This document shows positions 1 through 64,000 of a DNA stretch of 64,000 nt, in pieces; within the stretch, counting starts at the first letter, position 1, and each line of letters begins with the position of its first letter. The stretch spans positions 620,001-684,000 of the forward strand of contig NZ_JARVCO010000002.1 of the NCBI RefSeq assembly GCF_034531395.1, written 5' to 3'. The DNA is from Pontiella agarivorans (GTDB lineage Bacteria; Verrucomicrobiota; Kiritimatiellia; Kiritimatiellales; Pontiellaceae). The notes under the pieces were generated by a model. It saw nothing but the letters and a program-made list of their open reading frames with translations. It did not search any database and had not been told where the DNA came from. A program made the translations under genes and the position numbers.

Positions 1-1
1 T

Positions 2-520
2 ATTGTCCCGCAGGGGATTACCGGTCTCTCTTTCGTGGAGGCGGATCTGTTTCCCGAAAGGCTCCGGCCGCCGCTGGAAATTGACTGGGAACCGGAGGTG
101 CTGTATGTGCCGTCGATTCCGTCGACCCTCAGTGTTTTGAGCCGATCGCTTGAGCGGTTTGCGGAACAGTTGAATACGTTGAACCTTGATGTGATCGGAA
201 GTGATATTGAAGAAATTACGGGCAACCTGAATGAAACCATTGTGCATGTTCAGGAGCTGATGGCCAATGCGGCGGAAGCCTCGGAAGATGTGGCTGAAAA
301 TATACGGACGGCCTCGCACGATCTTCCGGAAATTACGGCGAATCTGAAACATACTACCGATCAACTGGAAATGATGGTTAATTCATCCGATCAGGATATT
401 GATCAGGTTCTGCAGAATCTGCGCTACATTACGGATGATGCACGGGAGCTGATCCGCATGCTTAAACGCTATCCGGGGATGCTGCTTTCCGAGCCGCCTG
501 AACAGAAGATGAGCCGATAA
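2..520 (+). CDS. MlaD/MCE-domain lipid transport protein, C-terminal part (5' end outside window)
   Basis: The reading frame is open from the first bases, so the true start lies upstream. The first residues (IVPQGITGLSFVEADLFP) match the end of an MCE/MlaD domain, where a G-[IL]-[TS]-G-[LI] turn precedes the last strand. The rest is a long, mostly helical region with repeated 'DIEEITGNLNETI / DLPEITANLKHTT' segments, as in MCE proteins whose helices form a periplasmic tunnel. It ends 10 bp before a lipoprotein gene of the PqiC type, so the two look like the last genes of an ABC-type MCE phospholipid transport operon (permease and ATPase would lie further left). Family membership is inferred from a short piece of the domain plus context. 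Confidence 0.75.
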   Translation: MVPQGITGLSFVEADLFPERLRPPLEIDWEPEVLYVPSIPSTLSVLSRSLERFAEQLNTLNLDVIGSDIEEITGNLNETIVHVQELMANAAEASEDVAENIRTASHDLPEITANLKHTTDQLEMMVNSSDQDIDQVLQNLRYITDDARELIRMLKRYPGMLLSEPPEQKMSR

Positions 521-530
521 GGAGAAGATT

Positions 531-1127
531 ATGAAAGCGCTGAAGCTGTTGGCCGTGCTGTCTGCACTGCTCACCCTGAGCGGGTGTGTGAAAATCTGGC
601 AGGATAACCAGGATATAAAAACCTATATGCTGCAGATCGAACGTCCGGGAGAACGGGCCGCTGTTCCAGACCTTGGAAATCTGTTGATTGAAGAGGTGCA
701 TGTCCTGCCGCCCTACAATGTCCGCAGCCTGACGGTGCGGGAGAGCGATGTCGAATTTTCAACAACCTATTATTCCGAGCTGCTGATGTCGCCGGCGGAA
801 AATTTCCGGAATCTGTTCTACGACTGGTTTTCCGCAAGCGGCCGTTTCAATGCAGTGTCTGTTTCGGGGCGCAGTGAAATGAAGTATCGGCTGGTGGCCA
901 CAGTCATGGATTTTTACGGCGACCGGGAAAGCTCTGAAGCCGTGCTGCGTATGAAGGTATCGCTGTTCGGAAGCGACCGGCAGGTATTGCTGCACAACGA
1001 ATATATGGAGCGCGTTTCTTCCGTCTCTCCTGCCGCCGAAGATTATATCCGGGCCTACAATCAGGCGGTTGAGAAGATTCTTCTGCAGTGTGAAAACGAT
1101 ATAGTCCGTGTGATCTCCGCCAGATAG
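531..1127 (+). CDS. ABC-type transport auxiliary lipoprotein (PqiC/LptE-like)
   Basis: A 198-residue protein with a type II signal peptide: charged start, hydrophobic stretch, then lipobox LSGC, so the mature protein starts at about Cys19. The following 'YMLQIERPGE...LLIEEVHVLPPYNVRSLTVRE' and 'FYDWFSASGRFNAV' match the ABC-type transport auxiliary lipoprotein family (PF03886), which sits in the outer membrane and works with MCE transporters. The start follows an AAGGAGAAG ribosome site. It is 10 bp downstream of the MlaD-like gene and probably co-transcribed. The interior carries TTCCAG-ACC-TTGGAA (664-678), a near match to the palindrome described at 12479. Confidence 0.8.
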   Translation: MKALKLLAVLSALLTLSGCVKIWQDNQDIKTYMLQIERPGERAAVPDLGNLLIEEVHVLPPYNVRSLTVRESDVEFSTTYYSELLMSPAENFRNLFYDWFSASGRFNAVSVSGRSEMKYRLVATVMDFYGDRESSEAVLRMKVSLFGSDRQVLLHNEYMERVSSVSPAAEDYIRAYNQAVEKILLQCENDIVRVISAR

Positions 1128-1183
1128 ACATTGAAAGACGCTATCAGCCCGCATACGCTTAACCGTAAACTGAAAGGGAAATT

Positions 1184-2086
1184 ATGTCGCTGAATCAGGC
1201 CGTACTTTTTACAAAACCGTTGCATCATCTCGGCATCGATCTTACGCCGGAAAAACTGGACGAGCTGTCCCGGACATTTTTTGAGGATAAAGGATTTGAG
1301 ATTTCTTTCTCGAAAAAGGTGACCGGCCCGCAGCTGGCGGAACGGGATGTGATTCGTCAGCATTATATCCTCTACAGTACTGCCGCCTGGGCGGAAGATA
1401 TATCGATGTCTGATGCCGGAAAAAAACGGTTTGCCGAAGCGTTTGACAGGAGCTGGGATGAAGAAGTCTCTGTGGGGCGGATTCTGCCGACAGCGGAATT
1501 GCTGAAACGCAGGGCAATCGATTCACATCAGCTTTTCAACTTCTGGAACAGCATTTTTTCCGCCGGGGAAACCGTCAAACTCCAGGATGGATTCATTATG
1601 GGATATATCGCTGAGCTGGATGCGTATTGCATAAACGGGTTTTATCCGTCCATGGAAGCCAACTTTTATCATCCGGATACGGTCATGACCTACTATGTGG
1701 TCGAGTTTGATTCCTCCGAGACTTCCTGGTCCGATTTCAGGAAAAAAATACTGGGTTCCACCAACGCCAGCAATGCTGTGCACGAAAGTTTCCGCGGGCA
1801 GCTCTATTCCGAATATCCGGTTCAGTTTCCGGGGCGCGATAATTTTCTGCACGGCAGTGCCGGCCCGCTGGAAGGGCTGGTTGAACGTGCTATCCATGAA
1901 ACCGATTTTGATATAACCGCGAACCCGGTCGGGCAGTGGCTGAATGAAAAAGGCATAACGCTGGATCGGTTTCAGGAATGGAAGACTACCCGGTCGGTTT
2001 CTGATCTTGGAAATCTCTTCGACGAAACCGAAGAGAAAAATACAGATGAAATTTTCCAGGTTCTGGAAACCGTAAAATGGTCCTGA
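1184..2086 (+). CDS. Enlarged nucleoside-diphosphate-kinase-like protein
   Basis: A 300-residue protein whose two ends look like nucleoside diphosphate kinase. Residues 5-12 (QAVLFTKP) resemble the first NDK strand 'xTLxxIKPD'. Residues about 189-230 carry 'LGSTNASNAVHESFRG...' and 'GRDNFLHGSAG', matching the NDK motifs 'GxTxPxxAxxGTIRG' and 'NxxHGSDS'. His223 would be the phosphorylated histidine. NDK is normally about 140 residues. Here the middle is expanded by about 150 residues and the C-terminal tail is unlike NDK. No signal peptide. Function as an NDP kinase is an inference, because the expansion and the substitutions around the histidine could mean another phosphotransfer role. It stands between the transport operon and convergent minus-strand genes. 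Confidence 0.5.
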   Translation: MSLNQAVLFTKPLHHLGIDLTPEKLDELSRTFFEDKGFEISFSKKVTGPQLAERDVIRQHYILYSTAAWAEDISMSDAGKKRFAEAFDRSWDEEVSVGRILPTAELLKRRAIDSHQLFNFWNSIFSAGETVKLQDGFIMGYIAELDAYCINGFYPSMEANFYHPDTVMTYYVVEFDSSETSWSDFRKKILGSTNASNAVHESFRGQLYSEYPVQFPGRDNFLHGSAGPLEGLVERAIHETDFDITANPVGQWLNEKGITLDRFQEWKTTRSVSDLGNLFDETEEKNTDEIFQVLETVKWS

Positions 2087-2142
2087 CGAAGATCCTGCAT
2101 CCGTGCTGGAATAAGGGATGATCCGGAATTTATACGGCGTTC

Positions 2143-2748
2143 TTATTCAGGGCGAATCATCTCGAAACGGTCGGATGTTTTACAATACCAGTGCGGCGCA
2201 GCCATTCGGCCTATGGTTTTTAAGTGCTCCGCATTGATCCGTTGGGCTTCCGCATCATAAATTTCATCTCGGACATGCACCCTTTTGATCAGCCCGATGA
2301 CCATCCGGTTGTTTCCGATTTCCAGCGTGTCATAGGCCTCGCACTCCAGACTTGCCGGAGCTTCTGAAATACGGGGCGGCTGTACCGCAGAACTTTCGGC
2401 CGGATTCAGGCCGCTCAGTTTCAGCTCATCTTCGCCATAGGGAACCGACGCAGCGCAGGCATTCATGGCCTCGGCAATATCTTCATCCACCAGGTTGACT
2501 ACAAACTGATTATTTTCGCGAATATTCAGCACGGTATCCTTCGGAGTTTCCTCATCGCGATTGCCCGGCGCAAAAACGCAGATCGGCGGGCGGGCTCCCA
2601 TCAGGTTGAAAAAGCTGAACGGCGCGGCATTGACGGCTCCCGTTTTATTGATGGTCGTCACCAGGGCAATCGGCCGCGGTGTAACCAGCGACGATAGAAT
2701 GTAATAGGCGCGGTTTTTCAGTTCAGGTTGATCAAAATCCAGTTCCAT
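2143..2748 (-). CDS. Flavin reductase-like FMN-binding protein
   Basis: A 201-residue cytoplasmic protein of the flavin reductase / DIM6-NTAB family, which binds FMN in a split-barrel fold and passes electrons from NAD(P)H. The N-terminal pattern 'YYILSSLVTPRPIALVTTINKTGAVNAAPFSFFNLMGARPP' is characteristic of the larger members (about 200 residues). Length is normal. It is 21 bp downstream of a transglutaminase-like gene on the same strand, probably co-transcribed. The electron acceptor cannot be told from sequence. Confidence 0.8.
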   Translation of the reverse strand: MELDFDQPELKNRAYYILSSLVTPRPIALVTTINKTGAVNAAPFSFFNLMGARPPICVFAPGNRDEETPKDTVLNIRENNQFVVNLVDEDIAEAMNACAASVPYGEDELKLSGLNPAESSAVQPPRISEAPASLECEAYDTLEIGNNRMVIGLIKRVHVRDEIYDAEAQRINAEHLKTIGRMAAPHWYCKTSDRFEMIRPE

Positions 2749-2769
2749 GTTTCTTTCCTTTTAACGGTT

Positions 2770-3567
2770 TCAGTTGGCCGGTCCGGTCATCCGGCCGACA
2801 CGGATATCCATGCTGAGCAGATCAATGGGATCGCCAAACTGCGTATAAATCGCCACGTCTGCGGCGTCGCGACCGAAGGCAATGGCGATTCGGCCGCCCT
2901 GCAGATTGGATTGTGTGGCATCAAACGTATACCACCGGTTGCTGATATACGCCTCGAACCAGGCATGCAGATCCATGGGCTGCAGCCCCTCGAGATAGCC
3001 GACCACAAAACGGGCGGGAATCGAAAGGGCCCGGCAGCAGGCAATACCGAGATGGGCCATATCGCGGCAGACGCCGTGGCCGGCCTGGTTGACTTCTGTG
3101 GCACTGATGATCTGCTGTCCCATGCCGGGGGTGTATTGTACCGTATTACGGATATAATCGACAATGGCACTGCACTGGTCATATCCGCAAAGACTGCCCG
3201 CAGTGATCGATGCGGCCATTTCGCTGAATCGATCCGATTCACAGTAGCGACTGGGATAAAGATAGGGCAGGGTCTCGTCCGGGAGTTGCTGCACTTCAAT
3301 AAACGGAGCCCCGGGGGCCGCATCGCAGGCTTCCGCTGTTTCAACATCAACTGAAGTATGAATGGAAAAATACCCGGCCGGCGCCACCAGCCGTTGGCAG
3401 AGGTTGCCGAACCAGTCGGTGAACTCAATGGCGGGGACGCTGGGCGATAATACATACGCTTCGCGGGCGATCCACTGCTGTCCGCCGCTGCGCGGGCGCA
3501 GCATCAGCAAGAGGGGGGTTGGAACCGGAATCTGAAACTCAAGATGAGCGGATGCGTGCAGCCACAT
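2770..3567 (-). CDS. Transglutaminase-like cysteine protease superfamily protein
   Basis: A 265-residue protein with the transglutaminase-like catalytic triad in order: Cys in '[10 protein letters not shown]', His in 'DLHAWFEAY' and Asp in 'TFDAT'. The N-terminal beta-rich part is typical of the bacterial transglutaminase N-terminal extension. No signal peptide is seen, so a cytoplasmic location is likely. In bacteria such proteins are usually proteases, peptide-modifying enzymes or amidases rather than cross-linkers. First gene of a two-gene minus-strand unit with the flavin reductase. Substrate unknown. Confidence 0.8.
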
Positions 3568-3711
3568 GAAAATCTCCGGGTTCAGGTTGAAAGAGCAAGC
3601 TTAACGGGTTTTCTTGAAACGCAAGTGCAACCGTTACGCATCAGGGCATTCGGATCAATCCTTTCCGGCATTTAATAACGGGCAGATTGCGGGGAAACGG
3701 TGTTCGGCCGT

Positions 3712-3744
3712 AAAAAAAGGCGGATGCTTTTCAGCACCCGCCTT
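3712..3744 (-). terminator. Rho-independent terminator of glyS
   Basis: Reading the minus strand leaving glyS, an 11-bp stem (AAGGCGGGTGC with GCATCCGCCTT, one G-T pair) and 6-nt loop are followed by seven T. It lies 22 bp past the glyS stop. Confidence 0.85.
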
Positions 3745-3765
3745 GATCACTGCCGTTGCCGCCGA

Positions 3766-5304
3766 TTAGAAATCGACGATGTTGGAAATATAGGCTTCCA
3801 GCTCATCGATCGGCAGGCGGATCTGTTTCATGGTGTCGCGATCGCGGACGGTGACGGCGTTGTCGTCTTCGATGGTTTCAAAGTCGACGGTTACGCAGAG
3901 CGGCGTTCCGATTTCGTCCTGACGGCGGTAGCGGCGTCCGATGGCACCGGTCTGGTCGTAGAACACCTTCCAGCGTTTGGAAAGCTGCTCGAAGAGTTCC
4001 CGGGCTTTCCCGACGAGCTCTTCCTTGTTTTTGACCAGCGGCAGCACGGCCACTTTGTACGGTGCGATACACGGCGCAAAACGCAGGACGGTGCGCGCTT
4101 CGTGGCCTTCCGGCGCACGGCGAACGCCGACTTCGGCGGTTTTGATTTCACCGGTTTCTTTGTTGATCCACTCTTCGCGGTAGGCTTCGCAGAGCAGGGC
4201 CAGGGCAATACGGTCAACGCCGGCCGACGGTTCAACCACGTGCGGGATATAGGTCTCGCCGGTGGCTTCGTCGCGGTATTCCATTTTTTTGCCGCTGGTG
4301 TTCTGGTGCTGCGTGAGGTCGAAGTTGCCGCGTGCGGCGATGCCTTCGAGCTCCTGGGTGCCGAAGGGGAAGTCGTACATAATGTCGGTGCAGGCCGAAG
4401 CATAGTGGGCCAGGGCGTCGCCTTCATGAATGTCGCGATGCATACGGCCTTCCGGAAGGCCGACTTTTTCGTACCATTTGAGGCGTTCGTTCACCCAGTA
4501 TTCGTGCTGTTCGGCGTCCGTTCCCGGCTTAATGAAAAATTCAAGTTCCATCTGTTCAAACTCGCGCGAACGGAAGGTGTAGTTGCGCGGGTTGATTTCG
4601 TTCCGGAACGCTTTGCCGATCTGCGCAATGCCGAAGGGCACTTTGTTCCGGACCGTGGAAAGTACGTTGCCGAACTGGGCGAAAATGCCCTGAGCGGTTT
4701 CCGGCCGCAGGTAGGCGACGTTGGAACTTTCCTCGACGGGGCCGACGTAGGTTTTAAACATCAGGTTGAAGGCGCGCGGTTCGGTGAGCGTGCCCGGTTC
4801 GTTGGTGTCGGGACCGACGAGCTTGTCGTAGGCTTCGAGCGGGATGTCAAGCAGGGCGACTTCGGAATAGTCGGAAACTTCGCCTTTGGCGATTTTCTTA
4901 ATCTTCTTTTCCGCCGGAGCCGGTGCATTTTCGTGGTAGGCAAACATCAGCGCCGACTCATCGGAGTTGTGTTTGAGCACAAAAATCTGGTCGGCGCGGT
5001 AGCGGCCTTTGGTTTCGCGGCAATCGAGCATCGGATCCTTGAAGTTACCGACGTGGCCGGAGGCTTCCCAGACTTTGGGATGCATGATGATCGAGGAGTC
5101 GAGGCCGACGATGTCTTCGCGCAGCTGGGTCATGGATTTCCACCAGCAGGCTTTAATGTTGCGCTTCATTTCAACGCCGAGCGGACCGTAGTCCCAGAAG
5201 CCGTTGATTCCCCCGTAAATTTCCGATGTCTGGAAAATAAACCCACGCCGCTTGCAGAGACTCACAAGTGCGTCCATAGTTACTTCATAGTCGTTTGCTT
5301 TCAT
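3766..5304 (-). CDS. glyS: Glycyl-tRNA synthetase (class II, homodimeric type)
   Basis: A 512-residue single-chain glycine-tRNA ligase, which charges tRNA-Gly in translation. The start 'MDALVSLCKRRGFIFQTSEIYGGINGFWDYGPLGVEMKRNI' is the diagnostic N-terminus of the eukaryote/archaea-like dimeric GlyRS. Class II motif 2 is visible as 'FGIAQIGKAFRNEINPRN' and motif 3 in 'EPSAGVDRIALALL'. The anticodon-binding domain follows ('PCIAPYKVAVLPL...GAIGRRYRRQDEIGTPLCVTVD'). Stands alone with its own terminator. The gene contains one near copy of the dispersed palindrome (TTCCAG-CGT-TTGGAA at 3968-3982). Confidence 0.97.
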   Translation of the reverse strand: MKANDYEVTMDALVSLCKRRGFIFQTSEIYGGINGFWDYGPLGVEMKRNIKACWWKSMTQLREDIVGLDSSIIMHPKVWEASGHVGNFKDPMLDCRETKGRYRADQIFVLKHNSDESALMFAYHENAPAPAEKKIKKIAKGEVSDYSEVALLDIPLEAYDKLVGPDTNEPGTLTEPRAFNLMFKTYVGPVEESSNVAYLRPETAQGIFAQFGNVLSTVRNKVPFGIAQIGKAFRNEINPRNYTFRSREFEQMELEFFIKPGTDAEQHEYWVNERLKWYEKVGLPEGRMHRDIHEGDALAHYASACTDIMYDFPFGTQELEGIAARGNFDLTQHQNTSGKKMEYRDEATGETYIPHVVEPSAGVDRIALALLCEAYREEWINKETGEIKTAEVGVRRAPEGHEARTVLRFAPCIAPYKVAVLPLVKNKEELVGKARELFEQLSKRWKVFYDQTGAIGRRYRRQDEIGTPLCVTVDFETIEDDNAVTVRDRDTMKQIRLPIDELEAYISNIVDF

Positions 5305-5404
5305 AAGACGGGCGAGAATGCCGAAGCGCCCCTAGCCGGTCAAGCAGAAGAACGGTAAGAAAAACGTGTACAAACAGGGAAAACTCTAATAAATCCAATT
5401 GGTT

Positions 5405-5800
5405 ATGAAGGATGTTGAACTCAGGCGGCGTGTTCCCGTCGCCACGATGGCGCTAATAGGCGTATCTTTACTGGGGATTTTTCAGCTGGTGATGCTGGCG
5501 GGCGGTTACCGTCTGCCTGCATCGACGGTGAAAAAAACGGTGCCGTGGCTGTACGATTCTTTTCGCCGTTTTGTCGGCGAGCATCCGGATACCCGACCGG
5601 ATTCGGTCAGCCGTTCCGGAGAGAGCGGAGGGAACCCGGCGCTTGAAGCCGTTTCCGGAATCAATCCTGAAGAGCTTTCGGTGACGCTTGAAGCCGCGGA
5701 GCCGGTTGAAATAAAGCCGGTTGAGGATGTTCAGCCGGAGCTTCCGGTGAGCGAGCCGGAAAAAGAGGATCTGCTGGATTCCGACGAACCGGTGGGTTAA
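5405..5800 (+). CDS. Single-pass membrane protein of unknown function
   Basis: About 131 residues, not recognised. A short charged N-terminus is followed by one transmembrane helix (about residues 10-33, 'VATMALIGVSLLGIFQLVMLAGG'). The rest is an acidic, proline- and glutamate-rich tail ending 'EKEDLLDSDEPVG', probably disordered. The ATG at 5405 is preferred to the in-frame TTG at 5399, though neither has a clear ribosome site. It diverges from glyS and converges on the MFS gene (9-bp gap). Confidence 0.55.
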   Translation: MKDVELRRRVPVATMALIGVSLLGIFQLVMLAGGYRLPASTVKKTVPWLYDSFRRFVGEHPDTRPDSVSRSGESGGNPALEAVSGINPEELSVTLEAAEPVEIKPVEDVQPELPVSEPEKEDLLDSDEPVG

Positions 5801-5809
5801 GGGCCGGGT

Positions 5810-7234
5810 TTATCTCTTTTTCGGTTTCACGAGCAGCGGATTGAAGGTGTACAGGTTGCGGACAGCGCGCAGCGGGGCCAGAAAAAAGATGTGGGCAACG
5901 CCTTTCTGAATGGGCCATTCGCCTTCTTTTCGGCTGATTTTAAGCAGTAAGGGAAACATCACCAGCCAGACGATGGCATCATGAATCAGAATGATAATCT
6001 GAAACCAGCTGACGGTGGTGCCCGTTACGAGCGTAAGGTTCGGCGGGTGGGCGGTAAACCAGTCTTTGACCCAGCCGCCGGCCACCGGTCCGAGGGCGGA
6101 AACTGCGCCGATCAGTGACCAGTGCACAGCCATTGCCATGGTACGGCCTTTTGCCGGAGAAAGAACGCCGAGCAGATTAAACTGCAGCAGTCCGACGGCG
6201 GCATATACGCCGCCGGCAATGATGGAGCTGCAGCATAAAACCACCACGGGCTGGGGAACTTTTCCAAGAATGGGCAGCAGGCCGCTGCTCTGACCGTTCA
6301 GAATAAACCATGCAATGGAAAACAGCGGAACGGTCAGCACCATGGCCAGGCCATAGGTGCGCAGTCCCATGCGGCTGATCAGGTGTCCGCCGACGAAACT
6401 TGCGATCACGCCGCTGAGCATGCCCGCCATCTGAATCGAGGAGAGGTGGGTGTAGGTGAGGGCGAATTCCGTTTTGAGATAAACATTCATAAACGGCGCA
6501 AAAAAACCGAGCCCGAAAAACCAGACGCACATGGCCAGGGTGAAATAGCGGAAATCCGGATTTTCCAACGGATGGAAGATGCGTTTAACGGCCGAAAGTG
6601 AGCGGTTAACGGGCTGGGGTTCCGGTTCATAGACAAACCAGTGGATTACAATATCCATAATGCCGAACACGGAGGCCAGAATCAGAATCCAGGCAAATCC
6701 ATCCAGGCTCTGTTCCGGGAAAAGGTCGAGGAACCAGCCGGTGATGGCTACGGTGGTCAGGGAAGTGACCATAACCCACCCCTGACGCTGGGCCCAGAAC
6801 GAAGAGCTCCGGTCGGTCGGCACGAGGTCGGCCATCCAGCTGAACCAGATCGGCGAACTGGACTGGGCAACCAGGCCGAATAAACCGATGGCGGCCAGTG
6901 TTAAGAGGATGGCCGGGGAGAGCGATTCCTTGGCCGTAAGCATATAAATGCCGGGAATCGCCAGAAATGAACGGGCCAGTCCGTGCGTGATCGAAAAGAA
7001 TGTTTTTCTGTGGGTGAGGCGTTCGGTGTAGAAGGTGGCCGGAACCTGTACAATCATACCGAGCTGAAACAGGGTGGTGGTCAGGCCGATGGCAATGCCG
7101 CCGGCGCCGAGTTTTTCGAGCATCAGCGGAATCGGTCCGTTCTGTATGGTCATGAAGAAAAACATACCGATCGCGCCGGCAATCGTGCTGTTACGCAGAG
7201 AGGTGTCCAGATTCGGAGGATGCTGAGCCATCAT
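5810..7234 (-). CDS. MFS transporter
   Basis: A 474-residue membrane protein with about 12 predicted hydrophobic helices, of the major facilitator superfamily. An MFS-like loop is visible after helix 2 ('FYTERLTHRKTFF') and the second half repeats it ('GGHLISRMGLRTYG'). It belongs to the poorly characterised MFS group common in Kiritimatiellota and Planctomycetes; substrate unknown. It is 21 bp downstream of the tlyA-like gene, so both are probably on one transcript. Confidence 0.85.
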   Translation of the reverse strand: MMAQHPPNLDTSLRNSTIAGAIGMFFFMTIQNGPIPLMLEKLGAGGIAIGLTTTLFQLGMIVQVPATFYTERLTHRKTFFSITHGLARSFLAIPGIYMLTAKESLSPAILLTLAAIGLFGLVAQSSSPIWFSWMADLVPTDRSSSFWAQRQGWVMVTSLTTVAITGWFLDLFPEQSLDGFAWILILASVFGIMDIVIHWFVYEPEPQPVNRSLSAVKRIFHPLENPDFRYFTLAMCVWFFGLGFFAPFMNVYLKTEFALTYTHLSSIQMAGMLSGVIASFVGGHLISRMGLRTYGLAMVLTVPLFSIAWFILNGQSSGLLPILGKVPQPVVVLCCSSIIAGGVYAAVGLLQFNLLGVLSPAKGRTMAMAVHWSLIGAVSALGPVAGGWVKDWFTAHPPNLTLVTGTTVSWFQIIILIHDAIVWLVMFPLLLKISRKEGEWPIQKGVAHIFFLAPLRAVRNLYTFNPLLVKPKKR

Positions 7235-7255
7235 GATTTTTCCACCGGAAAAGGA

Positions 7256-7987
7256 TTAAACCTGCCAGTACGCCAGAAATTCCACATTTCCGGCCGGACC
7301 TTTTATGGGAGAAGTGCAGAGGTCCAGCCATTGGAAACCCAGCTCTTCGGTGCCGAAGGTGCGAATTTTTTCAATAACTTCTTCGTGAATGGCGGGATCG
7401 CGTACCACACCGCCTTTTCCGACCTGATCCTTGCCGGCTTCAAACTGAGGTTTGATCAGCGAAACAATATGGCCGCCGGGCCGGATCAGCTGTTTCAGCG
7501 GAGGGAGAATGTTGGTTAGCGAAATGAACGAGGTGTCGATCGAACAGAAATCGGCCGGTTCGGGAACTTCTGCGGTGGTGATGTAGCGTGCATTGGTGTT
7601 TTCCATCACAATCACGCGGTCATCCTGCCGCAGTTTGTAGTGCAGCTGATTGGTTCCGCAATCGATGGCGTAGACCTTTGTTGCTCCGTGCTGAAGCATA
7701 AAATCGGTAAACCCGCCCGTGGAGGAACCGATATCCAGACAGATCGCATCGGTCAGATTGAAGCCGAACTGTTTGTACGCCCCTTCAATTTTAAGCCCGC
7801 CGCGGCTGACATATTTTTCCCTCTCCTTGAGCGTGACGGCAGCGTCGTCTTTATATTGATGGCCCGGTTTGGCCGCCACCTGTTCGCCCACTTTTACCAG
7901 ACCGGCGCGGATCAGCCGCTGGGCCTGTTCACGGCTGTCGGCAAGTTCGCGCTGTACAAGAAGCTGATCTAATCGAATTTTCGGCAT
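7256..7987 (-). CDS. tlyA: TlyA-family rRNA 2'-O-methyltransferase
   Basis: A 243-residue protein with an S4 RNA-binding domain (residues 1-60, 'RLDQLLVQRELADSREQAQRLIRAGLVKV') and an FtsJ/RrmJ-type methyltransferase domain. The SAM-binding motif is 'CLDIGSSTGGFTDFMLQHGA'; 'DTSFISLTNILPPL' and 'LIKPQFEAGK' carry the catalytic region. TlyA proteins 2'-O-methylate cytidines in 16S and 23S rRNA and were first called hemolysins. Length is normal. First gene of a two-gene minus-strand unit with the MFS transporter. Confidence 0.92.
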   Translation of the reverse strand: MPKIRLDQLLVQRELADSREQAQRLIRAGLVKVGEQVAAKPGHQYKDDAAVTLKEREKYVSRGGLKIEGAYKQFGFNLTDAICLDIGSSTGGFTDFMLQHGATKVYAIDCGTNQLHYKLRQDDRVIVMENTNARYITTAEVPEPADFCSIDTSFISLTNILPPLKQLIRPGGHIVSLIKPQFEAGKDQVGKGGVVRDPAIHEEVIEKIRTFGTEELGFQWLDLCTSPIKGPAGNVEFLAYWQV

Positions 7988-8215
7988 AGCGCGTATTTAC
8001 AATCTACTTCCGCAATGGATTCAACTCAATACCGCTTCGAATTACCGGAGGCCGGTTGCGATTACCGGCATCTGATGGGCAGGATCAGATCACTTCAACA
8101 CACGGCTGCTCGGAGATTGAGGTGTTTTTCCGGGAAACAGGAGAATCTTTTCTTTGTCCATAAATCCGCTACCGTGTACGTTTTGCCTTTTAGGAATTTG
8201 AACAGGAGCTGAGAG

Positions 8216-9739
8216 ATGATGAAAAGTATGATCGTATTGATGCTGACGGCATTATCCATCCATGCCGCAGAACGGCCCAACGTGGTTATCATTTATGGTG
8301 ATGATGTGGGGTTGGGTGATGTGGGGGCGTATGGTTCGGAAATGATTCCGACGCCGAATATCGATCGGCTTGCGGCGGATGGGCTTCGGTTTACGGATGG
8401 ACATTGCGCGGCGGCAACATGCTCGCCTTCGCGTTTTTCGATGCTGACCGGTATTCATGCTTTCCGTGAAGGGGTGTCGATTTTGCCGCCGAATGCGCCG
8501 CTGAGTATTTCCACTGAAATACTGACGCTGCCCAAACTTTTTCAGCAGGCCGGTTACACAACGGGTGTGGTGGGAAAATGGCATCTGGGTATCGGGGCCG
8601 AAGACGTGGAAACCAACTGGAACGGGGATGTGAAACCGGGGCCGCTGGAGATCGGGTTCAATAAATCTTTTTTGCTTCCATCGACGAACGATCGGGTGCC
8701 GTGTGTTTATCTGGATGGACATCGGGTCGTGAATTACGACCCGGATGACCCGATTTATGTGGCAAGAAAAATTGAGGATGTTCAGAAAAAAGGCAGTACG
8801 CAGTATCCGGACGGGAAAACGAACCGAGATGCGATGACCTATTATCAGAGCACACACGGGCACGACAACAGTGTGATTGGCGGGATCGGCCGCATTGGCT
8901 ACATGTCGGGCGGAAAGAAAGCGCTGTGGAATGATGAGACCATGGCGGATGAATTTGTGAAGCAGGCAAAAGCTTTTATTACAGCGCATAAAGACAAACC
9001 GTTTTTCCTCTATTTCGCCTCTCAGGATGTTCATGTTCCACGTGCGCCGCATCCCCGTTTCCAGGGAAAAACCGCTCTGGGCTATCGCGGAGATGCGATG
9101 GTGCAGTTTGACTGGTCGACCGGCGAAATTATGAAAACGCTGGATGAGCTGGGATTGACTGAGAATACCATAGTTATTTTTTCATCGGATAACGGACCGG
9201 TTTATGATGATGGCTATGATGACGGGACCACGGTGAGAACATCGGAAGCGGAGTCGGATCGCGGGCATGATGGATCCGGGATTTACCGCGGCGGGAAATA
9301 TCAGATCTATGAAGGCGGAACACGCGTGCCGTTTATTATTCGCTGGCCGGCACGCATCAACCCCGGCGTATCCGATGCTTTGGTGAATCAGATCGATTTT
9401 ATGGCTTCGTTTGCCGCTCTGCTTAATCTTGAAATTCCGGCTGATGAAGCGGGCGACAGCCGGAATACACTGGCCGCATTTCTTGGTCAGGATAAAGAAG
9501 GTCTTCCGTTTATGATCGAAGAAGCGGGCCGTTCGGGCCGTGCTTTGCGTGTCGGCCCCTGGAAATATATTCAGGAGTCGGTCAGCAGGAAACGGAAGAA
9601 ACCCGGTCAGCCGGCGCAACTGTATAATCTGGCGGTTGATCCCGGAGAGCAGCATAATATTATTACTGAACATCCCGAAAAAGCCGACGCCATGGAAAAA
9701 CAGCTGGTAGAATTGATGACCGTTCCCGGGATTAGATAA
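8216..9739 (+). CDS. Type I sulfatase (FGly-dependent), secreted
   Basis: A 507-residue sulfatase. Signal peptide 'MMKSMIVLMLTALSIHAAE'. The formylglycine motif is intact: Cys69 in CSPSR followed by 'FSMLTG'. Metal and catalytic residues are present: 'IYGDDVGLGD', 'GKWHLG' (Lys, His), 'SSDNGP' and 'GGKYQIYEGGTRVP'. The Cys must be converted to formylglycine by a maturase not found in this window. An AGGAG site lies 7 nt before the start. Its stop overlaps the next sulfatase's ATG by one base, so the two are translationally coupled. It probably removes ester sulfate from algal polysaccharide; the exact S1 subfamily cannot be set by eye. Confidence 0.93.
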   Translation: MMKSMIVLMLTALSIHAAERPNVVIIYGDDVGLGDVGAYGSEMIPTPNIDRLAADGLRFTDGHCAAATCSPSRFSMLTGIHAFREGVSILPPNAPLSISTEILTLPKLFQQAGYTTGVVGKWHLGIGAEDVETNWNGDVKPGPLEIGFNKSFLLPSTNDRVPCVYLDGHRVVNYDPDDPIYVARKIEDVQKKGSTQYPDGKTNRDAMTYYQSTHGHDNSVIGGIGRIGYMSGGKKALWNDETMADEFVKQAKAFITAHKDKPFFLYFASQDVHVPRAPHPRFQGKTALGYRGDAMVQFDWSTGEIMKTLDELGLTENTIVIFSSDNGPVYDDGYDDGTTVRTSEAESDRGHDGSGIYRGGKYQIYEGGTRVPFIIRWPARINPGVSDALVNQIDFMASFAALLNLEIPADEAGDSRNTLAAFLGQDKEGLPFMIEEAGRSGRALRVGPWKYIQESVSRKRKKPGQPAQLYNLAVDPGEQHNIITEHPEKADAMEKQLVELMTVPGIR

Positions 9740-11121
9740 TGAAAAATGCAGTACTGCTACTATGCATGTTAAGCGGCCTGGTTTCGGCCAGGCCCAATAT
9801 TATTTTCATCAACGCTGACGATCTCGGCGTGATGGATGTGGATTATAACAGTGACCGCTATATCACGCCCAATATTCGGCGTATCTGCAAAGAAGGCATG
9901 GTTTTCAGCGAGGCTTATGCGGCGGCTGCGAGCGGTGCGTCGAGCCGCGCCTGTGTCATGAGCGGTCAATATACGCCCCGGCACGGGATTTACGGGACGG
10001 ACGTGGCGGGTATCGGAAAAGCAAGTGAGCGCAAACTCATTCCGGTGAAGAGTGAAAAATTCCTGCCTCTGGAAAATGTAACGATTACCAAGGTGCTGAA
10101 GGCGGGCGGTTATAAAACGATCCATCTTGGCAAATGGCAGATCGGGGAAGACCCGACCGAACAGGGGTTTGATGTCAATATTGGCGGATACGCCGCCGGT
10201 GTGCCAAAGGGCGGATATTTCGTTCCGTTCCGGCAGGGGCTGATGGCGGAGTATAACAATCAGTACCGGGCGGGTACGCACAGTGTTGATGTGCTGACCG
10301 ACCAGGCGGTTAAATTTATGCAGATTAATCGGGAAACGCCGTTTTTCATGAGTCTGCAGTTTTATTCGGTACATGCCGGGCTTGAGCCGGTGCCGGAACT
10401 GGTTGAAAAATATGATCCCGCCACGGTGGATCCGACCTATGCCTCCATGATCGAAATGGTCGATCTGGGGGTCGGCCGCATTCTCGATGCGGTTCGCGAT
10501 CTGGGACTGAAAAATAATACAATGATTGTTTTCACTTCCGACAACGGCGGCGTAAAAGCGGTTTCTGATCAGACCCCGTTCCGTTCGGGAAAAGGCTCGT
10601 ATTTCGATGGCGGGATTCGCGTTCCGCTGGTGATCAGTTGGCCGGGACATTCGGCAAAAGCGGGGTTGTGTGAGACTCCGGTGATCGGGGTGGATTTCTA
10701 TCCGACATTTCTGGAAGCCGCCGGCCTGAAAGCACCAAAGGGAAAGGTGCTCGATGGCGTCAGCTTAATTCCTCTGCTGAAAAAACGCGGTACGATTCCG
10801 GAACGTCCGATTTTCTGGCACTTCCCGGTCTATCAGGAAAGTCTCGCTGCAAAAGCGGACGATGCCCACGATGAGTTTTTTCTCACACGCCCCGGGTCGG
10901 CGGTCCGGATGGGCCGCTGGAAGCTGCATGAATATTTTGAAGACGGCCGCATCGAACTGTACGACCTGGCCGCCGATCCGGCCGAACGGATGAATTTTCA
11001 GCATCTGCACGTTCGAACCACTGAAAAGCTGCACCGCGCTCTCGTTGAGTGGCGTGAAGCGATCGGAGCACCGGTTCCCGATCAGCCGAATCCGGAATAT
11101 CATCCTGCGGAAAATCCATAA
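9739..11121 (+). CDS. Sulfatase-fold protein lacking the formylglycine cysteine
   Basis: A 460-residue protein with signal peptide 'MKNAVLLLCMLSGLVSA' and a full sulfatase fold ('INADDLGVMD', 'TSDNGG', 'SGKGSYFDGGIRVP', C-terminal 'GRWKLHEYFED'). In the active-site motif the residue four before the conserved Arg70, normally Cys or Ser, is Gly66 (codon GGT; Cys would be TGT). The neighbouring sequence is SGASSRAC where an active enzyme has TCSPSRFS. In addition the normally invariant His of 'GKWHLG' is Gln134 ('GKWQIG'). The reading frame is intact and full length, so this is not a decayed gene. It could be a binding pseudoenzyme, a partner of the upstream active sulfatase, or an enzyme with changed chemistry. 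Confidence 0.85.
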   Translation: MKNAVLLLCMLSGLVSARPNIIFINADDLGVMDVDYNSDRYITPNIRRICKEGMVFSEAYAAAASGASSRACVMSGQYTPRHGIYGTDVAGIGKASERKLIPVKSEKFLPLENVTITKVLKAGGYKTIHLGKWQIGEDPTEQGFDVNIGGYAAGVPKGGYFVPFRQGLMAEYNNQYRAGTHSVDVLTDQAVKFMQINRETPFFMSLQFYSVHAGLEPVPELVEKYDPATVDPTYASMIEMVDLGVGRILDAVRDLGLKNNTMIVFTSDNGGVKAVSDQTPFRSGKGSYFDGGIRVPLVISWPGHSAKAGLCETPVIGVDFYPTFLEAAGLKAPKGKVLDGVSLIPLLKKRGTIPERPIFWHFPVYQESLAAKADDAHDEFFLTRPGSAVRMGRWKLHEYFEDGRIELYDLAADPAERMNFQHLHVRTTEKLHRALVEWREAIGAPVPDQPNPEYHPAENP

Positions 11122-11130
11122 CGGGTAAAA

Positions 11131-11162
11131 AAACGGCGCTTTGATTTTTCAAAGCGCCGTTT
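11131..11162. terminator. Bidirectional Rho-independent terminator
   Basis: A perfect 14-bp inverted repeat (AAACGGCGCTTTGA, loop TTTT, TCAAAGCGCCGTTT) lies between the convergent sulfatase and superoxide dismutase genes. A-rich and T-rich flanks allow it to serve both strands. Confidence 0.9.
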
Positions 11163-11184
11163 GTTTGGTCTGTTCAATCAGACG

Positions 11185-11811
11185 TTATCCGCAGCTAGGC
11201 CCTTTGGCGTAATACTGTCCGACGAGGTCCCAGTTGATCACATTGAAGAAGGCATTAATGTAATCGGGACGACGGTTCTGATAGTTCAGATAATACGCGT
11301 GTTCCCAGACATCGAGACCGAGGATCGGTGTTCCGTCGCAGGCAACCTCTTTCATCAGCGGGTTGTCCTGATTCGGGGTGGAGCAGACGCTGAGGGTTCC
11401 GTCGTCGTGTTTGCAGAGCCAGGCCCAGCCGGAACCGAAGCGCGTGGCCGCGGCGTTGCTGAAGGCGTCCTGAAAGCCGTCGATACCGCCGAAGGAATCC
11501 TTGATTGCGGCCAGCAGTTCGCCGGTGGGTTCCTGTTTTTCACCGATCATAATTTCCCAGAAGAAGGAGTGGTTGGCATGGCCGCCGCCGTTATTGCGGA
11601 CCGCCCCGCGTTTGTCTTCCGGAACCTTGTCCAGATTGGCGCAGAGTTCGCACAGCGGCGTATCTTCGAGCCCGGTTCCTTCGAGGGCGGCATTCACTTT
11701 GGTGATGTAGGCCTGGTGGTGTTTGGTGTGATGAATTTCCATCGTTCGCGCATCGATGTAGGGTTCGAGCGCATCGTATCCGTAGGGGAGTGCAGGTAAT
11801 TCATAAGCCAT
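11185..11811 (-). CDS. sodB: Superoxide dismutase, Fe/Mn family
   Basis: A 208-residue SOD that dismutates superoxide to oxygen and peroxide in the cytoplasm. Metal ligands are visible: His in '[11 protein letters not shown]', His in '[10 protein letters not shown]', and Asp/His in '[10 protein letters not shown]'. Metal preference (Fe, Mn or either) cannot be settled by eye; '[10 protein letters not shown]' is common in Mn-type enzymes. The start has a strong GGAGG site. Monocistronic, with its own candidate promoter and a terminator shared with the sulfatases. Its presence fits at least some oxygen exposure. Confidence 0.95.
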
Positions 11812-11845
11812 AATAAACCTCCGTTAAGTTTTGTTTTGAACGGGT

Positions 11846-11876
11846 TCTATAATGGATTGAATGGAGCGGGAGTCAA
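11846..11876 (-). promoter_or_regulatory. Candidate sigma-70-type promoter of the SOD gene
   Basis: On the minus strand TTGACT is followed after 16-18 bp by an A/T-rich -10-like CATTATAG, about 35 bp before the SOD start codon. On the plus strand the same bases read TATAAT (11848-11853), so it could also serve tyrA. Confidence 0.4.
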
Positions 11877-11948
11877 ATTTAAACAGTACAAAAATGGTCA
11901 TATATTATTTTATTCGGTCATGCGGCCGGGGCTTTAGGGTTGAATAAA

Positions 11949-11965
11949 TTTCCAAACCTTGGAGA
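11949..11965. repeat. Near copy of the TTCCAA-N3-TTGGAA palindrome
   Basis: TTTCCAA-ACC-TTGGAGA, one arm mismatch, in the leader of tyrA. See the perfect copies at 12479, 27534 and 52885. Confidence 0.5.
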
Positions 11966-11994
11966 ATGCTCTCTTTTCCGGCAATTAAGGTGAT

Positions 11995-12876
11995 ATGGAC
12001 AGCAATACAAATATAGCGATACTGGGATTCGGTCTGATGGGGGCTTCGCTTGCGCTCGGGCTGAAAAAACGCGGCTTTACGGGTCGCATCACGGGCTATG
12101 CGCGGCGGGAGGAAACCCGTCTCCAGGCTTTGGAAAACGGCGTGGCGGATGCGGTGTTTGCGGATCCGGCCGATGCGGTGCGCGAGGCGGATCTGGTGGT
12201 GATCTGTGTGCCGATCTGGACGATTGCCAAGCTGGCGGAGCAGATTGTACCGGCACTGAAGCCCGGCGCGGTGGTGACGGATGTGGGCAGCACGAAGTCG
12301 GAGCTGCTGAAACTGATGTGCCCGCTTTTCCAATCTTCGGAAGCACATTTTGTGGGGTCGCACCCGATTGCCGGTTCGGAAAAAACCGGGATCGAGGCGG
12401 GAAACCCGGATCTGTACGACGGCCGTCTCTGCATTGTCTGTCCCGTGGAATCCACGCCGGCGGAAGCGAATGAGCGGGTTTCCAATCTTTGGAAAACGGC
12501 GGGGTCGGAAGTGGTGGAAATGTCGCCCTGCGAGCACGATGCCATGCTGGCTTCGACGAGCCATCTGCCGCATATGATTGCTGCGGCGCTGGCGCGTTCG
12601 GTGGCGGACGGTGATCCATCGGAAAAAGCGGACTACTGCGGGACGGGATTCAAGGATACGACCCGCGTGGCCTCGGGTTCGGCCGACATGTGGGTGGACA
12701 TTATCGATACCAATCGCGATGCGCTGGTGGAGGAGATTGAACGCTTTCATGATGAGCTGCAGGGGCTGATTCAGATCCTGCGCAGCGGCCATGGCGATGA
12801 TATTCGGAAATGGCTGGAAGACGCGCGCGACGACCGCGACGAGATTTTAAAATTAAATAGATTTCTTAAGAGGTGA
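11995..12876 (+). CDS. tyrA: Prephenate dehydrogenase
   Basis: A 293-residue TyrA, which oxidises prephenate to 4-hydroxyphenylpyruvate with NAD(P)+ in tyrosine synthesis. The Rossmann motif is 'IAILGFGLMGASLALGLKKRG'; 'VTDVGSTKSEL' and 'FVGSHPIAGSEKTGIEAG' are the conserved TyrA segments, with the catalytic His in SHPIAG. No chorismate mutase or ACT domain is present. It leads a same-strand housekeeping run, with aroA starting 4 bp after its stop. It carries a perfect copy of the dispersed palindrome (12479-12495) and a near copy at 12327-12343. Confidence 0.95.
   Translation: MDSNTNIAILGFGLMGASLALGLKKRGFTGRITGYARREETRLQALENGVADAVFADPADAVREADLVVICVPIWTIAKLAEQIVPALKPGAVVTDVGSTKSELLKLMCPLFQSSEAHFVGSHPIAGSEKTGIEAGNPDLYDGRLCIVCPVESTPAEANERVSNLWKTAGSEVVEMSPCEHDAMLASTSHLPHMIAAALARSVADGDPSEKADYCGTGFKDTTRVASGSADMWVDIIDTNRDALVEEIERFHDELQGLIQILRSGHGDDIRKWLEDARDDRDEILKLNRFLKR
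12479..12495. repeat. Dispersed palindrome TTTCCAA-TCT-TTGGAAA (inside tyrA)
   Basis: A perfect 7-bp-arm inverted repeat within coding sequence, read here as V-S-N-L-W-K. The same palindrome in the GH2 gene is read in a different frame as F-Q-S-L-E, so DNA rather than protein is conserved. Confidence 0.7.
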
Positions 12877-12879
12877 GAC

Positions 12880-12958
12880 TTGAAACCTGAAACTGGAAAC
12901 TTGAACAAAGAGGCGTCGAAGACCGACCAATCAAAAACCAAAAATCGAAAATCAAAAA
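12880..12958 (+). repeat. Low-complexity repeat-like sequence forming the aroA 5' end
   Basis: Tandem variants of GAAACYTGAAACTGGAAACTT are followed by AATCAAAAACCAAAAATCGAAA-type units. Composition is sharply different from the flanking genes. It is translated as the non-conserved N-terminus of AroA. Confidence 0.55.
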
Positions 12959-14250
12959 GGGTCTATCCGGCGAAGCTGGAGGGGAGCGTGAGCGTTCCCG
13001 GGGATAAGAGTATTTCTCAGCGCGTGGCCATGCTGGCGTCGCTGGCGGACGGCACGTCGAAGGTGACCGGCTATCTGATGGGCGAGGATGCGAAAAGCAC
13101 CCTCTCGGCGATGGAGCAGATGGGGGCCAAAGCGGAATTCAAAGACGATGCGCTCTACATTACCGGCGTGGCCGGCAAGCTGCAGCAGCCGGCGGAGCCG
13201 CTGAATATGGGCAATTCCGGAACGGGCACGCGCCTGCTGGCCGGGATTGTGGCGGGGGCCGGCGTGGAGGCTTCGATGATCGGCGATGATTCGCTGTCGT
13301 CGCGGCCGATGGGCCGGATCCGGCATCCTCTGGAACAGATGGGCGCGAGCATCGGACTGACCGGTAAAAAGGGAACGCTGCCGATGATGATTATGGGCGG
13401 CAACCTGAAGGGCATCGGCTATCTGCTGCCGATGGCATCGGCACAGGTGAAATCGTGTGTGCTGCTGGCCGGTCTTTTTGCCGAGGGAAAAACGACGGTG
13501 GTGGAACCGCGCCCGACGCGGGACCACACCGAAAAACTGTTCCAGGCGCTGGATATTCCGATCGAGATCAACGGCCTTGAAATTTCAGTGCAGGGAACGG
13601 GTAAAGACGGCGTGCATTTCCAGGCGCGCGATTTTACGGTGCCGGGCGATTTTTCGTCAGCCGCATTCTGGATTGTTGCGGTGGCGGCGCGCCCCGGCGC
13701 GGAACTGGTGATTGAAAACGTGGGACTGAATCCGCGGCGCACGGCGCTGCTGGATGTGATGAAGCGCATGGGCGCGGATATTGAGGTGACGGTGACCGAA
13801 GCGAAGGGCGATCCGATCGGCAATATCCGGGTGCGCGGCGCTCAGCTGCAGGGTACCGTGATTGAAGGTGATGAGATTCCGAATCTGATTGATGAGATTC
13901 CGATTATCTGTGTGGCCGGCGCTTTGGCCGAGGGACAGACGGAGGTGCGCGACGCGGCGGAGCTGCGGGTGAAGGAGTCGGACCGGATTGCGGAGATGGT
14001 GAAAAACCTCAAGCTGTTCGGCGTGCAGGTGGAAGAGAAAGAGGACGGCATGGTGGTGACGGGGCCGAATAGGCTGGTCACGCCGGACGCGGTGATTGAC
14101 AGTCACGGAGATCACCGCATTGCAATGTCGGCGGCGATTCTGAACAGTTTTGCGACGGGCCCGATCACGATTGATCAGGTGGACTGCGTGGATACCTCGT
14201 ATCCGGAATTCTGGCAGCACCTCGAACAGCTCGGCGGTAAAACAAATTAA
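12880..14250 (+). CDS. aroA: 3-phosphoshikimate 1-carboxyvinyltransferase (EPSP synthase)
   Basis: A 456-residue EPSP synthase, the shikimate-pathway step joining phosphoenolpyruvate to shikimate-3-phosphate. Hallmarks: 'VPGDKSISQRVAML', 'MGNSGTGTRLLAG', 'RPTRDHTEKLFQ', 'NLIDEIPIICVAGALAEG' (catalytic Asp/Glu) and 'DHRIAMSAAI'. The only in-frame starts before the core are TTG at 12880 and 12901. The first has an AAGAGGTGAG ribosome site overlapping the tyrA stop. The first 27 or so residues are Lys/Thr/Asn-rich and encoded by low-complexity GAAAC and AATCAAAAA repeats, absent from normal AroA, suggesting that repeat DNA supplied the start region. Confidence 0.95.
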   Translation: MKPETGNLNKEASKTDQSKTKNRKSKRVYPAKLEGSVSVPGDKSISQRVAMLASLADGTSKVTGYLMGEDAKSTLSAMEQMGAKAEFKDDALYITGVAGKLQQPAEPLNMGNSGTGTRLLAGIVAGAGVEASMIGDDSLSSRPMGRIRHPLEQMGASIGLTGKKGTLPMMIMGGNLKGIGYLLPMASAQVKSCVLLAGLFAEGKTTVVEPRPTRDHTEKLFQALDIPIEINGLEISVQGTGKDGVHFQARDFTVPGDFSSAAFWIVAVAARPGAELVIENVGLNPRRTALLDVMKRMGADIEVTVTEAKGDPIGNIRVRGAQLQGTVIEGDEIPNLIDEIPIICVAGALAEGQTEVRDAAELRVKESDRIAEMVKNLKLFGVQVEEKEDGMVVTGPNRLVTPDAVIDSHGDHRIAMSAAILNSFATGPITIDQVDCVDTSYPEFWQHLEQLGGKTN

Positions 14251-14253
14251 TTG

Positions 14254-14334
14254 CACCACAGAGGTTACGGAGGCCACAGAGAAAATTACTCTGTGAACTC
14301 GGTGTTCTCCAGCGAAGCGGGTGGTAAAAATTTT
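14254..14334 (+). repeat. Dispersed intergenic repeat, copy 1
   Basis: CACCACAGAGGTTACGGAGG, a CACAGAGAA...CTCTGTG inverted repeat, then GTTCTCCAGCGAAGCGGG and TGGTAAAAAT. The same order of elements occurs at 21357 and 23357. It lies between aroA and cmk, whose ribosome site begins right after it. Confidence 0.75.
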
Positions 14335-14344
14335 AGGAGAGAGG

Positions 14345-15004
14345 ATGAACAAAACAATTGCAATAGACGGGCCGTCGGCGTCCGGTAAGTCATCGGTTTC
14401 GAAGGGTGTGGCGGCCGCGCTGGGCTTTATTTATGTGGATTCAGGCGCGCTGTATCGCGGGATCACCTGGCAGGCACTCCGCAAGGGAGTGGATGTTCAC
14501 GATGCTGCTGCGGTCATCGCGTGTATGGAAAATACGGACTGGGACTTTTTCGTGCAGGACGGTGCCGCGACGTTTTCGGTGGACGGTAATGTGCCGGTGC
14601 AGGAGCTGCGTAAAAAGGATGTGCGGGAAAATGTGTCCTTTGTGGCGGTTATTCCGGAGGTTCGCACTTTTGTGGTGGACAGTCTCCGGGCACTGGAACA
14701 TTTCGGTTCGCTGGTGATGGAAGGCCGCGATATCGGAACAAAGGTTTTTCCGGATTCGCCGTATAAATTTTATCTGGATGCCGATCCGGAAGAGCGCGCG
14801 ATGCGGCGCTATCGCGAACTGGTGGCGGCCGGTGAAAATGAAAAGGCCGAAGAGGTGATGGAGAGCCTTAAAAAACGCGATAAGATCGATTCGACCCGCA
14901 AGACGGATCCGCTGACGGTGGCTCCGGGTGCTCAGGTGATTGACAGCACATCGATGACGCTGGACGACGTGATCCAGACGGTGGTTGATGCGGTGAAGGA
15001 GTAA
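14345..15004 (+). CDS. cmk: Cytidylate kinase
   Basis: About 219 residues. CMP/dCMP kinase: P-loop 'IDGPSASGKSSVSKGVAA', then 'YVDSGALYRGITW', 'VMEGRDIGTKVFPDSPYKFYLDADPEERAMRR' and the lid 'RDKIDSTRKTDPL', all in family order and normal length. The ATG at 14345 is chosen over the upstream GTG at 14321 because TTAGGAGAGAGG sits directly before it and the extra residues would be encoded by the intergenic repeat. Third gene of the tyrA-aroA-cmk-plsC run; aroA-cmk neighbourhood is common in bacteria. Confidence 0.95.
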   Translation: MNKTIAIDGPSASGKSSVSKGVAAALGFIYVDSGALYRGITWQALRKGVDVHDAAAVIACMENTDWDFFVQDGAATFSVDGNVPVQELRKKDVRENVSFVAVIPEVRTFVVDSLRALEHFGSLVMEGRDIGTKVFPDSPYKFYLDADPEERAMRRYRELVAAGENEKAEEVMESLKKRDKIDSTRKTDPLTVAPGAQVIDSTSMTLDDVIQTVVDAVKE

Positions 15005-15008
15005 CAAC

Positions 15009-15668
15009 ATGATTGATTCTGAAAAACATGAAGTGATGGCTGATATGCGGGTTTATCAGTTTTCGACCCGTATTTTTAAATTGTTTCTGCTGATCTGGCA
15101 TCGTCTGCGTATCCGCGGCGCGGAAAATATTCCGGCTCGCGGCGGTGTGCTGCTGGCATCGAATCATGCGAGTTTTCTGGATCCTCCGGTGGTGGGCGTG
15201 GGTTACCGCGGCCGTCCGGTGCATTTTATGGCGCGTAATACGCTGTGGAATTCCAAATTCGGTTCGTGGTGGATGGACCACGTCGGCTGTATTCCGGTTT
15301 CGCGCGGCACGGGCGATATCAAGGCGCTGAAGCTGACCATTAAAGCGCTGAAGGAGGGGAAGGCGGTTTCGATGTTTCCGGAGGGCACGCGGACGGAGGA
15401 CGGCGAGCTGCAGGAGGCCAAGGGCGGAATCGGATTTATTATTGAAAAGTCGGGCTGTGTTGTGGTGCCGGCGTATATTGACGGCACCTATAAAGCGCAT
15501 CCCAAAGGCACCAGATTTATCAAACCGTGCAAAGTGACGGTCACCTACGGCAAGCCGATTACACAGGACGATTTCAAGGCGCTGGGCACGGGGCGCGCGG
15601 CGTATGATGATTATGCCAAACTGATTATGCAGCGCATCGCGGATATCCGCGACGGGAAAGGCTATTAA
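15009..15668 (+). CDS. plsC: 1-acyl-sn-glycerol-3-phosphate acyltransferase
   Basis: A 219-residue acyltransferase of phospholipid synthesis, transferring an acyl chain to lysophosphatidate at the inner membrane. The H(X4)D catalytic motif is 'SNHASFLDPP', and the substrate-binding motif is 'VSMFPEGTRTEDG'. An N-terminal hydrophobic segment ('IFKLFLLIWHRLRI') suggests membrane association. It starts 4 bp after cmk and overlaps the next start by one base, so co-translation is likely. Confidence 0.92.
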   Translation: MIDSEKHEVMADMRVYQFSTRIFKLFLLIWHRLRIRGAENIPARGGVLLASNHASFLDPPVVGVGYRGRPVHFMARNTLWNSKFGSWWMDHVGCIPVSRGTGDIKALKLTIKALKEGKAVSMFPEGTRTEDGELQEAKGGIGFIIEKSGCVVVPAYIDGTYKAHPKGTRFIKPCKVTVTYGKPITQDDFKALGTGRAAYDDYAKLIMQRIADIRDGKGY

Positions 15669-15886
15669 TGAAACTGGTTCAGGGACAGATCTGGAAAAAG
15701 GGCGATGAATATATCCGTCTCGTCGAGCGGGAACGGCTCTCGGTGAAATATAAAGTGATGGCTGATCCGGTGACCGGCGAAGGCACGTTGCATGATCTCT
15801 CTAAAAAAGAGTTCTGCCGTCTGATCAAAGAGGCTGAACTGCTGAAGCCGGGGTCGGAATTTTACGACCATTCTGATGAGGATTGA
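15668..15886 (+). CDS. Small protein of unknown function
   Basis: A 72-residue soluble protein, not recognised. Its start codon shares the last base of the plsC stop (TAATG), which supports real translation. It is charged, starting 'MKLVQGQIWKKGDEYIRLVERERLSVKYKVM' and ending 'EFYDHSDED'. It resembles small conserved proteins with an SH3-like beta pattern, but no family can be named. Its place between plsC and recQ suggests co-transcription with the housekeeping run. Confidence 0.6.
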   Translation: MKLVQGQIWKKGDEYIRLVERERLSVKYKVMADPVTGEGTLHDLSKKEFCRLIKEAELLKPGSEFYDHSDED

Positions 15887-15956
15887 GCCGACTCCCGAAA
15901 AGGAGCGCGGTTATGAAGGGGATTGATTTGACCAACTGTTTTTCAGGAGGGACGAA

Positions 15957-18152
15957 GTGTCGGGCGATTCCGGGGAGCCCGAACGAGAAGGCGGTATAGG
16001 AATGAGCGAAACCATGCATGAAGCACTGCACCGGGTATTCGGTTTTCAGCAGTTCCGGCCGAATCAGCAGGAGATTGTTGAGCACATTCTGAAGAAGAAG
16101 GATGTGTTTGCGGTGATGCCGACGGGCGGCGGCAAGTCGCTCTGCTACCAGTTGCCGGCGCATATGCTCGACGGCCTGTGCGTGGTGATCAGTCCGCTGA
16201 TTTCGCTGATGAAAGATCAGGTGGATGCCGCCAAGGCCAACGGGCTGGATGCGGAATTTCTGAACAGCTCGCTGGGCATGAAAGAGCGCGCGCGCGTTTT
16301 CCAATCCCTGGAAAACTATCAGCTCGATCTGCTCTATGTTTCGCCCGAGCGTTTTGCGATGCCGGACTTTATCGCCACCCTAAAGCAGGCGGAGGTTACG
16401 TTTTTTGCGATCGACGAAGCGCACTGTATTTCGGAGTGGGGCCACGATTTCCGGCCGGACTATCTCGCGCTGTCGAATATCGTGAAGCATTTTCCAAAGG
16501 CTGGAATTGCGGCGTTCACGGCAACGGCGACGCATCAGGTTTCAGACGATATTATCAAAAAACTGGGCCTGCGTGATCCGCATCTGACGCGCGCGTCGTT
16601 TGATCGGCCGAATCTGTTTTATCAGGTGGTGCCGAAGGATAATCTTGAAATCCAGCTGCTGGAATTTCTGCGGAAGCATCCCGGCGAATCGGGGATCATC
16701 TACCGTACGTCGCGCAAGAGCGTGGAATCCACGGCGGAATTTCTGCAGGGGCAGGGGATCAAGGCGCTGGCGTATCACGCCGGGCTGACGCCGAAACAGC
16801 GGAAGGATAATCAGGATAAGTTCAACCGCGATGAGGTCGAGGTGGTGGTGGCCACGATTGCCTTCGGCATGGGGATTGATAAGTCGAATGTGCGTTTTGT
16901 GCTGCACGGCGATCTCCCGAAAAACATGGAGGGCTACTATCAGGAAACCGGCCGTGCCGGCCGCGACGGCGAGCCGTCGCGCTGCGTCCTCTATTTCAGT
17001 CGCGCAGACATTGTGAAGCTGCGCTATTTTATTGAGCAGACCGAGGATCCGAAGGAGCGGGAAATTGCGGAGCATCAGCTTTTCCAGATGGTCCGGTTTG
17101 CCGAGGCGAACGTCTGCCGCCGCAAAACGATTCTGGGTTATTTCGGTGAAGACTACGCAAAGGAAAACTGCGAAACATGCGATATCTGCGTGGGCGATGT
17201 GGAGCGGATGGATGCAACCGTGCCGGCGCAGAAGGTGATGTCGGCGGTTTATCGTTCCGGCGAGCGGTTCGGCGCCGCGCATATTGCCGATATTGTGGTT
17301 GGAGCAAACACTGCGCGGATTCGCGAGCTGGGCCACGATCAGCTGAAAACCTACGGCGTGGGCAAAGACGAAACCAAGAAATACTGGCGACGGGTAATTG
17401 ACGATCTGCTCGCGCAGGAATGTCTGGTGCAGGATGCGGAGCGGTATTCCGCGTTGGCGCTGACGCCCAAGGGCAAACTTGTTCTGATGGGTAAAAAGAC
17501 CTTTGAAGTGATTCGCCAGAAGGCGTTCCAGGCCTCGGAAAAAACGCAGGTGGCGGGCGATTATTCCAGAAGGCTGTTTGATCAGCTGCGGGCGGAACGC
17601 CAGCGGCTGGCGAAGGAGGAAGGCGTGCCGCCGTTTGTGATTTTCTCCGACCGTACGCTGCGCGAAATGGCGCTCTATTTCCCTGATACGCCGGAGCAGA
17701 TGGCGGGTATTTCCGGCGTCGGTGCAGCCAAGCTGGAGAAATATGGCGACACCTTTATGACGATTATCGAGATGTTTAAAATCCGTTTTCCCGAAGAGGC
17801 GGAGCAACGCGCCGTGCTGCAGGTGCCGGTAAAAACCAAAAAGAAGAAAAAGAAGGCCGGCCGGACGGTGCGCGAAACGCTGAAGATGGCGAAGGCGGGG
17901 CATTCGCTGGAGGGTATTGCCGCGGTGCGCGGTCTGACGGAATCAACGGTGGCCCAGCACATCGAAACGCTGCTGGCCGATGGGGAGACGCTGGAGATCG
18001 ACGAGCTGATTCCGGCCGAAACCCGTCAGCTCTGCGAGGGGTTGTTCGGCCGAATGGGCGGAGCGTCCATGCGGTCGATTATTGAAGCGTCCGGCAATAA
18101 AGTCACCTATGCCGACCTGCGGGTGGTGCGGGCGTTTATGCAGCAATCATAG
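15957..18152 (+). CDS. recQ: ATP-dependent DNA helicase RecQ
   Basis: A 731-residue 3'-5' DNA helicase of recombination and repair. Helicase motifs: '[16 protein letters not shown]' (Walker A), '[19 protein letters not shown]' (DEAH), 'ATATHQV', '[13 protein letters not shown]'. A four-cysteine zinc site (CRRK...CETCDIC), RQC winged helix, HRDC domain (about residues 530-600) and a C-terminal RecQ-type helix-turn-helix domain follow, so the domain set is complete. The GTG at 15957 is chosen because AGGAGGGACGAA precedes it; an ATG at 16002 is also possible. A near copy of the TTCCAA palindrome lies at 16297-16315. Confidence 0.96.
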
Positions 18153-18161
18153 GCCTGCCGT

Positions 18162-18180
18162 TATTCCCTGAGGGGGAATA
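18162..18180 (+). terminator. Hairpin after recQ, possible terminator
   Basis: TATTCCC-TGAGG-GGGAATA, 7-bp stem, 9 bp past the recQ stop. No T tract follows directly, so termination is uncertain. Confidence 0.35.
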
Positions 18181-18307
18181 TTCTACAAGACTTTTTCACG
18201 TCTTAGTCTTTCTTGCGGACATAAATCTCTGTAGTCTGTTCGTATAGTATCCGGTTTGTGAAAAAGGAGCGGTAAGTTGGTTAGATTTAATTGCGGGACT
18301 CAGAAGT

Positions 18308-19930
18308 ATGCGTATAGACAAAATCAACATAGAGAATTTTAGATGCTTTCGCGGCAAGTTTACTTTGAAGCTCAATGAGGGTGTTAATGTTCTGGTCGGT
18401 GATAATGAAGCAGGCAAGTCGACAATCCTCGAGGCTGTAAACCTGGGGCTCTCTGGAGTTTTGAACGGGAAGTATTTGAAGAATCAGTTGAGTCCATACC
18501 TATTTAACCATCAGGTTGTTGATGAATACATTGCAAGTCTCAACACGGATCAAAAGAAATCTCCTCCACATATCCTGATAGAGATTTTCTTTGCCGATGA
18601 TTTTCCGTTGTTTGAAGGTAATGGGAACAGTGAGCGACTAAAGGCTAGTGGTCTTAGTTTAAAAGTTGAGTTTGACCCTGACTATAAGAGCGAATACGAG
18701 GTTCTAGTATCCAGCGGAGGTGTCCTGTCGATCCCTGTTGAGTATTATAGAGTAAGTTGGAAATCGTTTGCCCGGGAGTCCGTGACAGGACGAAGTATTC
18801 CGTTAAAATCAGTGTTGATTGATTCAACCTCAAATAGGTATCAAAACGGGTCAGATGTATATATTTCGCGAATTATCCGCGACGATTTGGATGATATGGA
18901 AAAGGTCGGATTATCGCAGGCCCACCGTCGCTTGAAGGAGGCTTTTGGGAGCGATAAAGCTGTAGCGGCTATTAACAAGAAGGTCAATGACAAGGCGAAG
19001 GTCTCTAACAAAAAGCTTCATGTATCCGTTGACCTGTCTTCCCATAATTCATGGGAAACATCGCTGATGGTTTATCTAAATGAGACTCCATTCCAGCAAA
19101 TCGGAAAAGGCGAGCAGTGCATTGTAAAGACTAACCTTGCACTTGCTCATCAGAAGGCACAGGAAGCAAATATTGTATTGTTAGAAGAGCCTGAAAACCA
19201 TCTGTCTCACTCCAAGCTAAATGAGCTAATGGATGCGGTATCGAAAAGCTGTACGAAGAGACAGGCCATTATATCAACACACAGTAGTTTTGTGGCGAAC
19301 AAGCTCGGGCTGGGTCATTTGATACTTTTGAAAAATCCAATGGTTACGCGCCTAACGGATCTCTCACCGGACACTTATGATTTTTTCAAGAAGCTACCGG
19401 GGTACCAAACCCTTCGGCTCATTCTCTGTAAAAAGGCTGTATTGGTGGAAGGAGATTCAGACGAGCTCATTTTCCAAAAGGCATACATGAAGGAGAATAA
19501 GGGCCGGTTACCTATCCATGATGGTGTCGATGTAATTTCGGTAAAGTTGACTTTTAAACGATTCCTGGAGATTGCGGTTAAACTTGAGCACCCAATCGCT
19601 GTCATTACCGATAATGACGGAGACTATGAGAATAAGATTATCAAGAAGTACTTAGATTATGAGGAAGTCGACTATGTAACTATATTCGCGGACAAGAGAG
19701 AATCACTAAACACACTCGAACCTCAGTTTGTTGATGCTAATAAGTCTGATCTGAAGGGGCTTTGTAAGGTTATCGGCATTTCTTCCGAAACATACGATAC
19801 TCCGGCGAAGGTGAGAAAGTACATGCTGGGTAGCAAAACAACTTGGGCTCTGCGAGTTTTCGAGGCAGAGGATTCCGTTAAATACCCGGATTATATCCAG
19901 CGGGCAGTCAGGTGGTGTAATGACAAATAA
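18308..19930 (+). CDS. gajA: OLD-family ATPase-TOPRIM endonuclease (GajA-like)
   Basis: A 540-residue OLD (overcoming lysogenisation defect) family protein. The N-terminal ABC-type ATPase has Walker A 'GDNEAGKST' (residues 31-39) and Walker B 'IVLLEEPENHLSH' (about 289-301) with a following 'ISTHSS'. The C-terminal TOPRIM nuclease carries 'LVEGDSDELIF' (about 379-389) and 'VITDNDGDYE' (about 432-441), giving the metal-binding acidic residues. It overlaps the next gene, a UvrD-type helicase, by 11 bp. This pairing defines Gabija anti-phage systems, where GajA nicks DNA when nucleotide pools fall during infection. Slightly shorter than typical GajA (about 580). Codon and base usage are much more A/T rich than in flanking genes, which suggests transfer. 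Confidence 0.8.
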   Translation: MRIDKINIENFRCFRGKFTLKLNEGVNVLVGDNEAGKSTILEAVNLGLSGVLNGKYLKNQLSPYLFNHQVVDEYIASLNTDQKKSPPHILIEIFFADDFPLFEGNGNSERLKASGLSLKVEFDPDYKSEYEVLVSSGGVLSIPVEYYRVSWKSFARESVTGRSIPLKSVLIDSTSNRYQNGSDVYISRIIRDDLDDMEKVGLSQAHRRLKEAFGSDKAVAAINKKVNDKAKVSNKKLHVSVDLSSHNSWETSLMVYLNETPFQQIGKGEQCIVKTNLALAHQKAQEANIVLLEEPENHLSHSKLNELMDAVSKSCTKRQAIISTHSSFVANKLGLGHLILLKNPMVTRLTDLSPDTYDFFKKLPGYQTLRLILCKKAVLVEGDSDELIFQKAYMKENKGRLPIHDGVDVISVKLTFKRFLEIAVKLEHPIAVITDNDGDYENKIIKKYLDYEEVDYVTIFADKRESLNTLEPQFVDANKSDLKGLCKVIGISSETYDTPAKVRKYMLGSKTTWALRVFEAEDSVKYPDYIQRAVRWCNDK

Positions 19931-21086
19931 CACACTAATTATAGCTGCCGCTGGCTCCGGGAAAACAACGTACCTTGTTAATGAGGCTTTGCGAATGCCT
20001 TTAAGTGAGCAGGTTCTTATTACTACCTATACCGAAGCCAACGAGGCTGAAATTAGAAAGCGGTTTATTTCTAAAAAGGGATGCGTACCAAGCAATATAA
20101 AAATCCAGACATGGTTTTCCTTTCTGCTTCAACACGGTGTTCGGCCATTTCAAAGTGTGCTCAATGAATCCATTCATGAAGAAAGTATAGGATTTTATCT
20201 AACGAGTAATCGGTCTGGGCAAAAAGTGGATTCAGAAGGTGTGCCTATTACTGTTGGTGGACATCCGCAGTATTGGGGTGAGAATCATTTTAACAAATTT
20301 TACTTCACGCCTACCCATAAAATTTTCTCCGATAAGATCTCTAAGTTCATTGTTAATGCCGATAAAGCGTCTGAGGGTGCGGTTCTGAATAGAGTTAGCC
20401 GACTTTATGATCATTTCTTCATTGATGAAGTTCAAGATCTGGCAGGCTTTGACCTGGAGATCATCAATCTCTTGTTTAAATCAAACTCAACCGTATTGCT
20501 GGTTGGTGATCCCAGACAGGTCACTTATTTAACCCACACATCAACAAAGTACAAAAAGTACCGAGATGGGAAGATCAAAGGTTTCGTAGAGTCCGAACTA
20601 GGAAAACGAATAACTTGCACTGTAGATGAAACTACGCTTGGTGCATCCCACCGAAATAATAAGCAAATCTGTGATTTTGCTAATAGGATTTACCCCGACC
20701 TATCCCCAGCGGTACCTTGTAGTTGTGATTCATGTAGAGAGTTTGAAACTGATCACGAAGGCGTTTTCTGGATCAAAGAGGAAGATGTTGATCAATATAT
20801 TGAAGAATTTCATCCAACACAGTTGCGTTGGAGCTCGGCGGTGCAGTGTAGAGAAAATGCTCCAGCTATGAATTTTGGGGAGTCCAAAGGATTGTCTTTT
20901 GAACGTGTCCTGATTTATCCAACAGAAAAAATGGTCGGATGGATTAAAGACAATAGCTATGACTTGAAAAATGAAACTCGGGCTAAGTTATATGTTGGGG
21001 TCACAAGAGCCAAACGGAGTACTGCAATTGTTTTAAAATCGCAAGATACCGGTGTTGATGGTGTAGAAAGGTATCCTGCGGCATGA
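19920..21086 (+). CDS. gajB: UvrD/Rep-like helicase (GajB-like)
   Basis: A 388-residue superfamily 1 helicase. Motif I 'AAAGSGKTT' (residues 9-17), motif II 'FFIDEVQDL' (about 166-174), motif III 'VLLVGDPRQ' (about 193-201), a motif IV-like 'LGASHRNNKQICDFAN', and motif VI 'LYVGVTRAKRS' (about 356-366) are all present. It is shorter than well-studied GajB (about 490) and much shorter than UvrD (about 720), so accessory 1B/2B subdomains must be reduced. A cysteine-rich patch (CSCDSC) lies near residue 265. Start overlaps the GajA-like gene. Together with it this is best read as a compact Gabija-type module. Confidence 0.75.
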   Translation: MTNNTLIIAAAGSGKTTYLVNEALRMPLSEQVLITTYTEANEAEIRKRFISKKGCVPSNIKIQTWFSFLLQHGVRPFQSVLNESIHEESIGFYLTSNRSGQKVDSEGVPITVGGHPQYWGENHFNKFYFTPTHKIFSDKISKFIVNADKASEGAVLNRVSRLYDHFFIDEVQDLAGFDLEIINLLFKSNSTVLLVGDPRQVTYLTHTSTKYKKYRDGKIKGFVESELGKRITCTVDETTLGASHRNNKQICDFANRIYPDLSPAVPCSCDSCREFETDHEGVFWIKEEDVDQYIEEFHPTQLRWSSAVQCRENAPAMNFGESKGLSFERVLIYPTEKMVGWIKDNSYDLKNETRAKLYVGVTRAKRSTAIVLKSQDTGVDGVERYPAA

Positions 21087-21356
21087 AAAGAGAACGGGTC
21101 GGTCCTCGGATTTAAGGAGGAAGGCTCGCGGTAGGCAGCTACAGCTCACCTTTCGACGTTTCGTATCTGTACCGCATCTGTCGCGTGAGTCATTCAGGCC
21201 AGTGCCCGCGTTCTCTGTACCTTTGCGTGAGATCGGTTTTCAATGATTTTTTTCAGGGCCGTTGATTGTCGGGAGAAGGCGGGACGCCTGCGGTACATAA
21301 TACCCTGTTTGATACCTTCTCGGTATAAACCTCGTAGTCCAGAAGCTCCGAAGTTT

Positions 21357-21435
21357 CACCACGAAGGAGCCAGAGGAACACGGAGGAAGGATTCTGTGTT
21401 CTCCGAGGTCCTCCAGAGGAGCGGGTGGTAAAAAT
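21357..21435 (+). repeat. Dispersed intergenic repeat, copy 2
   Basis: CACCACGAAGGAGCCAGAGG, AACACGGAGG, TTCTGTGTTCTCCGAGG, then CTCCAGAGGAGCGGGTGG and TAAAAAT. Same order as copies at 14254 and 23357. Confidence 0.75.
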
Positions 21436-21553
21436 ATACCCGTATGTTTCAGCAAGTGGTATAAGGCTCGGGATTCTTCGGAAACGCGGATCGGATATCT
21501 GCGCTATTGCCCGAACATCGGCAACTTTTCCCGGGAACGGGGCTTGTATCTTT

Positions 21554-21582
21554 TTGAGGAGTTTGGATAGCCTTTTTATAGT
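21554..21582 (+). promoter_or_regulatory. Candidate sigma-70-type promoter of the DEAD-box helicase gene
   Basis: TTGAGG, 17-bp spacer, TATAGT, about 70 bp before the start codon. It would leave a leader of roughly 60 nt, usual for cold-regulated RNA helicases. Confidence 0.45.
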
Positions 21583-21651
21583 ATTTAGCTCGTATTGGCG
21601 GGGTTAAACGTTCAGGTTCCCCGGCTTGCACAAATTTTCAGGATAGGATCA

Positions 21652-22770
21652 ATGGGTATGAAATCATTTAAAGCACTCGGAATAACCGACGATTATATTA
21701 AAGGACTGAATGAGCTGGGGATTAAGCAGCCTACGGACATTCAGGCAAAAACGATTCCGATGATTCTCGGGAAGCAGACGGATTTTATTGCGCAGGCGCA
21801 GACGGGTACCGGAAAGACGGCGGCGTTCGGGCTGCCGCTGCTGGCGTCGGTTGATCCGAAAAATCCGCAGATTCAGGGGCTGGTGCTGGCGCCGACGCGG
21901 GAGCTGGCAAAACAGGTGCAGAAGCAGCTGTTCCGTTTTACGAAATATACCGAGCGTATGTTTTCGTATGTCGTGTGCGGCGGGGATAAAATTGATGTGC
22001 AGATTGAGGCGCTGAAGCGTCCGACGCAGGTGCTGGTGGCGACGCCGGGGCGTCTGATGGATCTGGTACGCCGCAAAGCTGTTGATCTTTCCGGCGTGCG
22101 GACCGTGGTGCTGGATGAGGCGGATGAAATGCTGAAACTCGGATTTCGTGAGGATATTGATTCCGTGTTGAAACTGACTGCGGGGCAGCGGAATATCTGG
22201 CTGTTTTCCGCTACGATTCCGGCCGGCATTAAAAAGATGATCAGCAAGCATCTCGGCGAGGCGTCTCCGTTCCTGAAAGTGGATAAGGAGCACATTGTGA
22301 ATCCTGATATCCGGCACCTGTGTGTACGCTGCAAGGAAGGGGAAAAGCTGGCGCGGATCCTTGATTTTCTGCGGGAGCGCGGTCAGCAGCAGGGGGTGAT
22401 TTTCTGCCGTACGCGGCAGGATACGATTGATTTCGGTGAATCGCTGGAAAAGGAAGGAATCACCCATGCGGTGCTGCACGGCGATCTGATGCAGACCGAG
22501 CGTGACAAGATTATGCGCATGTTCAAGAAGGGCCGTGTACGTTTGCTGGTTTCGACGGATGTTTCGGCGCGCGGCATTGATGTGGATAATCTCTCTTTTG
22601 TGATCCATCATCAGCTGCCGGAGAAAAATGAATATTACACGCACCGCAGCGGCCGCACCGGCCGGGCCGGTAAATCGGGCATCTCGCTGGTACTGATTAC
22701 GCCGCACGATGAAAAGCGCATTGTGAAGCTGGCGCGGGAGCTGAAGATTCAGTTCCGGGAAATAGCATAA
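21652..22770 (+). CDS. DEAD-box RNA helicase
   Basis: About 372 residues, an ATP-dependent RNA helicase core with almost no C-terminal extension. Motifs in order: Q motif 'ITDDYIKGLNELGIKQPTDIQAKTIP', I 'AQTGTGKTAAFGLPLL', Ia 'PTRELAKQ', 'TPGRLMDL', II 'DEADEML', III 'FSAT', then 'STDVSARGIDVDN' and VI 'HRSGRTGRAG'. The lack of an RNA-binding tail makes it closer to RhlE-type minimal helicases than to CsdA/DbpA. The ATG at 21652 is chosen (another at 21658) because the frame upstream shows no conserved residues. Likely role in rRNA maturation or mRNA turnover. Confidence 0.93.
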   Translation: MGMKSFKALGITDDYIKGLNELGIKQPTDIQAKTIPMILGKQTDFIAQAQTGTGKTAAFGLPLLASVDPKNPQIQGLVLAPTRELAKQVQKQLFRFTKYTERMFSYVVCGGDKIDVQIEALKRPTQVLVATPGRLMDLVRRKAVDLSGVRTVVLDEADEMLKLGFREDIDSVLKLTAGQRNIWLFSATIPAGIKKMISKHLGEASPFLKVDKEHIVNPDIRHLCVRCKEGEKLARILDFLRERGQQQGVIFCRTRQDTIDFGESLEKEGITHAVLHGDLMQTERDKIMRMFKKGRVRLLVSTDVSARGIDVDNLSFVIHHQLPEKNEYYTHRSGRTGRAGKSGISLVLITPHDEKRIVKLARELKIQFREIA

Positions 22771-22776
22771 TATCTG

Positions 22777-22830
22777 ATCCACTGATTACGCGGATTACTC
22801 CGATTTTTTTAATCCGTTCAATCTGTGGAT
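22777..22830. repeat. Imperfect intergenic palindrome (ATCCACxGATT type)
   Basis: ATCCACTGATTACGCGGATT and AATCCGTTCAATCTGTGGAT are inverted copies matching at 15 of 20 positions around a T-rich centre. It fills the whole gap between the helicase and RNase HI genes and could also act as a hairpin terminator. Confidence 0.55.
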
Positions 22831-23335
22831 GAAAATCATGTCTGATGTGATTGAAATTTATACGGACGGGGCGTGCAGAGGGAATCCGGGGCCGGGCGGC
22901 TATGGCGTGGTGCTGATTTCCAATGATCGGAAAAAGGAGCTTTCCGGCGGATTTCGGAAAACGACCAATAACCGGATGGAACTGCTGGCCTGTATTGAGG
23001 GGCTGAAGGCCCTGAAGAAACCGTGCCGCGTGGTGCTGACGAGCGATTCCAAATATGTGGTTAACGCCATGGTTAAGGGCTGGGCGGTGAAGTGGCGTTC
23101 CAACGGATGGAAACTTTCGCCGAGTAAACCGGCAAAAAATCCCGACCTCTGGGAGCGGCTGTTGAAGCTGTGCGAAATTCATGATGTTGATTTTGAGTGG
23201 GTGAAGGGGCATAACGAACACCCGGAGAATGAGCGGTGCGATGCGCTGGCCGTTGCGGCATCGCACAAAAAAGACCTGCCCGTGGATGCGGGCTTTGAAA
23301 ACCAGGCCCTGCCCGAAGATGATCTTTTCGGATAG
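22829..23335 (+). CDS. rnhA: Ribonuclease HI
   Basis: A 168-residue RNase HI that cuts RNA in RNA-DNA hybrids. The DEDD catalytic set is visible: Asp in '[17 protein letters not shown]', Glu in '[14 protein letters not shown]', Asp in 'LTSDSKYVV', and Asp in 'NERCDALAV'. The ATG at 22829 overlaps the palindromic repeat, and an ATG at 22838 (start MSDVIEIY) may be the real one; neither has a clear ribosome site. The interior carries two near copies of the TTCCAA palindrome (22917, 23098). Confidence 0.95.
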
Positions 23336-23356
23336 GTGCTCTTAAACTATTATTTA

Positions 23357-23424
23357 TCACTGCGGAGGACACCGAGGCATTTTTATTCATGATCTCTGTG
23401 CCTCCAGCGGAGCGGGTGGTTAAA
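23357..23424 (+). repeat. Dispersed intergenic repeat, copy 3
   Basis: TCACTGCGGAGGACACCGAGG, ATCTCTGTGCCTCCAGCGG, AGCGGGTGGTTAAAT. Shorter centre than copies 1 and 2 but the same ordered elements, again in a gap before a small gene. Confidence 0.7.
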
Positions 23425-23461
23425 TCGATGCCTGCTCTGCTGCAATACGAAGGACTATAGG

Positions 23462-23806
23462 ATGAAAAAAACATTTAATCTGACTCACCCGAAAATCAAA
23501 TATCCGCGCATGATCGAAGCAACGAAGCATGAGATCCGCAAATACATCAAACGGGAGCGCCGCAAGGAACTGCCTGAAGATGTGGATTTCTGGGATTTTG
23601 ATTGCCGGTTCGGAGACACGGAAGCCGAGGCGAAAGCGATCCATCTGGCGGAAATTGATGCCTGCATCAACGATGCGGAGCAACGGGGGCTGACCTCGTT
23701 CTATGTCGAGATTCTGCGCAAAGAAGGCATTCGTGCCGCAGCGGAAAAAGCGCGCCGCGAAATCAATGTTGAAATTCCGAAGCCGAAGGGGTTCGGTGAG
23801 GATTGA
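23462..23806 (+). CDS. DUF6172-type protein of unknown function
   Basis: A 114-residue soluble protein. The pattern 'MKKTFNLTHPKIKYPRMIEATKHEIRKYIKRER' then 'PEDVDFWDFDCRFG' is what I recognise as the DUF6172 family, found in many proteobacteria and PVC members with no assigned role. It is basic at the N-terminus and C-terminus, with an acidic middle. The start follows an ACGAAGGACTATAGG leader. Preceded by a dispersed repeat and followed by a long gap. Confidence 0.65.
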   Translation: MKKTFNLTHPKIKYPRMIEATKHEIRKYIKRERRKELPEDVDFWDFDCRFGDTEAEAKAIHLAEIDACINDAEQRGLTSFYVEILRKEGIRAAAEKARREINVEIPKPKGFGED

Positions 23807-24241
23807 TGGATTACGGATCCTGATGGAGAATCGTTGTTTCAAAGCGGGATTTCTTTTTTACGTCTGTTCGGTGACCTTTTCAACCGGTTCCGATTTAGGG
23901 AGTCGGTTGCGGGACGAAACCGGCTGATCTCTGGCATTCATTTCTTCGGGTATCGAATAATATTTTGTTATCCTGATTCCTCTTGCGGCTCAACCGTCTG
24001 ATCACAAATATTCAGTGGTGAGACCGCTTTTCTGATCTGCAACCGATGCCGCCGGTTCGTAGCGGTTAAATCGTTAAAAATAATTTACTGCAGAAAGGCG
24101 CTCATTTTCATCGATCCGTCGGATCGATGAAAATGAGCTTTTTTTTTACCGGCAACGGTGAGGGCCTTAAAGGCAGGTTTTCTTCTCATTCGATACTGTG
24201 ACAACAGGCTTTTGACCAAAAGGCCGATTCCCGCCGCGTAA
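23807..24241 (+). other. Non-coding region with an orphan terminator
   Basis: 435 bp without a credible gene. It contains a very strong terminator (24100) nearly 300 bp past the last stop codon, so it may encode a small RNA or a long 3' leader. No promoter stands out clearly. Confidence 0.4.
24100..24147 (+). terminator. Strong Rho-independent terminator without an adjacent gene
   Basis: A perfect 18-bp stem (GCTCATTTTCATCGATCC and its complement, loop GTC) is followed by ten T. The stem is longer than that of most terminators in the window. Confidence 0.9.
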
Positions 24242-24421
24242 TGTACCCGTTACTATATCAACTTTGCGTATACAAAGGGTTTGGACGCAGGGCCCATATG
24301 GGTGGAAGCGCATAAAGAATGCGGGTTGGTTACGCGATTGGTTGAAGGTGCAGGTTCCGCAATTTTGATGGAAGACGTGGAATGGCACATCGTTGGAACA
24401 GACGATTTAACAGTGGGTTAG
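24242..24421 (+). pseudogene. Possible remnant of a XylR-type AraC regulator (sensor domain)
   Basis: An open frame of 59 codons without a start codon runs straight into the GH86 start (TAG then ATG). It reads '...GLDAGPIWVEAHKECG', 'LVTRLVEGAGSAILMED' and 'VEWHIVGTDDLTVG'. The pattern 'W(x6)G-L-V-T-R ... V-x-T-D-D-x-x-V-G' resembles the periplasmic-binding-like sensor of XylR-type AraC regulators, which often stand beside sugar-use genes. No in-frame DNA-binding domain follows. This is a weak pattern match and could be a chance open frame. Confidence 0.2.
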
Positions 24422-26278
24422 ATGATGAGAAAATTGAAAGCAGTAGCAGCGGCAGCGGTGCTGGTTCCTCTGCTCGGCGGAGCCGAAGCAGAGCAGGTTG
24501 AGGTTAAGCTGGATCCGGCAAAAATACGGAATATCGGCGGGGTATCGGTTTTTGACCGGAATCAGTTTATTACGATTCATGAAGGGTTCGGTTCGACGGA
24601 TCTCGAAGATGCCGATCTCAAATATATTGAAGAAGTGCTGGAGGCGAATTACGGGCGGGACGGCGGGTTGCTCTCCTGGATGGCGGAGGATCTGCCGGCC
24701 GATCCGAAGAATCCGGATATGCCGGATATGCAGCACATTCGTACCTATTTTGATAAAAAATTCCGGACGGAATATGATGGTCGCCGGATGATTCCCTCAA
24801 ATATGGAAAAGGTGATTCTGTGCACCCATCCGGAAATTATGCATGGGCATGCGGAGAATACTTCAACGCCGTGGGGACCGAAAACACCGGAAGCGACGGC
24901 GGAATTCACGGCTCAGTTTTTGAAACAGGGCTTTTCGGATGCGGAACGTCCGAAGATTCTCGAGGTGTATAACGAGCCGTTTGTGAAAGCCGATAGAATC
25001 CCGACGACGGTTGAGGCGATGTGCATGCAGCACAATGTGGTGGCCAAGCGGGTGAAGGAGCTGACTCCGGATGTGATGGTCGGCGGCTATTCGGCGGCCT
25101 GGGTGGAAGTGGAGAGCCGTAATTTCGAGCATTGGAAAAGCTGGCAGCAGACCTTCATGGATATTGCCGGGGAAAATATGGATTTCTGGTCGTATCATAT
25201 CTATGACGGCGTCAATGTGAAGGGCACCCCGCGGAATCGGACGGGCAGCAATTCCGAGGCGATTATGGATCTGATCGATACCTACAGCCATATGAAGTTC
25301 GGCGTCGCCAAGCCCATCATGATTACGGAATACGGAAAGATTCCGGAAGGTAACATGAGTACGATGCCGTACAGTGCTGCACGTTCTGCCGGGATGCTCT
25401 ATTCGGCGATGGGCCAGTTGATGACCTATATGGATCATCCGGACCGTCTAATGCGTGTTATTCCGTTCATTCTGGGAAAAGCCTTGTGGACATACGATAT
25501 GACGACGGATCCGGTGCCCGGTGAGGCCAATCCGTATTTACTTTGGCGCCGGCGGGCCGACGGCTCTTTCGCGGAAACCGACCTGAGCAAATTTTACTAT
25601 TTCTGGAAAGGGGTCGGCGGCGAATGGCGTGAGAGCCGATCGTCCTGTCCGGATGTGCGGGTGCACATGCTGGCCGATGGAAAACGGCTGAATGTTATTT
25701 TCATGAATCTGGATGAACATCCGAAACAGGTCCGCCTTTCCGGTCTGGCCGGTTTGGAAACAGATGGGGTAAGAATCCGTTCATTGACGACCAACTGTGA
25801 ACGGCCGATTCTCGGTGAGCATCCTGTAAGTGCCGTTCCTTCGAATCTTGATATGGAAGAGGGTGATGCGGTGCTGCTGATGATTGATCTGAAGGAGCCG
25901 CTTCGGACAAATGGTCAGGTTCGTGAACACCGGGTTTATGCAACAGATTATCTGCAGGATATTGAAGCCGGAAAGACGATCAGTTTCACATTCAGGAATG
26001 TCCCGACTGGAAACGGAACGGCCGTGCTGCGTCTTTCGCCGGGACGGGAGCTGGGAAAACAGCCGCTGCCTTCAACCATTTCGCTGAATGGAACAAAGCT
26101 GGAAATTCCGACCAACTGGGCCGGGGATGATCAGGAGGGGCGGGCCAACTTTTTCGGTATGGTTGAATTCCGTGTGCCGATGGAGGCGCTGAAGCAAACC
26201 AGTGTGCTGGAAATGGTCTATCCGGATTCGGGCGGTAAAGCGGCCTGTGCGGTTCTGCAGGTGAATTTGAATCAGTAA
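24422..26278 (+). CDS. GH86 beta-agarase/beta-porphyranase, secreted
   Basis: A 618-residue glycoside hydrolase with a signal peptide (cleavage near 'GGAEAEQ'). The (beta/alpha)8 barrel carries the acid/base Glu185 in 'EVYNEPF' and nucleophile Glu303 in 'IMITEYGK', with 'FWSYHIYD' between them, as in GH86 enzymes that hydrolyse beta-1,4 bonds of agarose or porphyran with retention. The C-terminal third (about residues 400-618) is beta-sandwich-like. It heads a four-gene hydrolase run (GH86, propeller hydrolase, GH2, GH50) with short gaps. Agarose against porphyran preference cannot be read from sequence. Confidence 0.85.
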   Translation: MMRKLKAVAAAAVLVPLLGGAEAEQVEVKLDPAKIRNIGGVSVFDRNQFITIHEGFGSTDLEDADLKYIEEVLEANYGRDGGLLSWMAEDLPADPKNPDMPDMQHIRTYFDKKFRTEYDGRRMIPSNMEKVILCTHPEIMHGHAENTSTPWGPKTPEATAEFTAQFLKQGFSDAERPKILEVYNEPFVKADRIPTTVEAMCMQHNVVAKRVKELTPDVMVGGYSAAWVEVESRNFEHWKSWQQTFMDIAGENMDFWSYHIYDGVNVKGTPRNRTGSNSEAIMDLIDTYSHMKFGVAKPIMITEYGKIPEGNMSTMPYSAARSAGMLYSAMGQLMTYMDHPDRLMRVIPFILGKALWTYDMTTDPVPGEANPYLLWRRRADGSFAETDLSKFYYFWKGVGGEWRESRSSCPDVRVHMLADGKRLNVIFMNLDEHPKQVRLSGLAGLETDGVRIRSLTTNCERPILGEHPVSAVPSNLDMEEGDAVLLMIDLKEPLRTNGQVREHRVYATDYLQDIEAGKTISFTFRNVPTGNGTAVLRLSPGRELGKQPLPSTISLNGTKLEIPTNWAGDDQEGRANFFGMVEFRVPMEALKQTSVLEMVYPDSGGKAACAVLQVNLNQ

Positions 26279-26303
26279 AAATACGAAGTTTGGGAAACAG
26301 AAG

Positions 26304-27314
26304 ATGGAAGAAAAAGAATATGCACGTCCGGAAGTGATATCCGATTTCTGCAGAAGTCTGACGCCGGTGGGCCGGATTCTGGTAGATCCGGATCATAACA
26401 TCTGGGGCTGTGCGCCGATTTACGGACCGGACGGTAAGGTTCATGTTTTTTATTCCCGCTGGAAAAATGAAGCGGGGCACGAGGGATGGCTGACCGTCAG
26501 CGAGATTGCCCATGCGGTGGCCGACGATCCGGAAGGACCGTATGAAACGGTCGATGTGCCTGTAAGCGGCCGTGGCGGCGACTGGTGGGATTCGATGACG
26601 ATTCATAATCCGACGATTCACAAAGTGGGTCATCAGTATGTGCTTTTCTACATGGGGAACAGCGACGGCACGGTGATGACTAAACGCGTCGGCATGGCGA
26701 CGTCCGAATCGCTGTACGGTCCGTGGGAGCGCTGTGCGGAGCCACTGATTCTTCCGGATCCCGATCCCAATGCCTGGAACTCGGTATGTACGTCCAATCC
26801 GGCGTTTCTGCAGCATCCGAACGGGGAGTTCTGGCTCTATTATAAATCCTGGCGTACGGCCGATTGGAAGAAGGATCAGGATACCGGTGACTGGCGTAAT
26901 TCCAATCGCCAGTATGGCCTGACGGTTTCCAAAGAGCTGAAGGGGCCCTATATCAAACAGGGCGAAGGCGCGCTGATCAATCTGCGGGAAAAGGTTAAAG
27001 ATGCCCAGAGCGAGGATGCCTATATCTGGTATGAAGACGGCACCTTTAAGATGCTCATGCGGGACATGGGGTTTTGGAATCATGAATACGGACTCCTTTT
27101 TGAATCGGAAGACGGGTTGCATTGGGGAGAGCCGCAAATAGCCTACCGGGATGCCTTCCGTTATTTCGATGAACCGGCCACCGGAGCCTGGGGTGAAGGT
27201 CGGTTTGAACGACCGCAACTGCTGATGAAAGACGGGAAACCCGAGTATCTGTTCGGGGCTTATCGCGGCGGGAAATACGGCACCTCCACCGGGGTTGTGC
27301 TGAAACTGAATTAA
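26304..27314 (+). CDS. Five-bladed beta-propeller glycoside hydrolase (GH43/GH117-like fold), cytoplasmic
   Basis: A 336-residue protein without signal peptide. Repeated blade-like segments '[17 protein letters not shown]', '[18 protein letters not shown]', '[19 protein letters not shown]', '[20 protein letters not shown]' and '[19 protein letters not shown]' are typical of furanosidase/propeller hydrolases (clan of GH43, GH117 and relatives). The Glu in '[11 protein letters not shown]' is a plausible acid. By context it could remove a terminal sugar such as 3,6-anhydro-L-galactose from imported oligosaccharides, the job of GH117, but the sequence does not clearly match GH117. Lies between GH86 and GH2. 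Confidence 0.65.
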
Positions 27315-27327
27315 CCGGGAATATTTC

Positions 27328-29682
27328 ATGAGCAACAGAAAAACAGTTTCACTTAACGGCGATTGGAAATTTATTAAAGACGATGTTTCCGGGGCGGAGG
27401 CTGCGGATTTTGATGCTGCTGCGTGGCGTACGGTAAAGGTGCCGCACGACTGGAGTGTGGAGGAATCGTTTTCCAATGACTGGGAAGGGGCGACCGGTTA
27501 TCTTCCGGGCGGTATCGGCTGGTACCGCAAAACATTCCAATCTTTGGAAACGGCGGTGACCTATCTTCATTTTGATGGAGTCTACAACCATGCGACGGTG
27601 TATCTGAACGGTGAAAAGCTGGGCGATCATCCGTATGGTTATTCGCCATTTTATTATGATATTTCCGACCAGGTGATAAGCGGTGAAAACGTGATTGCGG
27701 TTCGGGTGGATCATTCGCGTTACTGTGACAGCCGCTGGTACACCGGGTCTGGAATTTACCGGTCGGTTGAGCTGGTCGGGACATCTGAAACCCATATTCC
27801 GGTTTGGGGAACGTTTATTACGACGCCGGAAATTTCGGATAAAAAAGCATCTGTAAACGTGCAGATCGAAATCAGCAGTCCGAAGGATGCTGAAGTTTCA
27901 ACAACGATTATCGATCCGGATGGAAAGACGGTTGCGCAAGGTTCGGTTGCGGCTGAAGCGCTGACTATCCAGACCTTCGAAGTTTCCAGTCCCCGGAAGT
28001 GGGATGTCGATACGCCGAACCGCTATAAAGCCATCTGTTCCGTTTTCAAAGCGGGGAAAATGGTGGATGAATATGAAACGGTGTTCGGTATCCGTTCTAT
28101 CCGGTTTGATGCGGATGAAGGCTTTTTCCTGAATGGAAAGAATATGAAAATCAAAGGCGTTTGCCTGCATCACGATGGCGGGTGCGTCGGTGCCGCTGTG
28201 CCGAAGGATGTGTGGCGCCGGCGTTTTGCCACGCTGAAAGCGGGGGGATGCAACGCGATCCGTATTGCGCATAATCCGGGCTCTGATGAGTTTCTTGATC
28301 TGTGCGATGAAATGGGCCTGTTGGTTCAGGATGAATTTTTTGATGAATGGGATCATCCGAAAGACAAGCGCCTGAATCAGAACGAACAGCATGATGATTA
28401 TATTTCGCGCGGCTATACCGAGCATTTTCAGGAATGGGCGGAAAAGGATCTGAAAGCGGTGATGCGAGCGCACAGAAATCATCCGTCGATATTCCAGTGG
28501 AGTATCGGTAATGAAATTGAGTGGACCTATCCACGCAATGCGGAAGCCACCGGTTTCTTCGACATGGGCTGGGAGGGGAATTATTTCTGGGAACAGCCGC
28601 CGAATTCCATCGAGGAAATAAAACGGCTGCTGAAGGAGCTGCCGCGTGAGGAATATGATATTGGTGAAACGGCACAGCGGCTGGCGAAGTGGACGCGGGA
28701 AATGGATACAAGCCGCCCGGTCATTGCCAACTGTATTCTGCCGTCGGCCAGCTATGAATCCGGATATGCCGATGCACTCGACATCATCGGCTTCAGCTAT
28801 CGCCGTGTGATATATGATTATGGCCATGAAAATTATCCGAAGCTTCCGCTGATGGGTACAGAGAATCTGGGGCAGTGGCATGAGTGGAAAGCCATCGAAG
28901 AACGCGATTTCGTTTCGGGCACCTTTCTGTGGACCGGGATCGATTATATGGGAGAGGTGAACGGGCAGTGGCCCAAAAACACGCTTGATTCCGGACTGCT
29001 GGATCGCGCGGGTTTTGAGAAGGGATCATACCATATGATGAAGACGCTGTGGTGTAATGAACCGCATGTACATCTGACATCACAGACGTTGGAAAAGTCG
29101 CCCTATGTTTTTGATGCATCGACCGGATTCATCGGCGAAGCAGATTCCAATGCCTGGAAAACGAAAACCTGGATCTGGCACGATGTGAACACCCACTGGA
29201 ACTATGCTGACGGCGAAATGATTGCGGTTGAAGTCTATTCCAACTGTCCATCGGTGGAGCTTTTTCTGAACGGGGAATCGCTGGGCAGAAAAAAGCTGTC
29301 TGATTTCGAAGACCATATATACAAGTGGGCGGTTCCGTATAAACCGGGAAAACTCGAAGCCCGTGCGGACGGGGCGTCGGATTTGCTGCAAACCGCAGGC
29401 GTTCCGGCTTCAATTCAACTTTGTGCCGATGGGATGCACGTGATTGCCCAGCTGGTTGATGCGGCGGGAATTCCGGTTAAAACCGAAGAGCGGAAAATTT
29501 TCTTTGCGGTTGAAGGCGGTACTCTTATCGGGGTGGATAACGGTTCGCCGTTTAATATTCAGGATTATCAGTCCGATTGTATAATCACGGCACAGGGCCG
29601 TTGCCTGCTGATTGCTGAAGGGGCGTGCAGGGTTGAGGCATCGGCGGAAGGCCTTGGTCCAGTTTTTATTGAGGTGGGTTAA
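27328..29682 (+). CDS. GH2 beta-galactosidase-type hydrolase, cytoplasmic
   Basis: A 784-residue GH2 enzyme. N-terminal sugar-binding domain '[11 protein letters not shown]...[33 protein letters not shown]', immunoglobulin-like domain, TIM barrel with acid/base Glu396 in 'SIGNEIEW' and nucleophile Glu512 in 'GTENLG', then C-terminal beta domains. No signal peptide, so it should act on imported oligosaccharides, probably releasing D-galactose from their non-reducing ends. Its stop shares a base with the GH50 start. The gene carries a perfect copy of the TTCCAA palindrome (27535-27549). Confidence 0.88.
27534..27550. repeat. Dispersed palindrome ATTCCAA-TCT-TTGGAAA (inside GH2)
   Basis: Perfect TTCCAA-N3-TTGGAA core (27535-27549), read as F-Q-S-L-E. 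The CAA glutamine codon is unusual here, since this gene mostly uses CAG. Confidence 0.7.
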
Positions 29683-31823
29683 TGCGGGTGTTCTGCGGCA
29701 TAGCCTGCCGGAAGCGGGCGGCACGCTTGTTTCGCTGTCATTTTGGCGGTCTTGCAGTTGCTCTGCTGGCAACAGCGAATGGCCGGTCGCTTGAGCTGGT
29801 TTCGCTGAATGAGGGGGCGCTGCATCCGTCGGTTGAATTTACGGATACCGTCATTACGAATCACACGGGCCGGACCATTGAGGTTTATACCGCCGGTAAA
29901 GACGAATGGCCGAATGTGACGTTCAAGGCGGTTGGGCAGCCGTGGAATCTGCGCGGCTATTATACGGTTAAAGCTGATTTTACAAACCTTGGAAGTGCGC
30001 CTCTTTATCTGGGTATCCGCCTCGACAGTTCCAGTGCCGTGGCGACGGAAACCCCGCAGCATGCGCAGGGCTTTGAATTGCTGGAACCGGCTGAAATGCG
30101 GACGATCAGTGTACGACTGAGTAGCGAAGACTGGGTGTTTTCCGAACCGCTTGAGCTGGTCGGCATGCGCCGTCCGCCGGGGGGTGAACTGATGGATCTG
30201 GTGAATATTGATCAGCTCCAGATTTTTGCGGGGCATGTGCACGAACCGGGGCTGTTCGCCGTTTCGAATATTCGGGCCGAGGGTTCGGTTAAAAAAGTGG
30301 ATCCTGCGGGCTATCTGCCTTTTATCGATACTTACGGCCAATACAAACACGGGGACTGGGACGGAAAAGTTCGTTCTGAACATGATTTTGAGAAATACCG
30401 CCTGGCCGAAGAAAAAGATCTTTCCGAACATCCGGGACTTTCAGGCCTTGGAAGATTCGGGGGCTGGACCGAGGGGCCGAAGTTAAACGCTTCCGGATTT
30501 TTCCGGGTTGAAAAGGTGGACGGAAAATGGTGGATGGTGGATCCGGACGGGTATCTGTTCTGGTCGACGGGGCCGACCTGCATGAATCCGGACTTTGGTT
30601 ACACCGGCACTGAATTTCGTGAAACCTATTTTGAACATCTTCCGAAAGGAGGCGTGTATGACCAGTTTTATGTGGATTGCACCTGGGCTCCGCACGGTTT
30701 TTACAACGATAAGATCCCGTTCAAAATTCTGCAGTTTTACAAGCTGAACCTCTATCGGAAATATGGTGAAGACTGGATGGATCAATTTGTGGATCTGAGT
30801 CATCGCCGCCTGAAAAGCTGGGGGATGAATACGGTGGCGAACTGGGCGTTGCCGGACGTCTATCTGAAGCAGCGCACGCCGTATGTTGCCAGTTTTTTTA
30901 TCAGAGGTAATCGTGAGCTGGATGGATCGCGCGGGTATTGGGGCAAATTTCATGATGTTTTTGATCCGTCGTTCCGCGCAGTGATTCAATCGAATATGAC
31001 CGCGCTGGCAGAAGAAGCCGCGGATCCGTGGTGCATCGGATTTTATGTGGATAACGAGCTGTCGTGGGGCTACGACGCAATGTCGTTGGCTGTTGAAACG
31101 CTGTCCTGTCCGGCGGACCAGCCGGCGAAACAGGAATTTATCGCGGATCTGAAGACGAAATATGGACGCATTGAGCATCTCAATCTCGCCTGGGGATCGG
31201 ACTACGATTCATGGCGTGCGTTGCTGGACTCGACCGATGAACCGGATTTAGTCCGGGCCGGGGAGGATTTGCGGCGGTTTTATGCAAAAATCTGCGACAC
31301 CTATTTCAAGACGATTCAGGAAGAGCTGAAAGCGGCCGCTCCGAATCATCTCTACCTTGGATGCCGTTTTGCGTGGGTGAATGATACGGTGGCTGTGGCG
31401 GCTTCGCGGTATTGTGATGTGGTCAGCTATAATAAATATGAGCACAGCATCCGCAGTATGCGACTGCCGCACTTTATCGACCGCCCGATGATCATCGGGG
31501 AATATCATTTCGGATCCACCGAACGGGGGCATTTTCATCCCGGCTTGAGAGAAGCGGATACGCATGCCGGGCGTGCCGGAAAATTTAAGGATTATATGAA
31601 AAGCGCACTCGATAATCCGCAGATGGTGGGTGTGCACTGGTTTCAGTATGTGGATGAACATATTACCGGTCGCGCGGACGGGGAAAATTATAATGTAGGA
31701 CTTGTGGATATCTGCGACACGCCGTATCCGGAAATGGTGGATGCCCTGCGGGAAGTGGGGGCCATGATGTATACATATCGCATGAACAAAACAGGATTCG
31801 GTACAGAACAGGTGTCTAAATAA
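29682..31823 (+). CDS. GH50 beta-agarase, secreted
   Basis: A 713-residue GH50 enzyme. A long basic N-terminus and a hydrophobic stretch ('[14 protein letters not shown]', about residues 21-34) form a likely signal peptide. An N-terminal galactose-binding-like beta domain precedes the catalytic barrel with Glu459 in '[10 protein letters not shown]' and Glu607 in 'IIGEYHFGS'. The family signature '[21 protein letters not shown]' follows. GH50 enzymes are mainly exo-beta-agarases releasing neoagarobiose or neoagarotetraose. Translation is coupled to the GH2 gene by TAATG overlap. Confidence 0.9.
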
Positions 31824-31886
31824 GTTGATCGGAAACGTTATACATCTTATAACTATCGGCTGTTAACGTAAACAAAAGGGAAAATA

Positions 31887-33542
31887 ATGTCTGAGAGCAT
31901 ACAAGCAAAGGGTCATAAAACGAAAGCGGGGGATAAAGTTCCTGTCTTCGAAAAAATTTCGTACGGCATCGGTCTTGCATCGGATCATTTTGCGACCGTC
32001 AGTATTATGGGATTTCTGATGGCCTTTTTTACGGACTTCCTGAATGCCGGCATCAAGGCTTCCATCGTGGGTGCCGCAATTGCGGTTGCACGGCTTTGGG
32101 ATGCATTTACAGATCCGGCTGCCGGGCGTATTTCGGACGGATGCCGTGCAAAGTGGGGACGCCGCCGTCCGTTCATTTTCTTCGGGTCACTTTCGATGGG
32201 ACTCTTTTTTCCGGTGATCTGGATGGTGCCGCAAACGTGGTCTGCTTTTGCAATTAACACCTGGCTCTTTATTACCGTTCTTGTTTTCTATACGCTCTAT
32301 TCCATTTTTTCTGTTCCATACGAAGCGCTTGGCGCGGAGCTCACGCCGGACTACCGCGAGCGTACAAGTATTTTTGTCGTGCGCACTTATGTTCAGCAGG
32401 TGTACACCCTGTTTCTCTATTGGATGATGCCGATTGCGATGGCACTGGCGACACTGCCTCATGTGGCGGGAGAGGTCGAAGGCGTTCGCATGGTCAGTTG
32501 GTTCATTGGCGGTGTAATTATCGTTGCGGGTATTTTCCCTTCGTTCTTCTGTAAGGAACGGTATAAGAAAATTGCGGAGAAGGAAGATCACCTCTCTTTC
32601 GGAGAAACCTGTAAGGCTCTGCTGGGCAATAAACCGCTGCTGATTGTTATCGGTACTATTTGCTTCTACCTCTTCTCGATCATGCTGTCTATGAACCTCG
32701 CCTATTTTGTAAACACGTATTATGTGTTCGAAGGGGATACGCTGCAGGGAACAACGCTCAGCGCGATTGATGGAACATTCCGGATCTTCATCGCAATTGG
32801 AGCGGCTTTTGCAATTAAACAGTTGGCCGACCGAATCGATAAACACAAACTGCTGATCGGCTGCATCATCATTCTGATTGTCGGATTTGCAGGAACGTAT
32901 TTCACCACGCTGCCGGGCCGTCCGTGGCTCACTCTGGTTTTCAAACCGTTCATTTCAATCGGTGAAGTTGGTTTCTGGGTACTGGTTATGTCTTTGCGTG
33001 CCGATGTGTGCGACTGGGATGAATTCAAGACCGGAACCCGTAATGAAGGTATGATTGCGGCGATTACGAACTGGGTGAATAAAATTGCAATCACGCTGGC
33101 ACTGGCGCTTGGCGGGGTCATGCTGGAGCATGTGATCAAGTTTGATTCAAACATTGATAAGCCTGCACGGGCGGCCATTGAACAGCAGGCCGAAATGGAA
33201 TGGAACGCACTTCCGGAAGAGGAAAAGCGCGTTGAAGAAGACAAAGTCTATGAGAATACGTGGGCGATTGTGAAGGACATCGGTGGCCAAATTCTCAAGT
33301 TCGGCGCCCAGGAAGAGGTGCCCGGCGTAACGTTCGAAGACTATAAAAAGAATCTTGAGCAGAAAGAGATCATGAAGCGGAACGATTCCGGTGTCATGCA
33401 GCGCCTGCGCGCTTTGTATACGCTTCCTCAGGTGGTTGCTCTGGTGATCTGCTTCTTCATTCTCATCCGCTATCCGCTGAACTCGAAGAAAATGGCTGAG
33501 ATACGCGAAGAACTTGAAGCGCGCCGCGGTGTAGCAAAGTAA
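31887..33542 (+). CDS. GPH-family sugar:cation symporter (MFS/MelB-like)
   Basis: A 551-residue membrane transporter of the glycoside-pentoside-hexuronide:cation group. Helix 1 region 'FEKISYGIGLASDHFATVSIMGF', the signature 'DAFTDPAAGRISDGCRAKWGRRRPFIFFG', and 'DVCDWDEFKTGTRNEGM' are diagnostic. The usual length is 450-480; the excess comes from a charged insert of about 90 residues (about 420-510, rich in Glu/Lys) between the last helices. Placed after GH86-GH2-GH50, it probably imports neoagaro- or porphyran-oligosaccharides. A terminator follows. Confidence 0.88.
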   Translation: MSESIQAKGHKTKAGDKVPVFEKISYGIGLASDHFATVSIMGFLMAFFTDFLNAGIKASIVGAAIAVARLWDAFTDPAAGRISDGCRAKWGRRRPFIFFGSLSMGLFFPVIWMVPQTWSAFAINTWLFITVLVFYTLYSIFSVPYEALGAELTPDYRERTSIFVVRTYVQQVYTLFLYWMMPIAMALATLPHVAGEVEGVRMVSWFIGGVIIVAGIFPSFFCKERYKKIAEKEDHLSFGETCKALLGNKPLLIVIGTICFYLFSIMLSMNLAYFVNTYYVFEGDTLQGTTLSAIDGTFRIFIAIGAAFAIKQLADRIDKHKLLIGCIIILIVGFAGTYFTTLPGRPWLTLVFKPFISIGEVGFWVLVMSLRADVCDWDEFKTGTRNEGMIAAITNWVNKIAITLALALGGVMLEHVIKFDSNIDKPARAAIEQQAEMEWNALPEEEKRVEEDKVYENTWAIVKDIGGQILKFGAQEEVPGVTFEDYKKNLEQKEIMKRNDSGVMQRLRALYTLPQVVALVICFFILIRYPLNSKKMAEIREELEARRGVAK

Positions 33543-33573
33543 GCGCGCCGCGCTGATCTGTGCGGCATGCTGC

Positions 33574-33602
33574 AAGGGGCGTACGATGTGCGCCCCTTTT
33601 TT
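33574..33602 (+). terminator. Rho-independent terminator after the symporter gene
   Basis: AAGGGGCGTAC-GAT-GTGCGCCCCTT, 11-bp stem with one G-T pair, followed by T run. Separates the hydrolase-transporter run from GH29. Confidence 0.85.
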
Positions 33603-33616
33603 GTTGGATGGACTTT

Positions 33617-33641
33617 GGATCGATTTGTTCCGTGGTACAGG
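33617..33641 (+). promoter_or_regulatory. Conserved element upstream of GH29
   Basis: GGATCGATTTGTTCCGTGG then TACA matches, with two substitutions and one extra base, GGATAGGTTTGTTCCGTG-TACA upstream of the oxidoreductase gene at 63437. Likely promoter or regulator site. Confidence 0.4.
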
Positions 33642-33679
33642 GGTCTGCCGTTTGTTGTTTTTAAATCCAGGAGTTGATG

Positions 33680-35596
33680 ATGAAACAGGTGTTGTTGGGA
33701 ATGGTATTGATGGCCGGGTTGGCGGGAGCGGAAGAATACCGCGCCGACTGGAATGATCTGAACCGTTACCCGCAGGCGGAGTGGATCAGTGAAGCGAAGT
33801 TCGGGCTGTACTGGCATTGGAATTATAATTCGATTGCCGGGTTCAACGGCTGGTACGGACGGAATATGTATAACGGTCCGGACGGGTATGTTTTTAAATA
33901 CCATAAGGAAAAACACGGTAATCCGGCGGAGTTCGGCTATAAGGATTTTGCCCCGTTGTTTACGGCTGAAAAATTCAGTGCAAAGCAGTGGGTGGAGGAT
34001 GCTGAGCGGATCGGTGCGAAGTTTATTGTCGGTATGGCGGTGCATCACGACGGATTCGACCTTTATGATTCAAGCTATACCCCCTGGAATTCGGTGGATA
34101 AGCCTCCGCATATCGATGTGATCGGCGAGCTGGCGAAAGAGGCCCGGAAAAAAGGGTTCAAATTCGGTGCCACCTCCCATCTGGCCTGGAACTGGACTTA
34201 TTTCAGTTCGTTTATGTATCCGGACAAATATGATGCGAAGGAGGCTCCGGAGCTTTACAATATTCATGATCCTGAAAAAGGGCCGAGCGAAGCCTGGGTG
34301 AAGGAATGGTATGCGCGGACCACGGAGCTGATTGATAAATATGAGCTCGATTTTCTCTGGTTCGATTTCGGAACAAAAGACAAGGGGTTCAGCGATCAGT
34401 ATACCGCTAAGCTTACCGCGCATTATTATAATAAATCGGTGGAGTGGGGAAAAACGGTGGCACTGGCCACCAAGATCGGTTTTGAAAACCGCAAAAGCCA
34501 GGTTCACGGTGTGGAGCATGGGAAATTCGGATATATCCGCTATCCGCAGTGGATGTCCGACAGTACCCTGAATAAAGGCTGGTTTTACATGGGTGCTGAA
34601 GAGGATCCTAAACAGATAACCGGAGAATTCTGGCTGTATCAGCTTATCGATATCGTCTCCAAAAACGGTACGCTGCTGCTGAATATCGGCCCGCAGGCGG
34701 ATGGCTCATGGAAGGAAGAGTGGAAGCAGGAACTTTTCCGTATGGGGGACTGGCTGAAACTGAACGGTGAAGCGGTGTACGGAACGAAACCGTGGCATCG
34801 CTACGGGGAAGGTCCGACGCATGACGGAGATGCGGAACATTATAATCTCGGCCGGAACCTGACCAAAGACGATGTGCGGTTTACGCGTAAAGAGAACGTA
34901 CTTTATGCCATCGTTTGCGGATGGCGGAATGAGCCGATTCATATTCGTTCGCTCGGGAAAAACGAGCTTCCGGACCTTGGAATAAATTCCATCACAATGC
35001 TGGGTTCCGGTGAGCGGATAAAATGGGATCTGAAGGATGATGCGCTACGTATTTCTTTCCCGGAAAAACCCCCGTGTGAATATGCCTATGTTTTTAAAAT
35101 CGAGGGCAAAGGGCTGTTTCCGGAACGGGCCCCGGAATATCTGCCGGTTCATGTTGAACCGCCGAAAGAAAAAGTCGCGGCGCTGCGGATCAGTCTGCCG
35201 GGACATAAGCAACAGCTTTCGATTGCAGAGGTCGTGGCGGTTGGGCGTTCAAACTGGGCCAAAATCAATCGGGTGCCGGAAGCTGAAATTACGATGTCAT
35301 CGTGCGAAACCGATCCCATGCTGGCGGCGGACCTGAATATGAACGGCCATCCGAACATGCATTCCGTGGCCCGTTCTGAAACTGAAACCGATCCGTGGAT
35401 GCTGGTGACCCTTCCTGAGCCGATGAACATTCTGGATCTGGAAGTTCTCGGTGGTATGGAAAACTGGGATGCGTTTTCCAAAAACGGGAAAATTGAGGCA
35501 CTGGATGCAGATGGAAAGGTGATCCATACATGGCGAGTGAAAGCGTGTCTTGAAGTGCAGAAAGCCGCGACGGATTATCTGGGGCTCTCCGGTTGA
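33680..35596 (+). CDS. GH29 alpha-L-fucosidase-type hydrolase, secreted
   Basis: About 638 residues. Signal peptide 'MKQVLLGMVLMAGLAGA'. The GH29 catalytic barrel shows 'KFGLYWHW', 'IVGMAVHHDGFDLYDS' and the nucleophile Asp229 in 'FLWFDFGTKDKG', with 'GTLLLNIGPQADGSW' near the barrel end. A C-terminal beta domain with F5/8-like features follows ('TDPWMLVTLPEPMNILDLEVLGG'). The second-last ATG of TTG-ATG-ATG is preferred for its 6-nt spacing from AGGAG. GH29 removes alpha-L-fucose. In a galactan cluster it may act on the structurally similar alpha-L-galactose. Preceded by a terminator and a conserved promoter-like element. Confidence 0.87.
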   Translation: MKQVLLGMVLMAGLAGAEEYRADWNDLNRYPQAEWISEAKFGLYWHWNYNSIAGFNGWYGRNMYNGPDGYVFKYHKEKHGNPAEFGYKDFAPLFTAEKFSAKQWVEDAERIGAKFIVGMAVHHDGFDLYDSSYTPWNSVDKPPHIDVIGELAKEARKKGFKFGATSHLAWNWTYFSSFMYPDKYDAKEAPELYNIHDPEKGPSEAWVKEWYARTTELIDKYELDFLWFDFGTKDKGFSDQYTAKLTAHYYNKSVEWGKTVALATKIGFENRKSQVHGVEHGKFGYIRYPQWMSDSTLNKGWFYMGAEEDPKQITGEFWLYQLIDIVSKNGTLLLNIGPQADGSWKEEWKQELFRMGDWLKLNGEAVYGTKPWHRYGEGPTHDGDAEHYNLGRNLTKDDVRFTRKENVLYAIVCGWRNEPIHIRSLGKNELPDLGINSITMLGSGERIKWDLKDDALRISFPEKPPCEYAYVFKIEGKGLFPERAPEYLPVHVEPPKEKVAALRISLPGHKQQLSIAEVVAVGRSNWAKINRVPEAEITMSSCETDPMLAADLNMNGHPNMHSVARSETETDPWMLVTLPEPMNILDLEVLGGMENWDAFSKNGKIEALDADGKVIHTWRVKACLEVQKAATDYLGLSG

Positions 35597-35670
35597 ATTT
35601 AATTTGGTGTCTTGTGTGTTCCGGTGCGGGGGCTCTTGGAGCCGCTGTCGGGGTACTGTAGGATTTATTT

Positions 35671-37770
35671 ATGAGTGATGTGCGATTCAGGTGCTTAACC
35701 GTTGTGCTTCTGCTGATGCAGGCGGTCTGTTTTGCGGGCGCGCCGATAACTTCCATTTCGCACATCCGGGCCATGATGCCGGATGAGGTGGATGGTACTG
35801 TCACTGCTGAGATTGAGGGGCAGGTACTTGCTCTGCCATTGTTTTTCGGCATTTTTCTCTATGATGGAACAAACGGGATTTTTGTTTCCCATAAGCCGGT
35901 TCCGGAGTTCGCGGAAAAGCTGAAGCCCGGGGACTGGATCCGGGTGAACGGCATTGTTGAACCCGGCGGTTTCAGTCCTGCAATTGTTGCGGATCAGATT
36001 GAGCTTATTGATCATCGGCCGTTACCTGAACCGATGGCTTATATTCCGGATAAGATGCGTCTGGCTGAAATGGACTGTCAGTGGGTATTTCTCAGCGGTC
36101 GCCTTATCGCGGTTTCGACGGCTGAGAATGGGCTCGATGCAATGGTTAACATCGAGTCCGGCGAAAATCTGTATTCCGTTCAGGTTCCGTATTCCAGAGC
36201 CGGGGTTGAACGTCTGCACGAGATGATGTATCGCGACGTTGAGCTCAATGCGGTTGTCGGAATCCGTTATAATAGTCGGAAGCAGGCGGTCGGCCGGGCG
36301 TTTATTGCCCATTCCATTGATGACATCATCGCTGTCGATCATCCGGGTTCTGAAAAAGATCCCGTTGATGTTTCCCTATCCGAACTGATGCGTAAGGACA
36401 CGCCATCGTACGGTCTTCTGAAAACAAGGGGTGTGGTCACCGGAGTGTTCGGAAAAGAACTTTTTCTGCGGGGAGATGCGGCCGGACTTCGTGTTCAGAC
36501 CGCGAAATCGACAGACGTCGAGCCCGGGGATTATGTTGAAATCACCGGCTATGTCTGGCCGCAGCCGATCAGTCCGGCGTTCCGGGCGTTGGAGGTGGAG
36601 CGGTTGAAGACGCAGCCGATGCCGGAGCCGCGGCAGGTGCCTGTCGGGGCTGTGCCTGATGAAGCATTGAATTATGATCTGATTGCGCTCCATGCTGAAC
36701 TTATCGATATCGGAAAGCAGTTTTCGGAGGGGGGCGCAGAACAGCAGATTCTGTTGTGCCGGTCCGGAGCGCACCGGTTTGAAGCACGGCTTCCGGTTGG
36801 GAAAAGGGCAGAGGAAGGCATTTCGGCCGGTGCTGAGCTGATGTTAACCGGAAATGCACATTTACTGCTGAACCCGCATACACAGGGCAAACTCAAAATC
36901 ACCGGTTTCTGGCTGCAGCTTCGTGATGCAGAGGATATTCAGTTACTGCGGGCAGCTCCATGGTGGACGCCCGAAAGAATGATGTGGGTCTTTTCCGCAT
37001 TGCTCGGGGTGATTGTGCTGTTTCTCGGATGGCTGGTTCTTCTGCGGCAGACCATTCGTCGGCAGACTGGGATCATAAAAGAGAAGGTGGAACGGGAAGC
37101 GGTGCTGGAGGAGCGTCAGCGTATTGCACGTGAACTGCATGATAATCTGGAGCAGGGTCTTGGAGGGATCGCCATACAGCTGCAGAACTGCCGGATGCAG
37201 AATGCGCTGATCTCAGAAAAACCGGAGGAGAATGTTTCTGAAGATTTAAAAAACGGCATACAGAAAACAGACCGGGCGATTTCCGTTGCCCAGCATATGC
37301 TCGCGCATTGCAGTAAAGAGTCGAGGGCGGCGATTCTCGACCTGCGCGGTGTTGCACTGCAGCGGAAGGCACTGGCGGATCTGGTTAAAGAGGCATTGGC
37401 ACCGGTTGCGAAAGAGTGCGGAGCCAGATTGGAGATGACGGTCAGCGGAAACCCGGTTCAGTTATCGCGCAGGGTTGAGCGGCATCTTATGCTGATTGCT
37501 AAAGAGGCCGGGTCAAATGCCGCCCGGCACGCGGCTCCGAAAATTCTGAAGGTCGGATTGCGGTATGAGTCCGGAAGAGTTGTCCTGACGGTTCGGGATG
37601 ATGGGTGCGGCTTTAATCCGTCCTCTCCGGAAAAGGAGGGACACTTCGGCTTGAAAGGGATGGAGGAGCGCGCCGTAAAAATGAATGGAACCTTTCGCAT
37701 AACGAGTGCTCCGGGTGAAGGTGCGGAAGTATATGTTGAAGTGCCTAATCAGCAGGTGAAACAGCAATGA
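35671..37770 (+). CDS. Sensor histidine kinase with OB-like extracytoplasmic region (NarX/HisKA_3 type)
   Basis: A 699-residue kinase. Signal peptide 'MSDVRFRCLTVVLLLMQAVCFAGA', a large extracytoplasmic region (25-430), one transmembrane helix (about 437-457), then HisKA_3 with phosphorylated His490 in '[16 protein letters not shown]' and an HATPase_c domain ('LIAKEAGSNAARHA', 'VRDDGCGFNP', 'GLKGMEERA'). The sensor part has repeating units such as 'GIFLYDGTNGIFVSHK...LKPGDWIRVNGIV' and 'ELFLRGDAAGLRVQT...VEPGDYVEITGYV', resembling tandem OB folds and not a known sugar sensor. Its stop overlaps the regulator's start. Likely senses a galactan product; ligand unknown. Confidence 0.88.
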   Translation: MSDVRFRCLTVVLLLMQAVCFAGAPITSISHIRAMMPDEVDGTVTAEIEGQVLALPLFFGIFLYDGTNGIFVSHKPVPEFAEKLKPGDWIRVNGIVEPGGFSPAIVADQIELIDHRPLPEPMAYIPDKMRLAEMDCQWVFLSGRLIAVSTAENGLDAMVNIESGENLYSVQVPYSRAGVERLHEMMYRDVELNAVVGIRYNSRKQAVGRAFIAHSIDDIIAVDHPGSEKDPVDVSLSELMRKDTPSYGLLKTRGVVTGVFGKELFLRGDAAGLRVQTAKSTDVEPGDYVEITGYVWPQPISPAFRALEVERLKTQPMPEPRQVPVGAVPDEALNYDLIALHAELIDIGKQFSEGGAEQQILLCRSGAHRFEARLPVGKRAEEGISAGAELMLTGNAHLLLNPHTQGKLKITGFWLQLRDAEDIQLLRAAPWWTPERMMWVFSALLGVIVLFLGWLVLLRQTIRRQTGIIKEKVEREAVLEERQRIARELHDNLEQGLGGIAIQLQNCRMQNALISEKPEENVSEDLKNGIQKTDRAISVAQHMLAHCSKESRAAILDLRGVALQRKALADLVKEALAPVAKECGARLEMTVSGNPVQLSRRVERHLMLIAKEAGSNAARHAAPKILKVGLRYESGRVVLTVRDDGCGFNPSSPEKEGHFGLKGMEERAVKMNGTFRITSAPGEGAEVYVEVPNQQVKQQ

Positions 37771-38384
37771 TCAGGGTCATGGTAGTTGATGATAATGCCA
37801 TTGTCCGCATGGGTTTATGTGAAGCACTGGCGTTGAAGCCGGATCTTGAGGCGGCTGGTACAGCTGCATCCAGTGCAGAGGCTATTGAAGTTTTCCGGAC
37901 CGAACGTCCGGATGTGGTAACGATGGATTATCAGCTTCCCGATGGCAACGGCATAGATTGCTCACGACAGATTCTGGAGGAATTTCCTGACGCCCGTATA
38001 TTGATTCTCTCGGCATTCAGTGCGGAGGAGGATATCTGGAATGCAGTACAGGCCGGAGCAAAAGGTTATCTAACCAAGGCGGCGGGAGAGGTTGAAGAGA
38101 TCGTGGATGCGATCCACGAAGTGGCTTCCGGCGGAAATTTTTTTCCGGCCGAGATTATGCTTAAGCTGGAGCGTCGAAAAAATCAGCGTGAGTTGACGCC
38201 TCGTGAAATGGAAGCGCTTCGCCTGCTGGTCCGGGGAAAAACGAATAAAGAAATTGCTCATGAACTCGGTATTTCCATTGATTCAGTGAAGCAGCATATC
38301 ACCAATCTGCGTGTGAAACTTGATGCTGCCGACCGTACTCAGGCTGCGGTGGAGGCGATCCGACGGGGCATTATTCAGTTTTAG
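37767..38384 (+). CDS. LuxR/NarL-family response regulator
   Basis: A 205-residue regulator. Receiver domain with acidic pair 'VVDDNAIVRMG', phosphorylated Asp54 in 'VTMDYQLPDG' and the Lys in 'GYLTKAAGE'. The C-terminal LuxR helix-turn-helix is 'LTPREMEALRLLVRGKTNKEIAHELGISIDSVKQHITNLRVKL'. ATGA overlap with the kinase gene indicates a coupled pair. It probably regulates surrounding galactan genes; the second pair at 56603-59451 is a clear paralogue. Confidence 0.93.
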   Translation: MIRVMVVDDNAIVRMGLCEALALKPDLEAAGTAASSAEAIEVFRTERPDVVTMDYQLPDGNGIDCSRQILEEFPDARILILSAFSAEEDIWNAVQAGAKGYLTKAAGEVEEIVDAIHEVASGGNFFPAEIMLKLERRKNQRELTPREMEALRLLVRGKTNKEIAHELGISIDSVKQHITNLRVKLDAADRTQAAVEAIRRGIIQF

Positions 38385-38509
38385 GCGGGACGTCGTATAC
38401 GCGGGGCGGATGCGCTTTTGGACGCGGTCAGAACATCCCTTTTAGGGGGGTAGTCGATAGTCGGTTTTTAGATAATTCTGAGCTTTTCACTGGATAAGAC
38501 AGGAGAAGC

Positions 38510-39844
38510 ATGATGAGAGGGATCTCCCGAAAAGGATTTTTAAAAACGGGTGTTTTTGCGGGGGGCGCCATCGGGTTTCCCGCGGTTGTTCCGTCTGCCG
38601 TGCTCGGGAAAAACGGCAGTGTTGCGCCAAGTAACCGGATTGCGGTGGGATTAATCGGCTGCGGTCGACGCAGCGGTGTCGGTGGCGAATACAACATGGT
38701 CAGGCAGTCCAAGCTGCTGGCGGTGTGCGACCCGGTGAAATGGCGTCGTGAAGCCAGGGCCGCGGAGTGGAACGTTCCCGATGCCTATAACGATTTTCGG
38801 GATGTTCTCGCACGGGACGATATTGATGCTGTCCACATTGTAACACCGGATCACTGGCATGTGCCGATAGCCCTGATGGCCGCGCGGGCCGGCAAAGACA
38901 TGTATGTGGAAAAACCGCTGAGTCTCTGTATCGGTCAGAGCCTGGCGGCCCGGGAAATCACAGAAAAACACGGCCGCGTTTTTCAGTACGGCACGCAGCA
39001 GCGCTCGATGCGTCATTTGCGGATGGGCATCGAAATTGTGCTGAACGGGCATATCGGCAACGTGAAAGAGGTGTATGTGTGGTGTCCGGGTGGGGCCAAA
39101 GGCGGTTTGGCGACCCCGGAACTTCCGGTGCCGGAAGGATTTGATTATGAACTCTGGACCGGTCCGGCACCGATGAAACCGTTCTGTGAAGACCGATGCA
39201 GCCCGCACGGTCCGCCGAAGGCCACCTATTTCTGCTATGATTATTCCATCGGAATGCTGGGCGGGTGGGGCGCCCATCCGGTGGATCAATTGCAATGGTG
39301 GGCCGATGCTGAAAACAAGGGCATTCCGGTTGAATATAAAACCACCGGTTTTCTTCCCGGGAAAGGGCTGTTCGATACGGTGGTGACCTGGAACATGGAG
39401 GCTGTTTATGCCGATGGCACCAAACTTCATTTTATGGATTCGAAAACGGCGCACGCTTCGCAGGAAATTCCCGGCATTGAAAAGCTGAAGCAGTTTGGAA
39501 ACTGCACGGTCTTTGCCGGTGAAGAAGGCTGGGTGGCGGTTTCGCGCGAGGGCATGCTGGCCTCAACCGAAGCGCTGCGGCGCAAGGCAAAAGATCCGGG
39601 ATCAAGAAAACTGCAGGAGAGCAGCTGGCATCCGGTGGCCTTTGTGGATGCCATTCGGAACGGGACGCAGCCGGTATCTACACTGGAATCCGCCATTTGC
39701 TCGGACATTATCTGCCATATGGGCGATTTGTGCGTGAGGACGGGAAAAACTTTGGGCTGGGATGACCGGAAGAAAATGGTTACCGGTTCGGCTGAGGCCG
39801 TAAAAATGATGCATCGTCCGCTGCGCGATCCCTGGACACTGTAA
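38510..39844 (+). CDS. Gfo/Idh/MocA-family oxidoreductase with Tat-like signal
   Basis: A 444-residue NAD(P)-dependent sugar oxidoreductase. The N-terminus '[31 protein letters not shown]' is a Tat-type signal with SRKGFLK in place of the usual SRRxFLK. The Rossmann motif is '[11 protein letters not shown]', the dinucleotide part continues with '[31 protein letters not shown]', where EKP is the family's catalytic motif. AGGAG precedes the start. First of three such enzymes in the window and followed by a ThuA protein and a second Gfo enzyme, a grouping usual in PVC bacteria for periplasmic keto-sugar chemistry. Substrate unknown. Confidence 0.88.
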
Positions 39845-39869
39845 TAACTTTCCAACGATGGAGATATGT

Positions 39870-40826
39870 ATGAAAAAATTACTGATCACAGTATATGCCG
39901 GTGCAGCAATGGCTTATGGCCATTCGGACTGGAAACCAAGCTTTGAAGAAAAGAAGGTCGTCACTGAGCAGGAGAAAAAACGGATTGCAGAGGCGATGCC
40001 GAAAAAGCCGATTGTGAAACCGAAAAAAGACCGCAGTGTGCTGCTGTACAGCGCCACGGCCGGGGCGCGGCATTGGTCGATACCGATAGGTAAAGTTGCC
40101 TTTGAACAAATGGCCGAACAAAGCGGAGCTTTTGAGATCGTGATCAGCGATGATCCGGAACATTTTAAATCGGAAAATCTGAAACAGTTCGACGTGGTGA
40201 TTCTGATGAACAGCACGGGTAATTTTTTCATGCCGTGCACCCGTGGTGAAGATTCCATTCGCGATCAGTTTTCGGATGAAGAGTGGGAGGCGCTTAAAGT
40301 GCGCGACGCTCAGCTGATTGGAAACCTGGTTAAGTATGTCCGTGAAGGCGGCGGACTGGTGGCAATACACGCGGCGGCGGATGCGTATTACGGCAACCGG
40401 GATTACCGCAATATGATCGGCGGCACGTTTATGGGACATCCCTGGCATGGGAACCAGAAAGTGACGGTTCGTATTGATGAGCCGGATCATCCATTGATGA
40501 AAGCGGCGTTCGAAGGAAACACGCAGCTCAGTATAACCGAAGAAATTTTCCAGTATAATGAGCCCTATTCACGCGACCGCCTGCATGTACTGATGACGTT
40601 GGATGTTGAGAAATCGGAGAAGCCCAAAGGGGAAATGAAACGGACCGATGGGGATTATGCGTTGGCCTGGATTCGTGAAGAGGGTAAGGGGCGCGTTTTC
40701 TATACCGGTATCGGGCATAATTATGAGCACTACTGGAATCCGCAGATTTTGAAACATTACCTGGCGGGTATCCAGTATGCGGCAGGCGATCTGGAAGCGG
40801 ATGCGACACCGAGTGCAGAACTTTAA
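39870..40826 (+). CDS. ThuA-domain protein, secreted
   Basis: About 318 residues. Signal peptide '[17 protein letters not shown]'. The ThuA-like fold (class I glutamine amidotransferase-like, without its Cys) shows '[25 protein letters not shown]', '[11 protein letters not shown]', '[19 protein letters not shown]', '[11 protein letters not shown]' and '[23 protein letters not shown]'. ThuA proteins are linked to disaccharide oxidation to keto forms. The ATG at 39870 is chosen over 39858 because of GGAG 6 nt before it. Lies between two Gfo/Idh/MocA genes, suggesting a shared pathway. Confidence 0.85.
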
Positions 40827-40845
40827 TTCATATGGAGGAATAATC

Positions 40846-42153
40846 GTGAGTTTGAATAAACGTAACTTTATAAAATTATCCGCAACCGCCGGAGCTTCAC
40901 TGCCGCTCTTCAGTATCGGTGCTTCTAAAACCGCAATGGAAGACCTTAGAGTCGGTTGTATCGGCATGGGGCGCATGATGTACTGGCATGTCAACGGATT
41001 CATGCAGCGCTGCCGGCTCGTGGCGGTTTGCGATGTCGACAAAAACCGTCGGGAAGCTGAGCGAGATCGGGTTAATGCGCATTATGGAAACAGGGAATGC
41101 GTGGCGTATAATGATTACCGGGAACTGCTGGCGCGCGATGATATTGATGTTGTCTGCATCGCCACTCCGGATCACTGGCATGCCACCATCGTTATAGATG
41201 CCGCGCGCGCCGGAAAACATATCTATTGCGAAAAACCGTTGACGCACGACATCGATGAAGCCATCCGGGTGATGAAGGAAGTGAAAAAAGCCGGCGTGGT
41301 GCTTCAGACCGGGTCGCAGCAGCGGGGCATGAAAGAGTTCCGCGTGGCGGCCGAACTTGTTCGCAACAACGTGGTCGGAAAAGTCCTGGAGATTAAGTCC
41401 GATTTCTGGGGGCCGGGCCGTCCGTTTGATCTTCCGGAGGAAGAAATGGAGTCTGGTCTGGACTGGAACCGCTGGTGCGGTCCGGGACCGCTGAATCATT
41501 ATAATTCCAAATTGAGTCCGCGGGGGGTGCATGACTTTTTTCCGATGGGCTGGCGGAATGCGGTTGAATACGGCGGCGGCGGAATCTGCGATATGGGAGC
41601 GCACCATCTCGACATAATCCAGCTGGCACTGGATATGGATAAATCAGGTCCGGTAAAAGCTCTACCACCGGCCGGCGGCGGAAACGGTTACGGTGCAAAA
41701 CTGGTCTATGAAGGCGGTCTTGAAGTCACCCGCGAAAAAGGGTTTATGGTGGATTTTATCTGTGAAAACGGGCGTATTCAGGCGAGTCGGGGCAAATTCC
41801 GGTTCGAGCTCGACGGCAAAGTGATTCATAAGTTCCTGGAACCCTCCGACGGTTCACTGGCCCGGGAAGTGGTTCTGACCGAACGCGAATTTCTGGCCGA
41901 TGCCGAAGTTAAACTTCCGGTACAGAAAAAGGGCGGTCATACCCAGAATTTCCTGGATGCAATCGTCAACGGTACACAGCCGATGGTGCCGGTGGAAGCG
42001 GGGGCCCGCTCCGCGATCTGCTGTCATCTGATGAATCTTTCCTACTATCACCAGCAGCCGATCCTCTGGGATCCGGAAAAACTGAAATTTTCCGATAAAT
42101 CCTGTGATCCGGCCTGGCTGGCCGGTTCACGCCGGGACTATTTAAAAGCGTAA
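40846..42153 (+). CDS. Gfo/Idh/MocA-family oxidoreductase with Tat-like signal
   Basis: About 435 residues, starting at GTG 40846 behind ATGGAGGAATA. N-terminal 'LNKRNFIKLSATAGASLPLFSIG' is Tat-like, with KR replacing RR. Rossmann part 'VGCIGMGRMMYWHVNG', then 'VCIATPDHWHATIVIDAARAGKHIYCEKPLT' with the EKP motif. The middle 'GLDWNRWCGPGPLNHYN' and 'ICDMGAHHLDIIQLAL' is typical of the PVC subgroup. Close to the ThuA gene and 6 bp before the GH86-like gene, so part of the same unit. It is only distantly similar to the Gfo gene at 38510. Confidence 0.87.
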   Translation: MSLNKRNFIKLSATAGASLPLFSIGASKTAMEDLRVGCIGMGRMMYWHVNGFMQRCRLVAVCDVDKNRREAERDRVNAHYGNRECVAYNDYRELLARDDIDVVCIATPDHWHATIVIDAARAGKHIYCEKPLTHDIDEAIRVMKEVKKAGVVLQTGSQQRGMKEFRVAAELVRNNVVGKVLEIKSDFWGPGRPFDLPEEEMESGLDWNRWCGPGPLNHYNSKLSPRGVHDFFPMGWRNAVEYGGGGICDMGAHHLDIIQLALDMDKSGPVKALPPAGGGNGYGAKLVYEGGLEVTREKGFMVDFICENGRIQASRGKFRFELDGKVIHKFLEPSDGSLAREVVLTEREFLADAEVKLPVQKKGGHTQNFLDAIVNGTQPMVPVEAGARSAICCHLMNLSYYHQQPILWDPEKLKFSDKSCDPAWLAGSRRDYLKA

Positions 42154-42159
42154 TATCGA

Positions 42160-44004
42160 ATGAAGCTGTATGGTCTCATTGCGGTCGTTACCGGGTTCTT
42201 AAGTCAGGCCTGTATGTGCAGTCCAGGGGGTGAACCTGCAAAGGTTACGGTTCATCTTCTGGACGAACAGGTGCTCGGTGAAACATCGGAGCTGGATCGC
42301 AGTACGTTTTTTAATGTGCACAGCAGTTATACCGGTGCCGCATTAACGGCTGACGATCTGGAACAATTGAAGTCGCTGAACGTGGGATTCGGTCGTGCTT
42401 TCGATGGACCTTTCAGCGGTCATCAGAATGGAACGCCTTATCCGGACACGGCAGTGATCAGGACACGGGCGCCGGGAGTTATTGCCAGAGCTAAGGCGGA
42501 TCCGCTGTATGCCTATCGCACCACGCGGCGCATTATCACGGATGAGCCGGGAACCGTATTCAATATGCAGGATGACCCTGCAGAAATGGCACGGTATGCT
42601 GCGGATATCCTTGAGTATAATTATGAGGATGATTTCCGGCCTGATTTTTATTCCCCGATTTCTCTGCCTTTCGTCGCTGCCGGGAAATATGGCGAGGACC
42701 AGGCGGCCGTTCGGGAACGTATGACTCAGGTCATCGCCAGGATCGGCGAGGAAATCGATCGGCGCGGGCTTTCGACCCAGGTGATTGGTTATACGAGTGC
42801 CTGGCCGATGATGCATTTCTGGGATTTCGGGCATTGGCATGGGCGAATGAAAATGTTCATGGATGTGGCCGGGGAGCATATTGACGCCATTGATTTTATT
42901 CTGATGGATGCAACGCAGTATGAAAAGGACGACAGCCGCCGAAGCGGCAGCCGGGTTGAGGCGCTAATGGATCTGGTTGAAACCTATGGGGCCATGAAAT
43001 GGGGAAAACCGAAACCTTTTGCCTTCAGTGAATATGGTGATGTTTCTTCGGGCTGGCCGGAAGGGGATACCTATTCTCCGGCACGCAGTTCGGCGGAGCT
43101 GAATGCATACAACCATTTTCTTTTTTCTCTGCTTGGCCGGGAAGATCGGTTACTTATCGCGGTACCGTTTATCACAACGAAAAGTCCCTGGTTTTATAAA
43201 AATCCGAAAAACCGATGGCAGCCGTTTTCGGCGGATCTCTGGCGGCCGGATCCTGAAAGCATCGTGGACAACAATCCGACCCGTTTTCTGGAAACCGAAA
43301 AGATGGAGTTCTATCGCCTGTGGTGCGATGTGAAAGGCCGGCGTGTATTTACTGAATCAACTGATCCTGATGTTGCGGTTTATGCTTTTGTGGATGGGCC
43401 GGATGTTTATATTTGTCTGAACAGTTTCAAGGAGGAGCAGCATCCGGTTTCGCTTGTGCTTCCCGGGCAAAACGCTGAGCCGGAAAGGGTAGAGATCAAA
43501 CGCATGTTCATACCCCGGCAGCAGGCCGTGCAGTACACGGTAGAAAGGACCGGCATATTGCCCAAGGAGCTTGTTCTGGAGCCGCATGAAACAAGGATTG
43601 TCCGGATAACGTATTCAACTCCCGTGGTTTCCGGGCGCACGGTAAAAACCAGGACGTACTATAGTGATACCTGCCTGCAACCTATTGTTGCTGATCAGCC
43701 GGTTGAGTTCTGCATAAATGGTGTAGTTGCCGATGCGCCAACTGCGGCTTCCCTGAGGGTTTCCTTTGCCCGAGAGCACGATCGTTCAAAAAAACCGCTG
43801 CTGACCGTGAATGGCCAGTCCATTGAGTTTCCGGATAATTGGATGGGCGATGATCAGGCCAACCGGAAGGGCGGATTTTTCGGCGCCATCCCGGTATCTG
43901 TTCCGGACGGTATATTACAGACCGATAACAGGATCTCTCTTATCTTTTCTGACGATGGTGGCCGTGTAAGTACGGTTGTTCTGGATGTACACTCCGGAAA
44001 TTAA
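42160..44004 (+). CDS. GH86-like lipoprotein lacking the acid/base glutamate
   Basis: A 614-residue GH86 paralogue. The N-terminus 'MKLYGLIAVVTGFLSQACMC' looks like a lipoprotein signal. Alignment to the GH86 at 24422 is clear ('IGYTSAWPMMHFWDFGHWHGRMKMFMDVAGEHID', 'RSGSRVEALMDLVETYGAMKWGKPKPFAFSEYG', C-terminal 'SIEFPDNWMGDDQANRKGGFFGAIPVSVP'). The nucleophile Glu291 is kept (FSEYG). At the acid/base position the family's 'YNEPF' reads 'ISLPF', so Leu169 replaces Glu and Ser168 replaces Asn. The SYHIYD motif is also lost (FILMDATQ). Frame intact. It could be a binding protein or use a different acid. Confidence 0.8.
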   Translation: MKLYGLIAVVTGFLSQACMCSPGGEPAKVTVHLLDEQVLGETSELDRSTFFNVHSSYTGAALTADDLEQLKSLNVGFGRAFDGPFSGHQNGTPYPDTAVIRTRAPGVIARAKADPLYAYRTTRRIITDEPGTVFNMQDDPAEMARYAADILEYNYEDDFRPDFYSPISLPFVAAGKYGEDQAAVRERMTQVIARIGEEIDRRGLSTQVIGYTSAWPMMHFWDFGHWHGRMKMFMDVAGEHIDAIDFILMDATQYEKDDSRRSGSRVEALMDLVETYGAMKWGKPKPFAFSEYGDVSSGWPEGDTYSPARSSAELNAYNHFLFSLLGREDRLLIAVPFITTKSPWFYKNPKNRWQPFSADLWRPDPESIVDNNPTRFLETEKMEFYRLWCDVKGRRVFTESTDPDVAVYAFVDGPDVYICLNSFKEEQHPVSLVLPGQNAEPERVEIKRMFIPRQQAVQYTVERTGILPKELVLEPHETRIVRITYSTPVVSGRTVKTRTYYSDTCLQPIVADQPVEFCINGVVADAPTAASLRVSFAREHDRSKKPLLTVNGQSIEFPDNWMGDDQANRKGGFFGAIPVSVPDGILQTDNRISLIFSDDGGRVSTVVLDVHSGN

Positions 44005-44436
44005 TCAGCGTTTGTATCCGCTGTGATGGTGGCGTTGGACTGATCTCTGAGCATCAGGCAGGCCTGCTGAAGTCGGATTTCGGTAGCGCCGTCTGAACTC
44101 GGTGGGTGGAAGACCGGAAAAGGAACGGAATTTCCGGGAAAAGTAGAGCGGATCTTCAAAATGGATCCGGGCGGCAATTTCACTGACGGAAAGGTCGGTA
44201 TTGGTCAGTAGACGGCCGGCATGCTGAAGGCGGTGTTCCATCACATATCGGGCCGGAGGAACGGCGATCTGTTTGTTCCACAGCCTGCGGAATGTGGACT
44301 GCGAAAAGCCATGACGGCGGGCGAGGTGTGTGAAATCGACCGGTTCCGGCAGTCTGGATTCAAGTTCGTTGAGCAGCGATTGAAAGGCTTTTTCAGTACT
44401 GTTGTGTTCCCGGGCGGTTCGCACGCTGGAGCGCAA
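44005..44436 (-). CDS. AraC-family regulator, DNA-binding domain only
   Basis: A 143-residue protein, read from a TTG start. It contains both AraC helix-turn-helix motifs: 'VDFTHLARRHGFSQSTFRRLWNKQIAVPPARYVMEHRLQHA' and 'LSVSEIAARIHFEDPLYFSRKFRSFSGLPPTEFRRRYR'. The usual N-terminal cupin or sensor domain is missing. Upstream, the frame continues only about ten codons to a stop at 44464-44466. It ends directly beside the GH86-like stop and diverges from GH95. It may be a true single-domain regulator or the truncated tail of a longer one; likely controls the neighbouring hydrolases. Confidence 0.75.
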   Translation of the reverse strand: MRSSVRTAREHNSTEKAFQSLLNELESRLPEPVDFTHLARRHGFSQSTFRRLWNKQIAVPPARYVMEHRLQHAGRLLTNTDLSVSEIAARIHFEDPLYFSRKFRSFSGLPPTEFRRRYRNPTSAGLPDAQRSVQRHHHSGYKR

Positions 44437-44577
44437 GGAAATTTTTTTCAGCGAAACCGTTGTTCAGTAGCTTCTGTCAGGGCGGGTCTGTCTTTCCCCG
44501 GTCTGAAAAGTTAAGTGTTCCGTCGGCCTTGCGAATCCGGTATCTTTCCCCGGTGGAGATTTAGTGGAGACGATGGC

Positions 44578-46923
44578 ATGAAAACAGGTGTGATTCTTCT
44601 TTTGGGGGTTGTTGCGGCATGCAGTCAGGCCTCAGCCGGTGAACTGGTGCTGCGATACGACGAACCGGCGGAACAGTGGACCGATGCGCTTCCGGTCGGT
44701 AACGGTTCCATGGGCGCGATGGTTTTCGGGGGCATTGAAAAAGAGCGGATTCAGTTTAATCACGATACGCTCTGGGCAGGGAAACCGCATTCCTATGCCC
44801 GCGACGGTGCGGTTGACATCCTGCCGGAAATGCGCCGGCTTCTCTTTGCCGGAAAACAGAAGGATGCTCAGAAACTGGGTATGGAACGCTTTATGTCGGT
44901 TCCGCTTCGGCAGGCCCCGTATCAGCCGTTCGGAGATCTTTGGCTGGAGTTTCCTGCGGCTGGAAAAGTTAAAAACTATCTTCGCGAACTGGATCTGGAT
45001 GGTGCGGTGGCCACTACCGTTTATTCGGTTGACGGCGTTCAGTACACGCGCACGGTTTTTGCAAGCTGCCCGGATCAGATGATTGCGGTTCGGATCGAAG
45101 CGGACCGGAAGGGGGCGTTGTTTTTCCGGGCCGCACTTTCTTCTGAACATCAACGTGCAACCCGGGTCAGCCGGCAGGATGATACCACGTTGAAGCTGAT
45201 CGGAAAAGTGGATGCAGTAGACGTCGGCCGAAACGGGAACCGCATTCCTTTTGACGGAGCGGTTGAATTTGAGGCCCGCCTCCGGATTGATGTTGAGGAT
45301 GGAACTGCGACGGTTTCTGATTCGGGAATTGAGGTTTCCGGTGCAACGAAGGCAACGTTGTATCTGGTTGGCGGAACCTCGTACAAAAATTTCCAGTCAT
45401 TGGACGCTGATCCGGCCGTGTTGTGTGAAAAGGTCCTGGATGGAATCGGGGGTAAAAGCTATGTCCAGCTTCTCGCGGATCACCAGAAAGATCATCGCCG
45501 GCTGTTCCGGAGAACAACACTGAATCTCAACGGCAACCGATCGGCCGCGCTGACCACGGATGAGCGTCTGAGTCAGTATCAGTCGAATCCGGATCCCGAC
45601 TTTGCGGCGCTGTTGTTTCAATATGGACGTTATCTTTTAATTGCCTCTTCCCGTCCGGGAAGCCAGGCGGCCAACCTTCAGGGACTGTGGAATGAATCGC
45701 GCAAACCGGCGTGGGATTCAAAATATACACTGAACATCAATGCCGAAATGAATTACTGGCCGGCAGAGCTCACGGGTCTTTCCGAATGCCATGAACCGTT
45801 TTTTGATCTGATCCGGGATCTGCAGATATCGGGAGGTGAAGTTGCGGAAAAGCATTACGGGGCACGCGGCTGGGTGGCGCATCATAACACCGATGCATGG
45901 CGCGGTGCGGCACCGATCAATGCTTCGAACCACGGAATCTGGCCGGTGGGCGGAGCGTGGATGTGTACGCATCTCTGGGAACATTTTCTTTTTTCCGGAG
46001 ATCGGAAGTTCCTGGCCGAAACGGCGTATCCGCTGATGAAAGGGGCGTCGGAATTTTTTGTGGACTATCTGATTGAAGATCCGGTGTTCGGAAAAGGCTG
46101 GCTGGTGAGCGGGCCGAGCAATTCACCGGAACGCGGCGGGCTGGTGATGGCCCCGACGATGGACCATCAGATTATTCGTACGCTTTTCAATCAGACGGCC
46201 GAAGCAGCGAAGTTTCTGGGAAAAGATCCCGCCTTCAGAAAACAGCTGGAGGAAATGGCCGCCCGTATTGCACCGAATCAGGTGGGTGAAGCGGGACAGT
46301 TGAAGGAGTGGCTGTATCAAGAGGACCCCTTCACGGATCATCGCCATGTTTCGCATCTGTGGGGGCTGCATCCCGGAGCTGAAATCACACCGGAAACGCC
46401 GGAACTTTTTGCGGCCTGTAAACGAACGCTGGAACTTCGCGGTGATGCAGGAACCGGATGGTCCAGAGGATGGAAGGTCAACTTCTGGGCACGGCTGCGA
46501 GACGGTGACCGGATGAACCGGATTCTGTACGGCTTTTTTAATAATACGAGTGTGAAGGGCGGCGCTGGTTTTTATAACAACCTGTTTGATGCGCATCCGC
46601 CGTTTCAGATCGATGGTAATTTCGGTCTGACGGCGGGGATTGCCGAAGCGCTGGTGCAGTCGCACCTGCGTGATGTAAACGGACACTGGATTATTGATCT
46701 GCTGCCGGCGCTTCCATCGGCCTGGTCCGAAGGTTCGGTGACGGGGTTGCGTGCACGTGGAGGTTTCGAGGTTTCCATTCGCTGGAAAGACGGCACGCTG
46801 GTGCTGGCTGAGATAAAATCACTGAACGGAAATCCGCTCGTTGTGCGGATGGGAAGCAAAATCATCCGCACACAAACCTCGGCCGGAAAAGTCTACCTTG
46901 TTGAAAATAAAGATCTGAAATAG
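44578..46923 (+). CDS. GH95 alpha-L-fucosidase/alpha-L-galactosidase, secreted
   Basis: About 781 residues. Signal peptide '[20 protein letters not shown]'. GH95 (alpha/alpha)6-barrel hallmarks: N-terminal '[37 protein letters not shown]', '[32 protein letters not shown]', '[15 protein letters not shown]', 'GPSNSPE' (catalytic Glu) and '[14 protein letters not shown]'. Some GH95 enzymes act on alpha-L-galactose, which fits this galactan cluster. The ATG at 44578 is chosen because the signal peptide starts there and GGAGA lies upstream. It diverges from the AraC gene, so the intervening 140 bp probably holds the regulator's target. Confidence 0.88.
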
Positions 46924-46967
46924 CTGTGCCGGAGTTTTGCCGGAACAGAGCGCACTTTAACGTGATT

Positions 46968-46990
46968 CAAATGCCATTCATGGGCATTTG
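46968..46990 (+). terminator. Hairpin after GH95, possible terminator
   Basis: CAAATGCC-ATTCATG-GGCATTTG, perfect 8-bp stem, about 45 bp past the GH95 stop. Only a short T-rich tail follows. Confidence 0.45.
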
Positions 46991-47085
46991 GCTTTACAAC
47001 AGGGGCTGTTAAGTTAGGCTGGTTCGGGTACAGTTGCAGGATGATATTTTCCGACTCCGGCTTTAAAATAAGGATATTTTTTTAA

Positions 47086-49236
47086 GTGAAAACTGAACTT
47101 CGTGATTTTTGCGTAGACTATTCCGCATTCGCATCGCCTCTGCTGCGGACTCTGGATGAATCGCTGTCCAGAATGGCTGATGCCGGCCGGGCTGAAATGC
47201 TCGGCGATGCCCGCCCGAAGCTGGCCGATGTGCAGCACCGCCTTAAGATTCTGGTTGATAAACTGGAGGCACAGCAGGCCTATCTGATTATTTTCGGCCC
47301 GCTGAAAAGCGGTAAGTCAACCTTGATGAATGCCATCAGCGGAAGTTATGTCAGCGAAGTCAGCAGTCTTCCGGCTTATCCGTGTCTGGTTTATGTGCGG
47401 GACGGTGAACAGCAGGCGTTTTCAACCACGTCCTACGGGGGACAGTGCCTGGAAATCGGTGGTCGCGAAGAGCTCGAGCAACTGGTGGATACGAAGCATG
47501 GCGAACTGGCCGAGGAATTGAAAAAAGCGGAGGAAGCCGGCCGGGCATTTGATCCGGCCACTGATTATCCGGATGCGTTACGCCGGATTGACATCAGCCT
47601 GCCGGCTGCTGATCTGGCTAAATCCGGGGTGGTTCTCGTGGATACCCCCGGCCTCTACACCCGTATGAAGTTCGGGTATGATTTAATGACGCGGGATTTT
47701 CGTGATGCCGCTGCTTGTGCTGTGTTTGTGGTAAAAACTGAAAATCTGTTCCTGGAACAGGTGTTTGCTGAATTCAACAAACTGCTGGATATTTTCAGCC
47801 GGGTTTTCCTGGTCGTGAATATTGACGGGAACAAGAAGGACCTTGCGCCTGACGGTTCGCTGAGACCCAGTGTGGAAAGTGAATCGCCGCAGCGTGTGGT
47901 GGAAGCGTTTGAATCGCTTTCGATGGAAGCTCCATTACGAAAAGCCTTTGATGAGGGGCGGCTCAATATTTATCCGATTGATCTGCTCAGTGCTGCTTCC
48001 GGGCGTTTGGGGCCGGATCAGGAAAGTGCGGAAGGGGGGGCTTCGACCTTTGATGATTTTCTTTCGGACCTCAGCGATTACCTGAACAGCAGTGATTACC
48101 TGTATGAATTCCGGCGCGACAGTATTAATCAGGGCAATATACTGGCCGGAGAGCTGAAGGATGCCGTCACCGGTGAAGCCATTGAACAGCTGCGGGCCAC
48201 CTGTGAAGCGGATCGTCAGAAACGTGAGGAACTTTTGAAGCGGCAGGAGGCGGTGCGGTGTATTGCGGACCTTGACTGGAACGCTGTTTTTTCCGCCACC
48301 CGGAGGATGACCGTTTCTGAAATCAGTACGATGGTCGGCGATGCTGTTGTGCAATTGCGAAGCGGCCTCAGTAAAGTGCTTGATGAATGGTTTAAGTCGG
48401 AAAACAGTTTGAGTTCGTTGGGCGAAAAAGGATTTGCTGCAACGATCGAAAGCGAAGCGCAGCGGCTGGGAGAGCAGGCCCGCCGGATTATGCGGCGCTA
48501 TCTGGGCGGCGCATTTGCCGGAGCTGAACTGGAATCCGGAGCACGCGAAGCGTTGCGGCTGCTGGAGATTGATCTGGCCGGCATCAGCGGCGATTCTGTT
48601 CAACAGATGGGGTCTGACGAGACGTTTATTATCAAAAAATTTGAGCTGGATCCGGCTACGGTACCGGTTCGCCGCCGCTTTTTTGATTATCTGCTGTTTC
48701 GCAGTCCCGCAAAAATCCGGCGTCGGCTGTTCGGGGATCGCGGGAGCCGGACCATTCCGGTGAGCCACAAAGAGCGTCGCCTGGGGGATGAAGCCCGCGA
48801 ATTTCTGATTGTTCAGGTACAGGGTTTTGTGAAAAACAGTCTGGCGGATGCCATGGAAAAAGAGGCGGAGCTGTTGGCAGACCGACACACGGAAACGTTG
48901 CGGGACTCGGTTTTATCGAAACTCAAAACGGATGAGATCACGCTTACAGATGAACTCGAAAAGCTGGAAACAGAGATTGCTGAACTTGAACACCTGTTGT
49001 CTCTGACGGATGGCATGGCGGCGGCGGTTGAGGATTTCGATGGGCGCCTGTCCGCGATGCAGACCGCGCTGGAAGGTCCGGCGAACCGGGGAGCTGGATC
49101 CTTGGAAGTGACGGAAGCAGATTCAGAGATTGCAAATGATCCGGCGGGCGATAATAACTTGGATACGGGTGCGACAGAAACCGGCACCTCCGATTCGGAA
49201 AAAACCGATAACGATACGGAAGAAGGTAGGGGATAA
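47086..49236 (+). CDS. Dynamin-like GTPase
   Basis: A 716-residue large GTPase, starting at GTG. P-loop 'LIIFGPLKSGKSTLMNAISG' (residues about 66-85), G3 'VLVDTPGLYTRM', and G4-like 'VVNIDGNKKD'. A helical stalk follows, with a basic segment 'DYLLFRSPAKIRRRLFGDRGSR', then a coiled coil ('TLTDELEKLETEIAELEHLL') and an acidic, low-complexity tail ending 'DSEKTDNDTEEGRG'. Dynamin-like proteins bind and reshape membranes and include anti-phage and cytokinesis members. The next gene, a membrane P-loop ATPase, starts 2 bp after its stop, so the two probably act together. No galactan role is evident. Confidence 0.8.
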   Translation: MKTELRDFCVDYSAFASPLLRTLDESLSRMADAGRAEMLGDARPKLADVQHRLKILVDKLEAQQAYLIIFGPLKSGKSTLMNAISGSYVSEVSSLPAYPCLVYVRDGEQQAFSTTSYGGQCLEIGGREELEQLVDTKHGELAEELKKAEEAGRAFDPATDYPDALRRIDISLPAADLAKSGVVLVDTPGLYTRMKFGYDLMTRDFRDAAACAVFVVKTENLFLEQVFAEFNKLLDIFSRVFLVVNIDGNKKDLAPDGSLRPSVESESPQRVVEAFESLSMEAPLRKAFDEGRLNIYPIDLLSAASGRLGPDQESAEGGASTFDDFLSDLSDYLNSSDYLYEFRRDSINQGNILAGELKDAVTGEAIEQLRATCEADRQKREELLKRQEAVRCIADLDWNAVFSATRRMTVSEISTMVGDAVVQLRSGLSKVLDEWFKSENSLSSLGEKGFAATIESEAQRLGEQARRIMRRYLGGAFAGAELESGAREALRLLEIDLAGISGDSVQQMGSDETFIIKKFELDPATVPVRRRFFDYLLFRSPAKIRRRLFGDRGSRTIPVSHKERRLGDEAREFLIVQVQGFVKNSLADAMEKEAELLADRHTETLRDSVLSKLKTDEITLTDELEKLETEIAELEHLLSLTDGMAAAVEDFDGRLSAMQTALEGPANRGAGSLEVTEADSEIANDPAGDNNLDTGATETGTSDSEKTDNDTEEGRG

Positions 49237-49238
49237 CG

Positions 49239-50726
49239 ATGCGGGTATTTGATTTCTGGCGACACTGGAACGTACTGGAAAATCCATTCAGCGCCGAAGA
49301 GGCGACCGATGATCCGGTGTTTTTGCGCTTACTTTCCGAAGAATCCACTCATCCTGATTTCGCTAAAATTTACGGCACTCCGGAGCATCCCTCTTCAGCC
49401 ATCGTGTTCGGTGAAAAGGGCAGCGGGAAAACAGCACTGCGCCTGACGATGGAAAAACAGTATGCGCTGCATAATGAGAGCTCCGATAAGCAGCGCGTTT
49501 GGGTGGTGCGCTATGACGACCAGAATGCCGCACTGGATACATTTGCCAGCCGGTATAAAGAGGAGAACCCTTTGCGGCATATGCGGCTCGAAGATCATCA
49601 GGATGCCATGCTGGCACTTGCCGTGACCAAATTGGTGGATACGCTGATGGGCGAGCGGCCTGAGCTGCCGGGATTCAGTCGTATGCGTCGGCGTGTAAAG
49701 CGTATGAACCGTCGGAAACGGCTCGGCCTCTGTCTGCTTTCCGCACTTTATGACCAACCTAACAGTTTAACCGATCAACGTTTTGAGCGTCTTCGTAAAC
49801 TGGCGCGTATCCAGACCATGCAGGTGGCCGAATGGGTGGCGGCGGGCTTATTTGCGCTGATTGGTGCTCTTCTGTTGCTGTTCGGGGATTCTCTGGAAAT
49901 GCCGCGCTGGGTGTCTCTGGCGGTCGGCGGTATCGGGCTGGTGGGAGCGGCTCTGCTGGTTCTGCTGCAGGGCGCCGAATTTTTCCGGACACAGACGCTG
50001 GCAGCCCGCTTGCGGCGCGAAATCAAGACGGTCAGCCATACGACAGCGGATTTGGCCCGGAAGCTTCGGCTTATCGGGCGCACCCGGTCGGCCGGGATCG
50101 CGCTGCCGATGCCCGGGGATCATGACAGCCGGTATGAACTGAACCGGTTCCTGCTCGCGATTCTCGAGGAATTCGGCTACAGCGGAATGGTGGTGCTGGT
50201 GGATCGGGTCGATGAACCGGCCATGATCAACGGCGATGCGCAGAAGATGAAAGAACTGGTTTGGCCGATGCTGAACAACAAATTTCTGCAGCAGCAGCAT
50301 ATCGGCATTAAATTGTTGCTGCCTATTGAGCTTCGTTATCTGGTTCATCGGGAATCGGAAGATTTTTATATGAAAGCGCGGCTGGATAAGCAGTGTATGA
50401 TCGATCGTCTGGCCTGGTCCGGTTCGGCTCTGTATGACCTCGCCAATATGCGGCTTAAAGCCTGTTGCGAAAAAGGTGAACAGTCGGTTGTTCTGAGCGA
50501 TTTCTTTGACGATGATGTGGTCCTGCAGGATGTGTTGGATGCGCTGGGACAGATGCAACAACCGCGTGATGCCTTCAAGCTGCTCTATCAGGTGGTGCAT
50601 GAGCACTGTTCTTACACCCCGAATGAAGATCCGGTTTGGAAGATTCCGCGCCTTACGCTGGCTCAGGTTTCCAAGAATCAGGCGCGGCGTCTCAACGATA
50701 TGCAACGCGGCCTGCAACCGGCCTGA
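49239..50726 (+). CDS. KAP-like membrane P-loop ATPase
   Basis: A 495-residue protein. Walker A 'IVFGEKGSGKTALR' lies near residue 55. Two transmembrane helices ('WVAAGLFALIGALLLLFG', 'WVSLAVGGIGLVGAALLVLL', about residues 198-245) come next. A Walker-B-like 'SGMVVLVDRVDEPAMING' lies near 310-327. Membrane helices inserted between Walker A and B are the hallmark of KAP P-loop NTPases, a family that includes the T7-excluding PifA. The N-terminal 'WNVLENPFSAEE' is like bacterial ATPases of the ExeA/STAND type. Coupled to the dynamin-like gene; followed by a terminator, so the two form one closed unit. Confidence 0.65.
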   Translation: MRVFDFWRHWNVLENPFSAEEATDDPVFLRLLSEESTHPDFAKIYGTPEHPSSAIVFGEKGSGKTALRLTMEKQYALHNESSDKQRVWVVRYDDQNAALDTFASRYKEENPLRHMRLEDHQDAMLALAVTKLVDTLMGERPELPGFSRMRRRVKRMNRRKRLGLCLLSALYDQPNSLTDQRFERLRKLARIQTMQVAEWVAAGLFALIGALLLLFGDSLEMPRWVSLAVGGIGLVGAALLVLLQGAEFFRTQTLAARLRREIKTVSHTTADLARKLRLIGRTRSAGIALPMPGDHDSRYELNRFLLAILEEFGYSGMVVLVDRVDEPAMINGDAQKMKELVWPMLNNKFLQQQHIGIKLLLPIELRYLVHRESEDFYMKARLDKQCMIDRLAWSGSALYDLANMRLKACCEKGEQSVVLSDFFDDDVVLQDVLDALGQMQQPRDAFKLLYQVVHEHCSYTPNEDPVWKIPRLTLAQVSKNQARRLNDMQRGLQPA

Positions 50727-50764
50727 CGTTTCTGAACGGCCATGTTTTCCTGCCGTTAAAGTTC

Positions 50765-50813
50765 AAAGGGTCTGTTTTGTTTTCGTGCTCCGTCAGCAAA
50801 ACAGGCCTTTTTA
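50765..50813 (+). terminator. Rho-independent terminator after the dynamin/ATPase unit
   Basis: CTGTTTTG pairs with CAAAACAG, extended by AAAGG with CCTTT, and is followed by T. The 17-nt loop is large. The rest of the 318-bp gap to 51045 shows no gene. Confidence 0.75.
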
Positions 50814-51044
50814 TTTCCGACAGCGGATGGCCGGAGTACCCCGGTATATGGGTCGGTTTGTCCGTCTGATTCCTGCATGGCGGGAAGCTGAGGATACCGA
50901 GGCTCCGGTATCAATGCTGATCTGGGGAACCGAGCTGCATGCACACAGTAATTTAAAGGCTGTCCTGTGCATCTTCCGTGTCCTTTTCTTGCTTCGGCGA
51001 CGTTCTTTATCTAAATGTTTAGGTTCTCATGGAGGAGTTGTTGT

Positions 51045-53165
51045 ATGGAGATATGGAAAGTCGGACCCATTTTTGTGGCGATCATGTTATGTGCGGGCTG
51101 TGTACCGGAAGAGCAGACGATTGAGCAGAATAATGAAGTCTCAGCGTCTGAACGGCCGGCAGAGACTCCGGAAAAAAACTCAGCGGAAGAGGAAATTCCA
51201 CAGGAAACGACAAGTGCTGTCGATGCTGCAGCTGCGGTGCCGGTGGATGCGGGAGACCGGGAAGCAACCCGTTCTTTTCCGGTTGAGAAGGAGCCGCGTT
51301 CCATTGATTGGAATAAGCCGTATATTGTGGTTGAGCCGCATACGGCGCGGGCGATTGACGGGGTAACCAAGGTGGATCGGAAGCGCTATTTCAGCATTGC
51401 AGATGGCGGGATTAATTTTGACCGGCGTGTACCGGAGGATAAATATGATTATCTGGTACATGAGTTGGGAATTCACTTCGGGCGGTCGCTGGGGCTGGTG
51501 AAGTATCCGGCTTCAAAGTTGAAGGAAGATCCGAAAAAAGCGGGATATACCGATCTGACGCCGCTGATGCAGGCGAAGCCGCAGGACGGTTCAGCGAAGC
51601 TGAAGGCTGATTTCGGGGATAATCTGGATGTGGCCATGCATGGGGCGCATAATGCCTATCCGGAATATATGGGACGTCATGAAACGGCGGATTCGATGCG
51701 GGATGCCAAGCATCCGCAATATATCCCGGAGAATATTGATGCTGCTGCGCTGCTGGCGGCGGCGGTGCTGAAGTTTAATTATACGGACTTCACGCGGCCG
51801 CGGTATTATGAACTGGTGAATGAGCCGCACTGGTCGTTTTTCAATGATCAGCATCTGGCGGACTGGCATCTGAAAACACGTGAGATGGTGAAGAAGGCGA
51901 CTCCGGAAGTGCAGGTGGGGGGGCTGTGTATGTCGGTTTGTTATTTTTACCGCAATAACTATCGCGGTTTTCAGGGAATGAAGCAGTTCATTGACCATAC
52001 GAACGGGGAGATGGATTTTTATTCGTATCATGTTTATGACTATCTGCGCTGGCGGGACGGGGAGTATAAAGGCCGCTTGCAGTCGGGTCTGCCGCTGGAA
52101 GGTACGCTGGATCTGGTCCCGAACTACACTATGAATGCATTCGGGAAAACAGCCCATATCGTGGTCAGCGAACAGGGCGGTTATAACGGCGAAGCGCCGA
52201 AGGGTGATTTTGACGGTGAGCTGGTGGCCTCACAGATTTTGAGCAATGCATATCCGCAAGCGGATCACGATTCGTGGGATATTGAAATGAAAAAACGGTC
52301 CATCGTGAGCTTTGGTCATGTCAGCTCAATTATTGCGAACACGCTGGCGTTTATGGATCATCCGCACACCGTGCAAAAGGCGGTGCCTTTTATTCTTTCC
52401 ACCACCTGGAACTGGGGACCGAAATATTATGCCCAGCTTTATGTGGCAAAGGATTATACGGATGAGAGTGAGTGGGTGGAGCAGGATACACTGAATTTTT
52501 ATCGGTTTTTCCGCGGGGTTGACGGGCACCGGGTGAAGGCGCTCTGTTCCGATCCGGATTTGCAGACCCGTGCTTTTGTGCATGAAAACAAACTGTATCT
52601 GGTCATCAATAATCAGAGTTTTGATGGGGAATCGATTGATCTCTACGGCATTGAAACCGGCGCGGTTGAGGTGCGGCGTCTCGGGCGGAATCCGGATTTC
52701 ACGATGTCGTATGTGGAGGAGAAAATCGCCACGCCGGATGTGCTCGAAATTGCGGGCCGGGAGTCGGTGATGCTGGTTGCCGATTATGGTGAACCGATCA
52801 AACCGACGCGGGCGGTCAATGAAGTGGTGTGCTATGGCGATAAAGTGGCGGTGCCGGTTTCGGATGCGGAGTTTAAGATTAAAATTCCAACGCTTGGAAA
52901 TATCGATTATGCGCAGTTGCGGGTGGCTGTCACCCGTGCGCCAGGTCAAAGCGTGGAGCCGCTGATCACTGTAAATGGCAGGGAATTAGAGGTCCCGCTG
53001 GAGGATTCGGCCGGGCGTTATACCGATAAAGAATATGCATCGACCAAACTCATCTATGTAGATCCGAAAATTCTGAAATCGACCAATAAGGTAAAGGTTT
53101 CTTTTCCGGATGGCGATGATGGGGCTGTGGGTACGGCGGTGTTGCGTGTGGCGGTGAAAAAGTAA
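51045..53165 (+). CDS. GH86 beta-agarase/beta-porphyranase, lipoprotein
   Basis: About 706 residues. Lipoprotein signal with lipobox LCAGC (Cys near residue 19), an acidic Glu/Ala/Thr-rich linker (about 20-85), the GH86 barrel, and C-terminal beta domains. Both catalytic residues are present: acid/base Glu260 in 'ELVNEPHWSFF' and nucleophile Glu376 in 'IVVSEQGGYNG', with 'DFYSYHVYDY' between. The ATG at 51045 is used because GGAGGAG lies 8 nt before it and it starts the signal. First gene of the second galactan cluster, 13 bp before a sulfatase. Contains a perfect TTCCAA palindrome at 52885. Confidence 0.86.
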   Translation: MEIWKVGPIFVAIMLCAGCVPEEQTIEQNNEVSASERPAETPEKNSAEEEIPQETTSAVDAAAAVPVDAGDREATRSFPVEKEPRSIDWNKPYIVVEPHTARAIDGVTKVDRKRYFSIADGGINFDRRVPEDKYDYLVHELGIHFGRSLGLVKYPASKLKEDPKKAGYTDLTPLMQAKPQDGSAKLKADFGDNLDVAMHGAHNAYPEYMGRHETADSMRDAKHPQYIPENIDAAALLAAAVLKFNYTDFTRPRYYELVNEPHWSFFNDQHLADWHLKTREMVKKATPEVQVGGLCMSVCYFYRNNYRGFQGMKQFIDHTNGEMDFYSYHVYDYLRWRDGEYKGRLQSGLPLEGTLDLVPNYTMNAFGKTAHIVVSEQGGYNGEAPKGDFDGELVASQILSNAYPQADHDSWDIEMKKRSIVSFGHVSSIIANTLAFMDHPHTVQKAVPFILSTTWNWGPKYYAQLYVAKDYTDESEWVEQDTLNFYRFFRGVDGHRVKALCSDPDLQTRAFVHENKLYLVINNQSFDGESIDLYGIETGAVEVRRLGRNPDFTMSYVEEKIATPDVLEIAGRESVMLVADYGEPIKPTRAVNEVVCYGDKVAVPVSDAEFKIKIPTLGNIDYAQLRVAVTRAPGQSVEPLITVNGRELEVPLEDSAGRYTDKEYASTKLIYVDPKILKSTNKVKVSFPDGDDGAVGTAVLRVAVKK
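52885..52899. repeat. Dispersed palindrome TTCCAA-CGC-TTGGAA (inside GH86)
   Basis: Perfect arms, read here as I-P-T-L-G, a third reading frame compared with the tyrA and GH2 copies. Confidence 0.7.
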
Positions 53166-53178
53166 GGAATAAAAAAAG

Positions 53179-54549
53179 ATGAAAATATGGACAATGCTGA
53201 TGGGTTGGCTGGCGGTTTCTGTGCTGGCGGCGGAGAAGCCGAATATTGTTTTGATTCTGGCGGATGATCTGGGTTTTGCGGATGTCAGTTTTAACGGGTG
53301 TACAGATTTCAGAACGCCGAATGTTGACCGGCTGGCGAATGAGGGCGTTCGTTTTGAAAACGGCTATGCAAGCCATTCGTTCTGTGCACCGACGCGGGCG
53401 GGTCTGATGACGGGGCGGTATCAGCAGCGTTTCGGTTTCGAGACCAATCCGGCGTATGCGCCGCTGGATGAAAAATCAGGTTTGCCGGCATCGGAAACCA
53501 CGATTGCGACGCGCCTGAAAAAGGCGGGATATAAAACGGGGCTGGTGGGCAAATGGCACTTAGGTATGAGCAAGGTGCAGCACCCGATGAACCGGGGTTT
53601 TGATTTCTTTTTCGGAATGCCGAGTGGGGGGCATGATTACTTTGAGGTAAATTCCCGTGATCTGGCGGACAGTTATAAACTGCCGCTGATCGATAATGAA
53701 AAATTTGCCAATGTGGAAGGGTATCTGACGCATCAGCTGACGGACCATGCGCTTAAGTTTATTGAGCGGAGCAAAGATGATCCGTTTTTTCTGTTCCTTT
53801 CTTATAATGCACCGCATGCCCCATGGCAGGCTCCGGAAGAAGCGGTTGCACAGTTTTCTCATATTGAAAGTAAGCAACGGCAGATTTATGCGGCGATGGT
53901 TACCGAAATGGATAAGGGCATCGGGCGAGTTCTGCATGCCCTCGAAGCGTTCGGCCTGCAGAAAAATACGCTGGTCTTTTTCCTGAGTGACAATGGCGGG
54001 CCGCATCCGGGAAGCGTTACGGATAACGGTCCGTTTCGCGATGGGAAAGGTGCGGTTTATGAGGGCGGGGTGCATGTTCCGTTTGTGGCGTATTGGCCGG
54101 GTAAAATTCCGGCCGGTTCCACATTTGAATGGCCGGTGATTTCTATTGATATTGCTCCGACTATGGCCGCACTGGCGGGGGTGGAAAAAGGAAATATGGA
54201 AGGCGAAAATCTTTTTCCGTTTATGACGGGAGAACAGACGGATGCGCCGCATGAAAATATCTATTTTCGGCGTCGTGATGGAGCGGCCTGGGCGATTGTC
54301 AATAAAGACGGAAAAAAGCTGGTGAAGGCCGACTGGACGAATGAGGTGAAGGAGTTCTTTAATCTGAAGAACGATGCCGGCGAGCAGAATGATTTGTATC
54401 AGTCTCCGGAGCAGGCGGCTGTGGTGGAGCAGCTTCAGAACGCGTGGGATGAATGGAATAAAGATAATATCCGGTATCAGTTCTGGGATTATCCGGACCA
54501 TAAAAAGCATCAGAAAGAACTTTACGAAAACCAGAGAAACGTTCGATGA
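53179..54549 (+). CDS. Type I sulfatase (FGly-dependent), secreted
   Basis: A 456-residue sulfatase with signal peptide 'MKIWTMLMGWLAVSVLA'. Formylglycine motif intact: Cys69 in CAPTR, followed by 'AGLMTGRYQQRFG'. Also 'ILADDLGFADVSFNG', 'GLVGKWHLG', 'NAPHAPWQAP', 'LSDNGGPHPG' and 'DGKGAVYEGGVHVP'. All catalytic residues are present, in contrast to the protein at 9739. It lies between a GH86 and a GH115-like gene, with its stop overlapping the next start, so probably desulfates a galactan such as porphyran or agar. Confidence 0.94.
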   Translation: MKIWTMLMGWLAVSVLAAEKPNIVLILADDLGFADVSFNGCTDFRTPNVDRLANEGVRFENGYASHSFCAPTRAGLMTGRYQQRFGFETNPAYAPLDEKSGLPASETTIATRLKKAGYKTGLVGKWHLGMSKVQHPMNRGFDFFFGMPSGGHDYFEVNSRDLADSYKLPLIDNEKFANVEGYLTHQLTDHALKFIERSKDDPFFLFLSYNAPHAPWQAPEEAVAQFSHIESKQRQIYAAMVTEMDKGIGRVLHALEAFGLQKNTLVFFLSDNGGPHPGSVTDNGPFRDGKGAVYEGGVHVPFVAYWPGKIPAGSTFEWPVISIDIAPTMAALAGVEKGNMEGENLFPFMTGEQTDAPHENIYFRRRDGAAWAIVNKDGKKLVKADWTNEVKEFFNLKNDAGEQNDLYQSPEQAAVVEQLQNAWDEWNKDNIRYQFWDYPDHKKHQKELYENQRNVR

Positions 54550-56555
54550 AGTGGATTCTTCCGATTTTTGGAATCGTTGCGGCGTCACGGGTTTTCGGGC
54601 TGACGCTGACTGCGAATGTGGATCTTCGCGATGAGTCCGGTTCGGAGGCTGTGGATTACGCGGTAACGGCGTTTGAAAAAGATCTGCAGCGGAAACTCGG
54701 GTTTCCGGTTCCGGGAGAGGCAACGGGGCATTTTACGTTCCGGATTTCCAGGGATTGGAAGGCGTTTGACCGGCATCGGATTAAAGTTTCTGATTCCGGG
54801 GTGACGATTACGGGATCCGATGAACTCGGTTTGATCCACGGAATTTATTCGTTTTCAGAAGATGTGCTGGGCATTGATCCGTGCATCTATTTCACGGGAA
54901 TTGTCCCGGAGCGGGTTCGAACACTGGATGTTCCGAACGGGTTGACGGAGTCGAAACCGTATACGTTTACGCACCGGGCGATGTTTGTGAATGACGAGGA
55001 TCTGATTATCGGATTTCAGATGGAGAATCAGTCGTATGGCATGAATCCGGAGTTTATGGAAAAGCTCTATGAAACGATGCTTCGGCTGAAAATGACGGGG
55101 GTAATTCCTTCGACGCTCGTTTTGGCTGATGAGCCGCATCTGGTGCTTGCTTCGGATATGGGCCTTTATATCAATCAGCATCATGCGGAACCGCTGGGCA
55201 GTGTGCCGTTATATTGGCCGAAGAATATTCCTTATTCGTGGTCGACGCACCGGGAGCATTTTATTGATTTCTGGTCCGATGCGATTAAGCGGCAGAAGGG
55301 GAGAAACGTCATCTGGACGCTGAACTTCCGCGGACTGCTGGATCGTGCATTCTGGGATGATGATCCGGCGATGTCGCGCAAAAGTTCGATGGAGGAAAAG
55401 GCCCGGGTGGTGAATGATGTGATTCGTACGCAGTATGAACTGCTGAAGGAGCTGACCGGCGAGGAGCATCCGCTGATCTGCGGTTATCTGTGGGGTGAGT
55501 TGAGCCGGCTGTACAGTTCCGGCCTGCTGGAATATCCCGAGGATACGATGCTGCTGTTTTCTGATTCAGGGCATGGGGTTATGGGCGACTGGAACTGGAA
55601 GCTGGCGGAAAAGTGTGATCTGAAAATGGGGATCTACCAGCATGTTTCGTATCACAACCGCAAAACGCATATGCGTATTAATGCGATTCATCCGGATACA
55701 TTCCAACATGAAGTGGGCCGTGCGGTTGAGTATGGAATGACCAATGCGATTGTGCTGAATGTGGGGAATTTCAAGGAGAAGATATTCGGCATTCGCCAGA
55801 TGGCAACGTATATGAATCATTTTGAGGAATTTCAGTCCTGTGAAAACGGCGACTGGTATTTTGACTGGTATGCGAAGCATGTGCTGGGAACAACACAGCC
55901 CGCTGTTGCGGATTCATATCGTGATTTTTTTGCATGCCCGTTTCTTTTTTCCAAGGATCGGAAAAACTCCGGCGATGAATATTTTTTCTATTATGTGGAG
56001 CAGATGCTGAACGGGGCTTATCAGAATGAGGTGGACCGGAAGCTGATGAGGCAGGATCTTTTCAGCTCTTCAGAGGAAAAGTGGGAGGTTGCGCTGGAGC
56101 GGGCTTATGACTGTCGCCGTTTTCTTGCTGGAAATGTGCTGGATTTTTACGAGGCGGATTTGGTGGGCCCTACACTGAAGATGCGGCATTTAACGGGGAT
56201 GGCGGTTGATTTTACAGCATCGCTTGAGCATTACCTGAATAAAGAGTGGCATAAGGCGCAGCTGGATGCCTATCAGGCTTTGCTGCATGTGCGTGAAGCG
56301 TTGAAAGCGGAGGAGTGGATTGAACAATCCGGCTGGGGACGGTTTGAGGGGTGGTATGATCACGATGAAACAGCGCGGACGTGGCATATTGAACGGCTGC
56401 TTGAGCACTATATCGACCATCTGAAAGATCTGAATTATTTCAATCTGGATTATTCTGCGCGGAATCCGAAAACGCCGGGGCTGGATTATAAATATCAGCC
56501 GTATTTTGAAAGTGAATACCGCGATGAGCTGATCTGGATGACCAATGGGGAATAG
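54546..56555 (+). CDS. GH115-like protein, secreted
   Basis: A 669-residue protein with an N-terminal signal ('MKWILPIFGIVAASRVFG'). GH115-type segments are clear: 'VTITGSDELGLIHGIYSFSEDVLGIDP', 'TESKPYTFTHRAMFVNDEDLIIGF', 'ADEPHLVLASDMGLYINQHHAEPLG', 'FWSDAIKRQKGRNVIWTLNFRG', 'GIYQHVSYHN' and 'NAIVLNVGNFKEKIFG'. Known GH115 enzymes are xylan alpha-glucuronidases of 800-1000 residues. This one is shorter and sits in a galactan cluster, so its substrate is probably different. The ATGA overlap couples it to the sulfatase. Confidence 0.75.
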   Translation: MKWILPIFGIVAASRVFGLTLTANVDLRDESGSEAVDYAVTAFEKDLQRKLGFPVPGEATGHFTFRISRDWKAFDRHRIKVSDSGVTITGSDELGLIHGIYSFSEDVLGIDPCIYFTGIVPERVRTLDVPNGLTESKPYTFTHRAMFVNDEDLIIGFQMENQSYGMNPEFMEKLYETMLRLKMTGVIPSTLVLADEPHLVLASDMGLYINQHHAEPLGSVPLYWPKNIPYSWSTHREHFIDFWSDAIKRQKGRNVIWTLNFRGLLDRAFWDDDPAMSRKSSMEEKARVVNDVIRTQYELLKELTGEEHPLICGYLWGELSRLYSSGLLEYPEDTMLLFSDSGHGVMGDWNWKLAEKCDLKMGIYQHVSYHNRKTHMRINAIHPDTFQHEVGRAVEYGMTNAIVLNVGNFKEKIFGIRQMATYMNHFEEFQSCENGDWYFDWYAKHVLGTTQPAVADSYRDFFACPFLFSKDRKNSGDEYFFYYVEQMLNGAYQNEVDRKLMRQDLFSSSEEKWEVALERAYDCRRFLAGNVLDFYEADLVGPTLKMRHLTGMAVDFTASLEHYLNKEWHKAQLDAYQALLHVREALKAEEWIEQSGWGRFEGWYDHDETARTWHIERLLEHYIDHLKDLNYFNLDYSARNPKTPGLDYKYQPYFESEYRDELIWMTNGE

Positions 56556-56558
56556 TTT

Positions 56559-56587
56559 CCTATCCTTGGAATATCTATCTGGATAGG
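56559..56587. promoter_or_regulatory. CTATC/GATAG operator-like element before the second sensor kinase
   Basis: CCTATCC at 56559 and the palindrome CTATC-TG-GATAG (56575-56586), 16 bp before the kinase start. Similar elements at 59520 and 63355. Confidence 0.45.
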
Positions 56588-56602
56588 TTATATCTTTCCA
56601 CC

Positions 56603-58816
56603 ATGCGACGATTGTTTACTGTATTTAAACTTATTCTGCTGATGCTGTCCGGCATCGGGACGGTTGATGCGCAGCAGGTTTATACGAATCTGACATCGTT
56701 GCGGGCACTGCCGCTCGAAAAGGCTTCGCAGAAACTTCCGGTCCGGGTAGAGGCGCAGGTGATGTGGATTCATGCTACGGGAAACGGGCTTTTTCTGCAT
56801 GATGGAAAACGGGGGATTTATGCCCAGAAACCCGGAGCTGCCGGAGCTTTAAGCCGGTTTGTTCCGGGAGATATCGTCCGGGTGGAGGGCAAAACAAATG
56901 AGGGGTTTTTCTCTACATCGATTTTTGTGGATCGGATTGAACGGCTGGGAAACAAACCGCTTCCGGAGGCGCGTCCTTTTTATACCTTTGAGCTTTATTC
57001 CACGCAGATTGATTGTGACTGGGTCTGGCTTGCGGGACGGATTATTTCAAAATCGGTTCAGATGGACGGAAGTTCCGGCCGGAGTCTGACGTTGGAACTG
57101 ATGGTGAACAGTGTGCCGGTGCACGTTCAGATGCCGTGGACCGAAGAGGTGGAAAAGCAGGTGGATGAGCTGATGTTCAGCCGGGTGAAGTTCAATGCTG
57201 TGGCCGGAACACAGTTTAATATGAACCGGCAGGTGGTGGGGCGCACCTTCTTTGTTAATACGCCGGATCAGTTTGAACTGATCGACAATTTCAAGCCCGG
57301 AGAAGGTATTGCCATTCTGCCTATCCATGAATTAATGCGGGCCGGGGACGCACACCATCGGCTTCCGAAAGGCACGAAAGGAATGGTTACCTATGTCAGC
57401 GATTCGCATTTATATCTCCGGGGTGAAAAAGCCTGTATCAAAGTGATGACCCGGGGGCGGGCGGAGGTCGCTGCCGGGGATTGCATCGAAGTCGAAGGCG
57501 TTGTTCTGCCCAACCCCATCAGTCCGGATTTTGCCGCGCGTGAAATTCGATTGGTGGAACGAACGGGAAGGTTGCCGGAACCCATTCCGTTGACGCTGAA
57601 CGATGAGCTGCGAGCACGATGGGATAATTTTCCGGAAGCATCGCTGAATTATGAACTGGTTAAACTGGATGCAGAGCTGGTGGATATTACGGAATCGTTC
57701 GGTTTAACGACAGGCCATCGGGAGAAAATTCTGCTGTGTCGGCAAGGTTCCTATCTTTTCGAGGCAAAGATTCCGCATTATGCTGAATTAAGCGAGGACC
57801 TGAAACCGGGAGCGATTATTCGTCTGCAGGGTATCTGTAATCTGACGCGCAGTGAGGAGCGCAGCTGGCGACTGTATGTGGATTGGTTTTGGCTGCAGTT
57901 GCGCTGGGCGTCGGATGTCGCGGTACTTTCGCCGGCGCCCTGGTGGACTCCGGGCCGGCTGCTCTGGATGCTGGGGGCGGGCAGCGGTTTGACGATGCTG
58001 ATTCTGGTATGGGTGGCCGCTCTGCGAAGGACGGTGCGGAAGCAAACAGGGGTTATTGCGGATCAGGTGGAGCGGGAAACGATTTCAGATGAGCGGCAGC
58101 GGATTGCCCGCGAGCTGCATGATAATCTGGAGCAGGGGCTGGCCGGTATGGCAATTCAGCTGCGCGGGGCGCAGCGGGTTCTGGAGCTGAACCGGGAAAA
58201 ACGGCTGTCGTCTATTCGGACTCTGCTGAAGCGGGTCGGTACGGAACAGAAGGGAATCCGTGAGCATCTTAAACAGGAAGCGGAGGAAGTAATTTCTGAT
58301 TCTGATCGGAACCGACATGCCATTGAGGTGGTGCAGGGGATGCTGGCGCACTGCAGTCAGGAGTCGAGAAGTTCAATCATGGATCTGCGCGGGGGGATTC
58401 TGGAACGGCTGGATTTTATATCGGCATTAAAAGAGACGCTGGAGCCGTTGGCCCGCGGGGGGGGAGCAACATTTGAATTGAAGGTGACCGGTGAGGTCCG
58501 AAAACTTAATCAGGCGGCTGAGCGGAATCTGCTTCTTATCGTGAAAGAGGCGGTGGCGAATGCAACGGAGCATGCCGGACCTGAAACAGTGACCGTGGAA
58601 CTGGACTACCGAAATGACAGTCTGATCATAAGGATAATGGACGATGGTGCCGGGTTTGAACCAGCATGTGCTTCAAAAGCTGGACATTTCGGCCTGCTGG
58701 GAATGCAGGAGCGGGTGAACCAGTTAAAAGGAATGCTGGAAATAGAAAGTCGACCCGGAGAAGGCACATGTGTGAAGATACATATTTCATCAACAATGGA
58801 ATGGGAGCCTGCGTGA
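56603..58816 (+). CDS. Sensor histidine kinase with OB-like extracytoplasmic region (second copy)
   Basis: A 737-residue paralogue of the kinase at 35671. Signal peptide '[23 protein letters not shown]', extracytoplasmic units '[15 protein letters not shown]...[13 protein letters not shown]' and '[15 protein letters not shown]...[13 protein letters not shown]', a transmembrane helix (about 453-475), HisKA_3 with His506 in '[13 protein letters not shown]', and HATPase_c ('[13 protein letters not shown]', '[10 protein letters not shown]'). It has a longer helical insert (about residues 520-570) between the dimerisation helices than its paralogue. The regulator gene overlaps its stop. Likely controls the second galactan cluster. 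Confidence 0.88.
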
Positions 58817-59451
58817 GCATGGAAGAAAATACCAGAATCCTGGTGGTGGATGATAATGCGCTGCTACGGCTGGGGTTGACCGAAACCTTTAATATTGAGC
58901 CGGGTTTTGAGCCTGTCGGACAGGCGGCCAACGGGAGTGAGGCGCTTGAACTGGTCCGTAAACTGAAGCCTGATGTGGTTACGATGGATTATCAGATGCC
59001 TGGAGATAACGGGATTGAAACCACCCGGAAGATTCTGGCTGAATTTCCTCATATTAAAGTGGTGCTCCTGTCTGTCTTCGATTCGGAAGAGGATATTTTT
59101 AAAGCCTATACCGCCGGCGTGCGCGGATATCTCACCAAAAAAGCCGGTGAAGTTGAAGAGGTTATCGAGGCGGTGCAGGAAGTGGCCAAAGGAGGAACCT
59201 ATTTCCCGGCCGCAATTGCTGCGAAGTTGGAAGAGCGTAAGGAAAAAGATGATCTGACTCCGCGCGAAATGGAAGTGCTCCAACTGCTGGCAGAGGGGTG
59301 CAGCAATAAAGAGATTGTGGATCGTCTGGGTATTTCACTGCCGACAGTGAAGCTGCACATCATCAATCTCCGTGAAAAACTGAACGCCGCAGACCGGACC
59401 CAGGCGGTCGTGCATGCCTTTAAACAGGGTATTCTGCATCTAAATGCGTAA
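58813..59451 (+). CDS. LuxR/NarL-family response regulator (second copy)
   Basis: About 212 residues. Receiver '[13 protein letters not shown]', phosphorylated Asp59 in '[12 protein letters not shown]', Lys in '[12 protein letters not shown]'. LuxR domain '[43 protein letters not shown]'. The GTG at 58813, overlapping the kinase TGA, is chosen by analogy with the first pair; ATG at 58819 or 58801 is also possible. Close paralogue of the regulator at 37767; the two pairs probably arose by duplication. Confidence 0.92.
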
Positions 59452-59519
59452 AAAGAAGTCACGGAAATATTCTCCAAATACGATCAGAATTCTCGTTTTT
59501 GAATAACCTAACCTTTGGG

Positions 59520-59539
59520 CTATCTTTTGGATAGATAGG
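59520..59539. promoter_or_regulatory. CTATC/GATAG operator-like element before the 938-residue secreted protein
   Basis: CTATC-TTTTG-GATAG followed by ATAGG, about 110 bp before the start codon, with A/T-rich TATAAC further downstream. Confidence 0.45.
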
Positions 59540-59648
59540 CATCATTTTATGCTCTGATATAACTCAATATGTTAACGGTCTCGTAAAGGTGAGTTCCCAT
59601 CCCGTTTGGGCAGTGCGCGGTCGTTAAAAAACATACGAGGAGTATTAG

Positions 59649-62465
59649 ATGAAAAAATGGAGTGCATTTCTCATAGGTGCGGCCGTGGTTGGTTCAGCAC
59701 TCATATCTTCCGCGCAGGTGGTCTGGCAGGAAGATTTTGAAAGCAGTACAAACGGTGCCACATCAGGCAACAATCAAACGTTGTATAATACGGTTTTTCA
59801 GACGGCGAATACGGCAGCCTCTGTGGTTACCAATGCACCGCCTGAGTTTACGCTGTCCACAGCCGATGGAGGAACGAACTGTGTTCTGCTGTCAGTCGGA
59901 GCTAACAATTACACCTCAGTCCGCTCCTCTGCCACCATCAGTGGTTTTTCGGCGAATGCAGCAGATTCATACAAATTTTCATTCGACGTTTATATTCCTT
60001 CGGCCGTTTCAAAAGCGGTTGGCGATGTCAATCCGCGTTTGGAAGCCTCGGGGACTGCCGGTAACGGAGTGACACTCGACGCTATGGTTGAAACCGGACC
60101 CGGGCAGTTTCACATTGAATATACCGGTTCCTGCGGCGACATCATTAATGGAAATCCGCCCGCTGATACCATTCGTCCTTTCATCGGTATCGATCAGGCT
60201 GGGGTGGCTGTAGAGAATATGATGTATATGGACAATATTCATTTTGAGATCATTCCCTATGTTCCTCCGGTAGAAGTTGTTTCAGGATCCTTTATTGATA
60301 CCGGATTTACAGCGACCGATGGGTATAGTGATGGCGATCTGGCCGGTCAGACCAATTGGGCGCAGACCGTCGGCAGCGCACCGAATGCCTTCAGTGTGAT
60401 CAATTCCGGAACCACCGGGGAAGCCGATACGCTCACCGCCGGGAATCACAGTACCAACACCGGCAATGCAGTTTACTGGGCCGACGCAACGCTTAATGAA
60501 GCTGCGGATGCCTGGGAAGGTTATGTGGACTTTAAGCTGACGATGACGCAGGACGGTTCCGGAACCATTTATAATCAGGATGTTTTCGCCTTTGGCATTA
60601 CGTCGGATACGACGAACGCATTGAATCTTACAACCAATGACGCTATGGCACTGATGACGGTAAAAGTTCGGGGAGACGGCCGGATCGTGGCGATGTTTGC
60701 GGATGGTAACAACGATGAGGACAGTACCCGTCTGGATGCTTTGCTTCCGGGTACGGAATCGGGCTGGGATATTACGACAGATTTTGAGACGGACCTGATT
60801 CGTTATAACTGGAAAATCCGCAAGACGACGGAGTTCGGAACCTATCAGGCTACGGCCTCATTGTCCAATCTGACTGCCGGTGTGGCCCATTCCAATGCAC
60901 TGAGCAAGGCAACATCGGTTTTGAAAACAAAGGATACGCTGTTCAACAGCCCATTGGTTCACTTTACCATGGGGCATTATTATAAAGCCCAGATCAATAG
61001 CTGGGACGGATTGAGGGAACTGGTCAATGTTGAGCTCGAGGCCGCCCGTGTAACGCATTCCACCAACAATGTGTCGGCCCCCATTGCACCCGGCGTGATT
61101 GTTGCTGAAGGTTCCGACCGCACGGTAACGCTTTTCTGGGAGCCCATTCTGGAAGTTACCGGCTATGATGTGTTGATGGCTCCGGAGATGAATGGAGAGC
61201 AGTTTGAAATCGCAAGCGGTCTGACGGATCCGGAATTTACCGATTCACCGCGTTTCAACGGGCAAACCAATTGGTATACGGTACGTGCAAACTTTTCCAC
61301 AGGCAGTGCATACTCGGATGAAGTTCCCGGAGCAGCAGTGGCTTCTCTTGCGGTAATCGATATGGATGGTACGCGGAATGACTGGACTGATTCCACATCC
61401 GATACGTTCTACCTGAGTCAGGCCGGAAGCGTGACCAACGGGGAGTTTGTTTATCTGGACCGTACGGGTGCAACCCCGATGATTGCCAACGGAGAGACTA
61501 GTGGCGGCGTAACCTACAACGGGTACACTCTCTATGGACTGACTCAGATTCCGTCGACCAACGGTTTTAGAAATTTTGAAATCGGGAACAGTTCCGTTGG
61601 ACAGCGTTTGGTCATGGGTTCCGGTTGGGATGCAAATTCACCGCAGCAACTGGCCTATATCGAAATCAATGATATGGACTGGGGCGGTACAATACCGGAA
61701 AATATTGATGCAACCGGTGATGCAGCCTCCATCTATCTGTCGGTCAGATCATATTCTGACGGTGTTGGCGCAGCTTACGTCTATCCGGCCATCCGCAATG
61801 GAAGTCAGTGGTATGTCGGTGACGAGGGCATCAATCTTAAAGGGATTAAAACGGGCTTTGGCGATTACACCGTTTCCGATGTGATGTCTGAAACCTGGAA
61901 TGAACTGAATCCCCAGCCGAGTGTCCCTATGGCATCCGAAGCCGTTCTGGCTGATAACTCCGTCCTGACCAATATCACGGCCATGGGCTGGTTCGGTAAC
62001 AAAATCGCGTATCTAAGTCTGAGTCAGTTTAAAGTTACTGTCGCAGGCGAAACTCCGTCTACGGAATACTGGATGAGGCAGTACGGCAGTGTAACCAACC
62101 TGACCGAAGATACCGATGGAGACGGCCTGGTCAACATCAAGGAATATGCCTTTGGAGGTGATCCGGAAGCGACAGATTCCTTCCCGGCAAACTTCCCGGA
62201 CGGGAATGGCCTGCCGACATTCACTGCGGGTGATTATATGGGGACCAACGGATTCTTTGTCACGCACATCGAACTTCGGGATCCCAACCCCGGCATTGAT
62301 TATTCGCTGGAATCGAGTGGAAATCTGGTGGTCCCGGGCAGCTGGGCCGCGGACGGAGTCTGGGTTGGTGAAGCGGAAATTGATTACTATTATAAATCAG
62401 TAACCCACTTTATTTCCGCCGATGACGCCGCGAAGTTCATCGACCTGAAGGTTAATGAGCTCTAA
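59649..62465 (+). CDS. Large secreted multidomain protein of unknown function
   Basis: A 938-residue secreted protein. Signal peptide 'MKKWSAFLIGAAVVGSALISSAQ'. The first module (about 24-200, 'VVWQEDFESSTNGATSGNNQTL' to 'MMYMDNIHFEIIP') is closely similar to the whole mature part of the PEP-CTERM protein encoded next. Then come beta-rich domains, a fibronectin-III-like region (about 476-560, 'APIAPGVIVAEGSDRTVTLFWEP') and a calcium-binding thrombospondin-3/dockerin-like motif 'DTDGDGLVNIKEYAFGGDP' (about 821-839). The enzymatic role, if any, is unknown; the modules suggest carbohydrate binding or surface attachment. AGGAG precedes the start. Confidence 0.8.
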   Translation: MKKWSAFLIGAAVVGSALISSAQVVWQEDFESSTNGATSGNNQTLYNTVFQTANTAASVVTNAPPEFTLSTADGGTNCVLLSVGANNYTSVRSSATISGFSANAADSYKFSFDVYIPSAVSKAVGDVNPRLEASGTAGNGVTLDAMVETGPGQFHIEYTGSCGDIINGNPPADTIRPFIGIDQAGVAVENMMYMDNIHFEIIPYVPPVEVVSGSFIDTGFTATDGYSDGDLAGQTNWAQTVGSAPNAFSVINSGTTGEADTLTAGNHSTNTGNAVYWADATLNEAADAWEGYVDFKLTMTQDGSGTIYNQDVFAFGITSDTTNALNLTTNDAMALMTVKVRGDGRIVAMFADGNNDEDSTRLDALLPGTESGWDITTDFETDLIRYNWKIRKTTEFGTYQATASLSNLTAGVAHSNALSKATSVLKTKDTLFNSPLVHFTMGHYYKAQINSWDGLRELVNVELEAARVTHSTNNVSAPIAPGVIVAEGSDRTVTLFWEPILEVTGYDVLMAPEMNGEQFEIASGLTDPEFTDSPRFNGQTNWYTVRANFSTGSAYSDEVPGAAVASLAVIDMDGTRNDWTDSTSDTFYLSQAGSVTNGEFVYLDRTGATPMIANGETSGGVTYNGYTLYGLTQIPSTNGFRNFEIGNSSVGQRLVMGSGWDANSPQQLAYIEINDMDWGGTIPENIDATGDAASIYLSVRSYSDGVGAAYVYPAIRNGSQWYVGDEGINLKGIKTGFGDYTVSDVMSETWNELNPQPSVPMASEAVLADNSVLTNITAMGWFGNKIAYLSLSQFKVTVAGETPSTEYWMRQYGSVTNLTEDTDGDGLVNIKEYAFGGDPEATDSFPANFPDGNGLPTFTAGDYMGTNGFFVTHIELRDPNPGIDYSLESSGNLVVPGSWAADGVWVGEAEIDYYYKSVTHFISADDAAKFIDLKVNEL

Positions 62466-62473
62466 CTCTAATC

Positions 62474-62496
62474 TCCTGCGCTTTTAAAGCGCAGGA
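62474..62496 (+). terminator. Hairpin after the 938-residue gene
   Basis: TCCTGCGCTT-TTA-AAGCGCAGGA, perfect 10-bp stem 9 bp past the stop. No strong T tract follows, so termination may be partial. Confidence 0.55.
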
Positions 62497-62520
62497 TCCA
62501 TTTCATCGGGTTCCGTGTGA

Positions 62521-62538
62521 CCCCGCCTGACGGCGGGG
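62521..62538 (+). promoter_or_regulatory. Hairpin in the leader of the PEP-CTERM gene
   Basis: CCCCGCC-TGAC-GGCGGGG, perfect 7-bp G/C stem 27 bp before the start codon. It could protect the mRNA end or affect translation. Confidence 0.5.
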
Positions 62539-62564
62539 GTGCGGTTTCAAAAAAAAGGAAAAAC

Positions 62565-63260
62565 ATGAATACAAAAATACTCACAGCAGGATTGGCAGTC
62601 GCTGGACTGCTATTGAATGTTTCAGCCGATGTAGTCTGGAACGAAGACTTCGAAGGGGCTGCGCTTGGAGCAACCTCCGGCAATAATCAAACGTTGGCCG
62701 GAACGTCGGTTCAGACGGCGAATACGGCTTCGAGTGTTGTGGTGGATTCCACAACCGATCCTGCCGCAGCTGCAGCCTTCACATTTGCATCCGGAAACTT
62801 TATCCGGCTTTCTGCCAGCTCGAATGATTATGCTGCGGTGCGTTCCGCGCTCAATCCGATCAGTTTTGCGCAGGTTTCATCGGATGCCACCTATACGTTA
62901 TCATTCGATATCTATATTCCGGTTACGCTCGATAAAGCTGTAGGTGATATTCAGCCGCGGTTCAAGCTGAACGGAGCGGGCGGAAGCGGCGCGACAGACG
63001 CCAGTCAGACGGTGGCGGATGCCGGTCAGTATCACATCGTTTATACCGGGCAGATTTCCGACTTCATCAACACGGATGTGAATGAAGCGCGTCCATTCAT
63101 CGGTATTGATCAGGACGGCGGAAAGCTGGTGCAGGAAAACTTCGATTATATGTATATGGATAACATTCAGTTGGAGGTAATTCCGGAACCGGCCACGCTT
63201 GGATTGGTCGCAGCTTTCGGCGGCGGCATTATTTTAATCCGCCGTCGTTTTATGATGTGA
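62565..63260 (+). CDS. PEP-CTERM sorted surface protein
   Basis: About 231 residues. Signal peptide 'MNTKILTAGLAVAGLLLNVSA', a single beta-sandwich-like module starting 'DVVWNEDFEGAALGATSGNNQTL', and a C-terminal sorting tail 'IPEPATLGLVAAFGGGIILIRRR': PEP motif, hydrophobic helix, basic end. Exosortase would cut and anchor it. The module matches residues 24-200 of the preceding 938-residue protein, pointing to duplication. The ATG at 62565 is chosen because AAAGGAAAAAC precedes it. Possibly a carbohydrate-binding surface protein. Confidence 0.85.
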   Translation: MNTKILTAGLAVAGLLLNVSADVVWNEDFEGAALGATSGNNQTLAGTSVQTANTASSVVVDSTTDPAAAAAFTFASGNFIRLSASSNDYAAVRSALNPISFAQVSSDATYTLSFDIYIPVTLDKAVGDIQPRFKLNGAGGSGATDASQTVADAGQYHIVYTGQISDFINTDVNEARPFIGIDQDGGKLVQENFDYMYMDNIQLEVIPEPATLGLVAAFGGGIILIRRRFMM

Positions 63261-63286
63261 ATCCGCACAGAAAATGAGTGCAGTTG

Positions 63287-63311
63287 AGGCCCGGTGGATG
63301 CCGGGCCTTTT
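63287..63311 (+). terminator. Rho-independent terminator after the PEP-CTERM gene
   Basis: AGGCCCGG-TGGATG-CCGGGCCT followed by TTT, 8-bp G/C-rich stem, 26 bp past the stop. Confidence 0.85.
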
Positions 63312-63354
63312 GACTGTCGGGCGTTGGGAAATCCGCCTGGAAAGAAGGCGGCAT

Positions 63355-63387
63355 AAACCTATTGGATAGGTTTGTTCCGTGTACAAT
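63355..63387 (+). promoter_or_regulatory. Palindromic operator and -10 before the third Gfo gene
   Basis: AAACCTAT-TGG-ATAGGTTT (63355-63373) is a perfect 8-bp inverted repeat in the place of a -35 box, with TACAAT (63382-63387) downstream. The segment GGATAGGTTTGTTCCGTG also matches the element before GH29. Confidence 0.5.
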
Positions 63388-63436
63388 GTTTCCGTTCTAT
63401 ATCGTTCGTTCAGTGTGCTTGTTTTAAAAGGAGATT

Positions 63437-64000
63437 ATGATGAAGTTTTCAAGACGTACGGGGTTGTTTGCGGGAGGAGCTGCCACTGCGGTTTCTCTTA
63501 TTCCCGGTAAAGTTTTAGGCGCAAATGAAAAGGTGAATATCGCCTGGATCGGTGTAGGCGGGCGCGGCAATCGGCTGCTGAGTAATTTTGAGCGTTCTGG
63601 GCTTATGAACGTTGTGGCGATGTGCGACGTGGATTTGAAATCGAGTTTTGTGGATGAAGCCAAAGCCCGTTTCCCGAATGCCTATCTTTACGATGACTGG
63701 CGTAAGCTTTTTGATGAAAAGGCCAATGAGTTTGATGCGGTGATGGTGATGGTTCCGGACCATTCGCATTTTCCGGTAACAATGGCCGCGATGGCCCTGG
63801 GAAAGCATGTCTACACCGAAAAACCGCTGGCCCGCACGTTCCAGGAAATTGATCTGATGATCAAAGCTTCCGAAAAATACGGTGTGGTCAACCAAATGGG
63901 AAATCAGGGGTTTTCCGGCGACAATTATTTTCAGTTCAAGGCCTGGAAAGAAGCAGGCATTATTAAAAACGTTCGCCATGTGGACGCCTTCATCAACAAT
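63437..64000 (+). CDS. Gfo/Idh/MocA-family oxidoreductase, N-terminal part (cut by window end)
   Basis: The first 188 residues of a third sugar oxidoreductase. Tat signal 'MMKFSRRTGLFAGGAATAVSLIPGKVLG' with a true RR pair. The Rossmann motif is 'IAWIGVGGRGNRLLSNF', then 'AVMVMVPDHSHFPVTMAAMALGKHVYTEKPLA' with EKP. AAAAGGAGATT precedes the ATG. The frame is open to the end of the window. It has its own palindromic promoter region and probably opens another operon of the second galactan cluster. Confidence 0.88.
   Translation, partial: MMKFSRRTGLFAGGAATAVSLIPGKVLGANEKVNIAWIGVGGRGNRLLSNFERSGLMNVVAMCDVDLKSSFVDEAKARFPNAYLYDDWRKLFDEKANEFDAVMVMVPDHSHFPVTMAAMALGKHVYTEKPLARTFQEIDLMIKASEKYGVVNQMGNQGFSGDNYFQFKAWKEAGIIKNVRHVDAFINN

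What the first reader, a model, noticed from the sequence alone, without database searches (positions are those of the whole stretch)
47086..50726. Dynamin-like GTPase coupled to a KAP-like membrane ATPase: candidate undescribed membrane-acting system
Seen: a 716-residue GTPase with dynamin-type G motifs, basic stalk segment, coiled coil and acidic tail. Its stop lies 2 bp before a 495-residue protein with Walker A, then two membrane helices, then a Walker-B-like DRVDE. A terminator closes the pair. Known: KAP NTPases have membrane helices between Walker A and B, and PifA (a KAP protein) excludes phage T7; bacterial dynamins can mend or remodel membranes, also in phage defence. Inference: the two form one system that senses or repairs membrane damage, possibly anti-phage. 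The pair sits between two catabolic clusters with no metabolic link.
Basis: partly seen in the sequence, partly recalled or inferred. Interest (0 to 1): 0.7.

Follow-up and report, generated by a model that had tools for sequence, protein, structure and literature searches.

The report
Dynamin paired with membrane-anchored AAA+ ATPase
Two neighbouring bacterial genes encode a membrane-shaping dynamin-like GTPase and a membrane-embedded AAA+ ATPase; the pair recurs in three lineages, but each gene usually lives alone, in ordinary chromosomal surroundings, so it looks more like a cell-membrane maintenance machine than an anti-virus system.

Summary
In detail: a 716-aa bacterial dynamin-like protein (DLP; Dynamin_N 1e-10, BDLP/mitofusin fold) lies 2 bp before a 495-aa ATPase with a two-helix membrane hairpin between Walker A and B, and a terminator hairpin follows. 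The KAP label fails: no PF07693 match, and profile comparison aligns only the P-loop. The ATPase is AAA+ of ORC/TnsC/RdrA type, distantly related (E 6e-30, far below cut-off) to the validated anti-phage protein DS-41. The pair, in the same order, recurs in three lineages (window genus, an Opitutales genus, a second Verrucomicrobiota lineage), and co-occurrence exceeds chance (p about 6e-4). But 45 of 50 ATPase-bearing genomes lack this DLP, 13 of 16 DLP-bearing Opitutales-order genomes lack the ATPase, and the ATPase is present in 11 of 11 genomes of one Kiritimatiellota family, among housekeeping genes. Neither gene was found on viral contigs or plasmids. In another Opitutales family the same DLP is followed instead by a short DLP that also carries a two-helix hairpin. 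Best reading: a soluble DLP working with a swappable membrane-anchored NTPase in envelope maintenance. An anti-phage role is possible but has no contextual support.

The parts
47086..49236 (+). bacterial dynamin-like protein (BDLP/mitofusin-type), 716 aa
   Evidence: Dynamin_N 9.8e-11; Foldseek to BDLP1 2j69 4e-14; VIA-align to mitofusin-1 Z 18.7; 21-member PVC family
47296..47319 (+). G1 / P-loop GPLKSGKS
   Evidence: present in all 21 relatives
47641..47652 (+). G3 DTPG
   Evidence: present in all 21 relatives
47812..47841 (+). G4 region VVNIDGNKKD, atypical form (VVNxDxxKxD in the family)
   Evidence: 20 of 21 relatives match the pattern
48664..48738 (+). conserved basic/hydrophobic tip segment (PVRRRFFDYLLFRSPAKIRRRLFG), candidate membrane-binding paddle
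   Evidence: conserved in family consensus; position before the terminal helix matches the BDLP paddle (inference)
48760..49074 (+). long C-terminal trunk helix (residues 559-663), then a disordered acidic tail
   Evidence: AF2 model
49239..50726 (+). membrane-anchored AAA+ ATPase, Sll1717/DS-41 superfamily, 495 aa
   Evidence: NCBIfam NF053860 6.2e-30 and NF047389 4e-12, both matched by 44 of 44 relatives; AF2 pLDDT 90; VIA-align to ORC, TnsC and RdrA Z 11-12.7
49410..49433 (+). Walker A GEKGSGKT
   Evidence: near-invariant in 44 relatives
49824..49973 (+). two-helix transmembrane hairpin (residues 196-215 and 223-245)
   Evidence: hydropathy: two peaks in 34 of 44 relatives, at least one in all; helices in model
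50193..50219 (+). Walker B VLVDRVDEP
   Evidence: D322, R323, D325, E326, P327 invariant in 44 relatives
50562..50579 (+). PRDAFK, sensor-2-like motif of AAA+
   Evidence: P442-K447 invariant in 44 relatives; sensor-2 assignment is inference
50765..50811 (+). intrinsic terminator-like hairpin closing the pair
   Evidence: RNA fold -22.8 kcal/mol with T-rich tail
46962..46997 (+). hairpin between the upstream GH95 gene and the pair, probably its terminator
   Evidence: part of a -15.9 kcal/mol fold; suggests the pair is its own transcription unit

Best explanation
The pair encodes a two-part membrane machine. A soluble BDLP/mitofusin-type dynamin binds the inner face of the cytoplasmic membrane through its basic tip and, on GTP turnover, tethers, seals or reshapes it. 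Its partner is an oligomeric AAA+ ATPase fixed in the membrane by a two-helix hairpin; it recruits the dynamin and remodels or disassembles its polymer. The service is envelope maintenance or stress repair of the host cell, not primarily phage defence. Shown: the gene pair, the predicted folds, the membrane hairpin, purifying selection, recurrent operon-like linkage, and a different two-helix-hairpin NTPase (a short dynamin) in the partner slot in another family. Inferred: physical interaction, the ATPase acting on the dynamin, oligomerisation, and the physiological role.
For: DLP-then-ATPase order in three lineages: window genus (G000, G025), Opitutales genus g101 (G162, G477, G510) and L074, with gaps of 2, 90 and 36 bp. 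Co-occurrence beyond chance: 3 of 6 DLP genomes hold the ATPase against a base rate of 10/289, p 6e-4. Paired DLPs form one side of a tree branch (86/84). In four Opitutales loci the same DLP is followed by a 450-453-aa Dynamin_N protein; the three complete copies have a two-helix hairpin, so the partner slot tends to hold a membrane-anchored NTPase. Folds. Purifying selection. ATPase in ordinary chromosomal contexts and core to one family. Most bacterial DLPs are operon pairs, thought to need heterotypic partners (PMC6104087); DynA has a membrane-surveillance role (PMC8844932).
Against: The ATPase mostly occurs without this DLP (45 of 50 genomes), so it must have a function that does not need it; the DLP occurs without the ATPase in 13 of 16 Opitutales-order genomes. 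Paired ATPases fall at two separate places in the ATPase tree, so pairing is not a fixed property of one clade. In G069 both genes are present but not adjacent on the contigs held. Nothing shows that the proteins touch, and no phenotype is known.
Confidence: 0.45

Rival explanations
1. The pair is an anti-phage system: the membrane AAA+ ATPase senses infection (as its remote relative DS-41 may) and triggers the dynamin to seal or disrupt the membrane.
For: NF053860 DS41_1_antiphage matches all 44 ATPases (best 6.7e-34); DS-41 is experimentally validated in E. coli (PMC13092281). AAA+ fold resembles RdrA of RADAR (Z 11.9). The DLP resembles LeoBC/LeoA in the PADLOC set (1.8e-7). DynA delays phage lysis (PMC8844932). 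Patchy distribution of the pair.
Against: All scores lie far below the DS-41 cut-off (105 against 370 bits). No defence-specific neighbour in the window or the paired loci scanned; the matches there are a chromosomal RmuC and generic ABC ATPases. Neither gene found on viral contigs or plasmids, and the ATPase not on phages. ATPase is core in one family (11/11). Native codon composition.
Confidence: 0.2
2. Two independent genes: the ATPase is a lone envelope or regulatory AAA+ protein of PVC bacteria and the DLP a lone membrane protein; their adjacency is an operon of convenience inherited together or moved between lineages.
For: Most occurrences are single. ATPase sits alone beside recN, the ddl-fts cluster, gyrB/parE-like, phosphomannomutase or trpE genes (neighbours named by eye from sequence).
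Against: The same order in three lineages at 36-43% protein identity, with co-occurrence above chance, and partner replacement by another two-helix NTPase.
Confidence: 0.25
3. A KAP-type membrane NTPase coupled to dynamin.
For: Same general architecture: membrane helices between Walker A and Walker B.
Against: No PF07693 match in P0002 at E up to 5 and none in the window genome, while the same search finds KAP in 38 of 145 genomes; hhalign against 19 KAP proteins aligns 53 P-loop columns only, 16% probability. The KAP set has IDELDRCRP at Walker B; this family has VDRVDEP.
Confidence: 0.04

Closest known systems
Bacterial dynamin-like proteins: BDLP1 (Nostoc), Cj-DLP1/2, LeoABC, DynA, IniA; mitofusins
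   Same: G domain, helical neck/trunk, basic tip before the long terminal helix; genes commonly paired in operons (PMC6104087)
   Different: The partner here is not a dynamin but a membrane AAA+ ATPase; the G4 motif is atypical; sequence similarity to named DLPs is confined to weak profile matches
DS-41 (DefensePredictor, E. coli) and the Sll1717 P-loop ATPase family (NF053860, NF047389)
   Same: Near full-length profile match (residues 14-463), Walker B DxxDE, W/L and PRDAF motifs
   Different: Scores far below cut-offs; this family carries a two-helix membrane hairpin, is chromosomal and core in some PVC lineages, and lacks defence context. The DS-41 protein itself could not be read here, so whether it has a hairpin is untested.
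RdrA (RADAR), TnsC, ORC/Cdc6 AAA+ ATPases
   Same: AAA+ core, VIA-align Z 10-12.7 over 236-309 residues
   Different: No known membrane hairpin or dynamin partner in these (own knowledge); sequence identity 9-14%
KAP NTPases (PifA, Kidins220)
   Same: Membrane helices inserted between Walker A and Walker B
   Different: No profile membership; different Walker B and C-terminal motifs

Membership tests
Bacterial dynamin-like proteins (P0001) | Dynamin_N G domain above the curated cut-off | tested here: met
   42.4 bits against 27
Bacterial dynamin-like proteins (P0001) | BDLP/mitofusin-type helical trunk with terminal helix folding back | tested here: met
   Foldseek 2j69 4e-14, mitofusin-1 VIA-align Z 18.7 over 370 residues; the G domain of the model has low pLDDT
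Bacterial dynamin-like proteins (P0001) | GTP hydrolysis and membrane binding | not testable with these tools
   needs biochemistry
KAP NTPases (P0002) | PF07693 profile match | tested here: not met
   no match at E up to 5; none in the window genome; hhalign 16%, P-loop only
KAP NTPases (P0002) | membrane helices between Walker A and Walker B | tested here: met
DS-41 anti-phage family NF053860 (P0002) | score above the equivalog cut-off of 370 bits | tested here: not met
   104.6 bits; 0 of 241 genomes over the cut-off
DS-41 anti-phage family NF053860 (P0002) | protects against phage | not testable with these tools
   needs plaque assays
Sll1717 P-loop ATPase family NF047389 (P0002) | score above 75 bits | tested here: not met
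   45.9 bits; remote superfamily relation only
AAA+ ATPases of initiator/RdrA type (P0002) | AAA+ core fold with lid | tested here: met
   VIA-align Z 11-12.7 to ORC, Cdc6, TnsC, RdrA; Foldseek alone gave no E below 0.001, so the fold call rests on the second aligner
AAA+ ATPases of initiator/RdrA type (P0002) | ring oligomerisation | not tested
   no complex prediction available

The most novel reading that the evidence does not exclude
A bacterial membrane AAA+ ring acts directly on a mitofusin-like dynamin polymer, as Vps4 acts on ESCRT-III, and the DLP partner slot is filled in different lineages by unrelated two-helix-hairpin NTPases: a new kind of two-motor membrane-remodelling machine in the PVC bacteria.
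Probability: 0.2. Interest if true: 0.75.

Novelty: new variant of a known kind. Interest (0 to 1): 0.5.

Why it matters
Bacterial dynamins usually come as pairs of dynamins. Here the partner is a membrane AAA+ ATPase, and a related lineage uses a membrane-anchored short dynamin in the same slot, which suggests that what matters is a membrane-anchored NTPase beside a soluble dynamin. The ATPase family itself is widespread (361 matching stretches in genome contigs, most of the 80 listed ones from Phycisphaerae of the Planctomycetota), highly conserved, present in all sampled members of one Kiritimatiellota family and of no known function; a remote relative defends E. coli against phage. It offers a testable link between membrane maintenance in PVC bacteria and a defence ATPase superfamily.

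Tried and rejected
KAP membership: rejected by sequence. Fold search listed no KAP protein, which does not exclude one. A direct profile comparison with the one soluble DS-41-like protein found in the phylum (L179) was weak (24%, 78 columns); the DS-41 relation therefore rests on NCBIfam scores. A conserved partner for the lone ATPase in Phycisphaerae: neighbour clustering found only lineage-specific synteny, no recurrent partner. Mobile-element origin: no matches to plasmids (both proteins), phages (ATPase only searched) or viral contigs (both). The split ATPase in G025 is a one-base gap in a run of G; both halves remain under strong purifying selection, so it is recent or a sequencing error. 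Paper searches found no description of such a pair and none naming Sll1717.

Full report
Observation. The two ORFs, the 2-bp gap, the dynamin motifs, the two membrane helices between Walker A and Walker B and a terminator hairpin are all present at the stated coordinates. The window genome has one copy of each gene. A same-genus genome (G025) has the pair at the same place: the same GH95 gene lies upstream and the same porphyranase-like gene downstream, with about 6 kb of extra genes in between. Between the two species dN/dS is 0.10 for the dynamin and 0.05-0.06 for the two halves of the ATPase, so both are functional. GC3 is close to that of the neighbours.

The dynamin. P0001 matches Dynamin_N. 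With 21 sequences in the alignment its model (pLDDT 72.5, G domain poorly modelled) matches BDLP1, IniA, the Campylobacter DLP pair and mitofusins. A basic, hydrophobic segment before the long last helix is conserved and lies where BDLP has its membrane paddle (inference). PADLOC gives weak matches to LeoBC/LeoA.

The ATPase. P0002 is not a KAP protein by any sequence test made. All 44 aligned relatives match NCBIfam DS41_1_antiphage and Sll1717, P0002 itself far below the cut-offs. Its model (pLDDT 90) matches ORC/Cdc6, TnsC and RdrA AAA+ domains by VIA-align (Z up to 12.7), although Foldseek alone gave no match below E 0.001. The invariant PRDAFK motif near the C-terminus looks like an AAA+ sensor 2 (inference). 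DS-41 is one of 42 systems that protected E. coli in the DefensePredictor study (PMC13092281).

Distribution. In 289 genomes of the phylum the ATPase is in 10, the DLP (strong matches) in 6 and both in 3, p 6e-4 by Fisher's test. In 177 genomes of the order of G162 the DLP is in 16 (strong), the ATPase in 3, all 3 adjacent to the DLP and all in one genus. Of 50 ATPase-bearing genomes from the wider collection only 5 hold the DLP, 4 of them adjacent; some of those genomes are the same as ones in the phylum search. All 11 genomes of family f18 have the ATPase. These tests do not correct for kinship.

Trees. Paired dynamins fall on one side of a branch (86/84); paired ATPases fall at two places, the window protein apart from the Opitutales clade, with several weakly supported forks. 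The tree program warned of long-branch joins in the dynamin tree. A single origin of the pair with later spread, or two origins, both remain possible.

Partner slot. In four loci of Opitutales family f83 (L208, L209, L212, L213) the same DLP is followed by a short Dynamin_N protein; the three complete copies have a two-helix hairpin near their C-terminal third, and L213 is cut by its contig end. Pfam was run on two of the four. The remaining f83, f60 and f55 loci without the ATPase show no recurrent NTPase partner.

Context. Flanks in the window are porphyranase-domain proteins, GH95, sulfatase and GH115. PADLOC finds nothing beside the window pair; beside the other pairs it lists only an RmuC homologue and ABC ATPases that match generic ATPase models. 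ATPase neighbours elsewhere are housekeeping genes, identified by eye.

Conclusion. The pair is real, selected and recurrent, and its parts are membrane-acting by their families. The most economical reading is an envelope-maintenance machine in which a soluble dynamin uses a membrane-anchored NTPase partner; the anti-phage reading rests on remote homology alone.

Noticed in passing
window 42160-56555: The pair interrupts what looks like one red-algal polysaccharide locus: two porphyranase-domain proteins, GH95, sulfatase and GH115.
   Followed up: partly
L208:8606-9967, L209:8057-9418, L212:4590-5942: A short Dynamin_N protein with a two-helix membrane hairpin follows the same dynamin family in Opitutales family f83.
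   Followed up: partly
L179:1105-2736 (-): A soluble 543-aa DS-41/Sll1717-like ATPase in G223, the genome that also carries the membrane ATPase; neighbours look like a REP-type transposase-like gene and a DUF4238-like gene (by eye).
   Followed up: no
L039:3339-9080 (-): In G076 the lone ATPase lies directly upstream of ddl, ftsQ, ftsA and ftsZ-like genes (by eye).
   Followed up: no
L035, about 8260-8270 (-): One-base gap in a run of G splits the ATPase frame in G025; both halves remain under purifying selection.
   Followed up: yes
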